NCBI RefSeq assembly: GCF_000186245.1
Contig: NC_014935.1
Location: 1,426,001 to 1,490,000, forward strand
Direction: 5' to 3'
Source of the DNA: Nitratifractor salsuginis DSM 16511
Lineage (GTDB): Bacteria; Campylobacterota; Campylobacteria; Campylobacterales; Sulfurovaceae
Length of the DNA: 64,000 nt
Shown here: positions 1 to 64,000 of the stretch, in pieces
Position numbering within the stretch: the stretch's first letter is position 1
How the letters are laid out: each line of letters begins with the position of its first letter
The notes under the pieces: generated by a model
The model's database searches: none
Seen by the model: the letters and a program-made list of their open reading frames with translations, nothing else
Told to the model about the DNA's origin: nothing
Position numbers and translations under genes: made by a program

Positions 1-1369
1 CGAGGCGAAGCTCCCCGGCGATGTCGCTGCCGACGACCTCCCTGCCGGCGTAGTCACCCCCCTTGACCAGGACGTCGGGCCGGACGGTCCTGATGAGCTC
101 GTAGGGGGTATCCTCGTCGAAGATCGTCACGTAATCGACCGCCTCGAGCGCTGCCAGGAGGTAAGCCCGGTCGTATTGGGGATTGACGGGGCGCTCCGGG
201 CCTTTGAGCCGGCGGACCGAATCGTCGCTGTTGAGCCCCACGATCAGCACATCGCCAAACGAGGCGGCCTTTTGCAGATACTTCACGTGCCCCAGATGGA
301 GAATATCGAAGCAACCGTTGGTAAAGACGATCCGCTTTCCCTCCCGGCGCAGGCGCTCGACCCTGCGGGCCAATGCCTCACGATCCAGGATCCGATCTTC
401 GGTCCCCGACTCGTGCAGGCTCTTCTCATAGGCGATGATCTCTTCCCAGCTCGCCGTGGCGCTTCCCAGTTTGCCCACCACCACGGCGGCGGCGGCGTTG
501 GCGATGCGGGCCGCTTCGTCGATGCTTCCCCCGCAGGCCCGCACGAAACCCAGCGTGGCGATCACCGTATCGCCGGCGCCCGTGACATCATAAACCTCTT
601 TCGCCACGGTGGGAATGATCTGCATCTCTTCCCCGAAGATCGCCATCCCCTCTTCGCTCAGGGTGATGATGGCCCGCTCCAACTCCAGCTCCTCTTTGAG
701 GCGAAAGCCCGCCTCTCTCAGGCTCGCTTCATCCGCAATGGCGATCCCCGTCGCTTCGCTCGCCTCTTTCCTGTTGGGGGTAATGGCGGTCGCTCCCCGG
801 TATTTGGAATAATCTTTCCCCTTGGGATCCACCATCACCCGCATACCCCGCTGCTTCGCTAGAGCGATCGTCCCCTGAGTGAGCCCTTCGGTCACGACCC
901 CCTTGCCGTAGTCGGAGATCAGGATCGTATCGATCCCCTCATCCAAAAGGGCTTCGATCCGTTCCAGAAGCTCCTCCTCACTTTCCCGGCTGATGGGCTG
1001 TCGCGTTTCGCTGTCGAAACGGACCACCTGCTGATGGGAAGCGATCACCCGGCTCTTGCGGGTGGTGCTGCGCCCCGGTTCCTCGATCAAGGCTTCACTC
1101 CCCACCCCCAGGGCCTCAAGCATCTCTTTGAGGCGCTTCCCATTGCCGTCCGCCCCGATGACCGAAGCCACCTCGACCCGGCCCCCCAGGGTCACGAGAT
1201 TGTTCACCACATTCCCGGCACCCCCGAGCACTTCGCTCTCTTCACGCACATCGATAACCGGTACCGGCGCCTCGGGAGAGATCCGCTCGGTCTTGCCCCA
1301 GAGATAGTGATCGATCATCAGATCACCGAGTACCAAAATCTTCGGCTGACAACGCTGATAGTTCTTCAT
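1..1369 (-). CDS. hldE: Bifunctional heptose 7-phosphate kinase / heptose 1-phosphate adenylyltransferase (3' end outside window)
   Basis: HldE phosphorylates D-glycero-beta-D-manno-heptose 7-phosphate and, after GmhB acts, adenylylates the 1-phosphate, making ADP-heptose for the lipopolysaccharide core. From the ATG at 1369 the frame stays open to the window edge (about 456 codons; family about 475), so only the C-terminal tip is missing. The N-terminal ribokinase-like domain shows GGAGNV near residue 47. The nucleotidyltransferase domain has TNGCFD near residue 349 and the HLGH (HxGH) motif near 360. It is the last gene of gmhB-hldD-hldE, separated from hldD by a heptamer repeat block. Assignment is confident from both domains. 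Confidence 0.95.
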
Positions 1370-1394
1370 AGGAAACAATCTCTAAGATTCAAAA

Positions 1395-1460
1395 AAAGCG
1401 TTGCAACGCAACGCAAACCGAAATTCCTCATTCCTAATTCCTCATTCCTCATTATTCATT
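1395..1460. repeat. Heptamer tandem repeat (ATTCCTC type) with GCAACGCAAACC tail
   Basis: Between hldE and hldD lies ATTCCTC in about four imperfect copies (1421-1460), preceded by a GCGTTGCAACGC palindrome and GCAACGCAAACC (1398-1420). Read on the minus strand this is a GAATGAG-type heptamer run followed by GGTTTGCG and a GC-rich palindrome, the same arrangement as at 36118-36175 and, with a different heptamer, at 33228-33290. The repeat reaches into hldD: that gene's last codons and stop (AATGAATAA) are part of the repeat. Confidence 0.8.
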
Positions 1461-2444
1461 GACTTCCGTCTCATAAAGCCGCTCGATCTCCGGCACATAG
1501 CGCCGAATCCCCTCTTCAAGGCTCACTTCCGGTTCGTAGCCCAGATACTCACGGGTCGGTTCGATGTCGGCCTGGGTGAAGAATTGATACTGCCCAACGT
1601 AGGGGTTGGGGATATATTCGCACTCCAGATCGGTGCCCAGCTCCTTCTGGAGAATATCCACGATCTCCTGGAAGCTGCGTGCCTTGCCGGTACCTACGTT
1701 GTAGACTCCGCTCTCTTTGGGATCGCAGGCTTTGACATTGGCCTGGATGATGTCGTCGATATAGATGAAATCCCTTAGGATCCTGTCACTCCCTTCAAAA
1801 AGCCGGGGGCGTTTGCCGGCCAGGATTTGATGGCCGAACTGCAGCACCATCGAAGCGGTTTTGTTTTTGTAAAACTCCCTCGGGCCGTAGACGTTGAAAT
1901 AACGCAGCCCCACGATGGGCCGATCGCTCTTTTTCATCCACTCATAGGCCAGATGGTCCATCGCCAGTTTGCTGAAGCCGTAGATATTGGCCGGATCTTC
2001 CCTGCCGACCGTCTGGGGCGCCGGGGCGTTGCCGTAGGTGGCTCCGCTGCTGGCGTAGATCATCGCCGCGTCCATCTCTTTGGCCATTTTCAGGAGATCT
2101 TTGAAAACATTCAGATTGGTGCGCATCATAATGTTCTGGTCGTTCACCGTCGTATCGCTGATGGCCGCCTCGTGAAAGATATAGTCGAAGTTGAAATCCC
2201 TCAGGCGCTTGAGGTCCTCCGGATCGGTAATGTCCCCGGTGATGATCTCTCCCCGGAAGCCCTGGAGGTTCTTGTAGTGGCCGAAGCTGCGCAGATTGCC
2301 GTTGGCGAAGGTCTCTCCCGTGCGGAAGAGATCGAAGACCACGACGTTAGCCTCGGGATAGTTCTCCTGAAAAGAGAAGGCCAGATTGGAACCGATGAAT
2401 CCGGCCCCTCCGGTAATCAGAATCGTTTTGTGGTTAAAATCCAT
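1452..2444 (-). CDS. hldD: ADP-L-glycero-D-manno-heptose 6-epimerase
   Basis: Cytosolic SDR-family epimerase converting ADP-D-glycero- to ADP-L-glycero-D-manno-heptose, the last step of core-heptose supply. The 330-residue protein has the NAD(P)-binding Rossmann motif TGGAGFIG at residues 11-18, a Ser/Thr-containing ASSGATYG at 131-138 and the catalytic YxxxK as Y155/K159. Its start overlaps the gmhB end by 11 bp (2434-2444), implying translational coupling. The C-terminus VNE and stop lie inside the adjacent heptamer repeat, so the exact tail may vary between strains. Confidence 0.95.
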   Translation of the reverse strand: MDFNHKTILITGGAGFIGSNLAFSFQENYPEANVVVFDLFRTGETFANGNLRSFGHYKNLQGFRGEIITGDITDPEDLKRLRDFNFDYIFHEAAISDTTVNDQNIMMRTNLNVFKDLLKMAKEMDAAMIYASSGATYGNAPAPQTVGREDPANIYGFSKLAMDHLAYEWMKKSDRPIVGLRYFNVYGPREFYKNKTASMVLQFGHQILAGKRPRLFEGSDRILRDFIYIDDIIQANVKACDPKESGVYNVGTGKARSFQEIVDILQKELGTDLECEYIPNPYVGQYQFFTQADIEPTREYLGYEPEVSLEEGIRRYVPEIERLYETEVNE

Positions 2445-2925
2445 TGAGTTCCTTCCAGTTTAGTGCTTGGTTGGGCTGGACCAGGACCCGGCGGCCCACC
2501 CCGGCGGCCCGGGCCGCTTCGATGTCGCCGGCTTTGTCACCGATCATCCAGGAGGCTTCCATATCGAGACCGAAACGCTCTTTTGCTTCCAGAAGCATCC
2601 CCGGGCGCGGCTTGCGGCAGGCGCAGCCCTCATCGGGAGTATGGGGGCAAAAGAAGACCTGCTCCCGATTCATCTCTATGCCCGCTTCACGCATCTTTTC
2701 GATCATAAAGCGGGTGACTTTTTCAAAATCTTCCCGGGAGTAGTACCCTCTCCCGATCCCCGACTGATTGGTCACGATGATGGGGAGATACCCCGCCTCC
2801 TGGGCCAAGCGGATCATCGGCAGGACCCCTTCGACGAATTGGAAATCTTCGATGCTTCCCACATAGCCGTGGTCGATATTGATCACCCCGTCACGATCGA
2901 GAAAAAGCGCTTTGAGCCGTCCCAT
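2434..2925 (-). CDS. gmhB: D-glycero-beta-D-manno-heptose 1,7-bisphosphate 7-phosphatase
   Basis: HAD-superfamily phosphatase removing the 7-phosphate between the kinase and adenylyltransferase steps of HldE. The DxD nucleophile motif is D10/D12 (FLDRDGVIN). The zinc-binding loop typical of GmhB is visible with C93, H95, C101 and C103, and the conserved GDKAGD motif follows. At 163 residues it is slightly shorter than the usual 170-190. The ATG at 2925 follows a GAGGGT ribosome-binding site. It is first in the heptose operon, with a TATAAT at 2944-2949 as the likely promoter. Confidence 0.93.
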   Translation of the reverse strand: MGRLKALFLDRDGVINIDHGYVGSIEDFQFVEGVLPMIRLAQEAGYLPIIVTNQSGIGRGYYSREDFEKVTRFMIEKMREAGIEMNREQVFFCPHTPDEGCACRKPRPGMLLEAKERFGLDMEASWMIGDKAGDIEAARAAGVGRRVLVQPNQALNWKELNGF

Positions 2926-2943
2926 ACCCTCACTTTTTGTATT

Positions 2944-2949
2944 ATTATA
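2944..2949 (-). promoter_or_regulatory. -10 element for the gmhB-hldD-hldE operon
   Basis: On the minus strand TATAAT sits about 20 bp upstream of the gmhB start in an AT-rich stretch, with no convincing -35. It is divergent from the rpoD promoter. Confidence 0.55.
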
Positions 2950-3006
2950 GCTTAAAATTAAAGTTGCCGTGGAATGGGGCTTGAGCAGCCCTGATCGATT
3001 TTTCGG

Positions 3007-3012
3007 TATAAT
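3007..3012 (+). promoter_or_regulatory. -10 element for rpoD
   Basis: TATAAT in the context TTTCGGTATAATCC, 55 bp upstream of the rpoD ATG. A weak TTGAGC at 2981 is spaced 20 bp away, further than usual, so the -35 is uncertain. Confidence 0.55.
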
Positions 3013-3067
3013 CCACCCTAATTTCCCTCCAAAACCTCAGTCCTATATCCAAAGGAGATTCCGACAG

Positions 3068-4914
<1,847 letters not shown>

Positions 4915-4924
<10 letters not shown>

Positions 4925-4942
4925 GGCAAGGCTCACTCCTCG
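4915..4942 (+). terminator. Hairpin at the rpoD stop codon
   Basis: CGAGGAGTGAG at 4915-4925 pairs perfectly over 11 bp with CTCACTCCTCG at 4932-4942. The stop codon is in the 5' arm. There is no good T run after it, so it may attenuate or protect the transcript rather than act as a classical intrinsic terminator. Confidence 0.55.
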
Positions 4943-4944
4943 GG

Positions 4945-4973
4945 TTATTAGTCCTTGGTCATTGGTTATCAGG
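4945..4973. repeat. Short heptamer-like repeat (TTGGTCA/TTGGTTA type)
   Basis: Between the rpoD hairpin and the next gene, CTTGGTCATTGGTTATC contains one-and-a-half copies of the heptamer that also appears, inverted, at 36211-36240. It is weaker than the other repeat blocks. Confidence 0.45.
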
Positions 4974-4981
4974 AACAGCAA

Positions 4982-5758
4982 TTGAAGCACAACGAACCGA
5001 AATTCTTCTTCCTCATCATCGGGACCGAAATCCTCAACCGCCGCCGGCAGGACCGTCACTTCGATTTCGTCAGCCAGGCGTTGCTGGAGCGGGGATACAA
5101 ACTCAGCGGTAGCTTCACCATCGAGGACGATCCGGAACTGATCGTCAAAACACTCAAGTTTCTCGCCGAGATCCCCGAGTCGGTGGTCTTCAGCTTCGGG
5201 GGGATCGGCTCGACGCCGGACGACCATACCCGCCTGGCCGCCGCCGAGGCCCTCAGAGACGGCAAGCTCGTAACCCAGCCCGAAGCGAAAGCGATCATCG
5301 AGGAACGCCTCAAAACGATGGAGGTCCCCGACAAACGCTATCCTCTGCGGATGGCCGAGCTGCCCGAAGGGGCCCGGCTTTTGAAGAACAATCCGGTCAA
5401 CGGAATGCCCGGTTTCTATCTCGATGACCGCTTCTTCTTCGTCCCCGGATTTCCGGAGATGGCCCACCCGATGATCCTGGAGGCGCTGGATCGGTTCTTC
5501 CCTCACCAGGAGCAAAAAAGTGTGCGCAAAACCCTGACGGCGCTGACGCGGGAGAGTGCCCTGATCGATGTGATGGAGCATCTCCCCGAAGGGGTGGAGC
5601 TCTCCAGCCTCCCCAAACTCTACAGCGACGGCCCCAGAGTCGTCATTTCTCTTAGTGGAGAGGATCCTAAAGCGGTACAGGAGGCTTACGATCGCTTCGT
5701 GCAAGCCCTGGAGGAACGTGATATCCCCTACAGCGAAGGGGATGACACTTCCCAATGA
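4982..5758 (+). CDS. CinA/MoaB-like molybdopterin-binding-domain protein
   Basis: The protein has the MoCF_biosynth fold signatures: GTEIL near the N-terminus and SFGGIGSTPDDHT (the GGxGxTxDDxT type) near residue 75. These define CinA N-terminal domains and molybdenum cofactor enzymes such as MoaB/MogA. There is no CinA C-terminal deamidase domain, so the actual substrate is unknown. No ATG is suitable. The TTG at 4982, preceded by AGGA and giving MKHNEPKFFFLIIGTEI, is preferred over the in-frame TTG at 4955 inside the repeat. It overlaps the following metallopeptidase gene by 4 bp. Confidence 0.8.
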   Translation: MKHNEPKFFFLIIGTEILNRRRQDRHFDFVSQALLERGYKLSGSFTIEDDPELIVKTLKFLAEIPESVVFSFGGIGSTPDDHTRLAAAEALRDGKLVTQPEAKAIIEERLKTMEVPDKRYPLRMAELPEGARLLKNNPVNGMPGFYLDDRFFFVPGFPEMAHPMILEALDRFFPHQEQKSVRKTLTALTRESALIDVMEHLPEGVELSSLPKLYSDGPRVVISLSGEDPKAVQEAYDRFVQALEERDIPYSEGDDTSQ

Positions 5759-6474
5759 GTTCTACCCGGGAGCTGATCCACTACCTCTGTGACGGCCAAA
5801 CGATCTTTTTCACCCTCACCCGCAGGAGAGGGATCAAACACATTTACCTCTACATCCGTCACGATCCCCTCCCCCGCCTGGAAGTGCGATGCGGGCCGCG
5901 AACACCTCTGGAGAGTATCGATGAAGTCCTGAGGGCCAAAGAGCCCTGGATTCTCAAAAAGCTCTCCGAAGCTTCGCCCCGCTTCGACTATCGCAAAGAA
6001 TTTCCCTGGAACGGAGAGAGGCTCCCTCTGAAGATCTCCATCGAAGAAGGGGCGCGTCGGCTTACGCTTCGCCTGGACGATTCAGAGGAATCGGCCCTGC
6101 TCTCAGCCCCCTATGAACCTGGGACGGAAGAGATCCGTTCTCTCTATGAGGCTTACTACAAACTCCACGCCCCGAGACTCCTCCCGCCCCTGGTGGAAAA
6201 GTGGAGCCGCCGCACCGGGATCGTGCCTGCCAAGGTGGGCTACCGGAAGGCCAAGAGCCGCTGGGGGAGTTGCAGTTCCCGCAACAACCTCAGCCTCAAC
6301 ACCCGACTCCTGCTCTGCCCCATCGAGCTTCAGGAGTATGTGGTTCTCCACGAGCTTTGCCACATTCGCCACAAAAACCACTCCGCGGCCTTCTGGGCTC
6401 TGGTCGAGCGCTGGATGCCCGACTGGAAAGCCCGCCGCAAAGCGCTGCGGAGCTATGAGTTTCACCTGAACTAA
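5755..6474 (+). CDS. YgjP-type zinc metallopeptidase (DUF45/M48-like)
   Basis: The 239-residue protein ends with the YgjP signature: KSRWGSC at 167-173, then VVLHELCHIRHKNHS, whose HExxH zinc site is H199-E200-H203 with H209 as likely third ligand. The SprT-like fold is known; the cellular substrate of the family is not. Its ATG overlaps the previous stop (ATGA), so the two genes are probably cotranslated. It has no signal peptide and is presumably cytosolic. Confidence 0.85.
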   Translation: MSSTRELIHYLCDGQTIFFTLTRRRGIKHIYLYIRHDPLPRLEVRCGPRTPLESIDEVLRAKEPWILKKLSEASPRFDYRKEFPWNGERLPLKISIEEGARRLTLRLDDSEESALLSAPYEPGTEEIRSLYEAYYKLHAPRLLPPLVEKWSRRTGIVPAKVGYRKAKSRWGSCSSRNNLSLNTRLLLCPIELQEYVVLHELCHIRHKNHSAAFWALVERWMPDWKARRKALRSYEFHLN

Positions 6475-6508
6475 TCTTGAAATTGAGAATAAGTCCTTAC
6501 CTAGCCAA

Positions 6509-6548
6509 TCGGTTACTCGGTTGCTCGGTTTCTCAATTGCTCGGTTGT
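6509..6548. repeat. Octamer tandem repeat TCGGTTGC, five copies
   Basis: Five contiguous 8-mers (TCGGTTAC, TCGGTTGC, TCGGTTTC, TCAATTGC, TCGGTTGT). Read on the minus strand they are GAGCAACC, the same octamer as at 33104-33135 and 22457-22472. Because 8 is not a multiple of 3, the repeat is read in shifting codons and forms the last 12 codons and stop of the helicase gene. Confidence 0.85.
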
Positions 6549-8714
6549 TCCAAGTTTGATAATCCTCGCATCCTCCCGGCTCTCCAACCATTCGAAGAGT
6601 TTGCCGAAGGGCTCGTTGGGTTCCAGGGTCGAGCGGTCTCCGATCATCAGAAGCTTGCTCCTTGCCCGAGTCATCGCGACATTGAGCCGCCTGGGATCGG
6701 AGACGAAGCCGACACTTTGGGCCAGATTGCTCCGGACGAAAGAGATGAGGATCACCTCCTTCTCCCTCCCCTGAAAGCCGTCCACACTCTTGACCTCCAC
6801 ATCCGGAAACTCTTCCAGGAGGCGACGCAGGAGTTTGACCTGGGCCAGATAGGGGGTGATGATCCCGATCTGGGCGGGGGCGATCCCGCAGGCGACAAGC
6901 TCAGTCACCCAGCGAAGGAGATGGCCCGCCTCTGTGGGATTTTCATAGGAAGTGGAACGCTCCGGTAGGTGTTCGGAGGCTTCCATCTCCGATGTATCGG
7001 CGAAGACCACCGGGAAGGAGGGATCGAGGCAAGGATCTTCGGGGGGCTTTTCGACGGGAAGTGTGCGTCGGGCCACCGAAGGATCGGCGACCAATGCGCC
7101 GTCATACATCAAGCGGTTGGGGAAATCCATAATCGTTTCGTGCATCCGGTATTGGACCCGTAGCATCGTAGCGGGAACTAGCTTGCGGGAGATCAAGCGT
7201 TCGAAGAGGGATCGTTTCAGGATCTCCAGATCGCTCAACACTGTGGGAGGGAGCTGTCGGTGATCCCCCGCCAAGACGCCGCGCGGCGCACGCAGGAGCG
7301 GCAGCAGGGTCGAGGGCTCGATCTGTTGACTCCCCTCGTCCACCACCGCCAAATCGAAGCTCATCCCCTCCAAAGCGTCGGAGCCCACCATCGAATTGGT
7401 CGCCAGCACCACATCCGCCGCCTCCAGGAGCCGGCTGATCGTAGCGCTCTCCAGGCTCCTCAAGCGCTCAAAGGCCTCCTCGGTCTTACTATCCTCTTCG
7501 ATCCATCGGGCCATAGAGCGGATCGTCTCGGCGCTCACTCCCCGGGAGCTTCGTCCCTCTTTGGCCAGTTTGAGCACCCGATCCCGGCTCATCCCCCGCA
7601 GCCTCGCCGGGGTGGGTTTGCTGTATCGGGCTCGTTCTCGGGCGGCCGTTTCCGCCTGGCGCTGAAGCTCCCGGATCTCCTGATACTCCGGCGCCTCCGT
7701 CAGTTGACGCATCAGGCTGAAGCGCTCCAGACTCGAATCGATCCGCGCAGGATGGCCCACCCGGATCAGGCGTAAATCTCCATCGCCTGCCAACTTCTCC
7801 AGAAGATTATCCACCGCCACATTGGAATCGGCCGTCGCCAAAATATGCATTCCTTTCGAAGCGTGGGCTTGGATCACCCGGGTGAGGGTCGTGGTCTTTC
7901 CCGTACCCGGAGGCCCGTGGATCAGGAAAAGCTCTTCCATCCCCAGACTGCGCCGAAGGGCTTCGAGCTGGGGTTCGTTGAGCCCTTCCACCTCTTCAAT
8001 CTTTGCCATAGGGGCTTCGCCGCAGGGCTCCAGCTCCAGCACGATGTCCCGAAGGCGCCGATAGGGATCGGGAAGGTGGCGCATCGACTCCAGATTCTTC
8101 TCCATACGCTTGAAGGTGACATCGTTGACGAAGAGATCCAGACGGACCTCCTCTTTCAGTGCCCACTTCGGAGGAACCTGGCTGAAGGCCAGCTCGATGT
8201 AGTTGCGCCCTACCCCCATCACCGTGGCGCTCAGATCGCTCTTGAGCGGTTCGCCCCGGCTCACCAGGACGATGTCGCCGCCGGAGATCTCCGTCTCGAT
8301 CCTACGGTCCCGTCCGTAACGGACCAGATGCAGATCGAAAAGAGTCCCGGCCCGTCGCCCCCTCAAACCCAGGATCGCCCGCCCGAAACTCTCGAGCTCC
8401 CTGCCGCTGAAGCGCTTGATCTCTTCGATACGGCTACGCCGCTCCGCCTCCCGCTCCAACTCGATGAGCTGCCGGTACTCTTCGATGTAGTCGTGGATAC
8501 GGCGGATACGATGACGCCGCCGCTCATCGGGAATCCACTCGGGCGGCACCTTGGGGACCAGGCCCCTTTTGAGGAGGTAGAGGACAAACCCGTCCGCTTC
8601 CCAGGTCCGGGAAATGTTGCCGGGCTTGATACCGTAGCGTCTGAGGAGACGCTCCCGCTTTTCCGCCGGATAGTCGATGGGTAGGGTCAGGTAGATCGCA
8701 GAGGGTTTGGCCAT
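6513..8714 (-). CDS. Superfamily 1B DNA/RNA helicase (Upf1/IGHMBP2-like)
   Basis: A 733-residue cytosolic ATPase: N-terminal beta-barrel/stalk region, then RecA1 with Walker A GPPGTGKTT, the DEGSQ motif II box and GDHRQLPPT (motif III). RecA2 follows with QYRMH, SVDGFQGRE and VAMTRARSK (motifs IV-VI). This is the arrangement of bacterial Upf1-like helicases; polarity and substrate cannot be told. The ATG at 8714 (MAKPSAIYLTLP) is preferred over an in-frame upstream start because GGAG precedes it. The C-terminal TTEQLRNRATE is encoded by the octamer repeat and is not expected in homologues. Confidence 0.9.
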   Translation of the reverse strand: MAKPSAIYLTLPIDYPAEKRERLLRRYGIKPGNISRTWEADGFVLYLLKRGLVPKVPPEWIPDERRRHRIRRIHDYIEEYRQLIELEREAERRSRIEEIKRFSGRELESFGRAILGLRGRRAGTLFDLHLVRYGRDRRIETEISGGDIVLVSRGEPLKSDLSATVMGVGRNYIELAFSQVPPKWALKEEVRLDLFVNDVTFKRMEKNLESMRHLPDPYRRLRDIVLELEPCGEAPMAKIEEVEGLNEPQLEALRRSLGMEELFLIHGPPGTGKTTTLTRVIQAHASKGMHILATADSNVAVDNLLEKLAGDGDLRLIRVGHPARIDSSLERFSLMRQLTEAPEYQEIRELQRQAETAARERARYSKPTPARLRGMSRDRVLKLAKEGRSSRGVSAETIRSMARWIEEDSKTEEAFERLRSLESATISRLLEAADVVLATNSMVGSDALEGMSFDLAVVDEGSQQIEPSTLLPLLRAPRGVLAGDHRQLPPTVLSDLEILKRSLFERLISRKLVPATMLRVQYRMHETIMDFPNRLMYDGALVADPSVARRTLPVEKPPEDPCLDPSFPVVFADTSEMEASEHLPERSTSYENPTEAGHLLRWVTELVACGIAPAQIGIITPYLAQVKLLRRLLEEFPDVEVKSVDGFQGREKEVILISFVRSNLAQSVGFVSDPRRLNVAMTRARSKLLMIGDRSTLEPNEPFGKLFEWLESREDARIIKLGTTEQLRNRATE

Positions 8715-8722
8715 AGTCTCTC

Positions 8723-9271
8723 CTAAGGGCGGATCTCGATGGGGGTGCCGGGGTCGACCGCCTGCCAAATCTCATCCATATCGCCGTTGCTCACCGCGAT
8801 GCAACCGGCCGTCCAGTAGAAGCGTTGGCGGATAATGGAGAGCCAGCCGAACCAGTTGGGCTGGCCGTGGATCATGATGGCTCCGCCGGGATTGACCCCC
8901 AACCGTTTGGCCCGCGCTTTGTCGGTACTGTTGGGATAGCTGACGTGAATCGCCCGATAGTAGCTGCTGTCGGCTTTCTTGAAGTCGAGGGTATAGTTCC
9001 CCTCCGGCGTCTTCTGGTCATGTTCCCGGCGCTTGGGCCCGACGGGATGTTTGCCCAGGGCGATATGATACTCCCGGTAGGGCTTGCCATTCCGTAAGAG
9101 ATAGAGTTTTCGTTCCGATTTGATGATCAGAACCTTCTGAGCTTTGGGGATCGAGGGTTTCTTGGAGACAGAAAGGCTCTGCACCGTCTCGGAGACCGCT
9201 TTGAAGGCCGAAGGCCCGGCGGCAAAGATCAGACTGCCGAAAGCGAAGAGTAGCAATAAACGTAGCGTCAT
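8723..9271 (-). CDS. Secreted L,D-transpeptidase (YkuD domain)
   Basis: A 182-residue protein with an N-terminal signal peptide (MTLRLLLLFAFGSLIFA) followed by a YkuD domain. The active-site block shows MIHGQPN and TAGCIAVSNGD with the catalytic Cys, the usual HG...GC arrangement. Family members cross-link or trim peptidoglycan peptides in the periplasm. Its start overlaps the preceding ATP-grasp gene by 4 bp (ATGA), so it is translationally coupled. Whether it is a transpeptidase or a carboxypeptidase like Helicobacter Csd6 cannot be decided from sequence. Confidence 0.88.
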   Translation of the reverse strand: MTLRLLLLFAFGSLIFAAGPSAFKAVSETVQSLSVSKKPSIPKAQKVLIIKSERKLYLLRNGKPYREYHIALGKHPVGPKRREHDQKTPEGNYTLDFKKADSSYYRAIHVSYPNSTDKARAKRLGVNPGGAIMIHGQPNWFGWLSIIRQRFYWTAGCIAVSNGDMDEIWQAVDPGTPIEIRP

Positions 9272-10449
9272 CGGATGATGTGCCCTACGAATTTGGAGAG
9301 GTTGTCGAGGATCAAACCGCCGCGGCGATAGCCCAGCCCGCAGGATTCATAGGCATAGAAGAGGCCGGCCTGGTAGCGATGGCCCTCCACATCCTGTGGA
9401 AGATCCACATACTCCTGATAGATCATCGGATAGTTCCCGTACTCCCCCGGAATATCGGCGACGACCGTCTCACCGTCACTCTCGAGGATCGCCACATTCC
9501 CCCCTTCCCTGCCGAAGAGGGGTTTGCGCACCTGCATCTTGCCCGGGATCGGTTTGAGCGAAGTTTCCAGCAAAAGGGGATGTCCGGGATAGAGGTCCCA
9601 AAGCACTTTGAGGATCCCCTTGCTCTGGAACATCAGCGTATAGGCGGGATTGAAGATGATCGCCTTTTGATTGCGCACGATCTGAGTCAGCAGCATCGCC
9701 AGATCGGGCTCTTCGAGGGCGATATCCTCCCAGGGGATGAGTTTGAACCAGAGTTCGTAATTGACATCCCGGTAAAAGATCCCCTCCTCGGCATCGAATT
9801 CGATCTCGTCGATGTAGGCAAACCCCGTCTCGAAACCCGCTTCGTCGGCAATGTACTGCAGCAGCCGGACCGTATTCTCCTCTTCGGGATTGCCGCGGAC
9901 CGAGGTGAAGAGAAAGCGCCATCCTTCGTAGCGCTCTTTGAAAGCTTCGACACTCTCTTCCAGGGTCACGATTCGCTTGAAATTCTCCAAAAGGGCATCG
10001 TAGACGACATTGAACTGGGCCGCTTCATCCAAATCGTTCTTTTTGAGGATCGCCCACTGGACGATGGCGGTCTCGAAAAGGGCCGTCGGGGTATCGGCAT
10101 TGAATTCCAGGAGCTTGATCGGTTTTCCATCGATCCCACCCGCCAGATCGAAACGGCCGTAGAGGTGCCAGTGTACTTCACTCTCCCAACTCTCCCTGAT
10201 CAGTTCGACGAGGTTGAAGGGGATCCCGATCTCGTGGAAGAGGTTGTGCTCGATGACATACTCCCCCGCCGCCACATACATATCGTAGAGCTCGTTGCCG
10301 GCCCGGTAGTAAGCCTCGGCCTCTTCGGGGCTCACCTGCACCAGCACATCGGCCAGGTAGGGGGTCTCGTCGCTGTCGGTGTGCCAGACAAAACCCAGGG
10401 ATTCGAGATAGGCCTTGTCGAGGGGTTCTACGGGAAGCAGGGAAACCAT
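9268..10449 (-). CDS. ATP-grasp ligase of the glutathionylspermidine synthase family (YgiC/YjfC-like)
   Basis: The 393-residue protein corresponds to the synthetase half of glutathionylspermidine synthase, without the amidase domain. Visible family features are the LLEFNADTPT block, an acidic FTSV...DEIEF central region, the NPAYTLMFQSKGIL segment and a late KPLFGREGGNV motif. Such proteins are ATP-dependent amide ligases; the substrate of stand-alone bacterial ones is generally unknown. The ATG at 10449 is chosen because the longer frame would run through the upstream lipoprotein gene. It is wedged between that gene (1 bp gap) and an L,D-transpeptidase (4 bp overlap). Confidence 0.87.
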   Translation of the reverse strand: MVSLLPVEPLDKAYLESLGFVWHTDSDETPYLADVLVQVSPEEAEAYYRAGNELYDMYVAAGEYVIEHNLFHEIGIPFNLVELIRESWESEVHWHLYGRFDLAGGIDGKPIKLLEFNADTPTALFETAIVQWAILKKNDLDEAAQFNVVYDALLENFKRIVTLEESVEAFKERYEGWRFLFTSVRGNPEEENTVRLLQYIADEAGFETGFAYIDEIEFDAEEGIFYRDVNYELWFKLIPWEDIALEEPDLAMLLTQIVRNQKAIIFNPAYTLMFQSKGILKVLWDLYPGHPLLLETSLKPIPGKMQVRKPLFGREGGNVAILESDGETVVADIPGEYGNYPMIYQEYVDLPQDVEGHRYQAGLFYAYESCGLGYRRGGLILDNLSKFVGHIIR

Positions 10450-10450
10450 C

Positions 10451-11053
10451 TCATCCTCCAAAGAAGCCGCTACGGCCGCTGCGGCCACTGCGACCGCCGA
10501 AGAAACCGCTTCGCCGAGTCGTGTTCCGCCGTGTAGCTGTCGAGCCTTTTTTGAAGCTGTTGACACTGCGGTTATAAGCAGAAGGGGTCTTGTAACCGGC
10601 CCGACGGTTTTGCCGGTAATTGGGGTTGTTGAAGAGTTTGCTGCCGATCCAGGAGCCGATGATGGCTCCCGCGGCGCTGGCCAGGATCGCTTCACCGAGA
10701 CTCAAGCCGCCCTGTTGGGCCACCTGTGCCCCTTCGGGACTCGTCAAAGGTGAGGTCCCGTTCTCGATCTTGGCCTCCTCCTTTTTGATCAATGCATCCA
10801 TCTCGGCCCGGGTCAGGACCTTTTCGGTCCCGTCGAGCTTTTTGAGGATGATGCGGGTCTCCTTGGCGGGAAACTCTTCGGCGATCTTGTACTTGCCCGG
10901 TTTGACCTCTTCGATCACGACGAAAGCGTTCTTCTCCTGCGGCTGGACCGCCTGCTGCCCTTCATTGCGCTGCTGACAAGCACTCAGGCCTACGGCCAAT
11001 AGTGCACCCAGCCCCAGGGCACCGATCTGTGAAGCTTTTTTGATGTAACGCAT
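10451..11053 (-). CDS. UPF0323-type lipoprotein with Arg-Ser-Gly / Phe-Phe-Gly-Gly tail
   Basis: A 200-residue exported lipoprotein: MRYIKKASQ signal, lipobox AVGLSAC with the lipidated Cys near residue 26. A mixed alpha/beta domain is followed by a glycine-rich hydrophobic segment (ILASAAGAIIGSWIG, near 124-138). The basic, Asn/Arg/Gly-rich tail ends with two FFGG motifs flanking three RSG units. It resembles the UPF0323 lipoproteins of Campylobacter and Helicobacter. It heads the coupled set with the ATP-grasp ligase and the L,D-transpeptidase. Function is unknown; the repetitive C-terminus makes it a possible ligase substrate (inference). Confidence 0.82.
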   Translation of the reverse strand: MRYIKKASQIGALGLGALLAVGLSACQQRNEGQQAVQPQEKNAFVVIEEVKPGKYKIAEEFPAKETRIILKKLDGTEKVLTRAEMDALIKKEEAKIENGTSPLTSPEGAQVAQQGGLSLGEAILASAAGAIIGSWIGSKLFNNPNYRQNRRAGYKTPSAYNRSVNSFKKGSTATRRNTTRRSGFFGGRSGRSGRSGFFGG

Positions 11054-11166
11054 AAATCTCCTTCGTTGTCATTTTCTGTCAATATATTTCGTACGGTACT
11101 TGAATGGGAGTATGATAGCAAAAGAGACGGGGATTTGGGAGAGAAGAGAGGGGGAAAGAGGCCCGA

Positions 11167-12342
11167 TCAATCCATCTGCTTGCGCAGGAAGGTGGGCACG
11201 TCGAGGATATCCTCGTCCAGAGGTTCTCCTCCGACGATCTTGCGCCCCTGATAGGTATGATAGGGGTTGGGGGTGTTGGCACTCTGCGAACCCAGGAGAT
11301 CGGAGGCTTGCTGCACCTTCTCCGCCTGGGAGGGAGCGGAGACCGCTTCGGGCTCTTCGAAGCCGGTAGCGATGATGGTAATTTTGACCTGATCGATCTC
11401 CAGATTGGAGTCGGTCGTGGTACCGAAGATGACGCTGGCATCCTCGTCGGCATGCTCCTCGATGATCTCCATCGCCTCGGAGATCTGCAGGATGGGATAA
11501 TCGGGGTGGATATGGAAATGGACCAGGACTCCTTTGGCCCCGTTGATGGAGATGTTGTCCAGCAACGGAGAGTCGATGGCCGCTTTGGCCGCATCGTAGG
11601 CGGCGTTGGCACCGGTGCTGCTGCCCGAACCCATCAGGGCGAGGCCGCGATGGCTCATGACGGTCTTGACGTCGGCGAAGTCGAGGTTGATATCGTTGGG
11701 GCCGTGAGAGAGGATGACATTGGAGATCCCCGATACCGCCTGGCAAAGCACATCGTCCACGAGACGGAAGCTCTCTTTAATGCCGAGGTTTTTCTCCACG
11801 ATCGAGAGCAGCCGTTCATTGGGGATCACGATAATGGAATCACTTTCGCGTTTGAGCTCCTCCAGGCCGCCTTTGGCCAGTTTCTGGCGTTTGCGTCCCT
11901 CGAACTTGAAGGGAGTGGTCACAACGGAGACAGTCAGCGCTCCGACCTCTTTGGCCGCCTGGGCGATGATGGGAGCCGCTCCCGTCCCGGTACCGCCGCC
12001 GAGTCCGGCAGAGATGAAGACGATATCGGCCCCCGCCAGGGTGTCTTTGATTTCGCTGAAGCTCTCCAGCGCGGCTTCCCGGCCGATCTCCGGCTTCATA
12101 CCGGCACCCAGCCCACGGGTCGCGTTGGATCCCAACTGCAACTTGATGGGAGCCATAGAAGAATCGAGGGCCTGGGCATCGGTATTGGCAACGATTAGGT
12201 CGATCCCCTTGACATTTTCGGAGATCATATGGTTGATCATATTGCCGCCACCGCCACCTACGCCGATGGCTTTGATCTTCGCACCCTCCAGTTCCGAACT
12301 GCCCGCTGTTGTCGTTTCGACTTCGATTTCAAAGTTTTCCAT
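11167..12342 (-). CDS. ftsZ: Cell division GTPase FtsZ
   Basis: Bacterial tubulin forming the cytokinetic ring. The 391-residue protein has the N-terminal GVGGGGGNM loop, the tubulin signature GGGTGTGAAP, the synergy-loop region NDINLDFADVK and a linker. The C-terminal peptide LDVPTFLRKQMD is the usual docking tail for FtsA. It lies 27 bp downstream of ftsA in the order ppiD-ftsA-ftsZ. Confidence 0.98.
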   Translation of the reverse strand: MENFEIEVETTTAGSSELEGAKIKAIGVGGGGGNMINHMISENVKGIDLIVANTDAQALDSSMAPIKLQLGSNATRGLGAGMKPEIGREAALESFSEIKDTLAGADIVFISAGLGGGTGTGAAPIIAQAAKEVGALTVSVVTTPFKFEGRKRQKLAKGGLEELKRESDSIIVIPNERLLSIVEKNLGIKESFRLVDDVLCQAVSGISNVILSHGPNDINLDFADVKTVMSHRGLALMGSGSSTGANAAYDAAKAAIDSPLLDNISINGAKGVLVHFHIHPDYPILQISEAMEIIEEHADEDASVIFGTTTDSNLEIDQVKITIIATGFEEPEAVSAPSQAEKVQQASDLLGSQSANTPNPYHTYQGRKIVGGEPLDEDILDVPTFLRKQMD

Positions 12343-12369
12343 AAGTCTCTCTCCCCCTTTTTATGGTTT

Positions 12370-13782
12370 TTAGAATAGTTGTTTCGCCCAATTGACGAAT
12401 CGGCTGAAAGGATTTCCTTCACGTTTTTTGCCGGCTGCGGCAAAGAGATCCCCTTCCTGATCGAGATCCAGAGTGTTCTGCTGGATCCCTTCACCCAGGT
12501 CGAGCCCGAGATCGATAGGCTCTCTCTTCTGCTTCAGCTCTTTGGGAGCCGTCTCTTTTTTGTCGAACTCGGCGATGTCGGTCACATTGGTCGTCTGGAT
12601 CTCTTTGTGATGCAGAAGAGTTTTGCTGTGATCGATCTCGTACTGGGTATGCTCTCCCGCTTTATAGAGCAGAAGACCGATCACCGTCGAGAAGGAAGGA
12701 TCCTTCAACTCCTCATACATCCCCCCGAGCTCTCTCGGGTAACCGATGCGCACCGGCATCCCGTGGAAAATCGCCTGGGCCAGCTCCCGAATCCCTTTGA
12801 GCTTTGTCAGCCCGCCGGTCAGGACGATCCCTGAACCGATCTGCTCTCTAAGCGCGCTCTTGTCCAGGGATTTGGAAAGGATCATCAACGCCTCTTCGAC
12901 TCGGGCCAGGATCACGCTGTGGGCGATCTCCAGGGAGATGGTATTGCGGTTTTCGCTGTCCCCGATCACCGGCAATTCGATGGATTCGCTGGACTTCTCC
13001 AAGAGATTCCCATGGCGGATCTTTACCTTCTCGGCTGTCTCCAGCGGCGTATGGAGTGCCATCGAGAGGTCGTTGGTGATGTGGTTGGACCCGACGGCCA
13101 GGAAATCGTTGTAGCGGATGGAGTTGCCGATATGAACGATCAGGCTGCTGGTCTGGCCGCCCATATCGATGACGCAGACTCCCAGCTCCCGCTCGTCCTC
13201 ACCCATCACCGCCAAAGCCGAAGCGTAACTGTTGAGAACGATCCCGTCGATCTCCAGGCCGGCCGAACGCACCGCCTTCGTCAAATTGCTCAGCGCCGAC
13301 TTCTGGGTGATGATGATGTTGACATCCACTTCCATCCGGCTGGCGTTCATCCCGTAGGGATCCTCGATGAAATCCTGCTCATCGACTTTGAAGTTGTAGG
13401 GGAGGACATGGATCACTTCGAACTCGTTGGGGATGTTGGCGTTGTAAAGCGCCGTGTCCATCACCCGTTTGATCTCTTTGATGCTGATGTCCTGATGGGG
13501 AATGTTGACGATGCCGGTAGAGTTGAGGCTCCGGGCATAGGCGTTGGAGATGGAGACCGTGGCGTTGGAGATATTTTTTCCGGCGATCCGCCGGGCGTCG
13601 GTGACCGCCTTTTTGATCGATTTGGATGCCAGCTCGATGTTGGTGATGATCCCCTTTTTGACTCCCTGGGAGCGGACGACGCCGTGCCCGGTCACTGTGA
13701 TACTGCCGTCATCCGCCACTTCGGCAATGACAGCGGCAATTTTTGTTGAACCGATGTCAATCGCCAGAATCGTCTCTGCCAA
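12370..13782 (-). CDS. ftsA: Cell division protein FtsA
   Basis: Actin-like ATPase that tethers FtsZ to the membrane. The 470-residue sequence begins with the phosphate-1 motif AIDIGSTK and has the SHS2/1C insert region around residues 85-165. The phosphate-2 block is VCVIDMGGQTSS and the adenosine motif is IVLTGGLTKLKGI. It ends with an amphipathic membrane-targeting helix (FSRFVNWAKQLF). A 100-residue acidic linker separates the last domain from that helix. It lies 1 bp downstream of the ppiD-like gene. Confidence 0.97.
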   Translation of the reverse strand: MAETILAIDIGSTKIAAVIAEVADDGSITVTGHGVVRSQGVKKGIITNIELASKSIKKAVTDARRIAGKNISNATVSISNAYARSLNSTGIVNIPHQDISIKEIKRVMDTALYNANIPNEFEVIHVLPYNFKVDEQDFIEDPYGMNASRMEVDVNIIITQKSALSNLTKAVRSAGLEIDGIVLNSYASALAVMGEDERELGVCVIDMGGQTSSLIVHIGNSIRYNDFLAVGSNHITNDLSMALHTPLETAEKVKIRHGNLLEKSSESIELPVIGDSENRNTISLEIAHSVILARVEEALMILSKSLDKSALREQIGSGIVLTGGLTKLKGIRELAQAIFHGMPVRIGYPRELGGMYEELKDPSFSTVIGLLLYKAGEHTQYEIDHSKTLLHHKEIQTTNVTDIAEFDKKETAPKELKQKREPIDLGLDLGEGIQQNTLDLDQEGDLFAAAGKKREGNPFSRFVNWAKQLF

Positions 13783-13783
13783 T

Positions 13784-15250
13784 TCAGATTCCTTTCACGA
13801 ATTTCTTCACGGGATATTTTGCCGAGAGCTCTTTGAGCAGGTTCTCTTCGAATTCGGATTTCTTGATCCGATCTGCCGTCGCTTTAATACTTCGACTTAG
13901 GTTTTCGTCACCCTTCTCAAATTTTTGATCCACAATCGCGTAGACCACCTTCTTTTTATTGAGGTCAATGATACCGTTTTTATCATTAGATGTAAATAAT
14001 TTTTGTAAAAACTGTAAACTTTCTCCCAGATTTAGCGGGGGAAGCTCCTCGGTTTTTGTCAAGCTCAGATAAGCGCTCTGCCGAGTGAGTGCTGCTGGGT
14101 TTTTCATCAGATTTTCCACCTTTTTATTCAAAGCTTCGCGCTTTGCCTGGGCCAACCAATCTTTTTCTGCCAATTTTGAAGCGGTATCAAAATCCATAAT
14201 CTTCGGTTCGATGACCTGATCAACCTTGACGGTCGCATAACGATCACCGACAGGCTTGGGCTTGATGAGCGATCCAGAAGAATGGGTTTTGATCTCTTTC
14301 CAAAGCTCGTCAGAAAGCTCGGGGCTGCCCTCTGCAACAGTTTTGACTTCGCTCGCCTGTTTTTTCCCTTTTTTCAAAGCGATGTAATCGAGCAGAGCCG
14401 CTTTTTTCCCTGCTTTGATCCGGTAATCTCTAAGGACCTGCGCTTTGGCCGCTTCGAAACTCAGCTCTTTTCCCTGGGCATCGGTGTAGTCGAAACTGTT
14501 TTTGTGATAAAACTTTTCGAGTTCCTTTTCATCGGGATTGATCGCGGATGTATCCGTCCAGAGAATCTCCAGTTTATAGCGCCGGGGTGTTTTGTAACTC
14601 TCTTTATGTTGTTCCCAATATTTTTTGACCGCTGCGGTGTCAACACTCACGTTGACATCGGAGGGGCTGAGGACGGTATAGCGGATCTTGTCGGCGACGC
14701 TGAGCGCGGCTGCCGTCACTTCACGCTCGTAAGGGACGGAACCCTTGCTGATAAGCTTCATCAGCTTTTCGATGGTCAAATCGTCCCGCAGGATCGATTC
14801 AAAAGCTTTGGCGCTCAGCCTTCTGGAGCTGAGGAAGGTTTCGTAGATCTTTTTGTCGAAGGCACCCCCGGACTGAAAAGAGGGGAGAGAAGCGATCGCC
14901 TCCGCCAACTCTTTGTCGGAAACGATAATCCCATACTCCTTCGCCAGGTTCAGGAGATAGGCTTGCATCACGAGCCGGTTGAACACCAGTTGGGGCAGTT
15001 TCATCTCTTTGGCTTTGGCGTCGTCGAATTTCCCGCCCAGCTTCTGAGCGAACTCACGATAGAGATTCTGATAGGTGAAATTGAACTTCTCCTGGGTGAT
15101 GGAGACGTCTCCCACCTGGGCGATCGAGCTGGCCTTCGAGCCGTATTTGTACGTTCCCCAGCCGACGAAGCCCGCTCCGATAAACGCAATCGTGGCGATC
15201 CAGATCGTCACCACCAGATATTTGTTGTGCTTTTGCATCCATGCGATCAT
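13784..15250 (-). CDS. PpiD/SurA-like membrane-anchored periplasmic chaperone
   Basis: A 488-residue protein with one N-terminal membrane anchor (YLVVTIWIATIAFIGAGFVGWG) then a SurA_N-type chaperone domain with the ISQEKF-like start ITQEKFNFTY. A parvulin-like segment follows, without the clear conserved catalytic residues of active isomerases. PpiD-type proteins help newly exported proteins fold at the periplasmic face. The ATG at 15250 (MIAWMQKHNKY) is favoured; in-frame codons upstream lie in the divergent promoter region of bioA. The A+T-richer 3' part stands out mildly against its neighbours. It is the first gene of the ftsA-ftsZ operon. Confidence 0.85.
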   Translation of the reverse strand: MIAWMQKHNKYLVVTIWIATIAFIGAGFVGWGTYKYGSKASSIAQVGDVSITQEKFNFTYQNLYREFAQKLGGKFDDAKAKEMKLPQLVFNRLVMQAYLLNLAKEYGIIVSDKELAEAIASLPSFQSGGAFDKKIYETFLSSRRLSAKAFESILRDDLTIEKLMKLISKGSVPYEREVTAAALSVADKIRYTVLSPSDVNVSVDTAAVKKYWEQHKESYKTPRRYKLEILWTDTSAINPDEKELEKFYHKNSFDYTDAQGKELSFEAAKAQVLRDYRIKAGKKAALLDYIALKKGKKQASEVKTVAEGSPELSDELWKEIKTHSSGSLIKPKPVGDRYATVKVDQVIEPKIMDFDTASKLAEKDWLAQAKREALNKKVENLMKNPAALTRQSAYLSLTKTEELPPLNLGESLQFLQKLFTSNDKNGIIDLNKKKVVYAIVDQKFEKGDENLSRSIKATADRIKKSEFEENLLKELSAKYPVKKFVKGI

Positions 15251-15339
15251 TCCGCTCTGCCTTATGTTAGAATTTGCCTCATATTCTAGTAAAGATGTGA
15301 TTAAGGGTGGATTACCTGTCAAGCGGGGAGGAAAAGGAT

Positions 15340-16650
15340 ATGACAAACCGGGAACTGATGGAGCGTGATCTGCGGCATATCTGGCACCCCTGCACCCAGA
15401 TGAAAGATCACGAAACGCTACCGCTTATTCCTATCAAACGGGGAGAAGGCGTCTGGCTCTACGATTTCGACGGGCGCCGCTATCTTGATGCCATCAGCAG
15501 CTGGTGGGTCAACCTCTTTGGACATGCCAACCCCCATATCAGTGAAGCAGTTTCCCGCCAGGCAAGGCAGTTGGAGCATGTACTCCTCGCCGGATTCACC
15601 CACGCGCCCGCCGTGGAGCTGGCTGAGAAGCTGGCACACCTGACCCCGCGGGGACTGGAGAAAGTCTTTTTCGCCGACAATGGATCCAGCGCCGTGGAGG
15701 TGGCGCTTAAAATGAGTTACCACGCCCACCGCAACCGGGGAGAGGAGCGTTCCCTCTTCCTCTCCCTGAGCAACAGTTACCACGGTGAAACCCTCGGAGC
15801 CCTCAGCGTGGGGGATGTGGAGCTTTACAAAGAGACCTACGAACCCCTGCTCATCCGCAACATCCAGACCCCCGTCCCCAGGGACACGAGCCCCGAAGCG
15901 AGCCGCGAAGCTCTGAAAGCGCTGGAAGCCCTGCTCGCCGAGCGTGGGAAAGAGATCTCCGCTTTTATCGTGGAGCCTCTGGTCCAGGGAGCGGGGGGAA
16001 TGCATATGTACGGTGCGGAGTATCTCCGAGGAGCCAGGGAGTTGACCCGGAAATACGGGGTGCACCTCATCGCCGACGAGATCATGACCGGATTCGGGCG
16101 GACCGGAACGATGTTCGCCTGTGAGCAGGCGGGAATCACCCCCGATTTCATGACCCTCTCCAAGGGCTTGACCGGCGGGTATCTGCCCCTCTCCGTGGTG
16201 ATGACCCTGGATGAGATCTATGGGCTTTTCTACTGCGACTACAGCGAATACAAAGCCTTTCTCCACTCCCACAGCTACACCGGCAATCCTCTGGCCTGCG
16301 CCGCCGCCCTGGCGACCCTGGAGCTTTTTGAGCGGGAAAACACCCTGGAAGTCAACCATACCAAGGCCCGGAGAATGGCACAGAACCTGCAACGTTTCCT
16401 GGAGCTTGACACCGTCAAATCCATCCGCCAAACCGGAATGATTGCCGCAGTCGAAATGATCGATTATCCGGCACAGGAGCGAAAAGGGCTGGAAGTGTAC
16501 CGCTACGGGCTGGAGCACGAGGTGCTTTTGCGTCCCCTGGGGAATGTCATCTACTTTATGCCTCCCTACGTCATTACCGAAGAGCAGATCGATTTGATGA
16601 TGGAGGTCGCCTATGAGGGGATGAAAAGCGTAGGCCGGGGAGCCTTATGA
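15340..16650 (+). CDS. bioA: Adenosylmethionine-8-amino-7-oxononanoate aminotransferase
   Basis: PLP enzyme of biotin synthesis, using S-adenosylmethionine to aminate KAPA to DAPA. The 436-residue protein shows RHIWHPCTQM at the start, the SSWWVNLFGH substrate-binding block, NSYHGET, the ADEIMTGFGRTG cofactor aspartate motif and the Schiff-base lysine in TLSKGLTGGYLP. An excellent GGAGG at 15328-15332 fixes the ATG at 15340. The upstream region is shared with the divergent ppiD gene. Its end overlaps the convergent Sel1 gene by 6 bp. Confidence 0.96.
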   Translation: MTNRELMERDLRHIWHPCTQMKDHETLPLIPIKRGEGVWLYDFDGRRYLDAISSWWVNLFGHANPHISEAVSRQARQLEHVLLAGFTHAPAVELAEKLAHLTPRGLEKVFFADNGSSAVEVALKMSYHAHRNRGEERSLFLSLSNSYHGETLGALSVGDVELYKETYEPLLIRNIQTPVPRDTSPEASREALKALEALLAERGKEISAFIVEPLVQGAGGMHMYGAEYLRGARELTRKYGVHLIADEIMTGFGRTGTMFACEQAGITPDFMTLSKGLTGGYLPLSVVMTLDEIYGLFYCDYSEYKAFLHSHSYTGNPLACAAALATLELFERENTLEVNHTKARRMAQNLQRFLELDTVKSIRQTGMIAAVEMIDYPAQERKGLEVYRYGLEHEVLLRPLGNVIYFMPPYVITEEQIDLMMEVAYEGMKSVGRGAL

Positions 16651-17934
16651 TTTTTTGGGGAGTTTCAGGGGAAGATCGGGGAGCTTCACTTTCCCGAGCA
16701 ACCCTTTGAGCCCCCGGGAATTTTTGAGCCGTTGATAGTGGCGGGCCGCCCTCGCCACGCCCATCTCGGCCGCCTCTTCGTAGAGGAGCAGAGCGAGCTG
16801 ACGGTCCTTGCCGATGCCGACTCCGTGTTCATAGAATTGGGCAAGGTCGCAGATCGCCTCGGGGAAATTCTGATCCGCCAAAGTATTGATCTGGGTAAAG
16901 GCTTCGGCGTGGTCCTCTTCGATGATTTCCCCTTTGAAGAGTTCCCGCGCCAAAAGGAACTGTGCGAACTGAGACTCCGTAGCAGCCGCCAGGAGGAGCA
17001 CCAGCGCCGCTTCGCCTTTGCGTCCCTCCTCTTTGTAACGTCGGTAATGATTCAGGAAGGCTTCGATCTCCGATTCGCTGTACCCTTCCCTGGCGATCTT
17101 CTTCTGCATCTCCTCCACCACGGCGGGGACGCGTTCCGCCTCTTCCACCGGCGGGAACTGATGGATCATATTGCGAAACTTCTGGCCGATATAGGGGATG
17201 GGGGCGTAGCGCTCTTCTCCCGCCTGGCCCGGTGGCGCCGTTTGAGAAGATGATATAGATGCGGCTTTCTCTTCGACAACCTTCTGCGCTTCACTTTCCC
17301 GTTCGACGATCGGGGAGGCGACAGGTTCTTCCGACGACAGCTCCTCGGCCGGAGCAGGCTCCTCGACTTGCCTGCTCTCCGCCGACTCTTCCGTCACATT
17401 TTCATTCTCTTCCTGCGATACCTGTATGTCAGATTCACTCTCCGAAACTACAGATCCCTGTTGCGGGGCCGCTGCCGTTTCGGTCGCTTTCTCTTCCGAT
17501 TCGACCTCCTCCGTCTCCAGATCGAAAGTGGGAGCCGGCACATACTCTTTGACCGTGGACTTCCGGTTCTCTCGTGAGAGGCGCAGGAGATCTTCAACAT
17601 CCAGGACACGCTCCTCCCGGGAAGGTGTTTCAGCGACCGGTTCCAGATCGAAAAGCCCTGCCATCGCCCGATCCGAAGCACGTTGAGCACCTTTCGGGCT
17701 TTGTGCCTTCGGCGCCTCCACTTCGAAAAATTCGTCCTTGACCTTTTCGGTGTAGTGTTTCATCTCGTAGAGGGCCTGACGGTAATTGCGACTCTCCAGC
17801 AGCTCGATGATCTCATCGAGCTCTTCGTTCAGACTCAGGCTGCGCAGTGCATCACATTGGATTTCGATCGTTCGGACATCTCCCAACTGAACCGCCAATC
17901 TGACAATCTCAAAACGTTTGGTGATCTCTTCCAT
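16645..17934 (-). CDS. Sel1-repeat protein with acidic low-complexity centre
   Basis: A 429-residue soluble protein. Residues 1-75 are helical. Residues about 80-240 are a Glu/Ser/Val/Ala-rich disordered linker. The C-terminal part has Sel1-like repeats, the clearest being ICDLAQFYEHGVGIGKDRQLALLLYEEAAEMG. Such repeats act as protein-binding scaffolds. The ATG at 17934 (MEEITKRFEIVRL) is preferred because the longer frame covers promoter sequence. No signal peptide is seen after that start. It ends convergent with bioA. Confidence 0.75.
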   Translation of the reverse strand: MEEITKRFEIVRLAVQLGDVRTIEIQCDALRSLSLNEELDEIIELLESRNYRQALYEMKHYTEKVKDEFFEVEAPKAQSPKGAQRASDRAMAGLFDLEPVAETPSREERVLDVEDLLRLSRENRKSTVKEYVPAPTFDLETEEVESEEKATETAAAPQQGSVVSESESDIQVSQEENENVTEESAESRQVEEPAPAEELSSEEPVASPIVERESEAQKVVEEKAASISSSQTAPPGQAGEERYAPIPYIGQKFRNMIHQFPPVEEAERVPAVVEEMQKKIAREGYSESEIEAFLNHYRRYKEEGRKGEAALVLLLAAATESQFAQFLLARELFKGEIIEEDHAEAFTQINTLADQNFPEAICDLAQFYEHGVGIGKDRQLALLLYEEAAEMGVARAARHYQRLKNSRGLKGLLGKVKLPDLPLKLPKKS

Positions 17935-18038
17935 AGCCTCCCCAATTCCCAGGGTTTTTTCCCCGTACTTTCCGAAATCATAGCATAGCTCTCTATAATT
18001 TATGTTAAAAAATATAGAAAGTTGTGGACTCAATATTT

Positions 18039-18047
18039 TGGTATTAT
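18039..18047 (+). promoter_or_regulatory. Extended -10 for the rsmH operon
   Basis: TGGTATTAT (extended -10, TGN plus TATTAT) 30 bp upstream of the rsmH start, in an AT-rich divergent intergenic region. Confidence 0.5.
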
Positions 18048-18076
18048 ATCGACACTTTTCAGCCACGAAAGAGACG

Positions 18077-19036
18077 ATGAGCACACACAGCAGCAAAACG
18101 AGTCTTCAGACTCCCCACATTCCCGTACTCCTTCCCGAAGTAATGGAGAGCTTCTCTTCGCTTGATGAGGGAGTCCTGATCGATTGCACCCTCGGATATG
18201 CCGGACACAGCTCCGCCCTCCTGGAAGCCCACCCCAAATTGAAGCTGATCGGGATCGACCGGGATCCCGAAGCCCTGGAGTTCTCCGCCCAAAGGCTCGC
18301 CCCCTATCGGGATCGGGTCCGTCTGGAGCACGGTTCTTTCTCGGAACGGCTTCCTTCTCTGATCGATCAGGAGCCTGTCGTCGGAATCCTGGCCGATTTC
18401 GGAGTGAGTTCCCTACAGTTGGACAAGAAAGAGCGGGGCTTCTCCTTCGCCAGTGAAAACCTGGATATGCGGATGAACCCCGAAGCGCCGCTTCGCGCCT
18501 ACGATGTGGTCAACGGTTATCCCCTCGAGCGGCTAGAGTATCTCTTCCGGGAATACGGGGAGATCCGCCCCGCCGGAGCGTTGGCGGCAGCAATCGTCAA
18601 AGCGAGAGCCAATGCGCCCATCTCCTCGGCTCAGGAGCTGGCGGAATTGGCTAAGACCGTCCTACGGGGCAAAGGCAAGACCCACCCGGCCACCCAGATG
18701 TTCCAGGCGATACGCATCGAAGTCAACGACGAATTGGGAGAGATCGAGCGCCTCCTCGATACCCTGGAGGCGAAACGGCCTGCCGGAGCGATCGTTTCGC
18801 TGATCACTTTCCACTCCCTGGAGGACCGCCTGGTCAAAAACCGCTTCCGTGCCTGGAGCCAAAAATGCATCTGCCCTCCCGAGGCGATCCGCTGCACCTG
18901 CGGGGGCAACCACGCCCTGGGAGAGATGCTCAGCCGCAAACCGCGGAGCGCTTCGAAGGAAGAGCTGCGCTCCAATCCCCGCAGCCGGAGCGCCAAACTC
19001 CGAAGTTTCCGCTTTTACGAGGGAGCCGATCGATGA
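18077..19036 (+). CDS. rsmH: 16S rRNA (cytosine1402-N4)-methyltransferase RsmH
   Basis: Methylates N4 of C1402 in the ribosomal P site. The 319-residue protein has HIPVLLPEVMES at the N-terminus, the SAM motif DCTLGYAGHS, LADFGVSSLQLD, and GFSFASENLDMRMNP. Near the end is TFHSLEDRLVKNRFR, all diagnostic for MraW/RsmH. The start at 18077 follows AAGAGACG. Its stop overlaps the next ATG (ATGA at 19033), linking it to an FtsL-like gene, as in the classical division cluster. Confidence 0.96.
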   Translation: MSTHSSKTSLQTPHIPVLLPEVMESFSSLDEGVLIDCTLGYAGHSSALLEAHPKLKLIGIDRDPEALEFSAQRLAPYRDRVRLEHGSFSERLPSLIDQEPVVGILADFGVSSLQLDKKERGFSFASENLDMRMNPEAPLRAYDVVNGYPLERLEYLFREYGEIRPAGALAAAIVKARANAPISSAQELAELAKTVLRGKGKTHPATQMFQAIRIEVNDELGEIERLLDTLEAKRPAGAIVSLITFHSLEDRLVKNRFRAWSQKCICPPEAIRCTCGGNHALGEMLSRKPRSASKEELRSNPRSRSAKLRSFRFYEGADR

Positions 19037-19323
19037 AAAGACGACCGCCCCGGGGGATCACCGGGGGCACCCTGGCCATCGCCCTCATCGCTATGACGAT
19101 TGTCGTGATGTTGGCATTGGTCAAAGTCTATCTGAGTAACCGGATCTACAGCGAGAGCCGCACCATCAACAATCTCAGCACCGAAGTGGCCGCACTCAAA
19201 GAGGAGAACAGTCTGCTCAAACTCCACGTCCAAAAACTCAAATACAAGATCAACATCGCCGACACCCTCTTCAGCCTCGATGACGATGCGCCGGAAGCTC
19301 CCAAGGGGGAGGCCCGGCAGTGA
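19033..19323 (+). CDS. FtsL-like single-pass coiled-coil protein
   Basis: A 96-residue protein: basic cytoplasmic start (MKRRPPRG), one membrane helix (about 12-35), then a leucine-spaced coiled coil (about 42-75) and a short acidic tail. Topology, size and position right after rsmH match FtsL, which forms the FtsQLB divisome complex. Sequence similarity alone is too weak to be certain, hence no symbol. Both ends overlap neighbours by 4 bp, so the three genes are tightly coupled. Confidence 0.7.
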   Translation: MKRRPPRGITGGTLAIALIAMTIVVMLALVKVYLSNRIYSESRTINNLSTEVAALKEENSLLKLHVQKLKYKINIADTLFSLDDDAPEAPKGEARQ

Positions 19324-22300
19324 TCCGTCGTCTCATCGCCTTCGCCCTCGATCGGCCGGTACTCAACCATATCCTCTTTCTGCTGGTGATGGTTCTGGCG
19401 CTTTTTGCCTACCAGAAGATCCCCAAGGAGATCTTTCCGCCCGCCGACCTGGAGAAGATCTCCATCCGAGGCGGCTACCCCGGAACCAGCGCCGACCTGC
19501 TGGATAAGATGGCGGTCCAGCCCATCGAAGACGACCTCAAAAGCGTCGAGAACCTCGGGGACATCGACACGGTGATTCAAAACGGCACCTTTTCCATCAC
19601 CGCCGACATCAAACCGGGAGCCGACAAACAGCTGGTCCTCGGCGATGTGAAGGATGTCATCACCACCGTGAAGCGGGACCTGCCCCCCGATATGGATGAA
19701 CCGATCGCCCATGTGGTGATTCACCGCTTCCCGCTGCTGCTGATTGCCATCTCCGGCGATACCGATCAGGCACGCCTCCTGGAAGCAGCCAAAGCCCTCA
19801 AAAGCTATCTCTCCCGCTACAAAGCCCTCAACAATATCGACATCCGCGGCGATGCGGACCACGAGGTCAAGATCATTCTCGACGAAAAACGCCTCGAAGT
19901 CTACGGCATCCCCAAAAGCCTTTTCTACCAGGCGATCCAGGGGCTCGCCTCCATCTACCCCGCCGGGACCTTCAAACGCCGGGGCAACGAATTCTACCTC
20001 TCGACCATCAACGGGGAAAAAGAGGCCAAGAAACTCGCCGATACGATCCTGGGCGTGGGGGAGAAGCGTATCCGCCTGGGGGATGTGGCCCGGGTCCGCT
20101 TCGGGCTCAGTACCCCCGGCGAAATTTCCCACTTCAATGGCAAAGCCAACATCTCCCTCAACCTCACCAAGACCAAAGAGGGCAACGCTATCGCCCTGAG
20201 CCGCCAGATCCGCAAAGACCTACGCACCTTCGCCAAACGCTATCCCGACCTCATCTTCCAGGTCTATACCGATACCTCCATCTGGATCAAGAACCGCATC
20301 AACCTGGTCAGCTCCAATATCTTCTTCGGGCTGATCCTGGTCTTTTTGGCCCTCTTTCTCAGTGTCAATTGGAAGATCGCCGCCGTGGTAGCCTTGGGGA
20401 TCCCTACTAGCTTCTTCATCGCCCTCATCGGCGCGGAGATGCTGGGCTACAGTATGAATATGCTGACGATGCTGGGAGCCCTCATCGCCCTGGGGATGCT
20501 CGTGGACGAAGCGATCGTCGTGGCGGAGAACATCTACCGCCACCTGGAGATGGGCAAAACCCCAAAACAGGCGGCCCTGGATGGAGCGGTGGAGATGTTC
20601 CCCGCCGTCGTCACCGCCACGATGACCACCGTCTTCGCCTTCCTGCCCCTGCTGATCATGAGCGGCCAGTTGGGGGTCTTTATGAAAGTCCTGCCGGTGA
20701 TGATCACCATTTTGCTGCTTAGCTCCCTCTTTGAAGCCTTTTACTTCCTTCCCCTGCACGCCAAAGAGCTCTTCAGCTTCGGCCACCGGATCGACCACCA
20801 CGAACCGAGCCCCTTCTGGGACAGGGCCGCCCTGCTATACCGCCGGCTCCTTCTACGGCTGCTGCGGCACAAAAAGCTTTCACTCCTGGTGATGGTCAGC
20901 GCCATACTCCTGGGAACTTGGGGGATGCTCAGGATCAGCAAATTCCAACTCTTCCCCGCCTTCGACGCCAGCCAGATCTACATCAGCGGCAAGGTCGATG
21001 TCAACAGCAAGCTCGAAGAGACAGAAAAAACAATGGGGCGGATCGAAAAGGCCCTGCTCAAAGCCTTCAAAGAGAGCGGAGACGTCTCCTCCATCACCTC
21101 CATCGTAGGGATTAGATTCAATCCCGATCAGAGTTTCGAGAGTGGAGAGAACCTCTTTCATATCTTCCTCAACCTCCACGAGCGCAAACCCCAGAACTTC
21201 TTCGACAAATACATCAACCCCTGGTTGTCACTGGAGTATGACGACAGCGATATGAAACGGACCCACAGCGCCCAGGAGATCCTCAAAAAGGCCCAGCAGG
21301 TCCTCAAACCTTTCAAAAACCTCAAAGTAGGAAGCACGACACCGGTCTTTGAAGAGTTGACCGCCTTCGTCCCCCAGGCGGGGATCGTCGGCCACGATAT
21401 CGAGATCGGCCTCTCCGCCGACAAGGACAAAAAAGCCATCGCCGCCCTGCGCAAGCTCGAAAAGAAGCTCGCCTCGATCCCCGGCGTCCTCGACATCGCC
21501 GACAATGCCAAAGAGGGGCCCCAGGAACTCAAGCTCCGTGTCAACGACTATGGACAGAAGCTTGGCTTCAACGAAGGCAATCTGGTCGAAGCCCTTCGCG
21601 GGCTCTTCCTCGAAGCGGAGATGGACAAGATGTTTGACAAAAAGGGCCTGGTGCGGATCCGGCTGGAAGCCAAAGGGAAAGACCGCAACTTCGACATCGC
21701 CCACCTGCGCCTGAATACCCCGGACGGACAACACAGCGTCCTGCTGAAAGAGATCACCGACTTCGTTTACAAACGCAGTATGCTCAAGATTTACAAAGAG
21801 AACGGCGAGCGGGTCTGGACCGTCACCGCCCTCACCGACAAAAAGCGCATCCTCCCCAGTGAGGTGATGGAGCGGATCACTCCCATACTTCAAAAGCTCA
21901 GAAAAGAGGGGATCAAAGTGATCGTCAAAGGAGAAGAGAAAGAGAACCGCCAGGTCAAACGGGAGATGGGCGAAGCAGCTATCATTGCCATCTTCCTCAT
22001 CTTCATCGCCCTGGTCTGGATGTTCAACTCCCTCGTCCTGCCCCTGATCACCATCTCCGTCATCCCCCTTTCTATCCTGGGGGCCCTGATCGGGAGCTGG
22101 CTGATGGGAATCAATCTCACAATGCCCGGCGTGATGGGGATGGTGGGCTTGGCCGGAGTGGTGGTCAACGACGCTTTGATTATGCTCGACTTCATCCGGG
22201 GATCCCGTGACTACGACGAGATGGTCGTCAAGGCCGGTATGCGTCTGCGGCCGATCTTCCTGACCTCTCTGACAACCGTCCTGGGGCTCATCACTCTGAT

Positions 22301-22436
22301 CTTCTTCGCCAGCGGCCAGGCACTCATCATCCAGCCTATGGCAGTCAGCCTCGGCTACGGCATCGCCTGGGCCACCGTACTCAATCTCATCTATGTGCCC
22401 TTGATGTATGCGGTGGTCTATCGGGTGAAAGAGTGA
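19320..22436 (+). CDS. RND-family efflux transporter (AcrB/HAE1-like inner-membrane pump)
   Basis: A 1038-residue proton-driven RND pump. The GTG at 19320 overlaps the FtsL-like stop (GTGA). It begins MIRRLIAFALDRPVL with TM1, has periplasmic porter domains, and carries the GMLVDEAIVVAENIYRH box (motif with Asp/Glu for proton transfer) in the first TM bundle. The second half repeats the layout with MVGLAGVVVNDALIMLDFIR. No periplasmic adaptor or outer-membrane channel gene lies beside it, so partners must be elsewhere. The substrate is unknown. An octamer repeat begins just after the stop. Confidence 0.92.
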   Translation: MIRRLIAFALDRPVLNHILFLLVMVLALFAYQKIPKEIFPPADLEKISIRGGYPGTSADLLDKMAVQPIEDDLKSVENLGDIDTVIQNGTFSITADIKPGADKQLVLGDVKDVITTVKRDLPPDMDEPIAHVVIHRFPLLLIAISGDTDQARLLEAAKALKSYLSRYKALNNIDIRGDADHEVKIILDEKRLEVYGIPKSLFYQAIQGLASIYPAGTFKRRGNEFYLSTINGEKEAKKLADTILGVGEKRIRLGDVARVRFGLSTPGEISHFNGKANISLNLTKTKEGNAIALSRQIRKDLRTFAKRYPDLIFQVYTDTSIWIKNRINLVSSNIFFGLILVFLALFLSVNWKIAAVVALGIPTSFFIALIGAEMLGYSMNMLTMLGALIALGMLVDEAIVVAENIYRHLEMGKTPKQAALDGAVEMFPAVVTATMTTVFAFLPLLIMSGQLGVFMKVLPVMITILLLSSLFEAFYFLPLHAKELFSFGHRIDHHEPSPFWDRAALLYRRLLLRLLRHKKLSLLVMVSAILLGTWGMLRISKFQLFPAFDASQIYISGKVDVNSKLEETEKTMGRIEKALLKAFKESGDVSSITSIVGIRFNPDQSFESGENLFHIFLNLHERKPQNFFDKYINPWLSLEYDDSDMKRTHSAQEILKKAQQVLKPFKNLKVGSTTPVFEELTAFVPQAGIVGHDIEIGLSADKDKKAIAALRKLEKKLASIPGVLDIADNAKEGPQELKLRVNDYGQKLGFNEGNLVEALRGLFLEAEMDKMFDKKGLVRIRLEAKGKDRNFDIAHLRLNTPDGQHSVLLKEITDFVYKRSMLKIYKENGERVWTVTALTDKKRILPSEVMERITPILQKLRKEGIKVIVKGEEKENRQVKREMGEAAIIAIFLIFIALVWMFNSLVLPLITISVIPLSILGALIGSWLMGINLTMPGVMGMVGLAGVVVNDALIMLDFIRGSRDYDEMVVKAGMRLRPIFLTSLTTVLGLITLIFFASGQALIIQPMAVSLGYGIAWATVLNLIYVPLMYAVVYRVKE

Positions 22437-22475
22437 ATGGTTAGTAACGGGATACTGAGTAACCGAGTAACCAGA
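22437..22475. repeat. Octamer repeat GAGTAACC after the RND gene
   Basis: Two exact copies of GAGTAACC at 22457-22472, preceded by degenerate copies (GGTTAGTAACGGGATACT). It is the plus-strand form of the octamer family also seen at 6509-6548 and 33104-33135, here starting within a few bases of the stop codon. Confidence 0.7.
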
Positions 22476-22503
22476 AAATGAGTTATACACATATAAAAAT
22501 TAA

Positions 22504-22636
22504 ATTACTCCGATAATTATTAATCTGATATATTTTACGGAGGTTTCATTCAATGGCGACAAAGGAGCACCCAACCCCGAAGGGGCACCGTAGGTGTTTG
22601 CGACTGCCAGAGCTATTGAGTGAAACCTCCGTCTGG
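22504..22636 (+). repeat. Structured dispersed element, copy 1
   Basis: The 18-nt arm 22537-22554 pairs with 22615-22632 over 18 bp with one U.G wobble in the plus-strand RNA. Inside are GGC/GCC, CAAA/UUUG and CCCC-GAA-GGGG helices. A core from 22555 (GGCGACAAAGGAGCACC...) and a 3' core TTTGCGACTGCCAGAGCTAT are shared almost exactly with copy 2 at 25712-25925. CGGAG at 22538-22542 could pair either with CTCCG at 22508-22512 or with CTCCG in the right arm, which would give two exclusive folds. It lies about 95 bp before a small secreted-protein gene on the same strand. I do not recognise it as a named RNA family. Confidence 0.7.
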
Positions 22637-22731
22637 AGAGAGTATATTATTTTCCGGTTTCCCTTGAGTGGAGTGCAAAAAGGAAAAAATACGTTATGAT
22701 TTTTATCAGAAAATCGTATAAAAGGTTCAGT

Positions 22732-23022
22732 ATGAAAAAGTTTCCACTCTTTATCCTGATCGCCGCCTCGTTCCTCATTGCCGGGGAGAGCAATCAAACT
22801 CGCCCTTCCCAGGAGCACAACGCTTCTCTCTCTGAGCAAAACCTCACCCTCAAGCATATCAAAGAGCAGCAGGAGCGGGAGAAGAAGTATGCCAAGGAAA
22901 AAGCCTTTTACGAGGGCAAAGATTACAACCTCAGCGACAAAAAGATTTCGCCCAAGGAAATAGAGAGTGTGCCGACGATCCCGCCTGAGGATGATTTCGA
23001 TATGAGCGATGTCTACAACTAA
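22732..23022 (+). CDS. Small exported charged protein, function unknown
   Basis: A 96-residue protein with signal peptide (MKKFPLFILIAASFLIAGES), then a Glu/Lys-rich helical segment (LKHIKEQQEREKKYAKEKAFYEG) and an acidic C-terminus ending FDMSDVYN. The ATG at 22732 follows AAAGG. An in-frame upstream start at 22696 would disrupt the signal peptide. It lies downstream of structured element copy 1 and could be under its control. No family recognised. Confidence 0.65.
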   Translation: MKKFPLFILIAASFLIAGESNQTRPSQEHNASLSEQNLTLKHIKEQQEREKKYAKEKAFYEGKDYNLSDKKISPKEIESVPTIPPEDDFDMSDVYN

Positions 23023-23042
23023 GCGAACCGATACAGAATAAT

Positions 23043-23079
23043 GGGGATGCGGCTTCAGCCGCATTAAATGAAAAGCCCC
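23043..23079. other. Hairpin after the small exported protein gene
   Basis: ATGCGGC at 23047-23053, loop TTCA, GCCGCAT at 23058-23064, nested inside GGGG at 23043 and CCCC at 23076. There is no T run, so it is a stable 3' end structure or a REP-like hairpin rather than a textbook terminator. Confidence 0.5.
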
Positions 23080-23166
23080 TAAAGTTACTGCCTGGTCTCG
23101 GTGACTAACGTCGCCACCCCTCAGAACGATCATCCTCATAACCGCAAATCTTGAGCGTGGCAATCT

Positions 23167-23175
23167 TGCTATAAT
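23167..23175 (+). promoter_or_regulatory. Extended -10 for pyrD
   Basis: TGCTATAAT (perfect extended -10) 35 bp upstream of the pyrD ATG. It is the same nine bases as the tracrRNA promoter at 56074-56082. Confidence 0.65.
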
Positions 23176-23210
23176 TGCCGCAACTTTCCTCTAATTCAGG
23201 AGCTCTTACT

Positions 23211-24275
23211 ATGTCCCTCTTTTCTTATGAAACCGTCAAATCCCTGCTCTTCAAACTCGATCCCGAAACCGCCCACAGCATCGCGGGCCTGGGGCTTCGC
23301 GCCCTCCCCCTCTGCCCGCCGGCGTGGAACTGTATGATCGATCGTTACTTCGTCGACGATCCCGTGCTGCACCAGCGGCTTTTTGGCCGGACCTTTCGCA
23401 ATCCGGTAGGCTTGGCGGCGGGATTCGACAAGAACGGGGATTACGTCAAAGGCACGCCGGCCCTGGGCTTCGGCTTTACCGAGATCGGTACCGTGACCCC
23501 CCGTCCCCAGCCAGGCAACCCCAGGCCCCGCCTCTTCCGCCTGGTCGAAGAGCGCTCCGTGCAAAACGCTATGGGCTTCAATAATAAGGGGGCTTACCAT
23601 ATGGTCAAGCGCCTCAAGAGGCTCCGCTTTTTCGACTATCCCGTCGGCATCAACATCGGCAAAAACAAAACGACCCCGGAGCGGGAAACTCTGAACGATT
23701 ATGAAACCCTCTTCAAAACCTTCCGGGATTACAGCGACTACATCGTCATCAACATCTCCTCCCCCAACACTCCGGGATTGCGGGACCTGCAAAACGAAGC
23801 CTTCATCCGCGAAGTCTTCCGCATCGGCACGGGATTGACCGACAAGCCGATCCTGCTCAAGATCGCTCCCGATATGAGTGCCGAACAGGCCCTGGAGCTC
23901 TGCCGCGTCGCCGTCGAAGCGGGTGCGGCGGGCATCATCGCCACCAACACCACCGTCGACTACTCCCTCACCCCCAACGCCCAAAAGTTCGGCGGCATCA
24001 GCGGCACGCTGCTGACCGAAAAATCGAGAGAGCTCTTCGCCGCCATCGGCAAAGAATTCCACGACAAAACCCTGCTCATCTCCGTAGGCGGGATCGACAG
24101 CGCCGAAGAGGCCTACCGCCGCATCCGCATGGGCGCGAGCCTGGTGCAGGTTTATAGCCTGCTCATCTACGAAGGCCCTAAACTCATCCGCGACATCAAC
24201 CGGGGGCTCATCCGCCTGCTCAAAGCCGACGGTTTCAGCAATATCAGCGAAGCGGTGGGGGCAGAGTGGCGCTGA
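23211..24275 (+). CDS. pyrD: Dihydroorotate dehydrogenase (quinone), class 2
   Basis: Membrane-associated flavoenzyme oxidising dihydroorotate to orotate in pyrimidine synthesis, passing electrons to quinone. The 354-residue length with N-terminal helices (LFKLDPETAHS) is typical of class 2. NPVGLAAGFDKNGDY, the NAMGFNNKG block, the INISSPNTPGLRDLQ catalytic-Ser loop and the FMN phosphate-binding VQVYSLLIYEGP are visible. The ATG at 23211 follows AGGAG. It appears monocistronic, with its own extended -10. Confidence 0.96.
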   Translation: MSLFSYETVKSLLFKLDPETAHSIAGLGLRALPLCPPAWNCMIDRYFVDDPVLHQRLFGRTFRNPVGLAAGFDKNGDYVKGTPALGFGFTEIGTVTPRPQPGNPRPRLFRLVEERSVQNAMGFNNKGAYHMVKRLKRLRFFDYPVGINIGKNKTTPERETLNDYETLFKTFRDYSDYIVINISSPNTPGLRDLQNEAFIREVFRIGTGLTDKPILLKIAPDMSAEQALELCRVAVEAGAAGIIATNTTVDYSLTPNAQKFGGISGTLLTEKSRELFAAIGKEFHDKTLLISVGGIDSAEEAYRRIRMGASLVQVYSLLIYEGPKLIRDINRGLIRLLKADGFSNISEAVGAEWR

Positions 24276-24279
24276 GTGA

Positions 24280-24567
24280 TTATATCCTGGGCTGATTCTC
24301 CCGATAAATTGCAAGTATAGTGATTTGTTTGGATTCCAGGCGATAGAGGATCGAATAGCGCTGATAGACCAGTTTTCTCACTCCGCTACCAAACTCTTCT
24401 GCCGGGCGTCCTGCTTTGGGAAAGCTTCCCAACGTCTCTTTGATAAAGGATTACATCCTTTCCAAATAGGCGTCGGCTTTTTGAATCTCAAGACTTTGGA
24501 TGTAAAGATATTGAGTTTATTCCGGGAACCTCTCTCGTCGCTTCCCGGGTAAAAACGATCCTAGTCA
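24280..24567 (-). pseudogene. Decayed ParE/RelE-type toxin
   Basis: On the minus strand a GTG overlapping the antitoxin stop opens TRIVFTREATREV, the start of a ParE-like toxin, but the frame breaks soon after. Another frame carries SLEIQKADAYLERM, then an in-frame TAA, then IKETLGSFPKAGRPAEEFG and the C-terminal core VRKLVYQRYSILYRL. Reconstructing the family pattern needs at least one frameshift plus loss of the internal stop, so no full toxin can be made. Confidence 0.65.
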
Positions 24568-24755
24568 CGATAGATGTTTTTCGCCTTTTCAAATGCTGTA
24601 TCGATATCGATGACATCTCCGCGATTCGCTTCTTCAATCGACTTGGCAACCTTGGAAATCAATGCGGCACTATTCTCGTTTTTGGTAGCGATGATCTCTT
24701 CAGCCTCATCACACACACTGTCGATCAAAGATTTAAAATTATTCTTGGCCTTCAT
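24561..24755 (-). CDS. Putative antitoxin of a ParE-type pair
   Basis: A 64-residue mostly helical acidic protein (MKAKNNFKSLIDSVCDEAEEII...). The ATG at 24755 is well placed after AGGAAGAGGG. Its stop overlaps the start of the decayed toxin, the usual antitoxin-first order. No DNA-binding motif is obvious and no specific family is recognised, so the assignment rests on position and size. With the toxin broken it may be an orphan. Confidence 0.5.
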   Translation of the reverse strand: MKAKNNFKSLIDSVCDEAEEIIATKNENSAALISKVAKSIEEANRGDVIDIDTAFEKAKNIYRD

Positions 24756-24787
24756 CCCTCTTCCTGTTATACAAGATTTTGACAAAA

Positions 24788-25666
24788 TTAACGTGTTGCG
24801 TTGGATTTGTCAACAAAGCCGATGAGCTTTTGGATAGGCCAGAGCAGTGCCGTCACGACCAACCCCAACGCCAGCCCGATGAGCAGTTCCGCTACCAAAG
24901 AGGGCCAGGTGTGAAAGAGCTCGTGAAGCCGGGGGATATGATGCAAGAAAATCCCGCCGGCGACCAGGAGCATCGCCAGCGTTCCGATGATGGAGAGGGC
25001 TTTGATGATTTTGGGGAGCGCGGCGACCAACAATCGCCCCAATGCTGCCCCGAATCCCTTGTCTCCACTCATTCGGATCAGGTAGGCGCCGATATCGTCC
25101 AGGCGCACGATCAGCGCCACCAGGCCGTAGACCCCGATTGTGGCGGCGAAGGCCACCAGGGTCACCACGGGGATCTGTACGCTCAGAGGCTGGTCACTGA
25201 CAGTCCCCAGGGCGATGATGACGATCTCGATGGAGAGGATAAAATCGGTGACGATGGCGGAGCGGATCTTTTTGCGCTCGGCCTCCAAGGGATCTGCGTT
25301 TTCTTCCTCCTCCTCTTCGTGCTTTTCCTCTCGGTAAAAAAGCCATTCGATGATCTTTTCCGCTCCCTCGAAAGCCAGATAGAGGCCGCCCAGCATCAGG
25401 ATCGGCACAATGACCCCGGGCGCGAAAGCGCTGAGGAGAAAGGCCAGGGGCAAAAGGATCAGCTTGTTGAGAAAGGAGCCCTTGGTGATGGCCCAGAGCA
25501 CCGGCAGCTCACGGGAGGGAGGAAAACCGGCGGCCTTGTCGGCATTGACCGCCAGGTCATCCCCCAGGACCCCCGCCGTATGCTTGGCGGAAATTTTGCC
25601 CATCACTGCCACATCGTCCATCAACGAAGCGATATCGTCAAATAGTGCGAAAAATCCACTGGCCAT
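24788..25666 (-). CDS. DUF808 inner-membrane protein (YedI-like)
   Basis: A 292-residue polytopic protein beginning MASGFFALFDDIASLMDDVAVM, the hallmark start of DUF808 proteins, with about six membrane helices. A Glu-rich cytoplasmic loop (KHEEEEEEN) sits near residue 120. Biochemical function is unknown in the family. The ATG at 25666 is preferred over the adjacent GTG at 25669; AAAGGGG precedes it. The gene is followed closely by the antitoxin gene on the same strand. Confidence 0.85.
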   Translation of the reverse strand: MASGFFALFDDIASLMDDVAVMGKISAKHTAGVLGDDLAVNADKAAGFPPSRELPVLWAITKGSFLNKLILLPLAFLLSAFAPGVIVPILMLGGLYLAFEGAEKIIEWLFYREEKHEEEEEENADPLEAERKKIRSAIVTDFILSIEIVIIALGTVSDQPLSVQIPVVTLVAFAATIGVYGLVALIVRLDDIGAYLIRMSGDKGFGAALGRLLVAALPKIIKALSIIGTLAMLLVAGGIFLHHIPRLHELFHTWPSLVAELLIGLALGLVVTALLWPIQKLIGFVDKSNATR

Positions 25667-25711
25667 CACACCCCTTTCAAACGGGAAGATCGAAGATCGA
25701 ATAGGTTCACT

Positions 25712-25925
25712 ATTACTCCGTCAGGTATCAACCTGATGTTTTACGGAGCGTTTACTCGATGGCGACAAAGGAGCACCCAACCCCGAAGGGGCGCCTTTAG
25801 CCGTCTCCTTTGCCTTAGGCAAAAACGGAGCGTCGTGCGGAGCTGCCGACTCAAAGCAGTTTGAGTCGGCTATATGCTCCTCCTCTTTGCGACTGCCAGA
25901 GCTATCGAGTAAATGCGCAGTTTGG
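25712..25925 (+). repeat. Structured dispersed element, copy 2 (long form)
   Basis: The core at 25761-25795 matches copy 1 at 34 of 35 bases and the 3' core at 25886-25905 matches 20 of 20. Arm 25751-25760 (TTTACTCGAT) pairs perfectly with 25904-25913, continuing as GCG with one G.U. The arm sequence differs from copy 1 but pairing is kept. An upstream hairpin TCAGGT-ATCA-ACCTGA sits at 25721-25736. Copy 2 carries an extra 60-70 nt with TTTGCC-TTA-GGCAAA and an 11-bp GCCGACTCAAA hairpin, closed by GGAGCA (25770) with TGCTCC (25875). No plus-strand gene follows it directly. Confidence 0.7.
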
Positions 25926-25960
25926 ATTCGGAAATAATATCCGCTGTCTTAAAAAGTTTT

Positions 25961-26299
25961 TTACCAATACCAGGGATCCCAGTAGGTCATCCGCTGAAAC
26001 ATCAACTCCGCTTCGATGCTGCGAAGTTGCCGCATCTGTTGATAGTGGGTATACATCAGCAACTCCTGATTGGTCATAGCCCGGCGTTTTCCCTTCACGT
26101 GTCCCTGGGCATCCATACAGAGAACATAGCGGGGATTTTTGGTCCGCTTGAACTGCACACAGTCGGGATCACCTACGATGAAAAAACACCCTCCCACATC
26201 GTGAAGAACGGGACGGGGCCGGCCCACACAGCCGGAAAGCCCGAAAAGAGCGACCCCCAACAGCAAAGTTGCAAAAAATCTCTTGTAATGTCTCTTCAT
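25961..26299 (-). CDS. Small lipoprotein, function unknown
   Basis: A 112-residue protein with signal peptide and lipobox (LFGLSGC, Cys near residue 24). Three further cysteines follow (GGCFF, DCVQF, LCMDA). It ends with an aromatic tail MTYWDPWYW. A TATAAT about 30 bp upstream and GAGGAG before the ATG support independent expression. No family recognised. The Cys and aromatic content suggest a compact periplasmic domain (inference). Confidence 0.65.
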   Translation of the reverse strand: MKRHYKRFFATLLLGVALFGLSGCVGRPRPVLHDVGGCFFIVGDPDCVQFKRTKNPRYVLCMDAQGHVKGKRRAMTNQELLMYTHYQQMRQLRSIEAELMFQRMTYWDPWYW

Positions 26300-26456
26300 C
26301 GTGGACTCCTCACCTCTGTTCTCTCAATTATAGTCAATTTTTGACCGACTGGTCCGGTTCTGTAAAACTTATAAAAGAATGGGTGGGGAAATCTCCGGGA
26401 AGGATCCTGATTTGCCAAGAACCGGAGAGTGAAATGGGGGAAGATGACCTGAGGGT

Positions 26457-27191
26457 TTAAAGGCCACACTCTTTCAGGATATCACGGATCTTGTCGAAGA
26501 CCTCCCGGTCTTTGGAGACCAGGACATACTCCTCTTCGACGGCGATCTCCATCCCTTTGCAGAGCGCCAGGCCCGCGGCGAAATCGTAAATGCGGAAAGG
26601 GCCGACAAAGAGGAAATAGTTGGTATTCCGGGCGTAAGCCAGGGAGAGGGCCACCGCACCGGGGGCACGGAACTTGAGCCCCGCCCGGTCCAGGGCCGCC
26701 ACGATCTCGGGCTGGGCGTAAGCCTTTTCGAAAAGGCCGATCTCGGGATGGGGGGACGGAATGGGGCGTTTCCATTCGCTCTCAAAGAGAGAGCCTTTGA
26801 GGGCTTCGCCCTCTTCATCCAGACGATAGAGGTCTCCGTTGGCCAGGTTGGCCACGAAGGCTTCCCGCAAAATCCCCTGACCGTCGAGCCGGGCGATGGA
26901 GACGCCGTAGTAGGGGAAACGGCTCAGGGCGTTGGAGCTGCCGTCCAGGGGATCGAGGATGATCGTCGCCTCCCCTTCTCCGATGCTCCCCGACTCCTCC
27001 GAATCGATCCGCCCGAAAGAGCCCAGGGCATCGACGAAGATCCGCTCCAGCGCCAGGTCGAGGCCGCTGCTGCGGTCCCCGCCGGCACCGATCAGAGTGT
27101 TTTTTTCGAAAAGTTCGGGAGGGGGAGGTGTGCGCAGGAAGTCCCAGGCTTTCCGGGCGGCCTGCTGCGCGGCGGTGTAAAAGGGATTCAT
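26457..27191 (-). CDS. Inositol-monophosphatase-family phosphatase
   Basis: The 244-residue cytosolic protein has the metal-binding motif ILDPLDGSSNALSRFPYYGVS and the second motif YDFAAGLALCKGMEI, marking the Mg-dependent IMPase/FBPase/CysQ superfamily. Substrate (inositol phosphate, fructose 1,6-bisphosphate or PAP) cannot be told from these motifs. It follows gltB-gltD by 9 bp on the same strand and is probably in that operon. Confidence 0.85.
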   Translation of the reverse strand: MNPFYTAAQQAARKAWDFLRTPPPPELFEKNTLIGAGGDRSSGLDLALERIFVDALGSFGRIDSEESGSIGEGEATIILDPLDGSSNALSRFPYYGVSIARLDGQGILREAFVANLANGDLYRLDEEGEALKGSLFESEWKRPIPSPHPEIGLFEKAYAQPEIVAALDRAGLKFRAPGAVALSLAYARNTNYFLFVGPFRIYDFAAGLALCKGMEIAVEEEYVLVSKDREVFDKIRDILKECGL

Positions 27192-27200
27192 CGCCGAGCG

Positions 27201-28589
27201 TCAGTGAGCGGCACGGATCTTGCGGACAATCGCCTTGGCCGCTTCCCGGCCGTCACGCACTGCGGTGACGACCAGGTCGGCTCCGCGCTGGCAGTCGCCT
27301 CCGGCATGGACGCCGGGCTTGGTGGTCTCGTAATTCTCATCGACGAGGATCCCGCCCCATCGGTCGGTCTCGATTCCGTTCTCCGCCAGGAAGGGATAGG
27401 GCACGGGATCGAAGCCCAGGGCGAAGATCACCACATCGGCGGGCTCGGTGAATTCGCTGCCGGGGATCTCTTCGACCCGCTGGCGGCCCTTCTCGTCGGG
27501 TTCACCCAGGCGGGTCTTGATCATCTCTACCCCGACGACGGCACCGTTCTCGTCTTTGAGGATCTCTTTGGGAGCGCAGTAGAATTCAAACTCGACCCCC
27601 TCCTCTTTGGCGTTGATGTACTCTTTGCGGGAGCCGGGCATATTGTGGGCATCCCGGCGGTAGAGGCACTTCACGCTCGCCGCCTGCTCCCGCAGACTGG
27701 TGCGCACGCAGTCCATCGCCGTGTCACCGCCGCCGATGACGACCACTTTTTTGCCTTTGACTTCGATATTTTTATCTCTCGGCTCGCCGAAGAGTTTCTT
27801 CTGAATATCGACCAGGAACTCCATCGCCAGGTAGCACCCTTTGGCGTCTTCGCCGTTGATCCCGGGACGGCGCCCTTTGGTGGCCCCGACGCCGATGAAG
27901 ACGGCATCGAAGTTTTCGACCAAGTTCTCGAAGCTCACATCTTTGCCCACTTCGGTGTTCTGATGGAAGACAGCTCCCGCCTTTTCCAGCAGTTTGACCC
28001 GACGCTCGACCACTTTTTTATCCAGTTTGAAACCGGGAATCCCGTAGGTAAGCAGTCCACCGGGGCGATTCTGCCTGTCGAAGAGCTCCACATCGACCCC
28101 TTCGCGCAGCAGGAAAGTCGCGGCGGAGAGTCCGGCGGGGCCGGCGCCGACGATGGCGACCTTCTTGCCACACTTCTCTTCGCTGAATTTCGGGCGCATG
28201 CCCCGTTTGAAACCCTCTTCGCTGATGAAAGTTTCGATGGAACCGATGGTGATGGCGCCGTAACCGTCGTTGAGGGTACAGGAGCCTTCGCAGAGGCGGT
28301 CGTGGGGGCAGATGCGCCCCATCACTTCGGGGAAGGGAGAGGATTCATTCGAGAGGTTGAAGGCGAACTCCAGGTCCTGCTCCGCCGTGCGCTTGAGCCA
28401 GTGGGGGATGAAGTTGTGCAGGGGGCAGCCATTGTGGCAGTAGGGATCGCCGCAGTTGATGCAGCGGTCGGCCTGCTCGGCGGCCTTTTCGGGTTTGAAA
28501 ATTTCGTAAATCTCGTCGAAATCCTTGATCCGCTCGACTACATTGCGCTTGACGGCGTCGATGCGCTCCAGTTCAAAAAATCTCAGCAT
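27201..28589 (-). CDS. gltD: Glutamate synthase small (beta) subunit
   Basis: The 462-residue NADPH-oxidising subunit delivers electrons to GltB for ammonia assimilation. The N-terminal Fe-S domain has CINCGDPYCHNGCP and CPHDRLCEGSC. The FAD motif VGAGPAGLSAA, NAD(P) motif VIGGGDTAMDC and C-terminal GGDCQRGADLVVTAVRDGREAA follow. It lies 1 bp after gltB. Confidence 0.96.
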   Translation of the reverse strand: MLRFFELERIDAVKRNVVERIKDFDEIYEIFKPEKAAEQADRCINCGDPYCHNGCPLHNFIPHWLKRTAEQDLEFAFNLSNESSPFPEVMGRICPHDRLCEGSCTLNDGYGAITIGSIETFISEEGFKRGMRPKFSEEKCGKKVAIVGAGPAGLSAATFLLREGVDVELFDRQNRPGGLLTYGIPGFKLDKKVVERRVKLLEKAGAVFHQNTEVGKDVSFENLVENFDAVFIGVGATKGRRPGINGEDAKGCYLAMEFLVDIQKKLFGEPRDKNIEVKGKKVVVIGGGDTAMDCVRTSLREQAASVKCLYRRDAHNMPGSRKEYINAKEEGVEFEFYCAPKEILKDENGAVVGVEMIKTRLGEPDEKGRQRVEEIPGSEFTEPADVVIFALGFDPVPYPFLAENGIETDRWGGILVDENYETTKPGVHAGGDCQRGADLVVTAVRDGREAAKAIVRKIRAAH

Positions 28590-28590
28590 C

Positions 28591-31500
28591 TTATTCTCCC
28601 TCCTCGACGATCATCTTAAAGGGCGCCTTCATATCCTTGGGGCGCACCAGCCAGAAGTTGCGGATCTCCACCCGGAAGTTGTCCAGGATCTCTTTGGCCT
28701 TGGGGCTTCGGGTCTCGTTGTAGTAATCTTTGAGCAGCTTCTTGAGGTAGTAGCGCTCGATGTCGGTATCCTCGGTGTCGATGCGGCGTGCTTCGACCAG
28801 CTCCTGGTTGATGTTTTCGATGAACTCGTGCTCCACATCGTAGACGAAAGCCGCTCCGCCGGTCATTCCCGCACCGAAGTTGACCCCGGTGCGTCCCAGG
28901 ATCACCACGACCCCGCCGGTCATGTATTCGCAGGGATGGTCTCCCGTTCCTTCCACGATGGCGATGGCGCCGGAGTTGCGCACCCCGAAACGCTCGCCCA
29001 CCTGGCCGGCTACGTAGAGTTTACCGCCGGTGGCGCCGTAGAGGCAGGTGTTCCCCGCCAGGCTGAACTCTTCGCCGCTCTTGTCACCGGTGATGACGAT
29101 GCGTCCGCCGTGCATTCCCTTGCCCACATAGTCGTTGCCGGCACCGTGGACATAGAGTGCCACTCCGTTGCTCAGGAAGGCACCCAGGGATTGTCCGGTT
29201 GTCCCCTTGAGCCGCAGCTCGATGGTCTTGTCGGGCAGGCCTTTGTCGCCGTAATATTTGGCGATCTCTCCGGAGATCAGGGTTCCGAAGCTCCGGTTGA
29301 GGTTGCTGATCTCTTTTTCGAGGACGATCCCTTCGGAGGGGTTTTTGATCGCGGGCATCACCTCTTTGAGGATCTGTTTTTCGTACTCGTTCTTGTCGAA
29401 AGGCTCGTTGCTGGGCACCTGGCAGGTATCGGGACCGTCCAGGCGCACCAGCAGGCTCTCCAGGTCGAACTTCTTGGCCAACTCGTCGTCGATCACCTTC
29501 AGCAGGTCGGTGCGGCCGATAATCTCACCCAGGCTCTTGTAACCCAGAGAGGCCAGGATCTCCCGCACATCCTCCGCCAGGAGGGTGAAGTAGTTGATGA
29601 CCCGCTCGACGCTTCCTTCGTAGTGCTCCCGGAGTTTTTTCTCTTGGGTGGCGATCCCCACGGTACAGCGGTTGAGGTGGCAGATCCGCAGGATTTTACA
29701 GCCGATGACCGTCAGGGCGCCGGTACCGAAGGCGTAGCTCTCGGCCCCGAAGATCGCCGCTTTGATGACGTCCATTCCGGTCTTGAGCCCTCCGTCGGTC
29801 TCCAGTTCCACGAATCCGCGGAGATTGTTGGCCTTGAGGGCGTTGTGGGCTTCCACGAGCCCCAGTTCCCAGGGGTTACCGGCGAATTTGATGGAGCCGA
29901 TGGGCGCCGCTCCCGTTCCGCCGTCGGCTCCGGAGATGATGATCTTGTCGGCATAGGCCTTGGCGACTCCGGCGGCAATGGTCCCGACTCCGGCGGTGGA
30001 GACCAGCTTGACCGCGATCCTGGCGTCGGGATTGATCTGCTTGAGGTCGAAGATGAGCTGCGCCAGATCCTCGATGGAGTAGATATCGTGATGGGGCGGA
30101 GGAGAGATCAGTGTCACGCCCGGGGTGGTATGGCGCAGCCGGGCCACCAGGGCATTGACCTTGTGACCGGGGAGCTGCCCCCCCTCGCCGGGCTTGGCTC
30201 CCTGGGCCACTTTGATCTGGAGTTCTTCCGCACTGCGCAGATAGGCCGGAGTCACACCGAAGCGCCCGGAAGCGACCTGCTTGATCTTGGAGTTTTTGAT
30301 CGTACCGAAGCGGGCGGCATCTTCACCCCCCTCTCCCGAGTTGCTCCGTCCGCCGATGCGGTTCATCGCCTCGGCCAGGCACTCGTGAGCTTCGGGTGAG
30401 ATGGATCCCAGACTCATCGCCGCGGTGCAGAAGCGTTTGAAGATCGCTTCGACGGGCTCGACCTCATCGACAAGGATCGGCTGGCGGTCACTCTTGAATT
30501 CAAAGAAGTCACGGATGAACTTCTTATCCCGGTTCTCAATGCGGTTTTTGAGGACGGCGTAGTCCTCTTTTTTGCCGCTGATGGCCAGTTTGTGGATGGC
30601 GTGGACCGTAGCGGGAGCGAAATCGTGGTATTCGGTGCCGTCGATGTATTTGTAGAAGCCGCCCACATTGAGGGGGAAGATCCGATTTCCCGTCTCTTTG
30701 TCGAAGGCCGCGGAGTGATAGCGGCGAATCCGCTCCTCGATATCGGCATAGCCCAGTCCGCCAAGCAAAACGTTGGCTCTAGGGAAACACTCGTCGGTAA
30801 TCTCCTTGCCCAGGCCGATGATATCGAAGAGCATAGAGTTGCGGTAGCTCGAGATGGTGGAAATCCCCATTTTGGACATAATTTTGAGCAGACCGGCGTT
30901 GATCGATTTGCGGACCTTTTTGAGGACCGGGGCCAGATCCACTTCGGGATCTTTGCGCCGCTCGATCTGGGCGACGGTCTGGAAGAGCATATAGGGATGG
31001 ATCGCTGAAGCGCCAAAGGCGATCAGGGCCGCGGCGGCGTGGGAATCATAGACTTCGCCGGTGACACAGACGATGCTCACCAGATGGCGGATCTTGGCAT
31101 CCAGCAGGGCGTGATTGAGCCGGCTGACCACCATCAGCATCGGCATCAGCATCGTCTCTTCGTTGAGGGTATGGTCATCGAGGATGATGGTGCGGACCCC
31201 CTGCTCCGCGACTTCGCGGACGATCTGATTCACCAGGCCGTTGAGGCTGGAACGCAGATCCTTTTTGAAGCCGGTGTAGTAGCGCTTGGCTTTGTAGCTG
31301 GGATCGTATTTGGGATCGGTGGCGGTACCGAACTCTTCGAGGATGATCAGTTTCTCGTAGCTGAGGATCGGCGAAACCGTCTTGAGACGCTTGGCGTGCT
31401 CGGCATCCTCGTTGAGGATGTTGCGCACTTCGCCGAAGCCGGTGTTGAGGCTCATGACCACCCGCTCCCGGATCGGGTCGATGGGCGGGTTGGTCACCTG

Positions 31501-33018
31501 GGCGAACTTCTGGCGGAAAAAGTCGGTGAAGTTACGCTGCTTCTCGCTGAAGGCCGCCAGCGGGGTGTCGTCTCCCATCGAGGCGGTGGCTTCCTTGCCC
31601 TCTTTGACCATCGGCTCGATCACCTGCTCGATGGTTTCGAGGGTGATGTTGAAGTAACGCTGCCGTGCCTCCATCACCGGGGCCGGAGGCGTCTCGACCG
31701 TGGAGAAGGGGTCGTTCATATACTCCTGGAGATAGACCATATTGGCGTTGAGCCACTGGCTGTAGGGTTGGCGGTGTTTGAGGTAGTCGTTGATGTCGTC
31801 GTTCTTGAGAACGATGCCGTATTTGAGGTCGACCCCCATCATTTCGCCCGACTGCAGGCGCCCCCGCTCCACGATCTCTTCGTCGGGGATCTGCAACACG
31901 CCGTATTCGGAGGCGATCAGGAGGCGGTTGTCTTTGGTGATGATGTATTTGGAGGGGCGCAGACCGTTACGGTCCAGGGCACAGCCGATGTAGCGGCCGT
32001 CGCACATACTCACCGCTGCCGGGCCGTCCCAGGGCTCGAAGCAGGTACTGGTATATTCATAGAAAGCCCGCAGGTCGGCATCCATATGGGGAGCGTTTTG
32101 CCAGGGGGCGGGGATGACGGCACGAGCCGCTTTGAAGAAGTCCACGCCGTTGACCCGCAGGAACTCGAGGAAGTTGTCCAGGCTCGCCGAGTCGCTCATC
32201 TCCGACTGGATGATGGGCAACAGGCGATCCAGCTCTTCCTGGGTGAAGACATCGCTGATCAGATGTTCACTCTTGGCCTCGGCGTTGAAACGGTTGGCGG
32301 TGACCGAGTTGATCTCCCCGTTGTGGGCGATCATGCGGAAGGGCTGAGCCAGTTTCCACTGGGGCAGTGTATTGGTGGAGAAGCGCTGGTGGAAGAGGCA
32401 GTAGGCGATTTCAAAGTCCTCATCCTGTAAATCCCGGTAGAACTCTTTGATATGGGTCGGCATCACCAACCCTTTATACGAGACCACGCTGGAGGAGAAG
32501 GAGGGAATATAGAAATCGGGATCCTCTTTCAGGCGCGCTTCGATCTCCTTGCGGGAGAGGTAGATCAGGGCGTCGAAGCGGCGGGTGCCGATGAGGGAGT
32601 TGGGCGCGACGAAGATCTGGGTGATCGTCGGCAGGGTCTCGAGGGCCTGCTCACCCAGGGCGTTGGTATCCACTGGAACTTCCCGCTGGAAGCAGACCCG
32701 AAGGTCGTTGGCTTCGCAGACTTCTTTGACCACTTCCAGATCCGAGGGGTTTTTGTGGAAGATCATCGCCACACCGTAGGTCTCGGGGAGGGTGATCCCC
32801 TCCTCTTCGGCCTTTTTGGCGAAGAATTTGCGGGGGATCGAGAGCAGCAGTCCGCTGCCGTCGCCGGTCTTACCGTCGGCGGCGATAGCGCCGCGGTGCA
32901 TCATCCGTGAAAGAGCCGTCACGGCATCGTCGAGATTTTTGTGAGAGGGGATATTGTCGATGGACGCCAGCAGACCGAAGCCGCAGTTGTCCTTGAACGC
33001 GGTAAAAAGATCTCTCAT
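28591..33018 (-). CDS. gltB: Glutamate synthase large (alpha) subunit
   Basis: The 1475-residue amidotransferase/synthase converts glutamine and 2-oxoglutarate to two glutamates. An 11-residue propeptide precedes the N-terminal nucleophile Cys12 (DNCGFGLLAS), exposed after processing. The central and FMN-binding domains show PPPHHDIYSIEDLAQLI and SGADGGTGAAP. The 3Fe-4S cysteines are in CKILRICHLNRCTVGIATQ, and the C-terminal GXGXG beta-helix includes GGRIVITG. Length is normal. It leads the gltB-gltD-phosphatase operon. Confidence 0.97.
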   Translation of the reverse strand: MRDLFTAFKDNCGFGLLASIDNIPSHKNLDDAVTALSRMMHRGAIAADGKTGDGSGLLLSIPRKFFAKKAEEEGITLPETYGVAMIFHKNPSDLEVVKEVCEANDLRVCFQREVPVDTNALGEQALETLPTITQIFVAPNSLIGTRRFDALIYLSRKEIEARLKEDPDFYIPSFSSSVVSYKGLVMPTHIKEFYRDLQDEDFEIAYCLFHQRFSTNTLPQWKLAQPFRMIAHNGEINSVTANRFNAEAKSEHLISDVFTQEELDRLLPIIQSEMSDSASLDNFLEFLRVNGVDFFKAARAVIPAPWQNAPHMDADLRAFYEYTSTCFEPWDGPAAVSMCDGRYIGCALDRNGLRPSKYIITKDNRLLIASEYGVLQIPDEEIVERGRLQSGEMMGVDLKYGIVLKNDDINDYLKHRQPYSQWLNANMVYLQEYMNDPFSTVETPPAPVMEARQRYFNITLETIEQVIEPMVKEGKEATASMGDDTPLAAFSEKQRNFTDFFRQKFAQVTNPPIDPIRERVVMSLNTGFGEVRNILNEDAEHAKRLKTVSPILSYEKLIILEEFGTATDPKYDPSYKAKRYYTGFKKDLRSSLNGLVNQIVREVAEQGVRTIILDDHTLNEETMLMPMLMVVSRLNHALLDAKIRHLVSIVCVTGEVYDSHAAAALIAFGASAIHPYMLFQTVAQIERRKDPEVDLAPVLKKVRKSINAGLLKIMSKMGISTISSYRNSMLFDIIGLGKEITDECFPRANVLLGGLGYADIEERIRRYHSAAFDKETGNRIFPLNVGGFYKYIDGTEYHDFAPATVHAIHKLAISGKKEDYAVLKNRIENRDKKFIRDFFEFKSDRQPILVDEVEPVEAIFKRFCTAAMSLGSISPEAHECLAEAMNRIGGRSNSGEGGEDAARFGTIKNSKIKQVASGRFGVTPAYLRSAEELQIKVAQGAKPGEGGQLPGHKVNALVARLRHTTPGVTLISPPPHHDIYSIEDLAQLIFDLKQINPDARIAVKLVSTAGVGTIAAGVAKAYADKIIISGADGGTGAAPIGSIKFAGNPWELGLVEAHNALKANNLRGFVELETDGGLKTGMDVIKAAIFGAESYAFGTGALTVIGCKILRICHLNRCTVGIATQEKKLREHYEGSVERVINYFTLLAEDVREILASLGYKSLGEIIGRTDLLKVIDDELAKKFDLESLLVRLDGPDTCQVPSNEPFDKNEYEKQILKEVMPAIKNPSEGIVLEKEISNLNRSFGTLISGEIAKYYGDKGLPDKTIELRLKGTTGQSLGAFLSNGVALYVHGAGNDYVGKGMHGGRIVITGDKSGEEFSLAGNTCLYGATGGKLYVAGQVGERFGVRNSGAIAIVEGTGDHPCEYMTGGVVVILGRTGVNFGAGMTGGAAFVYDVEHEFIENINQELVEARRIDTEDTDIERYYLKKLLKDYYNETRSPKAKEILDNFRVEIRNFWLVRPKDMKAPFKMIVEEGE

Positions 33019-33098
33019 AAGCCAACCTTAAAGAGTATTTTAGTAGGGTCCTGTTTTTCCTACAAAGCCCTAGATTTTATCGAAAAGCGGATTAAAGA

Positions 33099-33395
33099 CC
33101 AATGAGCAACCGAGCAACCGAGCAACTGAGCAACCGATATTTTCGATACCGTGCATTGAGCAGTGGGCATTGGGAGACGCAATGCGATAAGTCTCAAGTC
33201 GCAAGTCGCAAGTCGCAAGTTTCTTCAACAGTCTGCATTACGCTGCAACGCAAACCACAACCATTCACCATTCACCATTCACCATTCACTCTATTTCATA
33301 ACTTTTCACTACCCACTAATAATTCATCCACTGACGATAAACCCTCGTTCAAATCTTCCATCCTCCATCCTCCATCTTCCATCCCTTTCATTTCC
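33099..33395. repeat. Cluster of four different 7-8 bp tandem repeats
   Basis: The 391-bp gap between gltB and recO contains GAGCAACC four times (33104-33135), GCAAGTC about three to four times (33195-33220) and a GCTGCAACGCAAACC module (33242-33257). It also holds ATTCACC about four times (33260-33290) and CCATCCT/CCATCTT about five times (33354-33385). No ORF here looks genuine. The gltB and recO upstream signals must lie within or at the ends of this cluster. Confidence 0.85.
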
Positions 33396-33409
33396 GCGGA
33401 GAGTTGGAA

Positions 33410-34024
33410 ATGAAAGGATTCATCGTCTCCCTCCGCCCCGCCCGGGACGAGGACCTCATCGTCACTCTGCTGGAAGAGCACGCCCTGCGCAGCTACTACC
33501 GCTTCTACGGAGCGCGCCACTCGATCCTGCAGCTGGGGTATCTCATTGACTACGAGAGTGAAGAGGAGAGCCGCTATATGCCCCGACTCAGAAAGGTCAG
33601 CCATCTGGGATTCCCCTGGCTCTTTCGGCGAAACCGCCTGATGCTCTGGCAGCAGTTCGTCCGGCTTTTCGAACCTCACCTGAGAGATACCGAGCGTCTG
33701 GATCCCTTCTATTTCAATCTCCTGCTCGACGCCGCCCACCGCTGGGAGAAGCAAAACCCCAAGCGGGTCATCTGCGAAGCGGCCCATCGGCTGCTCAGGT
33801 TTGAAGGGCGGCTCCATCCTCCCACCCACTGCTACATCTGCGAAAAACCCCTGGGTGAGGAGGTGGCCCTGATGACCGCTCTGCTGCCGACCCATCCGGG
33901 ATGTATCTACGGCCCGGCGATCCCGCGATCCCAGCTACAAAACTATTTCGAAACGGGCAAAACCACCTGGCTCGATGATCGGGAGATCGACTACCTCTAC
34001 CGCCTCATCCTCAAAGGGCTCTGA
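33410..34024 (+). CDS. recO: DNA repair protein RecO
   Basis: A 204-residue RecO of the short Campylobacterota type. RecO helps RecR load RecA on SSB-coated DNA. It starts MKGFIVSLRPARDEDLIVTLL, the OB-fold start typical of the family (MxGFIL...R..DEDLIV). Later residues include a CYICEKPL...HPGC cysteine set that could bind zinc. The ATG at 33410 follows GGAGAG and is favoured over a TTG two codons upstream. Its promoter region is the tandem-repeat cluster. Confidence 0.85.
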   Translation: MKGFIVSLRPARDEDLIVTLLEEHALRSYYRFYGARHSILQLGYLIDYESEEESRYMPRLRKVSHLGFPWLFRRNRLMLWQQFVRLFEPHLRDTERLDPFYFNLLLDAAHRWEKQNPKRVICEAAHRLLRFEGRLHPPTHCYICEKPLGEEVALMTALLPTHPGCIYGPAIPRSQLQNYFETGKTTWLDDREIDYLYRLILKGL

Positions 34025-34056
34025 AGACATCTTCAAGTAACGCTCAAGCGCTATGC

Positions 34057-34077
34057 TTTCGATAGAGATTATCGAAA
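34057..34077 (+). promoter_or_regulatory. Palindromic operator-like site upstream of a lipoprotein gene
   Basis: TTTCGATA, five-base spacer GAGAT, TATCGAAA: perfect 8-bp arms ending 13 bp before the ATG at 34091. It could be a repressor operator or a 5' mRNA hairpin next to the GGGGGAG ribosome-binding site. Confidence 0.5.
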
Positions 34078-34090
34078 GGGGGAGCATCAG

Positions 34091-34621
34091 ATGAGGGCAT
34101 CGGTATTATTGGGAATTATGATCGTAGGGATGGCGGCGGTCGGCTGCCAGGAGAGCTCAACAGCAAAGACAGAGGAGAGCGGCCCCGACCGAACGACACT
34201 GCAGGGGTCCACACCCCATCCCGTTTCCCTGCTCCTGACCTGTGATGACGGAAGAAGTTACGAAACTTCCAGCCAGGTTCCCGGTGTGGGACGGGCGCGC
34301 TTTTCGCTGTCACTCCCCCGGGATCTGGCCTGCCGGCTTTGGATCTCCGATCCCCGGCGCGGGATGCGGCCGGTGACCTTCAGCGATTATCGGGGGAACC
34401 TCAGTACCCTCGTCTATCTGCGCGGCAGCCAGATCGATCTGGGAGCTATCCGCTTCTCCGGCAACGGAGCCGACGACCGGCCCGTCGTCACGGTGGATAA
34501 TAACGACCTGCAACTTATGGCCTCCGGGGTCGAAGCGGAATTCAAAACGGTCGCAAAGGCCAAAGGGGGAAAGCTGCTTCTGGGCAGCAGAGAAAGTGAC
34601 CGCGCGTTACGCGCTTTCTGA
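34091..34621 (+). CDS. Lipoprotein, function unknown
   Basis: A 176-residue exported protein with lipobox MAAVGC (Cys near residue 19) followed by a Ser/Thr/Glu linker and a beta-rich domain. Features include LLLTCDDGRSYETSS, a second Cys in RDLACRLWISD, and LGAIRFSG. A basic tail (KAKGGKLLLGSRESDRALRAF) is partly encoded by terminator hairpin sequence. No family recognised. It is preceded by a palindrome at 34057 and followed by a hairpin, so it is probably a single-gene unit. Confidence 0.65.
   Translation: MRASVLLGIMIVGMAAVGCQESSTAKTEESGPDRTTLQGSTPHPVSLLLTCDDGRSYETSSQVPGVGRARFSLSLPRDLACRLWISDPRRGMRPVTFSDYRGNLSTLVYLRGSQIDLGAIRFSGNGADDRPVVTVDNNDLQLMASGVEAEFKTVAKAKGGKLLLGSRESDRALRAF
34591..34619 (+). 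terminator. Intrinsic terminator-like hairpin at lipoprotein stop
   Basis: AGAAAG...CTTTCT outer arms enclose GCGCG-TTA-CGCGC, followed by TGATTTTCG. It overlaps the final codons of the gene ending at 34621. T content after the stem is moderate. Confidence 0.55.
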
Positions 34622-34666
34622 TTTTCGCCCACTCCCGCTAACGAAAAAAATAAACTCCAATCTGCC

Positions 34667-36085
34667 CTAGATGAAGCTCGGAGCATCGTTGGCGAAGAGG
34701 ATCAGATCTCCCGGCCGGGTCTCCTCTACCAGCATCTGCTCCATCTCCGACTTACGTTCCAAATGACGCAGCTTTTCCGGTGAGACGATCTCTTTGAAAA
34801 TGGCATAGTTCAAATCTCCGGTGACGATGATCCGGTCGAAGATCTCTTCGGCGCGCTCGGCCACCTGCCGGTTGAGCGCCTCGTCGGCCTCCACCAGGCC
34901 CGGGGTGATGAGCACTTTGCGGCCCGGCCAGGTCGCCGCCAGGTCGAAGGAGGCCATCATTCCGTCAATGTTGCCGTTGAAACTGTCGTCCAGGATCACC
35001 TTGCCCCCGGCATCGATCCGCTGGAGCCGATGGGGGACCGGCTCGATCTTCTCGAGCCCGGCGCGGATCTCATCGGGAGTGAGCCCCAGCGCCCGCGCCA
35101 CGTGAATCGCCGCCGCCAGGTTCACCGCGTTGAAGGCTCCAAGGATCTTGGCGCAGTAGCGCTCCCCCTCCAGGGTGAAGCAGGTCCCCTCCAGGGTCGC
35201 CTCCACCTCCTCGATCTCCGGCCCGAAGATATGGATCATCTCCGTTGGCTTGATCCGGGCGCTCTCGTGTACCCAGGCTTCGATGAGCCGGGGAGATTGG
35301 AGGATCTCCATCTTGGTATTTCGGATCCGCTCCAGGGTTTTGAAATATTCGATATGGGCCGGGCCGATCTTGCCCACCACGGCGTAATGGGGCTGCACGA
35401 AGCGGGTGATCTCGGCGATATCCCCCTCCCCTCTGGCCCCCATCTCCACCACATAGACTTCGGCCTCTTCGGGCAGCTCCTCGTTGACATCCTTCATCAC
35501 CCCGCCCAGGGTATTGACCGAGCGGGGGGTGGCATAGGTGCGGTAGCGCTGAGCCAGCAGCGTGGCGATGAAGTTTTTGATGCTGGTCTTGCCGTAGCTG
35601 GCGGTGACACCCACCACCTTCAGATCGGGTAGGCTCTTCAGACGTTTCATTGCCCGACGGCGAAAAGCACCGAAGAGCATCTTTTCGATCCCCGCCGAGA
35701 CCAGCCAAGCCAGCAGTATGGGCAGGAAGACGCTGTAGAGATGCAGGGCGAAGACAAAAAAGGCTCCGAAAAGCGCCAAAGCGGCGAAAAAGCGCTTGAC
35801 CCGCCCGGTGAAGACCAGCCGCTTGTCGATCCCCCGCCACCAGTAATAGAAAAGAGGGGCATAGAGCAGCACCACGATAAAGCCGTAGCGCTTCTGCGTC
35901 ACCGCCATAACGAAATCGTAGGTGATGAAGGGGACGAGAAAATAGAGATAGTTCCACCAGGGTTTGGTATGGTGGAAAACGACCCGCTCCAGCCGATAAC
36001 TGTACCACTGGAGGGTGGTGATGATGTAGTAGCCCAACATTCCCAGCATCAGGAAGTAGGCGATGAGATTGATGACGGTCAGCAT
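34667..36085 (-). CDS. murF: UDP-N-acetylmuramoyl-tripeptide-D-alanyl-D-alanine ligase MurF
   Basis: Adds D-Ala-D-Ala to the peptidoglycan precursor. The 472-residue protein has an N-terminal region with several membrane helices (residues 1-140), seen in Campylobacterota MurF and absent from E. coli MurF. The Mur ligase core follows: P-loop VTASYGKTSIKNFIATLL, VVEMGARGEGDI, PHRLQRI and DDSFNGNIDGM. It heads a minus-strand run with an alpha/beta hydrolase, though a repeat-containing gap of 159 bp lies upstream of its start. Confidence 0.92.
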   Translation of the reverse strand: MLTVINLIAYFLMLGMLGYYIITTLQWYSYRLERVVFHHTKPWWNYLYFLVPFITYDFVMAVTQKRYGFIVVLLYAPLFYYWWRGIDKRLVFTGRVKRFFAALALFGAFFVFALHLYSVFLPILLAWLVSAGIEKMLFGAFRRRAMKRLKSLPDLKVVGVTASYGKTSIKNFIATLLAQRYRTYATPRSVNTLGGVMKDVNEELPEEAEVYVVEMGARGEGDIAEITRFVQPHYAVVGKIGPAHIEYFKTLERIRNTKMEILQSPRLIEAWVHESARIKPTEMIHIFGPEIEEVEATLEGTCFTLEGERYCAKILGAFNAVNLAAAIHVARALGLTPDEIRAGLEKIEPVPHRLQRIDAGGKVILDDSFNGNIDGMMASFDLAATWPGRKVLITPGLVEADEALNRQVAERAEEIFDRIIVTGDLNYAIFKEIVSPEKLRHLERKSEMEQMLVEETRPGDLILFANDAPSFI

Positions 36086-36101
36086 GAATGAACCCTTTGG
36101 G

Positions 36102-36240
36102 TGAGTGAGGAGTTATTGAATGAGGAATGAGGAATGAGGAATGAGGAATTATGGTTTGCGCTGCTGCGCAACGCTCCTATCAATATAATTGCCAAAGGCA
36201 ATCTCCGCTCCCAATGACCAATGGCTAATGACCAATGACG
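36102..36240. repeat. Heptamer repeats (GAATGAG and CCAATGA) with GGTTTGCG palindrome
   Basis: GAATGAG-type heptamers repeat about four times at 36118-36150, followed by TGGTTTGCGCTGCTGCGCAACGC (36152-36174). A CCAATGA/TAATGAC run lies at 36211-36240. The first part has the same order as the block at 1395-1460 read on the minus strand. It fills the 159-bp gap between murF and the hydrolase gene. Confidence 0.8.
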
Positions 36241-36244
36241 TTTT

Positions 36245-36988
36245 CTATACAAGATTCTGCTCCTTGCCGCACTCTCTCTCAATCGTCTCGGCGACGAATT
36301 TTGCGTTGTCGGGTTTGAGGAAGAAGTAGTGGTCTCCTTCGAGAGGATAGAGCGTCGCCTGCGGGATCGATTCGGCGATCCGCTCACCGGTCCAGAGGGG
36401 GGTGGCGGTGTCCGCCCTGCCCCAAAAGAGCAGCGCTTTTGCGTGGACCTTGGCAAACTCCGCCTCGAAATCCTCGTTGACGGTGGCTTTGAAAGTTTCA
36501 TACATCCCCTCGTTCATCCCCTTGGCATCTTCGCTGACAAAAAGGGTGCGAAGTTTACTGAGCCCCAGAGGCTTGAGGAGCTTGAAGAGGGCGATCTTCA
36601 CCCGCACCGAGAGGGGCTTGGGGACTTGGATGCCGGCGGAGGAGAGAAGCACCAGGCACTCGGGATCCAGCAGTGTGGCGACCTTGCCGCCGAAGGAGTG
36701 GCCGGCGATGGCCCTCGGCTCGATGCCCAGCTCGTGAAGAAAGGTCCGTACGATGGCCGCATAGTCACTCGTGCGCAAAAAGCGGTCGTTGGGGCTTTGG
36801 CCGAAACCGGGAAGGTCCAGGTAGAGGTGCCGCCACCCTTGAAGATGCTTGCCGAAAGCCTGTTGCATCAGCTCCTTGTTGCTCCCCCAGCCGTGGAGGA
36901 AAAGGATCGTGGGCTCTGCGGAGGGATTTTGGAGCGTATAGGCGAGCTCGTAATTGTGGCCGCCGTAATGAATCTGTCGAAGCGCCAT
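36245..36988 (-). CDS. Alpha/beta hydrolase
   Basis: A 247-residue soluble hydrolase: FLHGWGSNKELM oxyanion block, nucleophile elbow AGHSFGGKVA, then LFWGRADTATPL (Asp) and EGDHYFF (His) completing the triad. Substrate is unknown. It lies 3 bp after the L,D-transpeptidase gene and upstream of murF on the same strand, a cell-wall context. Confidence 0.85.
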   Translation of the reverse strand: MALRQIHYGGHNYELAYTLQNPSAEPTILFLHGWGSNKELMQQAFGKHLQGWRHLYLDLPGFGQSPNDRFLRTSDYAAIVRTFLHELGIEPRAIAGHSFGGKVATLLDPECLVLLSSAGIQVPKPLSVRVKIALFKLLKPLGLSKLRTLFVSEDAKGMNEGMYETFKATVNEDFEAEFAKVHAKALLFWGRADTATPLWTGERIAESIPQATLYPLEGDHYFFLKPDNAKFVAETIERECGKEQNLV

Positions 36989-36991
36989 TGC

Positions 36992-38263
36992 TCATTGTGC
37001 CTTTTTGAGGTGCATGATCTGGTCGTAGCCGTAGATGTCGGGAAAGAATTGCACACCGCCCCCCTGGGAGACATAGGCGGTAAAGTAGCCCACGTGTACC
37101 GGGATCGGCTCTTTGAGGCTCACATTGTGGCGTTTCCAACTCTTGAGCTCCTCCTCGACCTGAGTCCAATCTTTGCTCAGATAGCCGTGCTGTGCCAGAT
37201 AACGCAGCATTTCGATGGGGCGGGCGAGACGGATGCAGCCGTGGCTGTAAGCGCGGATCTTGCGTTTGAAGAGGCTCTTGGCGGGCGTATCGTGCATATA
37301 GACCGAATTGCCGTTGGGGAAGAGGAACTTGACCCGCCCCAGGGCATTGCCTTTGGCCGGAAGCTGGATCAGTTTGTAGGGCAGATCCTTTTTCTTCCAC
37401 TCGGGGCGCAGGTATTTGCGCCAGGGGACACTGCGGGGGTTGACCGGCGTGGTGTCGAGATCGTAACTGCGCAGGACGATCATACGCTTGTGTTTGAAGT
37501 AGTTGGGGTCCCGAAGCAGATGGGGGATTTCTTCGGCCCGGGCGATGTTGTCGGGCACATTCCAGGTGGGGTTGAGGACCACATATTTCATCGCGGCGCT
37601 GAAGATCGGTGTCTGCCAACTCTTTTTGCCGACAACAACATCACTGACGAAGGCGAGCCGGCCGTTCTCGAAGAAACGGACCCGAAACTCCGGGATGTTG
37701 ACGAGGAAGTAGGTTTGCCAATGGGTAGGATCGGGGTCCATCAGTTTGGAGCGCTCCAGGCTCAAGCGGACTTTGCGGCGCTGCGCCTCACTCAGGCCGC
37801 CGCCGTGCCAAACCGAGAGGAGACGGTCGAACTGGGGCGTAGGCGGTATGTAGGGTTTGAGAATATCCTCGACGCGCCGCCCATCACGTAGCTGCGCCAT
37901 CAGCGACGAAGCGGAAACCGACTGGAGGTAGGGGGTGAACTTGGTGTGGATCTTGCGGGCTTCACGTTCCCGCTGCGCCGCTTCGAAACTGGGCAGATCG
38001 ATGCAGCTGTTGGCCAGGTTTTTGGTATAGCCGACCAGCAAGCGGGAGAGGAGACGGGAATCACGGGTCTGCAGATACTTTTGATAGATCGGTTCGAGTC
38101 CGCAGAGGGAGGCGTAGCGGTCCGTCCCTAGAATATGCAGAAATTCCCGTTTCTGATCGGAACTCCACCCCTGGGCATCCCCGAAATGCGGGCCGCCCGT
38201 ACAGCCTGCCAGCCACAGCAACATCCCACCGGCCAACAGGCCTCTGATCCATCTATAGTTCAT
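36992..38263 (-). CDS. Lipid-anchored L,D-transpeptidase (YcbB/LdtD-like)
   Basis: A 423-residue protein with lipobox LLWLAGC (Cys near residue 21), an alpha-helical N-terminal region and a C-terminal YkuD domain. The domain shows LNPTWNVPDNIA, YMHDTPAKSLF and the active site RAYSHGCIRLARP. The length and layout match YcbB-type enzymes that form 3-3 cross-links, but no clear peptidoglycan-binding repeat is visible. It precedes the hydrolase gene by 3 bp, probably in an operon with murF downstream. Confidence 0.9.
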   Translation of the reverse strand: MNYRWIRGLLAGGMLLWLAGCTGGPHFGDAQGWSSDQKREFLHILGTDRYASLCGLEPIYQKYLQTRDSRLLSRLLVGYTKNLANSCIDLPSFEAAQREREARKIHTKFTPYLQSVSASSLMAQLRDGRRVEDILKPYIPPTPQFDRLLSVWHGGGLSEAQRRKVRLSLERSKLMDPDPTHWQTYFLVNIPEFRVRFFENGRLAFVSDVVVGKKSWQTPIFSAAMKYVVLNPTWNVPDNIARAEEIPHLLRDPNYFKHKRMIVLRSYDLDTTPVNPRSVPWRKYLRPEWKKKDLPYKLIQLPAKGNALGRVKFLFPNGNSVYMHDTPAKSLFKRKIRAYSHGCIRLARPIEMLRYLAQHGYLSKDWTQVEEELKSWKRHNVSLKEPIPVHVGYFTAYVSQGGGVQFFPDIYGYDQIMHLKKAQ

Positions 38264-38335
38264 CGATTGTCCTGAGAATAAAAAATATTTGATTGGTTCC
38301 GGAGAAAAATCTGCTGTATTTTAACAGATTTAGCT

Positions 38336-39490
38336 TCATTCATTGAGCGCTTCGGCGCAGACAGCGGCAGAGCTGAAAGCCCACTGGAAGTTGTATCCTC
38401 CCAGCTCCCCGGTGACATCCAACACTTCACCCAGGAAGTAGAGCCCCGGAACCAGGCGACTCTCCATCGTCAGCGGATCGATCCGGGAAAGGCCCACCCC
38501 TCCCCGGGTCACCTCGGCCTTGGAGTAGCCGAAGGTCCCCGCCGGGGCAAAGCGATAATCGTGCAAACCCTCCAGGCGCTCCCATTCGGCTCGCCCGAGT
38601 TGACGGCAGGGCCGATCCCGGATCTGCAGGACTTTCAGAAAAGCCAGAGCCGCCCGTTTGGGCAGAGGCAGGAGTGTGGAGAGGTTCTTCCGCTCACTCC
38701 GGATCTCATTCAGATCGAAGCCCGGCAGGAAATCGATGGAGATCTCTCCCCGCTCCCACCAGAGCGAAGCGTTGAGCACCGCCGGGCCGCTGATCCCCCG
38801 GTGGGCGAAGAGGAGACGATCCCGCCAGCAGCGACGGGCGACCCGCACTTCCGCCTCCACGGCCACGCCGCTGAGCGATTTGAAAAAAGCCTGCGCCGGT
38901 TGCAGGGTAAATCCCACCAGCGCTGGAGCGGTAGGCTCGACAGGATGGCCCGACTCTTTGGCAAACTCCAGCCCGATCCCGCTGGCACCCAGTTTGGGGA
39001 AGCTGAGCCCCCCGCTGGCGATCACCAGGCGCCGGCAGCGCAGAGCCCTGCCCCGTTCGGGGATCAGGGAAAAACCCTCCGCTTCCTTCCGGATCTCTTT
39101 GACGCGGAAACCGTAGAGGGTCTCGACCCCCCGCGCCGCCCGCTGCAGAGCATCGAGCACCGCCCGGCTCCGCTCTTTGGCGAAATATTGCGACCCCTTC
39201 TCCAGACGGGTCTCGACCCCGCGCTCGTGAAACCAGCGCAGCAGCCAGTGCTGATCATAACGCCCAAAGACCGACCGGAGCACTTTGGCATCCCCCCGGT
39301 AATAACTCGGATCGAGATGGGCGTTGCAGAGGTTGCAGCGTCCCCCTCCGCTGACGGCGATCTTGGCACCGGGGGCGGGATTGCCGTCAATGAGACAGAC
39401 GTTTTTCCTGTTTTGGAGAAGGGAGGCCAGCATCAGCCCGGAGGCTCCCGCCCCCAGGATGGCCAGATCGACGGTTTTTGTACTTTTCAA
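38336..39490 (-). CDS. BaiN/HI0933-type FAD-dependent oxidoreductase
   Basis: A 384-residue flavoprotein: N-terminal FAD motif ILGAGASGLMLASLL, the family-specific KIAVSGGGRCNLCNAH, a middle substrate domain, and C-terminal GLYFLGEVLDVTGELGGYNFQWAFSSA. Members of this group are conserved but mostly uncharacterised oxidoreductases. It follows the coiled-coil membrane protein gene by 9 bp on the same strand. Confidence 0.9.
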   Translation of the reverse strand: MKSTKTVDLAILGAGASGLMLASLLQNRKNVCLIDGNPAPGAKIAVSGGGRCNLCNAHLDPSYYRGDAKVLRSVFGRYDQHWLLRWFHERGVETRLEKGSQYFAKERSRAVLDALQRAARGVETLYGFRVKEIRKEAEGFSLIPERGRALRCRRLVIASGGLSFPKLGASGIGLEFAKESGHPVEPTAPALVGFTLQPAQAFFKSLSGVAVEAEVRVARRCWRDRLLFAHRGISGPAVLNASLWWERGEISIDFLPGFDLNEIRSERKNLSTLLPLPKRAALAFLKVLQIRDRPCRQLGRAEWERLEGLHDYRFAPAGTFGYSKAEVTRGGVGLSRIDPLTMESRLVPGLYFLGEVLDVTGELGGYNFQWAFSSAAVCAEALNE

Positions 39491-39499
39491 AGGGGAAGA

Positions 39500-40663
39500 T
39501 CAGTTGTAAAGGTGGAGGATATGGTCGTTGACGACCCGTTTGGCCTGGCGCAGCGCTTCGACGCTCTCGGCGGTGAGCATCCCTTCTCTCGCCATCGGGG
39601 TTCCCAGAGTCCGCTCCAATTGCTGGAGCAGTTCCCGAATCTCTTCGACCGTTTGACGGCTCTTGGCGTGGAGCTTCTCCAGGGAATCGGCCTGCTCGAT
39701 GAAGATGGCCCGCCGCAACGCCGCATTCTTTTCATCCAGGAGCACCTGATACTTCTGGACCGTGCGTTTGAGCTCTTTCAAGTGTTCTCTCACCTGAGCC
39801 ATCTTCTCCTTGCACTCCTCTTTCTTGCGGCAGTAGAAGCCCGCCTCCTGGGCGATCTCCTGGGCGACTTTCTCATTCTTCACCGCCCGCATACTCAGCA
39901 GGATCCAATAGACAAGCCCTCCAAGCACCAGGGAAGAGACAATCGCAATCGCCGCGCCGACCGGCGCATTCTCCGCCGGTCCGAGCAGCAGGGAGATCGC
40001 TCCGGAGATCTTCTCCAGAATTTCCAGACCGGGGACCTTGGTGGGAAGGATCGGAAGCCCGGCTTTCTGTGCCCCGTAGACCCACCAGCCCGCCAGGGCC
40101 GCCAGCGTAACGACTAGCCCCCAGAAAAAGGCCATCCCTTTCCCCGATGAGAGGTCCCGGATCTCCAGCCGTTCCTTGTCGGGAGCCTCCAGGTCCACCG
40201 CAGTCGCCTCGGGCAGCGGCGGGAGCCCCTCCACTCCCACTTCCGCCAGGAGCCGACGGCTCTCATCCACGACCGGTTTGAGGGCCGTCTCCTCATACTG
40301 CTCGAACGCCTCCAGATCCCGGCGGATATTCTCCAGGCACGTTTCGATCTCCGAATCGGCATTCTCCACCAGGGAACGGGCAGCCTCCACCTGTTTCTGC
40401 GCCCGGGTGTGGCGATCCCCTTCTGCCGGCGGGATAATCACTTCACACCCGGCCGGTTCGAAGTTTTCGGACTCCACTGCCTTTTCCTCAGAGTCGGAAT
40501 TCGCTCCGCTTTGCTCTTCGGCTCCCGCTTCCACTTTTTCAGGGGCCGGCGTCTCCGCTTCTTTACTGACAGCTTCAGACGCCGCCTCTTCTGTACCTTT
40601 TTCCGGATTTTCCGTAGCTTCCGCGACCTCTTCTTCCTTTTTCCCGACTTCTTTTTCCATCAT
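39500..40663 (-). CDS. Acidic coiled-coil membrane protein, function unknown
   Basis: A 387-residue protein: residues 1-75 Glu/Ala-rich and probably disordered; 85-155 helical. Two membrane helices lie near 178-200 and 233-258, with a Pro/Gly-rich loop between. A long C-terminal coiled coil (260-385) contains FYCRKKEECKEKM cysteines. There is no signal peptide. Topology suggests a cytoplasmic N- and C-terminus. An AAAGGAG precedes the ATG at 40663. No family recognised. It diverges from rseP and sits upstream of the BaiN-like gene. Confidence 0.65.
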   Translation of the reverse strand: MMEKEVGKKEEEVAEATENPEKGTEEAASEAVSKEAETPAPEKVEAGAEEQSGANSDSEEKAVESENFEPAGCEVIIPPAEGDRHTRAQKQVEAARSLVENADSEIETCLENIRRDLEAFEQYEETALKPVVDESRRLLAEVGVEGLPPLPEATAVDLEAPDKERLEIRDLSSGKGMAFFWGLVVTLAALAGWWVYGAQKAGLPILPTKVPGLEILEKISGAISLLLGPAENAPVGAAIAIVSSLVLGGLVYWILLSMRAVKNEKVAQEIAQEAGFYCRKKEECKEKMAQVREHLKELKRTVQKYQVLLDEKNAALRRAIFIEQADSLEKLHAKSRQTVEEIRELLQQLERTLGTPMAREGMLTAESVEALRQAKRVVNDHILHLYN

Positions 40664-40731
40664 TTCTCTCCTTTGATGTCACTTCGATCAATTGTAACAA
40701 ATTATCCTAAAGTCCCTCGAGACGTTTTCGA

Positions 40732-40737
40732 TATAAT
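40732..40737 (+). promoter_or_regulatory. -10 element for rseP
   Basis: TATAAT in TCGATATAATTTC, 25 bp before the rseP ATG at 40762; divergent from the coiled-coil protein gene. Confidence 0.55.
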
Positions 40738-40761
40738 TTCTCAAAAAAATCTAGGAGCGTT

Positions 40762-41859
40762 ATGTCGCTTATTTTCTATCTATTCGTCGCTTTTTTCGCC
40801 CTATCGGTGCTGGTCTTTTTTCACGAATTGGGCCACTTCACCGTCGCCAGGTTGATGGGGGTCAAGATCGAGCGTTTCAGCATCGGTTTCGGCAAGATCC
40901 TCACCCGAAAGCGGTGCTGCGGGACCGAGTGGGCCTTCAGTGCCGTTCCCCTGGGCGGTTATGTCAAGATGAAGGGCCAGGATGACAGCGACCCCACCGT
41001 GCGCAGCAGCGACCCCGACAGTTACAATGCCAAAAAACCCTGGCAACGGATCCTCATCCTCCTGGCGGGACCCGGCGCCAACTTCGTGCTGGCCTTTTTC
41101 CTCTACCTCTTTATCGCCCTGCACGGCGCCCCCCTGATCGCCGCCCGGGATTACATCCCGCCGGTCGTGGGCCAGGTCGCCCCCGACACTCCCGCCGCAA
41201 AAGCCGGTCTGCAGCCCGGGGACAGGATCCTGGCGATCGACGGAACCCCCGTGCGCTACTGGTATCAGATCGGCGAAGCGATCCAGAAAGCCCCAGAGCC
41301 GATCCTCGTGACGATCCTGCGCCACGGCAAAGAGCTCACCCTCAAGCTCCACACCAAGATCGTCGAGGGGGAGAACGAGTTCAAAGAGAAAATCAAGCGC
41401 CGTATCATCGGCATCTCTCCCAAAGTCAGCAAGGATACGATCATCCGCTTCGCCCCCTCCGAAGCCCTCTTCTACGCCTGGAACGAGACCAAAAAGGCCA
41501 CACTCCTCATTGCCACCGGCGTCAAAAAGATGAGCACCGGGGAAGTGGGCACGGAGAATGTGGGAGGACCCATCACCATCTTCGACATTATGATGAAATT
41601 CGCCCAGGCGGGCTTCGTCTATCTACTCTTCATCATGGCCCTCATCTCCGTGAACCTCGGCGTCCTCAATCTCCTGCCGATCCCGGCTCTGGACGGCGGG
41701 CATATTATGTTCAACCTCTATGAGATGATCACCCGGCACGAACCCAGCGAAGTGGCTTACTACCGTTTGACGGTCCTGGGCTGGGTGCTCCTGGGCGGGA
41801 TTATGTTCCTGGGGCTTTTCAACGATTTTCAACGACTAATGGGAGGCACACATGGCTGA
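40762..41859 (+). CDS. rseP: Site-2 intramembrane metalloprotease RseP
   Basis: A 365-residue RIP protease in the inner membrane. The HELGHF zinc motif is in TM1 (residues 21-26), PLGGYVKM follows, a PDZ domain lies around 120-190 (GLQPGDRILAIDG), and the LDGGH third-ligand motif is in the last membrane region. Family members cut anti-sigma factors and signal-peptide remnants. A TATAAT at 40732 gives a short leader. It overlaps the PLP protein gene by 8 bp. Confidence 0.95.
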   Translation: MSLIFYLFVAFFALSVLVFFHELGHFTVARLMGVKIERFSIGFGKILTRKRCCGTEWAFSAVPLGGYVKMKGQDDSDPTVRSSDPDSYNAKKPWQRILILLAGPGANFVLAFFLYLFIALHGAPLIAARDYIPPVVGQVAPDTPAAKAGLQPGDRILAIDGTPVRYWYQIGEAIQKAPEPILVTILRHGKELTLKLHTKIVEGENEFKEKIKRRIIGISPKVSKDTIIRFAPSEALFYAWNETKKATLLIATGVKKMSTGEVGTENVGGPITIFDIMMKFAQAGFVYLLFIMALISVNLGVLNLLPIPALDGGHIMFNLYEMITRHEPSEVAYYRLTVLGWVLLGGIMFLGLFNDFQRLMGGTHG

Positions 41860-42550
41860 TTATAAAATCCTGAGCCGGGAAACCCTGGCCCGAAATCTCG
41901 AGGCGGTGATCCAGCGGATCGAAGCGGCCCGCATCAAAGTGGATGAGCACCACATCGTCAAAATGGTGGTCGTAAGCAAATACACGGCGATCGAAAACAT
42001 CGCCACCCTCTACGACCTGGGCCAGCGGGCCTTTGGAGAGAATCAGGTCCAGCAGCTCGAAGAGCGCGTCCACGCCCTGGAGGATCTGCCCCTGGAGTGG
42101 CATATGATCGGGCGCCTGCAGAAGAACAAGATCAACAAGCTCATCGATCTGGACCCCTTTCTGCTCCAATCCCTCGATTCCCTGGATCTGGCGGAGGCTC
42201 TAGACAAGCGGCTGGAAGCCAAGGAAAAGCGTATGGAGTGCCTCCTGCAGATCAACAGCGCCCGCGAAGAGAGCAAGGCCGGCGTCGCCCCGGAAGCGGC
42301 GGTGGACGTCTACCGTGAGATCAAAGAGCGCTTCTCCCGCATCGACCTGCGCGGCGTCATGACCATCGGAGCCCATACCGACGACAAGGCGACGGTGCGC
42401 AAGAGTTTCGAAACCACCCGAAGGATCTTCGACGAGCTTCAAAGCGAAGGCGCCGAGATCTGCTCGATGGGTATGAGCGGCGATTTCGAGCTGGCCATCG
42501 AGTGCGGCTCCAATATGGTCCGCATCGGTTCCGCCCTCTTTGCGGAGTGA
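41852..42550 (+). CDS. YggS-type PLP-binding homeostasis protein
   Basis: A 232-residue cytosolic alanine-racemase-like barrel. The PLP lysine is in MVVVSKYT near residue 37. Family marks FGENQVQQLEE, WHMIGRLQKNK and the C-terminal SMGMSGDFELAIECGSNMVRIGSALF are clear. These proteins control free PLP and have no known catalytic reaction. It starts 8 bp inside rseP. Confidence 0.94.
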   Translation: MADYKILSRETLARNLEAVIQRIEAARIKVDEHHIVKMVVVSKYTAIENIATLYDLGQRAFGENQVQQLEERVHALEDLPLEWHMIGRLQKNKINKLIDLDPFLLQSLDSLDLAEALDKRLEAKEKRMECLLQINSAREESKAGVAPEAAVDVYREIKERFSRIDLRGVMTIGAHTDDKATVRKSFETTRRIFDELQSEGAEICSMGMSGDFELAIECGSNMVRIGSALFAE

Positions 42551-42562
42551 TCCCTCCCCTCG

Positions 42563-43102
42563 ATGATCCGGAGACTCTTCAAAAGAAAAAGCCACGACCC
42601 CGACAGTAAGCTCGGCAAAGTCCTCGAGAAGTATCACATCCCCAAAGAGTATTTCGCCATCAACCGCCGGATGGTCTCCCGCGGTGTCCTGGTGGGACTC
42701 TTCTGGGGCTTTATCCCCATGCCCTTTCAAATGCTGGCGGTGATCTTTACCACCCCCCTCCTGCGCTTCAATGTCCCCATCGCCATCAGTATGGTCTGGC
42801 TCTCCAACCCCCTGACCATGCCGGCGATGTACTATATGGAGTACAAAACGGGCAATCTGTTCCTGGGGCTTCCCGGATTGGAGAACGTGGAGCTGAGCAT
42901 CGAATGGTTCAAACACCATCTGGAGGATATCTTCCTGCCCCTCTATGTGGGCACTGCCTTCTACTCCATCATCATCAGCTACCTGGTCTATCTGCTCATC
43001 AACCGTCTCTGGGTCCTCTCGGTCCATCGAGAGAAGCACCGCAAAGAGCAAGAGCGGCGACAACGAAAAGAGATGATCATATCCCCGAAGGAGACTCTGT
43101 GA
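42563..43102 (+). CDS. DUF2062 membrane protein
   Basis: A 179-residue protein with the DUF2062 pattern: an N-terminal basic segment, VLVGLFWGFIPMPFQMLAVIF, then WLSNPLTMPAMYYMEYKTGNLFLG. The last membrane helix is near 145-165 and the C-terminus is very basic. Function unknown. Its TGA overlaps the next gene's GTG (GTGA at 43099). Confidence 0.88.
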   Translation: MIRRLFKRKSHDPDSKLGKVLEKYHIPKEYFAINRRMVSRGVLVGLFWGFIPMPFQMLAVIFTTPLLRFNVPIAISMVWLSNPLTMPAMYYMEYKTGNLFLGLPGLENVELSIEWFKHHLEDIFLPLYVGTAFYSIIISYLVYLLINRLWVLSVHREKHRKEQERRQRKEMIISPKETL

Positions 43103-44058
43103 ACCCGTCCCGAGACCCGGCTACTCTTCCGCCTGAATTTACCCAACGCCTCGAGCGGCTCTTTCCTCCCCATATCTACGAAAGGGTCCTGCAAAGCTTC
43201 TCTTCTCCCAAAACCACCACCTTCCGGGTCAATCCCCTCAAAACCGATGCTTCGAGCCTGCAAAAGGAGTTGGAGTCCCTGGGTTTCGAGATTGAAGCGG
43301 TCGACTGGCTCCCCGGAGCTTTCCGCCTGCTCGATCCCGATCAGCGCCGGGCCCTGACCGAGAGCGGAGCCTTCTATGAAGGCCGGCTCTACATCCAGAA
43401 CCTCTCGTCCATGCTGGCGCCTCTGATCCTGGCCCCGCGACCCGAGGAGCAGGTCCTCGACCTGGCCGCCGCCCCGGGGGGCAAGACCCTGATGATGGCG
43501 GGAATGATGGAAAACCGGGGGTGGATCAGCGCCGTCGAGCCGGTCAAGGAGCGTTTCCATCGGCTCAAACGCAATATCGAGAACGCCGGCGCCGAAATCG
43601 TCCACACCTATATGAAAGACGGCCGGAGCGTAGGACGCGCCTGTCCGGCGATGTTCGACCGGGTTTTGCTGGATGCCCCCTGCTCCTCGGAGGCCAAATT
43701 CTCCACCCTCAACCCCAAAAGCTACGCCTACTGGAGCCCCCGAAAAGTCAAGGAGAGCCAGCGCCTCCAGAAGCGCCTCATCCTCTCGGCGTGGCAGAGC
43801 TTGCGCCCCGGAGGACGGCTGCTCTACTCCACCTGCTCCTTCGCCCCCGAGGAGAACGAAGCGGTCGTCGATCATCTCCTGGGCAAAGCCCCCGACGCGA
43901 AGCTTCTGCCGATCGAGCTCCCCATTGACAATCAGATGGAGGGGCTCGTCGGCTGGGAGAAAAAGCGCTTCGCCCCGGAACTCGAACGGGCCCGGCGTGT
44001 CCTCCCCACCGAGGAGATGGACGGCTTTTTCCTCGCCCTGATCGAAAAGAGTCTATGA
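43099..44058 (+). CDS. RsmB/NOP2-family RNA m5C methyltransferase
   Basis: A 319-residue SAM-dependent methyltransferase. The substrate-binding start is TTFRVNPLKT; SAM motif I is LDLAAAPGGKTLMMAG. Motif IV DAPCSSEAKF and motif VI STCSFAPEENE carry the two cysteines used for cytosine C5 methylation. The length suits a core enzyme without extra PUA or NusB domains; the rRNA or tRNA target cannot be assigned. The GTG at 43099, preceded by GAAGGAG, is preferred over earlier codons inside DUF2062. Confidence 0.9.
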   Translation: MNPSRDPATLPPEFTQRLERLFPPHIYERVLQSFSSPKTTTFRVNPLKTDASSLQKELESLGFEIEAVDWLPGAFRLLDPDQRRALTESGAFYEGRLYIQNLSSMLAPLILAPRPEEQVLDLAAAPGGKTLMMAGMMENRGWISAVEPVKERFHRLKRNIENAGAEIVHTYMKDGRSVGRACPAMFDRVLLDAPCSSEAKFSTLNPKSYAYWSPRKVKESQRLQKRLILSAWQSLRPGGRLLYSTCSFAPEENEAVVDHLLGKAPDAKLLPIELPIDNQMEGLVGWEKKRFAPELERARRVLPTEEMDGFFLALIEKSL

Positions 44059-44100
44059 TAAGATACTTCCAAAGACTCAAAAATTCGAAAGGATAGACCG

Positions 44101-45294
44101 ATGTTCCTTAGACTCCTTCTCCCCTTCCTGCTCACGCTGGGCTTCCTTGCTCCCCTCAGCGCCCTCGATTGCGGCCGGGGCAAACCTTTCCCCCAATGGC
44201 TCAAAGCCTTCGAGCGCTACGCGGTCTCCCAGGGGATCAGCCCCGATACCGTCCATAGGGCTCTCGACGGTATCACTTACGACCCTTCCGTCATCCGCCG
44301 GGACCGCAGGCAGCATCAGTTCTCCTACGATTTCCGCACCTTCGCCAAGCGGATCATCTCCCCCTACCGCCTGCGCAAAGGCAAGCAGCTGATCCACAAA
44401 AAGGCCCGACTCTTCAAAGCTATCGAAAAACGATACGGGGTTCCCGCCCCCGTGATCGTGGCCTTTTGGGGGTTGGAGAGTGATTTCGGCGCCTATATGG
44501 GCAAGGACAATACCCTGCGCTCCCTGGCGACCCTCGCCTACGACTGCCGCCGCAGCGATGAATTCCAAAAAGAGCTCCTCGCTGCACTTAAAATCATTGA
44601 TGAAGGGGATTTGACACCCCGGCAGATGCGGGGTTCCTGGGCCGGTGAACTGGGACAGACCCAGTTTCTGCCCAGCTACTATCTCAAATACGGGGTCGAT
44701 TTCGACGGGGACGGACGCCGGGACCTCATCCACAGCAGCGCCGACGCCTTGGCTTCGACCGCCAACTATCTGCGCCATCTGGGCTGGAAGCCCGGAGAGC
44801 CCTGGATCCGAGAAGTCATCGTCCCCCGTCAAATGCCCTGGGATGAAAGCGGCCTGGAGCATAGCCACTCCCTCTCCTACTGGGGAAAACTGGGCGTCAC
44901 CGACCGCAACGGACGCCCCCTGCACGGCAGCTTCAACGCTTCACTCCTCCTGCCGATGGGCAAGGACGGCCCCGCCTTCCTCGCCTTCGACAATTTCAAA
45001 GACACTTACCTGACCTGGAACAATTCCCTGCTCTACTCCCTAACGGCGGCCTACTTCGCCACCCGCTTAGATGGAGCCCCCGCTATGCGCCCCGACCGGG
45101 CCAAAATCGCCTCCCTCTCCGGACGCCAGATCCAGACCCTCCAACGCCTCCTGGCCAAACGGGGCTACGATGTAGGCAAGATCGACGGCATCATCGGCGA
45201 AAAGACCCGCCTGGCGGTCAAGGATCTCCAGAAGAAGCTGGGTCTTCCCGCCGACGGCTATCCGACACAGGAGTTGCTGCGGCGCCTGCGCTAG
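44101..45294 (+). CDS. MltB-type lytic murein transglycosylase with peptidoglycan-binding domain
   Basis: A 397-residue secreted enzyme with signal peptide (ends LAPLSA, about residue 18). An SLT_2 domain carries the catalytic Glu in FWGLESDFGAYMG, followed by GSWAGELGQTQFLPSYYLKYGVDFDGDGRRD. The C-terminal PG_binding_1 module (about 340-397) shows LQRLLAKRGYDVGKIDGIIG. It cleaves glycan strands forming 1,6-anhydroMurNAc ends. It is last in the rseP-led run, before REP sequences. Confidence 0.93.
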   Translation: MFLRLLLPFLLTLGFLAPLSALDCGRGKPFPQWLKAFERYAVSQGISPDTVHRALDGITYDPSVIRRDRRQHQFSYDFRTFAKRIISPYRLRKGKQLIHKKARLFKAIEKRYGVPAPVIVAFWGLESDFGAYMGKDNTLRSLATLAYDCRRSDEFQKELLAALKIIDEGDLTPRQMRGSWAGELGQTQFLPSYYLKYGVDFDGDGRRDLIHSSADALASTANYLRHLGWKPGEPWIREVIVPRQMPWDESGLEHSHSLSYWGKLGVTDRNGRPLHGSFNASLLLPMGKDGPAFLAFDNFKDTYLTWNNSLLYSLTAAYFATRLDGAPAMRPDRAKIASLSGRQIQTLQRLLAKRGYDVGKIDGIIGEKTRLAVKDLQKKLGLPADGYPTQELLRRLR

Positions 45295-45318
45295 TAGCTC
45301 TGCCTTCTACTCCCCCTC

Positions 45319-45345
45319 GTTCCCACGCTTGGCGTGGGAATGCAT
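45319..45345 (+). repeat. REP hairpin, left copy
   Basis: GTTCCCACGC-TT-GGCGTGGGAA with ATGCAT end, 27 nt. It is the exact reverse complement of the copy at 45928-45954. GTTCCCACGC-type sequences are widespread REP elements in proteobacteria. Confidence 0.85.
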
Positions 45346-45349
45346 ACCT

Positions 45350-45893
45350 CAGCCCGACTTGCCCAAAACGCTCAATCTCCAAAAGCCCTCTTTGCCCTTC
45401 ATAATCCCTGGCACTCGAATAGCGCCAATGGGAAGCCTTATCGACATACCCCCCGTTTTACAGGGTTTTGGTGAATGTAGTCAATCTTGGCTCTCATCAT
45501 CTCATCTGAATGGATCAATTTCGGCTGTAATCCCTCCTGCCATACTTGATATTCTCTATCGGACTTATGTACCTTTTTATAGAAGGCCAGCTGATCCAGA
45601 ATCGTCTTTATACCGTTTGCTTGAAGCAGTTTGAGTAATTCTCTTGCCATATGTCGTTTGAATTTCGCCATACTTTGAGCGATATCATCACTTTGCGCTA
45701 TGAGATGAAGGTGATTTTCCAATATCACATAAGCATAGATTTTGAATTGATCGTGCTTCTACAGGTAACGGGAGCTCTCCAGTAAAATTTCGACACTCTC
45801 CTTGCGGGTAAAAAGAGGAATCCAGTGCAAGACTGTACACGTCATAAAATAAGGATATGTCGGTTCCTGGATTTTATAGCGGCTTCTTCCCAT
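45350..45893 (-). pseudogene. REP-associated tyrosine transposase (RAYT), inactivated
   Basis: Starting at the ATG at 45893 the frame reads MGRSRYKIQEPTYPYFMTCTV, the typical Y1/RAYT start, to SSRYL. An in-frame TAG then follows and the same frame continues KHDQFKIYAYVILENHLHLIAQS with the HUH-type HLHLI motif. Near the C-terminus YIHQNPVKRG is followed by a run of six G; reading one base fewer restores YVDKASHWRYSSARDYEGQ, the normal ending. So one nonsense change and one frameshift inactivate it. It is bracketed by inverted REP hairpins. Confidence 0.85.
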
Positions 45894-45927
45894 TTTGAGT
45901 TCTTTTGCAGGTAATGTCACATTCAGT

Positions 45928-45954
45928 ATGCATTCCCACGCCAAGCGTGGGAAC
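45928..45954 (-). repeat. REP hairpin, right copy
   Basis: Exact reverse complement of 45319-45345, on the 5' side of the RAYT pseudogene. Confidence 0.85.
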
Positions 45955-46005
45955 AAGAGAGGGAAAAAGAAGATATCAATCGCAGAGGCAGAGAGCCCCC
46001 ACTTC

Positions 46006-47019
46006 TTACATTTTGGAGGCGACCAGATCGGCCAATTCAAGGAGGCGTCCGGAGTATCCGAACTCGTTGTCGTACCAGGCCATCACTTTGACCATTTTGC
46101 CGTTGAGCACCTGCGTCGAGAGGCCGTCGATGATGCTGGAGTGGGGGTTGCCCAGGATGTCGCTGGAGACCAGCTCCTCGGTGCTGAACTCCAGAATCCC
46201 CTTGAGCTCACCCTTGGCGGCCTCCTCGAAGGCGGCGTTGAGCTCCTCGACGGTGGTCTCCTTTTTGAGGTTGGCGACGATCTCGGTGATGGCACCGTCG
46301 GCTACGGGCACCCGCAGGGCCATAGCGGTCATCTTGCCCTGAAGCTCGGGCAGGACTTCCACGGTCGCCTTGGCGGCTCCGGTGGTAGTGGGGATGATGT
46401 TGACCGCCGCCGCGCGCCCACGGCGATGCTTGCCGGGCTTTTTCTTGTCGATGGTGACCTGGCTGGAGGTATAGGCGTGGGTGGTGGTGATGTGGGCGTC
46501 TTCGACACCGAAGCGCTCTTCGAGCACCTTCATGGCCGGGGCCAGAGAGTTGGTGGTGCAGCTGGCGTTGGAGACGATGTGATGCTGCGCCGGATCGTAT
46601 TGATCCTGATTGACCCCCAGAACCACCGTCAAATCCACATTCTTGCCGGGAGCGGAGATGAGGACTTTTTTGGCTCCGGCTTCGAGGTGCTTAGCCGCTC
46701 CGTCACGGTCGGTGAAGTGGCCGGTACACTCCAGGACGATATCGATGCCCATCTCGGCCCAGGGGAGCTTGGCGGGATCACGCTCGTCGACAATAGCGAT
46801 CTTCTGCCCTCCTACGGTCAGGCTCGTATCGTCATAACTGATCTCTGCGGGGAAACGGCCGTGCATCGAATCGAACTTGAGCATATAGGCCAGATCCTCC
46901 GGGGTGCCGCTGCCGCCGTTGGCAACGACGATCTCCACATTTTCCGGTTTGTTGGTCACATAGTGCCACAGAACCATTTTTCCTATCCTGCCCAATCCGT
47001 TGATCGCTACCTTTTTCAT
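46006..47019 (-). CDS. gap: Glyceraldehyde-3-phosphate dehydrogenase
   Basis: A 337-residue NAD(P)-dependent GAPDH. Rossmann start KKVAINGLGRIGK, catalytic SNASCTTNSLAP with the Cys nucleophile, the HAYTSSQ segment and the C-terminal WYDNEFGYSGRLLELADL are all present. It acts in gluconeogenesis/glycolysis. The ATG at 47019 is used rather than the GTG one codon upstream because it gives the usual MKKVAINGLGR start. The REP/RAYT remnant lies downstream. Confidence 0.97.
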   Translation of the reverse strand: MKKVAINGLGRIGKMVLWHYVTNKPENVEIVVANGGSGTPEDLAYMLKFDSMHGRFPAEISYDDTSLTVGGQKIAIVDERDPAKLPWAEMGIDIVLECTGHFTDRDGAAKHLEAGAKKVLISAPGKNVDLTVVLGVNQDQYDPAQHHIVSNASCTTNSLAPAMKVLEERFGVEDAHITTTHAYTSSQVTIDKKKPGKHRRGRAAAVNIIPTTTGAAKATVEVLPELQGKMTAMALRVPVADGAITEIVANLKKETTVEELNAAFEEAAKGELKGILEFSTEELVSSDILGNPHSSIIDGLSTQVLNGKMVKVMAWYDNEFGYSGRLLELADLVASKM

Positions 47020-47079
47020 CACAAACGCTCCTTCTTTCAGATGTATGTGAAAGTATAATCTCTCTATCTTAACTCAAGC

Positions 47080-47955
47080 TCAATCCCCCGGCTGCGGCCA
47101 ACGGGGCAGCCGGCGATCGAGATCCCCGAAGAGAGCGGCCGTATCGAGATGATAGTAGGCGCGGTACTCCCCGTAGAGGTCGGGAAAATGCTTTTTGAGC
47201 GTAGCCGGACGTTGGAAAAAGAGTTCCGTCGTCACGGCGAAAAATTCCGCCTCGTTGGTGGCGGCATAGGCGCCGATCAGCCGGTATTCTCCCCAGTCTC
47301 TGTTCTCTTCCGCCCGCTCTCTGAGCTCTTCGTAACGGCGCGAAACGACCTGCAGCCACTCCTTGCGGCTTCGCTGCATCAGCGGAGGCACCCCGTCGGC
47401 AGCCCCATCCTCGAAATCGAGCACGTGGGTGAACTCGTGGATGATCACATTATGGGGCCAGGTGTGATAGGCATCCCGCCGTGCCTCGTGCCAGGCGATC
47501 ACCACCGTGTCACCGGAGGACTCCCCCTCCAGCAACGCCTCCTCTTCCCGCACGATCCAACCGTTTTGCTCCCTGCGGGGGGCGACAACCACATTGGGAT
47601 ATATCAGGACCGTCTGCAAAATCCCGTAGCACTCCCCTTCACGCCCCAGAACGATCAGACAGGCGTAGAAAGAGATGATCACCTTCATCTCATTATCGAG
47701 CTCCGTCTTTATGGGACGGAATTCTTTGGTCTCCATAAAATAGCGCAGGCTTTTTTTCACCCGCTTACGCATTTGCTCCGGCAACAGCCGATAGTGGGGT
47801 GTCCGCTTCAGCCACGCTTCCCACTCCTGGGGGAAAGGCTCCTTTTCGATCCACTTCATCAGGCGCACTCTTTTGTACCATTGCCAAGCCTGCCAAAGCA
47901 GCCAGAGGGCCATCAGAGCGAATATGAATTCCATCAACGCCAAATAATAGGCCAT
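47080..47955 (-). CDS. MtfA-like M90 zinc metallopeptidase
   Basis: A 291-residue protein with an N-terminal membrane helix (about 8-24), then the M90 domain. It contains VVIAWHEARRDAYH, the zinc motif NVIIHEFTHVLDFEDG (HExxH) and the later NEAEFFAVTTELFFQRP with the third acidic ligand. E. coli MtfA is an aminopeptidase that binds the Mlc repressor; the membrane anchor here means the role may differ. It diverges from the small HTH-like gene. Confidence 0.88.
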   Translation of the reverse strand: MAYYLALMEFIFALMALWLLWQAWQWYKRVRLMKWIEKEPFPQEWEAWLKRTPHYRLLPEQMRKRVKKSLRYFMETKEFRPIKTELDNEMKVIISFYACLIVLGREGECYGILQTVLIYPNVVVAPRREQNGWIVREEEALLEGESSGDTVVIAWHEARRDAYHTWPHNVIIHEFTHVLDFEDGAADGVPPLMQRSRKEWLQVVSRRYEELRERAEENRDWGEYRLIGAYAATNEAEFFAVTTELFFQRPATLKKHFPDLYGEYRAYYHLDTAALFGDLDRRLPRWPQPGD

Positions 47956-48052
47956 TGCATCCTCTTTTAATCAACTGTTCTCATCATAGCAGATTCACCA
48001 CGGGAGTTGTAATAAAATAGCGCCGATAAAATCTTTTTCGGAGGAGCGAAAT

Positions 48053-48349
48053 ATGGAAAAAATTCCTGTCAGAGAATATGCCAGACGTCACCGAATGAGC
48101 CTCTTTGAAGTGATCAAAAAGATCAACAATGAAGAGTTGAAAGGAGAAACCGTCGAAGAAAACGGCCGAAAGGTGCAATATGTCCTGCTCGAAACTCCTT
48201 CCGATGAAGTCAAAAAAGAGCCAAAAGTAGCACCGCAAGCCCATCCCCTCCATCCTCTCGAAACCAATCGACTGATGGAGGAGATCCGCGATCTGCGTAA
48301 GCGTGTCGAACGCCTGGAGAGAATCATCGCAGAGCGCGAAGAGAATTGA
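48053..48349 (+). CDS. Small excisionase-like HTH protein with coiled-coil tail
   Basis: A 98-residue protein. Residues 1-47 (VREYARRHRMSLFEVIKKIN then EELKGETVEENG) look like the excisionase/MerR-type winged helix, with a YVLLE strand. A Pro/Lys linker follows, then a C-terminal coiled coil (RLMEEIRDLRKRVERLERIIAE). GGAGGAG precedes the ATG. The match is by pattern only; it may bind DNA as an oligomer. Its end touches the convergent methyltransferase gene by zero spacing. Confidence 0.6.
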   Translation: MEKIPVREYARRHRMSLFEVIKKINNEELKGETVEENGRKVQYVLLETPSDEVKKEPKVAPQAHPLHPLETNRLMEEIRDLRKRVERLERIIAEREEN

Positions 48350-49003
48350 TCAGAGTTTTTTCCCTTGCAGCAGACGAATGTGGCCTTTCAAATACTCCGT
48401 CTGGGAAAAGTCCCCAAAGCCGTGGGTTTCGAGCATCTTGCGGGTATCCCGGCGGATGAAATCCTCAGCCAAAGGGCACTCCACTTTGCGGATGGCAAAA
48501 CGGACCCAGGCCGGGGCTTGGTCCACATCGAAATTGTTGTAATCGAGAATGGCGAAGGTACCGCCCGGTTTCAGGGCCCGAGTGGCATTGGCGATGATGG
48601 CGTCGCGCTTCTCCTGGATAAAACCGTGGAGAACGAAGGAGATGAAAGCCAGATCGAACTCCTCTTCGTAGGGCAAGGGCTCATCGATACGCCGCTCCAC
48701 CATCACGATATTGGGATAGGGCCCGGTCTTTCGGAGGAATTGGCGCTGCATCTCTTCGCCGATCTCCAGGCCGACGATCTGCCCCTCCTCTCCGACATAC
48801 TCCCGCATCAGCAGAGCGTTGCGCCCCGTCCCCGCTCCCAGGTCGAGCACCCGGTCGCCCTGTTTCAGCCCGAGGTCAGCGATCGCCCTGCGTATGAACG
48901 AGGGGTACCAGCCCAGAGTGATCAGATCCATCAGCGTATCGTAATACTTCGCTTCAAAGCCGCTCACTTCGACTTTCGAATCTTCCTGGCGCAATTGAGT
49001 CAT
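48350..49003 (-). CDS. Class I SAM-dependent methyltransferase (UbiE-like)
   Basis: A 217-residue cytosolic methyltransferase: YYDTLMDLITLGWYP start as in UbiE/COQ5 relatives, SAM motif I VLDLGAGTGRN, an acidic motif II GLEIGEEM, and LKPGGTFAILDYN as post-motif. Substrate unknown (quinone, lipid or small molecule). The ATG at 49003 has a nearly ideal GGGAGGTGA. It lies 31 bp downstream of nnrS-like on the same strand. Confidence 0.82.
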   Translation of the reverse strand: MTQLRQEDSKVEVSGFEAKYYDTLMDLITLGWYPSFIRRAIADLGLKQGDRVLDLGAGTGRNALLMREYVGEEGQIVGLEIGEEMQRQFLRKTGPYPNIVMVERRIDEPLPYEEEFDLAFISFVLHGFIQEKRDAIIANATRALKPGGTFAILDYNNFDVDQAPAWVRFAIRKVECPLAEDFIRRDTRKMLETHGFGDFSQTEYLKGHIRLLQGKKL

Positions 49004-49033
49004 CAATCACCTCCCGTTGGAGATTTGTCGAAA

Positions 49034-50203
49034 CTATCGTGCTCCGCGGACGAGGATCTTCCCATACTTCGCCGTCCAGAGCACAAAGAGCACTATCCAC
49101 AGCGTGGCACTGATGTCGAACCAGGGGCTGATGCTCCCCTGCGCCGCCGCCAGAGAGAGGGCCAGGCGCCCCAGTACCACCACCTGGGTCATCCAGAGCA
49201 GCCACGCGCCCCAGCGGTCCATCCCCAAAACTGCTCCGCCGTGCCCCAGGGTCACCCGGGTACCGAAGGCGATCATAATCGTCGTCAAAAATCCCAGCAC
49301 GAGCAGGTGCAAAGGCAGATAAAGGGAAGCGTAACCGAACCAGGCTTCGAAAAACTCCACCGCCGCTCCCGCCAAAAAGCCAAGCGGCAGCCAAAAGAGC
49401 GCCAGATGCAGCCCCCAGAGCAGCGGATCGGGATTGGGGAAAGGAAGCTCCATCCGCCACAGCTCCCGCCCGAGCCAGAGGGCTGCAAGCAGGTCCACGG
49501 CGAAGAGCCCCTTCGGCCAGGCTTGGGAGAGCAGCACGTGGGCCAGCAGCAAAAGCAGAAGCACCCCGTCAAAACCCCGGCTCTTGCGGTAGTTCATACA
49601 GCGGCTGAAATGGGGCACCATCCGAAAAGCGATCACCGCGGGCAGAAAGATCAGATAGAGATAGATCCCGACCTCCACCCCCATATCGAAATAGAGCCCC
49701 GAACGGCAGTGGCGGCAGGGGATCTGGGCCAAAAGGAAGAGCAGATCCGCCAAAGCCCCCATCCCGAAACCCACGATGATCCAGTATTGATCCTTTTTGG
49801 GCTCGGGGGCTTTGGCGTAGATCCCCATAAAGATCCGCAGGGTATAGGCGAATGAAAGAGCCATCAAGAGCGCCGCGACATAGAAAAGAGGCGGCATCCA
49901 AAGAGAAACATAGAAACTCAAAGCCGCCAACAGGTTCAAAACCCAGACCCGCAGATAGCGCCGCTCCTCGATAGGGGGCTGGGCGCTGAAGCGGGTGAAG
50001 GTGGTATAGGTAAAGCCGTAGAAGAAGTTGGTAAAAACGAGAAAGATCATTCCGTAAGCGTGCAGCAGGCGGGCATCGATGGAGAGCATACCTCTAAACG
50101 CCGGGATGAAGAGGAGCATCACCGCCAGAGCGTTGAAAAGCCCCAAGGCGAAAAAGGGCTGATGGGGCTGGGAGAAGAAATAGACGAGCTTCGGTCGGGG
50201 CAT
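49034..50203 (-). CDS. nnrS: NnrS family heme/copper membrane protein
   Basis: A 389-residue protein with about 12 membrane helices. NnrS signatures include QPHQPFFALG near the start, LHAYGMIFLVFTNFFYGF, FRMVPHFSR and GFLTTIMIAFGTRVTLGH. Conserved His residues in these stretches are metal ligands in known NnrS. The family protects against nitric oxide or nitrosative stress, in keeping with a nitrate-reducing lifestyle. It starts directly after the DedA-like gene (no gap). Confidence 0.88.
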   Translation of the reverse strand: MPRPKLVYFFSQPHQPFFALGLFNALAVMLLFIPAFRGMLSIDARLLHAYGMIFLVFTNFFYGFTYTTFTRFSAQPPIEERRYLRVWVLNLLAALSFYVSLWMPPLFYVAALLMALSFAYTLRIFMGIYAKAPEPKKDQYWIIVGFGMGALADLLFLLAQIPCRHCRSGLYFDMGVEVGIYLYLIFLPAVIAFRMVPHFSRCMNYRKSRGFDGVLLLLLLAHVLLSQAWPKGLFAVDLLAALWLGRELWRMELPFPNPDPLLWGLHLALFWLPLGFLAGAAVEFFEAWFGYASLYLPLHLLVLGFLTTIMIAFGTRVTLGHGGAVLGMDRWGAWLLWMTQVVVLGRLALSLAAAQGSISPWFDISATLWIVLFVLWTAKYGKILVRGAR

Positions 50204-50809
50204 TCAGCCCTCCTTTGGGGATTTCGGGTTATGGAGAATTTTCTTTTCCACCTTTTGGGTCGCTTTGTGGAAGTAGTAGTAGATCCCCCCGGCGATCAGG
50301 GCACCGAAGGGGAGCGCAATGTACCAGTAGTCGCGGGCCCAGTGGAGCAGATGGAGGATATGCTCACCGAAGGTCCAGGCCAGCAGGATCGTCACCGCCG
50401 CCCAGACCATCGCGCTGAGGAAGTTGATGAGCAAAAATTTCGATGTGGGGTAGCGGGTCATCCCGATGGCGATGGGAATGACGGTGCGCATCCCGTAGAG
50501 GTAGCGCTGGATGAAGATAATGGGCCAGCCGTATTTTTTAAGAAGCAGGTGCGCCAGGGCGAATTTGCGCCGCTGGTTCTTGAACTTGCGGTAGACATAT
50601 TTCCGATTCCACCGGCCGATGAAAAAGTAGATGGTATCCCCGGTGAAGCCTCCCAACCCCGCCGTGAGGATCGAGAGCCAGAGGTTCATATCTCCGGTAT
50701 GGGAAAGGATCCCCGCCATCACCAGGCCGGTCTCCCCCTCCATAATGCTCCAGATAAAAAGAATGGGATAGCTGTACTCTTTGAGAAACTCCACCAGCAG
50801 ATCGGTCAT
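50204..50809 (-). CDS. DedA/VTT-family membrane protein
   Basis: A 201-residue polytopic protein with the DedA signature: EGETGLVMAGILSHTGDMNLWL and GGFTGDTIYFFIGRWNRK (F.GR motif). FIQRYLYGMRTVIPIAIGMTRY and a re-entrant second half follow. Family members scramble or flip lipid carriers such as undecaprenyl phosphate. It precedes nnrS on the same strand with zero spacing. Confidence 0.88.
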   Translation of the reverse strand: MTDLLVEFLKEYSYPILFIWSIMEGETGLVMAGILSHTGDMNLWLSILTAGLGGFTGDTIYFFIGRWNRKYVYRKFKNQRRKFALAHLLLKKYGWPIIFIQRYLYGMRTVIPIAIGMTRYPTSKFLLINFLSAMVWAAVTILLAWTFGEHILHLLHWARDYWYIALPFGALIAGGIYYYFHKATQKVEKKILHNPKSPKEG

Positions 50810-50880
50810 CGCTACGCTTCCTGTTGAATTGAATGGAAGATATTCTATCCCGTTATGATAAACAGCACCTTGGGCAAGCG

Positions 50881-50889
50881 TGCTAGAAT
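50881..50889 (+). promoter_or_regulatory. Extended -10 directly before cutA (possible leaderless mRNA)
   Basis: TGCTAGAAT with only six bases between its last T and the cutA ATG at 50896. Transcription would start at or next to the start codon. No ribosome-binding site is visible. Confidence 0.5.
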
Positions 50890-50895
50890 AGCGCT

Positions 50896-51222
50896 ATGAA
50901 AGCACCAAATGCCCTGGTCGTCGTGACCACCACCGAGACGAAAGAACACGCCGAATTCCTCGCCCGCACCCTCCTCGAAGCCCGCCTGGGCACCTGCGTG
51001 CAGATCATCCCCATCCACAGCCTCTACCGCTGGCAGGGGGCCATCGAATCGGCAGGCGAATACCGCCTGGAGATCAAGACCCTCCTCCGCTGCTACCCCG
51101 CCCTGGAACGCCTGATCCTCCGGCATCATCCCTACGAGACACCGGAGATCATCGCCCTGCCGGTCGTCGAGGGGTCGGCGGGGTATTTGGAGTGGCTGGA
51201 GGGGGAATGCCGAAAGGCATGA
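50896..51222 (+). CDS. cutA: CutA divalent-cation tolerance protein
   Basis: A 108-residue cytosolic trimeric PII-like fold protein. ALVVVTTTETKEHAEFLARTLLEARLGTCVQI and SLYRWQGAIES, plus HPYETPEIIALPV, are the canonical CutA motifs. The name derives from copper tolerance in E. coli, but the family's role is not settled. It is a single gene with a very short upstream region between DedA and the CRISPR locus. Confidence 0.94.
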   Translation: MKAPNALVVVTTTETKEHAEFLARTLLEARLGTCVQIIPIHSLYRWQGAIESAGEYRLEIKTLLRCYPALERLILRHHPYETPEIIALPVVEGSAGYLEWLEGECRKA

Positions 51223-51287
51223 TAAACATACGTATTTTATCCAATCAGATACAACTAATCATAAAATTTAATTTAGAAATATTATTT

Positions 51288-51296
51288 TGATACTAT
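51288..51296 (+). promoter_or_regulatory. Extended -10 for cas9-cas1-cas2
   Basis: TGATACTAT in a strongly A+T-rich gap (51223-51330), 34 bp upstream of the GTG start of cas9. Confidence 0.55.
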
Positions 51297-51330
51297 ATAA
51301 AAATTATATTTGGGAATGGAGGATCGGATC

Positions 51331-54300
51331 GTGAAAAAAATTCTGGGCGTTGATCTGGGCATTACCTCTTTTGGTTATGCCATCCTGCAAGAGACTGGAA
51401 AAGATCTATATCGATGTCTGGATAATTCTGTCGTAATGCGCAACAACCCCTATGACGAAAAGAGTGGCGAATCGTCCCAGTCGATACGTTCAACCCAAAA
51501 GAGCATGCGTCGCCTCATAGAGAAACGCAAAAAGCGCATCCGATGTGTGGCACAAACCATGGAACGTTATGGAATTCTTGATTATTCGGAGACGATGAAG
51601 ATCAACGACCCCAAAAACAATCCCATCAAAAACCGATGGCAGCTCCGTGCGGTGGATGCCTGGAAGCGTCCACTTAGCCCGCAAGAGCTCTTCGCCATCT
51701 TCGCCCATATGGCCAAACACAGGGGATACAAATCGATCGCTACGGAAGATCTCATCTATGAACTGGAGCTTGAGCTCGGTCTCAACGACCCGGAAAAAGA
51801 GTCGGAGAAAAAAGCGGATGAACGACGCCAAGTCTATAACGCTCTGCGCCATCTGGAGGAGCTGCGTAAAAAATATGGCGGAGAGACCATCGCCCAGACG
51901 ATCCACCGGGCCGTAGAGGCAGGTGATCTTCGTTCCTATCGAAACCATGACGATTACGAAAAGATGATCCGGCGCGAAGATATCGAAGAGGAGATCGAGA
52001 AGGTCCTTCTTCGCCAGGCCGAACTGGGAGCCCTCGGACTGCCCGAAGAACAGGTTTCCGAGCTCATCGACGAGCTCAAAGCCTGTATAACCGACCAGGA
52101 GATGCCCACAATAGATGAATCCCTTTTTGGCAAATGCACCTTTTACAAAGATGAACTTGCTGCTCCGGCATACAGTTATCTCTACGATCTCTATCGCCTG
52201 TACAAAAAACTTGCCGATTTAAACATTGACGGCTATGAAGTGACACAGGAAGACCGGGAAAAGGTTATTGAATGGGTAGAAAAGAAAATAGCCCAAGGGA
52301 AAAATCTCAAAAAGATTACCCATAAGGATCTGCGTAAAATCCTCGGACTCGCCCCTGAGCAAAAAATTTTCGGTGTGGAAGATGAGCGTATTGTCAAAGG
52401 CAAAAAAGAGCCCCGAACCTTCGTCCCCTTTTTCTTTCTCGCAGATATCGCGAAGTTCAAAGAGCTTTTTGCCAGTATCCAGAAACATCCGGATGCCTTG
52501 CAGATATTCAGAGAACTGGCCGAGATCCTCCAGCGTTCCAAAACCCCGCAGGAGGCCCTGGATCGGCTACGTGCCTTGATGGCCGGAAAAGGGATCGACA
52601 CAGACGACCGGGAGCTGCTGGAGCTCTTCAAAAACAAAAGATCCGGAACACGTGAACTCTCCCATAGATATATCCTCGAAGCACTGCCCCTTTTCCTTGA
52701 AGGGTATGACGAAAAAGAGGTCCAGAGGATCCTTGGATTCGATGATCGTGAAGATTACTCCCGTTATCCCAAATCCCTACGCCATCTACACCTACGGGAG
52801 GGGAATCTCTTTGAAAAAGAGGAGAATCCCATCAACAACCATGCTGTCAAATCCCTCGCCTCCTGGGCGTTGGGGCTTATTGCCGACCTGAGTTGGCGTT
52901 ATGGCCCCTTCGATGAGATCATCCTGGAAACGACCCGGGACGCCCTCCCGGAAAAGATCCGCAAGGAGATCGATAAGGCCATGAGAGAACGGGAGAAAGC
53001 TCTCGATAAGATCATCGGCAAATACAAAAAAGAGTTCCCCTCCATCGATAAGCGTTTGGCAAGGAAGATCCAGCTCTGGGAGCGCCAAAAAGGACTCGAT
53101 CTCTACAGCGGAAAGGTCATCAACCTTTCCCAGCTTCTCGATGGTAGCGCCGATATCGAACATATCGTTCCCCAAAGCCTGGGCGGTCTGAGCACAGACT
53201 ACAATACCATCGTCACGCTCAAAAGTGTTAATGCGGCCAAAGGCAACCGGCTCCCCGGCGACTGGCTCGCCGGAAATCCCGACTATCGGGAACGGATCGG
53301 GATGCTCTCTGAGAAGGGGTTGATCGACTGGAAAAAGCGAAAAAACCTCCTTGCCCAATCCCTCGACGAGATTTACACCGAAAATACCCATAGCAAGGGG
53401 ATCCGCGCCACCAGCTATCTCGAAGCTTTAGTCGCCCAGGTTCTCAAACGTTACTATCCTTTTCCGGATCCTGAGCTGAGAAAGAACGGCATAGGGGTCC
53501 GAATGATCCCCGGCAAGGTCACCAGTAAGACACGGTCTCTCCTTGGGATCAAATCCAAAAGCCGGGAGACCAATTTCCACCACGCCGAAGATGCCCTCAT
53601 CCTCTCGACCCTCACCAGGGGCTGGCAGAACCGCCTCCATCGGATGCTGCGAGACAATTACGGCAAAAGCGAAGCGGAGCTCAAGGAACTCTGGAAAAAA
53701 TACATGCCTCACATCGAGGGGCTCACCCTGGCCGACTATATCGACGAAGCGTTTCGCCGCTTCATGTCCAAAGGGGAAGAAAGCCTCTTTTACAGAGACA
53801 TGTTCGACACGATCCGCAGTATCTCCTACTGGGTGGACAAGAAACCCCTCTCCGCCTCCTCCCATAAAGAGACCGTCTATTCATCCCGCCATGAAGTCCC
53901 TACTTTGCGTAAAAATATCCTCGAGGCTTTTGACAGCCTCAATGTCATCAAAGACCGCCATAAGCTCACGACAGAGGAGTTTATGAAACGTTATGATAAG
54001 GAGATCCGTCAAAAGCTATGGCTGCATCGTATCGGCAATACCAACGACGAGAGCTACCGTGCCGTAGAGGAACGGGCGACTCAAATCGCCCAGATACTCA
54101 CCCGTTATCAGCTCATGGATGCCCAGAACGACAAGGAGATCGATGAGAAGTTTCAGCAGGCGCTCAAAGAGCTCATTACCTCCCCCATCGAAGTGACCGG
54201 AAAACTGTTGAGGAAAATGCGTTTCGTTTACGACAAGCTCAATGCTATGCAGATCGACCGGGGGCTGGTAGAGACAGACAAAAATATGCTGGGTATCCAT

Positions 54301-54729
54301 ATCTCCAAGGGCCCCAATGAGAAGCTCATCTTCCGTCGCATGGATGTCAACAACGCCCATGAACTCCAAAAAGAGAGGTCCGGGATACTCTGCTATCTCA
54401 ATGAGATGCTTTTTATTTTCAACAAAAAAGGCTTGATACATTATGGTTGTCTGAGAAGCTATCTGGAGAAAGGTCAAGGTTCCAAATATATTGCACTATT
54501 CAACCCGCGATTCCCAGCCAATCCCAAAGCCCAACCCTCAAAATTTACTTCAGACAGTAAAATCAAACAGGTAGGTATCGGCAGCGCTACAGGAATCATC
54601 AAGGCCCATCTCGATCTCGACGGGCATGTCAGGAGTTATGAGGTTTTCGGCACCCTGCCCGAAGGGTCCATAGAGTGGTTCAAAGAGGAGTCGGGCTATG
54701 GCCGCGTGGAAGACGATCCGCATCACTAA
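51331..54729 (+). CDS. cas9: Type II-C CRISPR endonuclease Cas9 (compact, 1132 aa)
   Basis: RNA-guided nuclease. The GTG at 51331 has GGAGG eight bases upstream and gives KKILGVDLGITSFG. The ATG at 51316 would contain that ribosome-binding site. Active residues in this numbering: RuvC-I D8, an Arg-rich bridge helix (RRLIEKRKKRIRC) near 55-70, RuvC-II E533 in IILETTRD, HNH H611 in DIEHIVPQS, and RuvC-III H751 and D754 in FHHAEDALI. There is no long REC insertion, typical of II-C. From memory it matches Nitratifractor salsuginis Cas9. It overlaps cas1 by 32 bp. Confidence 0.97.
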   Translation: MKKILGVDLGITSFGYAILQETGKDLYRCLDNSVVMRNNPYDEKSGESSQSIRSTQKSMRRLIEKRKKRIRCVAQTMERYGILDYSETMKINDPKNNPIKNRWQLRAVDAWKRPLSPQELFAIFAHMAKHRGYKSIATEDLIYELELELGLNDPEKESEKKADERRQVYNALRHLEELRKKYGGETIAQTIHRAVEAGDLRSYRNHDDYEKMIRREDIEEEIEKVLLRQAELGALGLPEEQVSELIDELKACITDQEMPTIDESLFGKCTFYKDELAAPAYSYLYDLYRLYKKLADLNIDGYEVTQEDREKVIEWVEKKIAQGKNLKKITHKDLRKILGLAPEQKIFGVEDERIVKGKKEPRTFVPFFFLADIAKFKELFASIQKHPDALQIFRELAEILQRSKTPQEALDRLRALMAGKGIDTDDRELLELFKNKRSGTRELSHRYILEALPLFLEGYDEKEVQRILGFDDREDYSRYPKSLRHLHLREGNLFEKEENPINNHAVKSLASWALGLIADLSWRYGPFDEIILETTRDALPEKIRKEIDKAMREREKALDKIIGKYKKEFPSIDKRLARKIQLWERQKGLDLYSGKVINLSQLLDGSADIEHIVPQSLGGLSTDYNTIVTLKSVNAAKGNRLPGDWLAGNPDYRERIGMLSEKGLIDWKKRKNLLAQSLDEIYTENTHSKGIRATSYLEALVAQVLKRYYPFPDPELRKNGIGVRMIPGKVTSKTRSLLGIKSKSRETNFHHAEDALILSTLTRGWQNRLHRMLRDNYGKSEAELKELWKKYMPHIEGLTLADYIDEAFRRFMSKGEESLFYRDMFDTIRSISYWVDKKPLSASSHKETVYSSRHEVPTLRKNILEAFDSLNVIKDRHKLTTEEFMKRYDKEIRQKLWLHRIGNTNDESYRAVEERATQIAQILTRYQLMDAQNDKEIDEKFQQALKELITSPIEVTGKLLRKMRFVYDKLNAMQIDRGLVETDKNMLGIHISKGPNEKLIFRRMDVNNAHELQKERSGILCYLNEMLFIFNKKGLIHYGCLRSYLEKGQGSKYIALFNPRFPANPKAQPSKFTSDSKIKQVGIGSATGIIKAHLDLDGHVRSYEVFGTLPEGSIEWFKEESGYGRVEDDPHH

Positions 54730-55612
54730 GCCCTGCCGGCTCAGCATAGAGAACGGTAATCTCGTAGTCGAGGATGAGAAAGTGAGATTCAAACTCTCCC
54801 TCTCCGATACCGACAGCATCATCTTCGAGGGAGACCGATTCACTCTCAGCGCCAAGGTGCTTGCCGCCCTGAGCAGGCATAAGGTCGCTACCCTCTTTTG
54901 CGACGAGTACTATATGCCCACCGCCATCCTCCACCCCTATCACCAGAGCTCCCTGGCTACAGAGACCCTCAAGGCCCAGCTCTCCCTCCCCGATGACCTG
55001 CGCGACCGGCTCTGGCAGGAAATCATCCGGGTCAAGATCCTAAACCAATCGGCCGTGCTTAGCCACTTCGCAAAGAAAAATCCCAAACTCGAAAGATACG
55101 CCGAACAGATCCGGCCGGGCGACCCCTATCGGACAGAGGCCAAGAGCGCACGGCTCTACTGGAATAAGCTCTTCGACGGTCTCAAACGGGAAGCAGACTC
55201 CCTCGATGTACGCAATCAGGCCCTCAACTACGCCTACGCCATCCTCCGCAGCCTCATCACCCGCGACCTCAGCGCAGCGGGATTCTTACCTGCACTGGGC
55301 CTCTGGCATGACAACCGCTACAATGCCTTCAACCTCAGCGACGACCTGATGGAACCCTTCCGGCCGATCGTCGATGCGGCGGTCTATCTCCTCCTGCCGC
55401 TCTGTGACGAGGAGTACCTCACCCCTGAGTTCAAAAAAGCCATCATCTCCATCTTCGACAGTGAATACCTCATCTATGACGCGGGCCGCTCCACCCTTCG
55501 CACCGTCGCCACCCGATATATCCAGGGATTCAAAGCGGTGGTCCGTAGCAGAAAAATAGAGAATCTCCATTTCCCCACCATCGATTTCGGGGCGCTTCGT
55601 GAGTGCTTTTAG
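54698..55612 (+). CDS. cas1: CRISPR integrase Cas1 (type II)
   Basis: The 304-residue metal-dependent integrase acts with Cas2 to insert new spacers. It shows SIENGNLVVEDEK at the N-terminal beta domain, the helical C-terminal domain with DVRNQALNYAYAILRS, and the His/acidic metal-site region FLPALGLWHDNRYNAFNLSDDLMEPFRP. The ATG at 54698 gives MAAWKTIRITKPCRLS and overlaps cas9 by 32 bp. It overlaps cas2 by 14 bp. Confidence 0.96.
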   Translation: MAAWKTIRITKPCRLSIENGNLVVEDEKVRFKLSLSDTDSIIFEGDRFTLSAKVLAALSRHKVATLFCDEYYMPTAILHPYHQSSLATETLKAQLSLPDDLRDRLWQEIIRVKILNQSAVLSHFAKKNPKLERYAEQIRPGDPYRTEAKSARLYWNKLFDGLKREADSLDVRNQALNYAYAILRSLITRDLSAAGFLPALGLWHDNRYNAFNLSDDLMEPFRPIVDAAVYLLLPLCDEEYLTPEFKKAIISIFDSEYLIYDAGRSTLRTVATRYIQGFKAVVRSRKIENLHFPTIDFGALRECF

Positions 55613-55931
55613 GATCATGTGGCTGGTAGTGATGTTCGACCTCCCCACCCAATCAAAGAAGGACCGCAAACGCTACCGATGGCTCTCCCGCTATCTTGAC
55701 AAGCAGGGCTTCATCCGTTTGCAATACTCCGTCTATGCCAAAGTCTTCAACTCTCTACAATCCGCCAACCACGGCAAAAAAAGGATGAAAGAATTCCTCC
55801 ATATCAATGTCAAAAAGGGAAATGTCAGAATGCTGCTCTTTACCGACGCACAATTTGGGAAGATGGAGATCGTCGTAGGGGAACAAAGTTCACAGGAAGA
55901 GATCACACAACCGACACTTTTCGATTTCTGA
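55599..55931 (+). CDS. cas2: CRISPR adaptation protein Cas2 (type II)
   Basis: The 110-residue ferredoxin-like dimeric subunit bridges Cas1 dimers. The first strand is MWLVVMFDLP with the conserved Asp, followed by KDRKRYRWLSRYLDKQGFIRLQYSVY and a C-terminal strand TDAQFGKMEIVVGE. The GTG at 55599 gives a short MSAFRI extension like those of related Cas2 proteins; the ATG at 55614 is the alternative. The tracrRNA 3' end approaches from the opposite strand just after the stop. Confidence 0.94.
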   Translation: MSAFRIMWLVVMFDLPTQSKKDRKRYRWLSRYLDKQGFIRLQYSVYAKVFNSLQSANHGKKRMKEFLHINVKKGNVRMLLFTDAQFGKMEIVVGEQSSQEEITQPTLFDF

Positions 55932-55936
55932 TGAAG

Positions 55937-56067
55937 AAAAATTCTGATCTGTAAATAGAAGTAGTAAATAGAGGCTGAGGCCCGTCCGAAGATGGGCCCT
56001 AGAATGGAACTGTTGTAACAGTTCTTGATTTTAAGACCCCTCAAAAAACCCTACCCTGTTACAACGG
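55937..56067 (-). ncRNA. tracrRNA (predicted)
   Basis: On the minus strand, transcription from about 56067 gives an anti-repeat at 56065-56027. It is complementary to the array repeat except for a small central bulge (three extra nucleotides and one mismatch pair). A 6-8 bp hairpin GAACTG...CAGTTC follows (56024-56007). Next is GGCCCATC-UUCG-GACGGGCC (55998-55979), a stem capped by a C(UUCG)G tetraloop with one A.C mismatch. A T run at 55941-55937 may mark the end; the true 3' end is not certain. The layout is that of a II-C tracrRNA lying between cas2 and the array but facing away from it. Confidence 0.87.
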
Positions 56068-56073
56068 TTAGAA

Positions 56074-56082
56074 ATTATAGCA
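56074..56082 (-). promoter_or_regulatory. Extended -10 for tracrRNA
   Basis: TGCTATAAT on the minus strand, ending seven bases before the predicted tracrRNA start. A weak TTGCAT lies 18 bp upstream as -35. The stretch 56066-56153 is also the probable array leader, so both RNAs diverge from it. Confidence 0.75.
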
Positions 56083-56153
56083 AAAACCTTACTGTAGATG
56101 CAAATTTCGATGAAAATCACCAAAATTTTCAAAAACTTTGAGATTTTTTAATG

Positions 56154-56850
56154 GTTTTAAGACCCCTCAAAACCCCACCCTGTTACAATTATCTATATGA
56201 ATATAGCCTTCACCACTAAGTTTTAAGACCCCTCAAAACCCCACCCTGTTACAATTGGTAGCGTCGGACAGATCGACATCAACCGGTTTTAAGACCCCTC
56301 AAAACCCCACCCTGTTACAATCCAATTCAGAAAGCACGTTTGGGACGATGTGTTTTAAGACCCCTCAAAACCCCACCCTGTTACAATAAATGGACAGTGG
56401 AATATCCCGAAAGACCTGGTTTTAAGACCCCTCAAAACCCCACCCTGTTACAATATTTTTCTCTCTTTTTGCCTCCCTCTCCCTGTTTTAAGACCCCTCA
56501 AAACCCCACCCTGTTACAATTGTATTGTTAAAGATTGACACTCCTGAACTGTTTTAAGACCCCTCAAAACCCCACCCTGTTACAATCAAGATTAAACGAC
56601 TTAAAAAAGACATCCTGTTTTAAGACCCCTCAAAACCCCACCCTGTTACAATTGATCTCCTGGATCTTGCGGTCGGTGTCGTGTTTTAAGACCCCTCAAA
56701 ACCCCACCCTGTTACAATCAGGGCTTTCGACATTGCCTGTAAATACTTGTTTTAAGACCCCTCAAAACCCCACCCTGTTACAATGACCCGGTGCGGCTTT
56801 TCGCTTGAAGTTTTGTTTTAAGACCCCTCAAAACCCCACCCTGTTACAAT
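56154..56850 (+). CRISPR. CRISPR array: 11 repeats of 36 bp, 10 spacers
   Basis: Identical 36-bp repeats start at 56154, 56220, 56286, 56352, 56419, 56485, 56551, 56617, 56683, 56749 and 56815. Each starts GTTTTAAGACCCC and ends CCCTGTTACAAT. Spacers are 30 nt, except spacer 4 (56388-56418), which is 31. All repeats including the last look intact. Each repeat ends in TGTTACAAT, an extended -10, so each spacer is probably transcribed from its own promoter as in Neisseria type II-C arrays. Spacer 5 is almost all pyrimidine. No spacer match within the window was noticed. Confidence 0.97.
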
Positions 56851-56942
56851 CCTCAAAAGTTCTTTCAAAGAATCTTCTCAATATTCCTATCATCCATCAA
56901 AAACCACCCAAAAACAGCATAAATCCCTCTCCGGCATTGCGC

Positions 56943-56948
56943 TATAAT
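56943..56948 (+). promoter_or_regulatory. -10 element for the dodecin gene
   Basis: TATAAT in GCGCTATAATGAAA, 27 bp before the ATG at 56976; AAGGAG at 56964-56969 is the ribosome-binding site. Confidence 0.55.
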
Positions 56949-56975
56949 GAAATATTCCCACAGAAGGAGTCAAAA

Positions 56976-57188
56976 ATGTCTAGTGTCGTCAAAGTGATCG
57001 AAGTGATCGCCCAATCCAAGAAAAGCTGGGAAGATGCCGCGGCCAATGCCGTCAAAGAGGTTGCCAAGAGCGTCGACAACATCAAATCCGTCTATATCAA
57101 GGATATGAGTGCCAAGGTCAATGGTGACAAGATCACCGTCTATCGTGTCGTCGCCAAAATCTCCTTTGTGGTGAAAAAGAAAAAATAA
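56976..57188 (+). CDS. Dodecin family flavin-binding protein
   Basis: A 70-residue small protein: VVKVIEVIAQSKKSWEDAAANAVKEVAK then NIKSVYIKDMSAKV, and strand YRVVAKISFVVKKKK. This is the dodecin beta-alpha-beta-beta fold that assembles into a hollow dodecamer storing or quenching flavins. The Trp in KSWEDA matches the flavin-stacking position. Upstream frames run into the CRISPR array and are not real. It lies 125 bp after the last CRISPR repeat. Confidence 0.9.
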   Translation: MSSVVKVIEVIAQSKKSWEDAAANAVKEVAKSVDNIKSVYIKDMSAKVNGDKITVYRVVAKISFVVKKKK

Positions 57189-57194
57189 GCTCGA

Positions 57195-57893
57195 CTAGCT
57201 TTTGGCGGAGACCCAACGCAGGAAAAGCGCCGTCGAAAGTCCCGAAGCGCTGAAGATCATCAGCATCACCATAATCTGATAGCGGGCTGCTATTAGCGGG
57301 GAGACGCCCGAGAGGATCTGCCCCGTCATCATCCCCGGCAGTGAGACCAGGCCGACGGCGAAGAGAGCGTTGAGCACCGGGATCATTGCCGCGTTCATCG
57401 CCTGACGGCGGGCTTCGGGCGAAGAGCGGCCTTCCTGCCGTTCATTGAGATAGCGCTCCGCCGCTAACGAGACGCTGTTCATCGCGTTGGCGAAGACCAT
57501 CCCGGCCAGGGGGATCAAATACCTCGGCGCATACCAGGGCTTCAGATCCAGCACCCCGAAGCTTACGAAGCCCAGGGTCACCCCTCCTCCCAGGGCGATG
57601 GAAATGAGCGTCACAAAAAACCATTTCCTCCGCCGATCCCCTACGGTCCGCAGCGCGATCCAGGAGGAGAAAAAGAGCATCACCCCCAGCACTCCCAGGA
57701 TGATCCACCCCGACTTCGCCTGAAAGATATAGAGCAGCAAATAGCCGATGAGGGAGAGTTGCAGCAGCATACGCCCCAGGGCGTAGAGGGCATTGCCCGC
57801 GCCCAGGCTCCAGCGCCAAAAGATCCACAGCACCCCGCACACCGGCACCGCCATAAGCGCCAAGCGCCCCAATTCGATCATCACCATTTCCAC
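57195..57893 (-). CDS. UPF0014 / FetB-like ABC transporter permease
   Basis: A 232-residue protein with about seven membrane helices and the UPF0014 signature PLAGMVFANAMNSVSLAAERY followed by SLPGMMTGQILSGVSPLIAARYQI. E. coli FetB with the FetA ATPase exports iron; no ATPase gene is adjacent here. It faces away from thiE across 56 bp and is convergent with dodecin. Confidence 0.87.
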   Translation of the reverse strand: MEMVMIELGRLALMAVPVCGVLWIFWRWSLGAGNALYALGRMLLQLSLIGYLLLYIFQAKSGWIILGVLGVMLFFSSWIALRTVGDRRRKWFFVTLISIALGGGVTLGFVSFGVLDLKPWYAPRYLIPLAGMVFANAMNSVSLAAERYLNERQEGRSSPEARRQAMNAAMIPVLNALFAVGLVSLPGMMTGQILSGVSPLIAARYQIMVMLMIFSASGLSTALFLRWVSAKS

Positions 57894-57914
57894 CTCCCGG
57901 TTTCTCTGAGACGC

Positions 57915-57920
57915 TATAAT
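57915..57920 (+). promoter_or_regulatory. -10 element for the thiE-like operon
   Basis: TATAAT in ACGCTATAATGCC, 29 bp before the ATG; AGGAG at 57938-57942. Confidence 0.6.
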
Positions 57921-57949
57921 GCCGAAAAAGAGCTTCCAGGAGCCATCCT

Positions 57950-58537
57950 ATGCCCCAAGAGACCGAAATCTACGCGCTTATCGACAGCCGGCTGCTCCGA
58001 CGCTACGATCTGAGCCTGGCCAGAGTGGGCCGTTTCCTCGAAGAGGCGAAGATCCCCATCGCCCAGTATCGGGACAAAGAAGCCTCCGACGCTGATGTCG
58101 CCCGGGCCCTGGAGGAGCTAAGAATTTACTACAGCGGCACCCTGATCGTCAATGACCGTCTCGGACTGGCCGGGCTGGCCGACGGGCTCCATCTGGGGCA
58201 GGAGGACCTGGCCGCCATCGATCCGGACTCCGAAGCGGCAGTATCGAAGGTGCGTCGGCAGATCGGCTCCAAACTCCTGGGGCTCTCCACCCACAACCGT
58301 GAAGAGATCGAAACAGCCAACGCTCTGGACCTTGATTACATCGGCCTGGGGGCTTACCGCTCCACCGCCACCAAGGCCGACGCCGGCGTCAGCGGCAAAG
58401 CCCTCCTGGAGCTCGCCCGACTCTCCCGCCATCCCGTGGCCCTCATCGGAGGGGTCCGCTGGGAAGATCGCTTCGAAGCACCCATCCGCTACAAAGTCCT
58501 GGGCTCCGCCCTGATGGAGAGGATCGCAAACCTATGA
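57950..58537 (+). CDS. Thiamine phosphate synthase-like protein (ThiE/TenI)
   Basis: A 195-residue TIM-barrel protein. AQYRDKEA, LIVNDRLGLA, ADGLHLGQEDL (pyrophosphate/Mg site), LGLSTHN and DYIGLGAYRSTATK are the ThiE/TenI motifs in order. The C-terminal phosphate-binding loop (VALIGGV...VLGSALM) is slightly shortened. ThiE joins HMP-PP and thiazole phosphate; TenI members instead isomerise the thiazole. Which applies is not certain. It overlaps the next gene by 4 bp. Confidence 0.85.
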   Translation: MPQETEIYALIDSRLLRRYDLSLARVGRFLEEAKIPIAQYRDKEASDADVARALEELRIYYSGTLIVNDRLGLAGLADGLHLGQEDLAAIDPDSEAAVSKVRRQIGSKLLGLSTHNREEIETANALDLDYIGLGAYRSTATKADAGVSGKALLELARLSRHPVALIGGVRWEDRFEAPIRYKVLGSALMERIANL

Positions 58538-59292
58538 AACGCCATCTGTTCCTGCTCTACGGAATCGTCGCCTATCTGATCGGCCTGGGGACGCTGCTCT
58601 ATCTGGTCTTCTGGGTCTATCCCTGGAGCTGGATGCCTACGAGCATCGACAGCCCAAAGCCCGGACCCCTTCTGCCTTCACTACTCTGGGATCTGGGGTT
58701 GATCCTGCTTTTTGGAGTGCAGCACTCCCTGATGGTCCGTCCCCGTTTCAAAGCCTGGTTCGACTGCTATGTCTCCTACGGGGCACAGCGCCCCACCTAT
58801 ACCCTCATCTCCTCTTTTTTCCTGGCTTTGATCCTCGTCGGCTGGAGACCCCTCCCCGGCATACTCTGGCACTTCGAGCCGGGGAGTTTTGGCTGGTGGG
58901 TGATGACCCTGCTTTATTTCCTGGGCTGGGGCGTGGCGGTCATCGCTACCTTTATGATCAACCACTTCGCTATGCTGGGGCTCTATCAGGCGTGGCGGGG
59001 ATGGCTGGGGCTGGGGGAAGCCGAAGCGGCCTTTACAGAACGGGGCTTCTACCGCTGGATCCGCCACCCCATCCAGGCCGGCACCCTGTTGGGGCTCTGG
59101 GCTACGCCGGTGATGAGCACCGGGCATCTACTTTTTGCTCTGAGCTTCACGATCTATGTGCTCATCGGCCTCTATTTCGAGGAGCGGGACCTAATGCGTA
59201 CCCTGGGCAAGCCCTATGCCGACTACCGCCGCAGAGTGCCGATGCTGTTCCCTTTTATCAAAGCCGGGGAAAAACGAAAGGAGAAAAGATGA
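58534..59292 (+). CDS. ICMT-like membrane methyltransferase (MddA/NnrU-like)
   Basis: A 252-residue inner-membrane protein with about six helices. FGVQHSLMVRPRFK is the MddA/NnrU-type His motif. The C-terminal GFYRWIRHPIQAGTLLGLWATPVMS and YFEERDLMRTLGKPYADYRRRVPMLFP are the SAM-binding features of isoprenylcysteine methyltransferase-like enzymes. Methanethiol S-methyltransferase MddA is the closest pattern I recall; activity is not proven. It overlaps the HIT gene by 4 bp. Confidence 0.8.
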   Translation: MKRHLFLLYGIVAYLIGLGTLLYLVFWVYPWSWMPTSIDSPKPGPLLPSLLWDLGLILLFGVQHSLMVRPRFKAWFDCYVSYGAQRPTYTLISSFFLALILVGWRPLPGILWHFEPGSFGWWVMTLLYFLGWGVAVIATFMINHFAMLGLYQAWRGWLGLGEAEAAFTERGFYRWIRHPIQAGTLLGLWATPVMSTGHLLFALSFTIYVLIGLYFEERDLMRTLGKPYADYRRRVPMLFPFIKAGEKRKEKR

Positions 59293-59672
59293 AAGAGAAG
59301 ATCGTTTGGCAGGATGATGCGCTGCGCCTGGAACTCCACGAGAGTGAAATCCCCTGGCTGATCCTTCATCCCCAGAAGGATTATCGGGAATTCAGCGAAC
59401 TCCCCAGGAAGCTGCGCCTTCGGATTATAGATCTGCTCTGCGCCGTCGAAGAGGAGATGCTCTCCTACTACCGCCCTCACAAGATCAACATCGCCTCCTT
59501 CGGCAACTATCTGCCCCGGCAGCATTGGCACATTATGGCCCGCTTTCAAGAAGACAGCTACTTCCCCGAACCGATGTGGGGAAGTAAACAAAGAGAGAGC
59601 ACTCTGGAGCTGCCGCCGATGGAACCCTTCCTCCAGCGGATAAAGGAGCGACTGGAAAAGAGCGACGGCTAG
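59289..59672 (+). CDS. HIT-family nucleotide hydrolase
   Basis: A 127-residue HIT protein: [22 protein letters not shown] contains the HIT motif as H79-W-H81-I-M83. The central nucleophilic His is kept but the third His is Met; a non-His there is common in the NIA.LGN subgroup. The ATG at 59289 overlaps the previous stop (ATGA). It ends 4 bp into the convergent YyaL-like gene. The substrate is probably a dinucleoside polyphosphate or a nucleotide conjugate (family knowledge). Confidence 0.85.
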
Positions 59673-61702
59673 TTTTTGACCTTCAAACTCCGTGCCAGTT
59701 TCTCCAAAAAGCCTTTCTCATCCCGGTCGTAAAGGAAACAGCGGTCGACCCGGCACGCCTGATAGAGGCTCTCCTCGACCGCCCTGAAAAGCAAAAAGGG
59801 ATAAGCGGTGTAGCGCGTGATCTCGTGCCGCAAAGCGGGAAGCCTTTTTGCGGGGATCTTGAGCACCACATAGCCGTAGCGATCCGCCAGCCAGACCAAA
59901 ACCCCCATCGGTGCCGTCTGCGGATAGCGGGCCAAAACCCGGCTCTGGCGCGTCAGGATCTCCCTTGCATCCTGCCGATACTTCAGATCCTCCGTCAACA
60001 CGGCAAGACGAAGGAGGTTATCCGCCATCACCGCCAGCGGGCTGCGGTAGGAGCCTCCTTCCAGGCTCAGAGGATTGCGGAAAGAGCCCTGGGCGTCGTA
60101 CCAGATCCCCCGCTCGTAAAACTCCTTTTTCGCTTGTGCATAGAGGGCCTTGGCCCAGTCAAGCCAGGCGGGGTCCTGACTCCATTCATAAGCGTCCAGC
60201 GCCGCGGCGATGGTGAAGCTGTAATCCTCCAACAGGCCCGGAACCTTTGGGGTGCGGCCCGGCAGTTTCTGGTGATAGAGCCGCCCATGGAGGTAGAGCT
60301 CTCTTTTTAGCGCTTCCAAAGTGGCAAGAGCCGTTTGAGCGTATTTGCTTTTCAGGTCTGACGCCGTAAAGAGCCCGTGAATCAGCATAGCGTTCCAGGA
60401 GGCTTGAAGCTTGGTGTCGATGAAGGGATAGGGACGCTTGGCGCGGAGTTTCGCCAAAACCCTCTTGTCGGACGCAGGGCACGCTGCCCCCTCTTTCAGG
60501 TAGGGGTTGGAGCGAAAATCGGCCCTGTTCCCATCTTCGCTGATCCCGCACGCTTCCAGTGCCTTCTCCGGCTCGGGGATCTTCGCTTTTTTGAGGGCTT
60601 TGAGGGCTTCGTCGTAAGCGAAGGTGAAGTAGAAGCCCTCTTCCTTTTTATGTGTCTCGGGATCGAGGCTGTCGGCATCGCTGGCCCCGTAGAAAAGGCC
60701 GTTCCTGTCCCGATAGTGACGCTCCAGCACCGAAACAGTCTCCTCGACAATACGCCGGTAGAGCGCTTTGCCCGTAAGCTCGGCGGCCAGGGCATAGGCT
60801 TCCAGGAGTTCTGCGTTGGTATAGAGCATCTTTTCAAAATGGGGGATCCGCCACTTTCCGTCGGTACTGTAGCGAAAGAATGCCCCCTCGATCTGGTCGT
60901 AGATCCCTCCCCTGGCCATCGCCTTCAATGTCTTTTCCGCCATATCGAGCGCGGCTTTGTTCCCCGTCAGACGGTGGATCTGGATCAGGGCCGTCAGCGT
61001 CGTCGCCCTGGGGAATTTGGGCCGGCTCCCCCATCCGCCGTGCTCCCGGTCGAAGTCTTGCTCCAATGCTTTGACGAAACGGCGGCTCAGATCCTCCCTG
61101 ATCCTCACTCCATCCTCAGCGCTCTCTCTTTGGCTGACCTGCTGCATCAGCGTCGTGATCTCTTCGCCGATACGCCCGAGTCTGCCCGGCTCTTTTTGCC
61201 AGAGCTTCGCCGCTTTTTGAAGGAGATCGAGCAGGCCGGGCTGACCGTATCGCTCTTCTCTGGGAATATAGGTCGCGGCGAAAAAAGGTTTACGGTCCGG
61301 GGTCAAAAGGATCGTCAGGGGCCAGCCTCCGGAGCGGCGGGTCATGATCCGGTGGACCTGCTGATAGTATCGGTCGATCTGGGGATGCTCTTCCCTGTCC
61401 ACTTTGATCGGGACGAAATAACGGTTGAGCACCGCCGCCACCTCCGGATCCTCGAAGGATTCATGCTCCATCACATGGCACCAGTGGCAGGTGCTGTAGC
61501 CGATGGAGAGGAAGATCGGTTTATGCTCCCGGCTGGCCTTTTCGAAGGCCGCTCTCCCCCAGGGCATCCAATGGACCGGATTGTGGGCGTGCTGCTGAAG
61601 GTAGGGAGACTCTTCGTGGATCAGTGCATTGACGGGTTCCGCCCTCATCCACCCCAGGGTAGCGATGAGCAAAAATACCCATTTCAAAAAGTGATACCGC
61701 AT
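59669..61702 (-). CDS. YyaL/Spata20-type thioredoxin-domain protein, exported
   Basis: A 677-residue protein. N-terminal signal peptide ([21 protein letters not shown]), then a thioredoxin-like domain with [17 protein letters not shown] and [22 protein letters not shown] (CHWC redox site), followed by an (alpha/alpha)6 barrel. The family is usually cytosolic; the signal peptide here suggests a periplasmic version. Function unknown. A terminator for the upstream cytochrome gene lies in the gap before it. Confidence 0.87.
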
Positions 61703-61779
61703 AAGAGCTTCCTTCCGTTACACAAATGTAGGGCATTGTATCACGGAAATCAAAACGGATAAATAGGAAAAATATGGAG

Positions 61780-61816
61780 AGATAAAAAGAGAAGAGAATC
61801 ACCGCCGAAGCGGTGA
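61780..61816 (-). terminator. Intrinsic terminator of the cytochrome c gene
   Basis: On the minus strand TCACCGC-TTCG-GCGGTGA (61816-61799) is followed by a T-rich tract, starting 9 bp after the cytochrome stop codon. Confidence 0.8.
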
Positions 61817-61824
61817 AAGGGTCA

Positions 61825-62124
61825 TTACTTGCCGAGTTTGCTGATGTAGTCAGCCAGGGCTTTCATGTCGTCGTCGCTCAGTGCAGCGGCCTGGCCGTGC
61901 ATTACGCCGCCCATGCCGTACTTGTTGAGAGAACCTGCTTTGTAGCCCTGCAGATCTTTGACGATCTCGTCAGCAGCTTTGCCGGCGATGGGAGCGGATT
62001 TACCCAGAGCTTTGGTTTTACCGTCCTGGCCGTGGCATCCGGCACACTTGGCGAACAGAGCGGCACCATCGGCTGCCATCAGTGCAGCACCGGCAACGAT
62101 CATGGACAATGCAATTTTCTTCAT
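61825..62124 (-). CDS. Periplasmic class I c-type cytochrome
   Basis: A 99-residue protein with signal peptide (ends LMAADG, about residue 18) and haem motif CAGCH at residues 27-31. A Met-containing GGVMHGQA and LADYISKL final helix are typical of small cytochrome c553-like electron carriers. A strong terminator and its own upstream gap suggest a single-gene unit. Confidence 0.93.
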   Translation of the reverse strand: MKKIALSMIVAGAALMAADGAALFAKCAGCHGQDGKTKALGKSAPIAGKAADEIVKDLQGYKAGSLNKYGMGGVMHGQAAALSDDDMKALADYISKLGK

Positions 62125-62208
62125 GTTGACTCCTTGTGTTTAATTACAACGGTAATTGTAGCAGAAAAATTGTGAAGTTATTGTGTAATGGAGGTAATGC
62201 TTCACCGT

Positions 62209-62547
62209 TTAACGGAGCCGACCGATCACTTTGTAGCGCTCCCAGTACTCATCCAGAGCCTCTTCGAGCTCACGATCGGACAGGGTGCTTGGGGGCATCA
62301 GCCGATGGTTTTTGAAATACTCTTCTCCCATGACCGACGTCTCTTTGGAAGGGTGGCGGAGGAAATATTTGAGTCCCGCCTTCATATTGTGCTCCCCGCT
62401 GTAGATCAGGAGGGCATTCATAAAGGTCTTGCGCAGGGAGACCCCTTCTTTACGGTGGCAGGGGACACAGTTGCGATCGAAGCTTCCCGCCGAGAGCATC
62501 CCGCTGAGTCCAAGCACTAGCACCAGAGTGAACCGCCATCTATTCAC
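62209..62547 (-). CDS. Small exported haem c-binding protein in a two-component operon
   Basis: A 112-residue protein with signal peptide (ends GMLSAG) and one haem motif CVPCH at residues 27-31. The rest lacks the standard cytochrome c fold motif but has a Met-Pro pair (RLMPPSTLSD) that could give the axial Met, and a helix LEEALDEYWERY. Its start overlaps the sensor kinase gene by 8 bp, tying its expression to the kinase. Confidence 0.85.
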   Translation of the reverse strand: MNRWRFTLVLVLGLSGMLSAGSFDRNCVPCHRKEGVSLRKTFMNALLIYSGEHNMKAGLKYFLRHPSKETSVMGEEYFKNHRLMPPSTLSDRELEEALDEYWERYKVIGRLR

Positions 62548-63709
62548 GATTGGCCTCCCATCGCAAGATCACTTCCGTCCCCTTACCCTTTTGTGAATGT
62601 ACTTCGATCTTCCAGCCGTAATGATCGACGATCCCTTTGACGATATCGAGCCCCAGGCCGAAGCCCCCCTCAGTGTCGTTGAAACGCCGGTAGCGCTCGA
62701 AGATCTGCTCGACCTCCTCCGGCTCCATCCCCCCGCCCGTATCGGCGACCCTCAACTCTCCGGGCGTGAGAGAGACTTGGAGCGTGCCTCCCCGGCGGTT
62801 GTATTTCACGGCATTGGAGAGGAGATTGTCGAGGACCCGTGCCAGCAGTCGTCGATCGGCCCGGATCGTGACGGGTTGGATATGGCTTTCGAGCTTCAGG
62901 TTTTTCGAACGCAGCAGCAGATCGAAATAGTCCAGGCGCTCTCCAAGCAGCCGATCCAGATCGAGATTTTCATCCCGGGTGGGGCGATGGCGCTCCAGGG
63001 TCACGAATTTCAGATCCTCATAGAGGGTCGAGACGGTGCGCGCCGCCACCCCGATACGCTCCAGGCGTCGCCGATCCTCCGGGGGCATCGAGGCGGCATC
63101 GATCATCTCGATATTGGCCAGGATCGAAGAGAGGGGGGTATTGAGCTCGTGGGTGGTATCGTGGATAAAATCGTCCAAAAGCCGGATCGACTGGCGCATA
63201 GGCCGCACAAAAAGACGGGCCAGATAATACCCCAGCAGCGCCAAGACCAATCCCAAAACGGCACCGGTGAGAAGAATGCGTCGCCAAACCCCGTTCATCC
63301 ACGAGTGATCCCTGGGCACTTCGATGAAGAGGTATTTAGCCCCCAGATAGTAGAGGTCGAGGACTTTGACATAGTGGATCACATCCCCGACGGTGTAGAT
63401 ATCTCCCAGGAAATCGACGTGAGGGTTGCGCAGCGTGGAGAAGATCCTGACATGCTCCAGGTCGTAGATGGCGCTTCGGAAACGCTCGTCCCTTGGATAG
63501 CGGTTTTCTTTCGGAAAATGTTCATGGAGGCGTCTGAGCCGGTGGATCTGCTCCGTGGCGTACTCCATCATCCGGCTTTTGGTCCGCAGAAGCATCAGCT
63601 GCTCTTGATTGCGGTAATAGAGGGTGCTTCCCAGTACAAAAAGTCCGAACATCAGGAGGCTGTAGAGAAAAAGAAAACGCCGAAGGCTCTTGCGTTCACT
63701 CCGCAGCAC
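62540..63709 (-). CDS. Membrane sensor histidine kinase
   Basis: A 389-residue HisKA/HATPase_c kinase. TM1 is near residues 11-30 and a roughly 110-residue periplasmic sensor domain follows. TM2 is near 145-165. The phosphoacceptor is H187 in THELNTPL. N box LDNLLSNAVKYNRRGG, G1 VADTGGGM and G2 GGFGLGLDIV are intact. It overlaps the regulator gene by 14 bp and the haem protein gene by 8 bp. Ligand unknown; the neighbour suggests a redox or gas-related cue (inference). Confidence 0.92.
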   Translation of the reverse strand: MLRSERKSLRRFLFLYSLLMFGLFVLGSTLYYRNQEQLMLLRTKSRMMEYATEQIHRLRRLHEHFPKENRYPRDERFRSAIYDLEHVRIFSTLRNPHVDFLGDIYTVGDVIHYVKVLDLYYLGAKYLFIEVPRDHSWMNGVWRRILLTGAVLGLVLALLGYYLARLFVRPMRQSIRLLDDFIHDTTHELNTPLSSILANIEMIDAASMPPEDRRRLERIGVAARTVSTLYEDLKFVTLERHRPTRDENLDLDRLLGERLDYFDLLLRSKNLKLESHIQPVTIRADRRLLARVLDNLLSNAVKYNRRGGTLQVSLTPGELRVADTGGGMEPEEVEQIFERYRRFNDTEGGFGLGLDIVKGIVDHYGWKIEVHSQKGKGTEVILRWEANRE

Positions 63710-64000
63710 GATAGAGATACCCCTGTTTTTTGAGGCTGACGATCCGTTCTTTGCCGATGCGTTTACGCAGGTTTTTGATGTAGGTTCTCAGAGCGCTGTC
63801 GCTGGGGTTCTCCCCATAATCCCAAAGCCGCTCATAAATCCGTTCATGGGAGAGCACTTCCCCGGGATGGGTGACGAAAAGCTCCAATAGGCGGGCCTCT
63901 TTGCGCCCCAGCAGCTCCTCTTCACCCCCGGAGCCGAAAAGCCGTCCCGAAGCGGGATCGTATTCCCAGCCGTTCCCCAGAGAGATCCTTGAAGAGGCGG
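63696..64000 (-). CDS. OmpR-type response regulator (N-terminus outside window)
   Basis: Only the C-terminal DNA-binding part is present: NGWEYDPASGRLF start of the winged helix, then KEARLLELFVTHPGEVLSHERIYERLW and SALRTYIKNLRKRIGKERI. It ends KKQGYLYRAAE. The receiver domain lies beyond the window edge. It is the cognate partner of the following kinase. Confidence 0.9.
   Translation of the reverse strand, partial: ASSRISLGNGWEYDPASGRLFGSGGEEELLGRKEARLLELFVTHPGEVLSHERIYERLWDYGENPSDSALRTYIKNLRKRIGKERIVSLKKQGYLYRAAE

What the first reader, a model, noticed from the sequence alone, without database searches (positions are those of the whole stretch)
8723..11053. Coupled set: lipoprotein with RSG/FFGG tail, ATP-grasp ligase, L,D-transpeptidase
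Three genes overlap or abut by 1-4 bp. The ligase belongs to the glutathionylspermidine synthase-like amide ligases but lacks the amidase half. The lipoprotein ends in a repetitive Gly/Arg/Phe tail that could be the acceptor or product of such a ligase. The third gene handles peptidoglycan peptides. E. coli ygiB-ygiC has the same lipoprotein-plus-ligase pattern. Together they suggest an envelope protein-tagging or cell-wall linking pathway.
Basis: inference. Interest (0 to 1): 0.62.

Follow-up and report, generated by a model that had tools for sequence, protein, structure and literature searches.

The report
Membrane lipoprotein tail and YgiC-type ligase
Two neighbouring genes, a membrane lipoprotein with an unusual Gly/Phe tail and an enzyme of the type that joins peptides to polyamines, have been inherited together across a whole bacterial phylum, and a similar tail sits next to the related E. 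coli enzymes, which makes the tail the best candidate for the enzyme's unknown natural target.

Summary
The three ORFs are real and tightly packed, but they are a conserved pair plus a recent neighbour. The lipoprotein (UPF0323/NF003146 family) and the stand-alone PF03738 ligase co-occur almost perfectly: of 298 Campylobacterota genomes 270 have both, 25 neither, 3 the lipoprotein only, none the ligase only. The L,D-transpeptidase adjoins them only in the window's own genus, and the genome has nine such genes. The ligase matches E. coli YgiC/YjfC in fold and catalytic residues; these are annotated as peptide-spermidine ligases whose physiological substrate I found no report of. The lipoprotein tail has two conserved islands, [KR]SGFFG and a C-terminal [FY]G[GSA], in an otherwise variable tail almost free of acidic residues. 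The same layout (RGGFG then xGG) sits next to 53 of 55 YgiC-type ligase loci from Pseudomonadota, including E. coli YgiB and YjfM, whose bodies are unrelated. Bifunctional glutathionylspermidine synthetases lack it (0 of 6). Best reading: the ligase amidates the lipoprotein's C-terminus, probably with a polyamine, as an envelope protein modification. This is inference: co-folding showed no docking, and where the tail lies is unsettled.

The parts
10451..11053 (-). Tail-bearing lipoprotein, UPF0323/PRK04081 (NF003146) family; homologue of the Cj0371/HP0232 family (names from prior knowledge)
   Evidence: translation; NF003146 252.2 bits (cut-off 194)
10976..10987 (-). Lipobox LSAC; Cys26 invariant in 44 aligned relatives
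10631..10708 (-). Gly-zipper hydrophobic segment (residues 116-141); K/R-rich, nearly acid-free tail follows
10493..10513 (-). Internal tail island RSGFFGG (residues 181-187)
10454..10474 (-). C-terminal island RSGFFGG* (residues 194-200), proposed site whose carboxylate the ligase activates; its GGAGGA codons double as Shine-Dalgarno of the ligase gene
9268..10449 (-). Stand-alone ATP-grasp carboxylate-amine ligase, YgiC/YjfC type (PF03738), 393 aa
8723..9271 (-). L,D-transpeptidase (YkuD) with 4-bp overlap; genus-specific neighbour, not judged part of the conserved system

Best explanation
The lipoprotein and the ligase form one substrate-enzyme pair. The cytosolic ATP-grasp ligase recognises the lipoprotein's disordered tail through the [KR]SGFFG island, phosphorylates the terminal Gly (or Ser/Ala) carboxylate of the [FY]G[GSA] end with ATP, and couples it to an amine, most likely a polyamine such as spermidine, giving a C-terminally amidated, extra-cationic tail. 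It would do so before or during export, or from the cytosol if the tail stays inside. The L,D-transpeptidase is not part of this. SHOWN by computation: family, fold and catalytic residues of the ligase; near-perfect co-inheritance; the conserved two-island tail, recurring on unrelated proteins beside the same ligases; scarcity of any other carboxylate in the tail. INFERRED: that the tail is the substrate, that the C-terminus is the site, that the amine is a polyamine, and the physiological role (envelope or chemotaxis-related).
For: Co-inheritance: 270 both / 25 neither / 3 lipoprotein only / 0 ligase only in 298 Campylobacterota; of the three, one lipoprotein is cut by a contig end (G231) and one is a weak partial hit (G085, E=5.5e-5). 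The pair is jointly absent from single members of genera whose other members have both (g5, g13, g17, g21, g27), implying repeated joint loss. Tail logo on 124 non-redundant tails: K/R 3.0, S 3.2, G 3.7, F 3.8, F 3.9, G 2.8 bits for the internal island and 2.1, 3.8, 3.3 bits for the last three residues, against 1.0 for random tail columns. Of 195 distinct lipoproteins the last residue is G in 133, S in 53, A in 8; penultimate G in 176; F/Y at -3 in 158; acidic residues 8 of 5850 in the last 30 versus 16.8% in the body. YgiB ends RGGFG...RSMGG and YjfM ends RGGYG...HWGG. In Pseudomonadota 46 of 55 stand-alone YgiC-type loci have a tail gene immediately upstream and 7 more have one elsewhere in the locus or ending in Glu; background 19 of 2716 ORFs, about half of them those same genes; bifunctional GspSA 0 of 6. 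GspS positions R316, D318, E330, N332, D334, E391, K498, K533, R538, Q568, R598 are invariant in 81 YgiC-type ligases and 7 GspSA, while the positions I recall as contacting glutathione (S335, S337, C338) are changed. Foldseek top hits YjfC 7uk6 and YgiC 7uk8. RefSeq names YgiC and YjfC peptide--spermidine ligases, after Pederick 2023, cited in PMC12568646. Polyamine supply: nspC in 296 of 298 genomes.
Against: No biochemical evidence for any lipoprotein substrate. AlphaFold2 on a tail-ligase fusion left the tail disordered, pLDDT below 50, with no docking; the fused geometry may have hindered it. The C-terminus is not always Gly: Ser in 27%, Asn-Ala/Ser in one genus (g19), Glu in one Pseudomonadota tail. 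A cytosolic ATP enzyme and an exported lipoprotein need a topology explanation: the hydrophobic segment is marginal (Kyte-Doolittle 1.45; 30 of 193 reach 1.6), AlphaFold2 breaks it into two short helices at low confidence, HP0232 is listed among H. pylori vesicle proteins (PMC13136172), and some short tail proteins have only an N-terminal anchor. The tail regular expression was drawn up after seeing the sequences.
Confidence: 0.5

Rival explanations
1. The ligase makes a small peptide-polyamine metabolite, and the tail protein is a binding partner, localiser or sensor that docks the ligase at the membrane through its tail without being modified.
For: YgiC/YjfC are annotated as peptide--spermidine ligases, and by my recollection of Pederick 2023 act on short peptides in vitro. 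The internal island is at least as conserved as the C-terminus, as a docking motif would be. Cj0371 is reported to bind the CheV receiver domain (PMC6104132), so the protein can have binding roles of its own.
Against: Does not explain why the chain end is fixed to [FY]G[GSA], why acidic residues are excluded from the tail, or why the end resembles a Gly-terminated peptide substrate.
Confidence: 0.28
2. The ligase modifies Lys or Arg side chains of the tail with a carboxylate metabolite (for example glutamate), instead of the C-terminus.
For: The tail is Lys/Arg-rich (net +8.7 after the segment), and the enzyme class joins carboxylates to amines.
Against: Lys/Arg positions other than the one before SGFF are not conserved, whereas the C-terminal three residues are. 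GspS-type enzymes activate the peptide carboxylate (established for GspS).
Confidence: 0.08
3. One reading: a three-gene envelope tagging or cell-wall linking pathway in which the L,D-transpeptidase joins the tagged lipoprotein to peptidoglycan.
For: 4-bp overlap with the ligase in the window; adjacency kept in other genomes of the genus.
Against: Third gene not beside the pair elsewhere in the family or phylum; nine YkuD genes in the genome; only weak similarity to the LdtF/DpaA model (60.8 versus cut-off 365).
Confidence: 0.04
4. The Gly-Gly end is a by-product of the downstream Shine-Dalgarno sequence (GGAGGA) and has no protein-level meaning.
For: 58% of Gly-Gly ends next to a ligase gene use GGAGG.
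Against: 42% use other Gly codons; 12 of 22 lipoproteins not counted as adjacent to the ligase still end Gly-Gly, and 20 of 22 end in Gly plus G, S or A; the internal island cannot be explained this way.
Confidence: 0.02

Closest known systems
E. coli YgiB-YgiC and YjfM-YjfC (DUF1190 protein + peptide--spermidine ligase; structures 7uk6, 7uk7, 7uk8, 7uka)
   Same: Tail gene directly upstream of a stand-alone PF03738 ligase; ligase 31-32% identical, same fold and catalytic residues; tail with a [KR]GG[FY]G / [KR]SGFFG island and an xGG end.
   Different: The lipoprotein body is UPF0323, not DUF1190: profile comparison matches only the Gly-zipper segment. Internal island SGFFG instead of GGFG. 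No PspA/DUF350 genes next to the window pair, unlike yjfM-yjfC.
Campylobacter jejuni Cj0371 / Helicobacter pylori HP0232 (UPF0323)
   Same: Same lipoprotein family by NF003146; loci from Campylobacter and Helicobacter carry the same tail next to the ligase.
   Different: The papers read treat Cj0371 as a chemotaxis/virulence-associated protein and do not mention the ligase gene.
Bifunctional glutathionylspermidine synthetase/amidase (GspSA) and trypanothione synthetase
   Same: Same ATP-grasp fold; catalytic residues shared with GspSA.
   Different: Window enzyme lacks the amidase half and has changed glutathione-site residues; GspSA genes have no tail-bearing neighbour.
PspA-associated operons with ATP-grasp ligase, DUF350 and DUF1190 (PMC11237479)
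   Same: Published gene-neighbourhood link of this ligase type with DUF1190 proteins and polyamine metabolism.
   Different: The passages read do not describe the tail motif or tail modification and do not cover UPF0323.

Membership tests
PF03738 GSP_synth / YgiC-YjfC-type stand-alone ligase | Full-length match to the synthetase domain above cut-off | tested here: met
   410.9 bits, cut-off 29.3, profile 2-371 of 371
PF03738 GSP_synth / YgiC-YjfC-type stand-alone ligase | ATP-grasp catalytic residues conserved | tested here: met
   R99, D101, E115, N117, K277, K309, R375 invariant
PF03738 GSP_synth / YgiC-YjfC-type stand-alone ligase | Peptide-spermidine ligase activity | not testable with these tools
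   Needs assay; activity is reported for the E. coli homologues only
Bifunctional GspSA | N-terminal amidase domain fused to the synthetase | tested here: not met
   393 aa, single PF03738 domain; NF007801 100.3 bits versus cut-off 882
UPF0323 / PRK04081 lipoprotein (NF003146) | Model match above curated cut-off | tested here: met
   252.2 bits versus 194
DUF1190 (PF06693; YgiB/YjfM) | Pfam match | tested here: not met
   No Pfam hit for the lipoprotein; profile comparison matches only the hydrophobic segment, Prob 48. Works like, but is not a member
YkuD L,D-transpeptidase | PF03734 match with HG...GC motif | tested here: met
   84.5 bits versus 23.4; MIHGQ...TAGCIAV in sequence
LdtF/DpaA/YafK (NF040599) | Model match above curated cut-off | tested here: not met
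   60.8 versus 365

The most novel reading that the evidence does not exclude
A short C-terminal signal ([KR][SG]G[FY][FG]G, a disordered Ser/Gly linker, then often an aromatic or other hydrophobic residue followed by Gly-Gly) marks otherwise unrelated envelope proteins (UPF0323, DUF1190 and several short unnamed membrane proteins) for C-terminal polyamination by YgiC-family ligases, a protein-tagging system spread over Campylobacterota and Pseudomonadota and present twice in E. coli.
Probability: 0.4. Interest if true: 0.75.

Novelty: new variant of a known kind. Interest (0 to 1): 0.56.

Why it matters
The physiological substrate of the YgiC/YjfC ligases is, as far as I could find, unreported. 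The shared tail gives a concrete, cheap test in E. coli K-12 (mass of the YgiB and YjfM C-termini with and without ygiC and yjfC). A positive result would mean a new bacterial C-terminal protein modification, present in most Campylobacterota (including Campylobacter and Helicobacter) and up to about a fifth of sampled Pseudomonadota.

Tried and rejected
(1) Three-gene system: L,D-transpeptidase adjacency is confined to the genus. (2) Gly-Gly as Shine-Dalgarno artefact: rejected by codon choice and non-adjacent genes. (3) UPF0323 as a divergent DUF1190: not supported; only the Gly-zipper segment aligns. (4) AlphaFold2 of an in-frame tail-ligase fusion, stop read as Gly, 47-row alignment: ligase folded, tail disordered, no docking. 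(5) AlphaFold2 of the lipoprotein: small strand-helix domain at residues 42-98, disordered tail, no PDB match. (6) Polyamine synthesis as a discriminating co-occurrence: nspC is nearly universal, so uninformative. (7) A firm claim that the tail is cytosolic: charge pattern, Cj0371-eGFP fluorescence and CheV binding favour it, but marginal hydrophobicity, the vesicle proteome and singly anchored tail proteins do not; left open. (8) Pederick 2023, Sui 2012 and a 2009 amidoligase paper were not held, so prior proposals of YgiB or YjfM as substrates cannot be excluded.

Full report
WHAT IS THERE. The window lies in a closed 2,101,285-bp Campylobacterota genome. The nearest named ligase relative is a Nitratifractor MAG at 87% identity; the length matches my recollection of Nitratifractor salsuginis DSM 16511. 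Three minus-strand genes are packed together: a lipoprotein (10451-11053), a ligase (true ATG at 10449, 9268-10449) and an L,D-transpeptidase (8723-9271), with a 1-bp gap and a 4-bp overlap. The ligase is a full-length PF03738 protein without an amidase half (410.9 bits); the third gene is YkuD (84.5 bits). The lipoprotein has no Pfam domain but exceeds the cut-off of NF003146/PRK04081 (252.2 versus 194), the UPF0323 family to which, by prior knowledge, Cj0371 and HP0232 belong.

A PAIR, NOT A TRIO. In 298 Campylobacterota genomes the lipoprotein family occurs in 273 and the ligase in 270. Comparing the two lists, every ligase genome has the lipoprotein and 25 lack both. Of the three lipoprotein-only genomes, G231's gene is cut by a contig end and G085's hit is weak and partial; only G211 looks real. 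Both genes are missing together from single members of genera g5, g13, g17, g21 and g27 whose other members have both, which implies repeated joint loss. Of the distinct loci read, 109 have the two genes adjacent (ligase start within -30 to +130 nt of the lipoprotein end). The L,D-transpeptidase adjoins them only in the window's genus; the genome has nine YkuD genes.

THE TAIL. After a Gly-zipper hydrophobic segment the lipoprotein continues as a Ser/Gly/Lys-rich stretch. Across 195 distinct homologues the last 30 residues hold 8 acidic residues in 5850 positions, against 16.8% in the body. Two islands stand out on 124 non-redundant tails: [KR]SGFFG (2.8-3.9 bits, in motif-centred alignment) and the C-terminal [FY]G[GSA] (2.1, 3.8 and 3.3 bits), against 1.0 for random tail columns. 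The internal island was found in all 131 lipoproteins of the first set. The final Gly codons also form a ribosome-binding site, but 42% of adjacent Gly-Gly ends use codons that spoil it, and lipoproteins not adjacent to the ligase keep the same end.

THE SAME TAIL ELSEWHERE. E. coli YgiB ends [31 protein letters not shown] and YjfM ends TVSRGGYGRSSSARGHWGG; both genes sit directly upstream of ygiC and yjfC, which RefSeq calls peptide--spermidine ligases. PF03738 occurs in 61 of 299 sampled Pseudomonadota genomes. Of 55 stand-alone YgiC-type loci, counting both E. coli loci and Thiolinea, 46 have a tail-bearing gene immediately upstream. Six more have one elsewhere in the locus (L264, L272, L302, L303, L310, L313) and L284 has one that ends in Glu; L267 and L282 have none. 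The same filter hits 19 of 2716 other ORFs, about half of them the nearby tail genes just listed. None of six bifunctional GspSA loci has one. Caveats: some loci are close relatives and the motif was defined after inspection. The carriers are not all one family: of the ten scanned, five match DUF1190, several short ones have no family, and UPF0323 matches DUF1190 only at the hydrophobic segment.

THE ENZYME. Residues at GspS positions 316, 318, 330, 332, 334, 391, 498, 533, 538, 568 and 598 are identical in 28 ligases of the first group (Campylobacterota, YgiC, YjfC), 53 Pseudomonadota ligases and 7 GspSA. S335 and S337 are Thr in every YgiC-type enzyme, and C338 is lost; that these contact glutathione is my recollection of the GspS structure. 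The predicted fold has YjfC and YgiC as top PDB hits. So the chemistry of activating a peptide carboxylate and attaching it to an amine is expected to be kept, with a changed peptide pocket.

MECHANISM. An ATP-grasp ligase of this type needs a carboxylate. The tail offers essentially one, the C-terminus, and that end is conserved as a short Gly-terminated peptide. I therefore propose that the ligase amidates the lipoprotein C-terminus, most likely with a polyamine (nspC, a polyamine-synthesis gene, is in 296 of 298 genomes), with the internal island as recognition site. The substrate identity, the site and the amine are inferred. Compartment is the weak point. The net charge rises from -6.4 before the hydrophobic segment to +8.7 after it and does so in 193 of 193 proteins; a Cj0371-eGFP fusion made without the stop codon fluoresces at the poles (PMC4944492); and Cj0371 binds the cytoplasmic CheV receiver domain (PMC6104132). 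These favour a cytosolic tail. But the segment is only marginally hydrophobic, AlphaFold2 breaks it into two short helices at low confidence, HP0232 appears in a vesicle proteome (PMC13136172), and some short tail proteins have only an N-terminal anchor. Modification before export would serve either topology.

WHAT IS KNOWN. The ligase-DUF1190 gene association with PspA and polyamine genes is published (PMC11237479), and YgiC/YjfC activity and structures are published (Pederick 2023, cited in PMC12568646; that paper is not held). In the held literature I found no description of the shared tail or of a protein substrate, but I could not read the primary enzymology papers.

VERDICT. The finding gives a testable substrate hypothesis for a family whose physiological target I found no report of; it is not proof.

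Noticed in passing
window 11167-13782 (-): ftsA and ftsZ lie directly upstream of the lipoprotein on the same strand, so in this genome the pair follows the cell-division genes; conservation of that arrangement elsewhere was not examined.
   Followed up: no
window 6513-8768 (-): Large superfamily-1 helicase (AAA_11 + AAA_12, UPF1/IGHMBP2-like) immediately downstream of the L,D-transpeptidase.
   Followed up: no
window 37196-37714 (-): A second YkuD (L,D-transpeptidase) domain inside the window; the genome has nine in all, many for a 2.1-Mb genome.
   Followed up: no
L082 (G121 region): Lipoprotein whose tail reading frame appears shifted right after the SGFF island (ends SGFFWRRKFF), the only one of 195 without a small terminal residue; sequencing error or real loss not determined.
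   Followed up: partly
L264, L302, L303, L310: Pseudomonadota loci in which a tail-bearing gene lies 4-6 kb from the ligase on the opposite strand instead of upstream; in L264 it is a DUF1190 protein.
   Followed up: partly
L231 (Thiolinea disciformis): A gammaproteobacterium carries the Campylobacterota-type pair (ligase 53% identical, UPF0323-like lipoprotein with RSGFFGG tail), suggesting horizontal transfer.
   Followed up: partly
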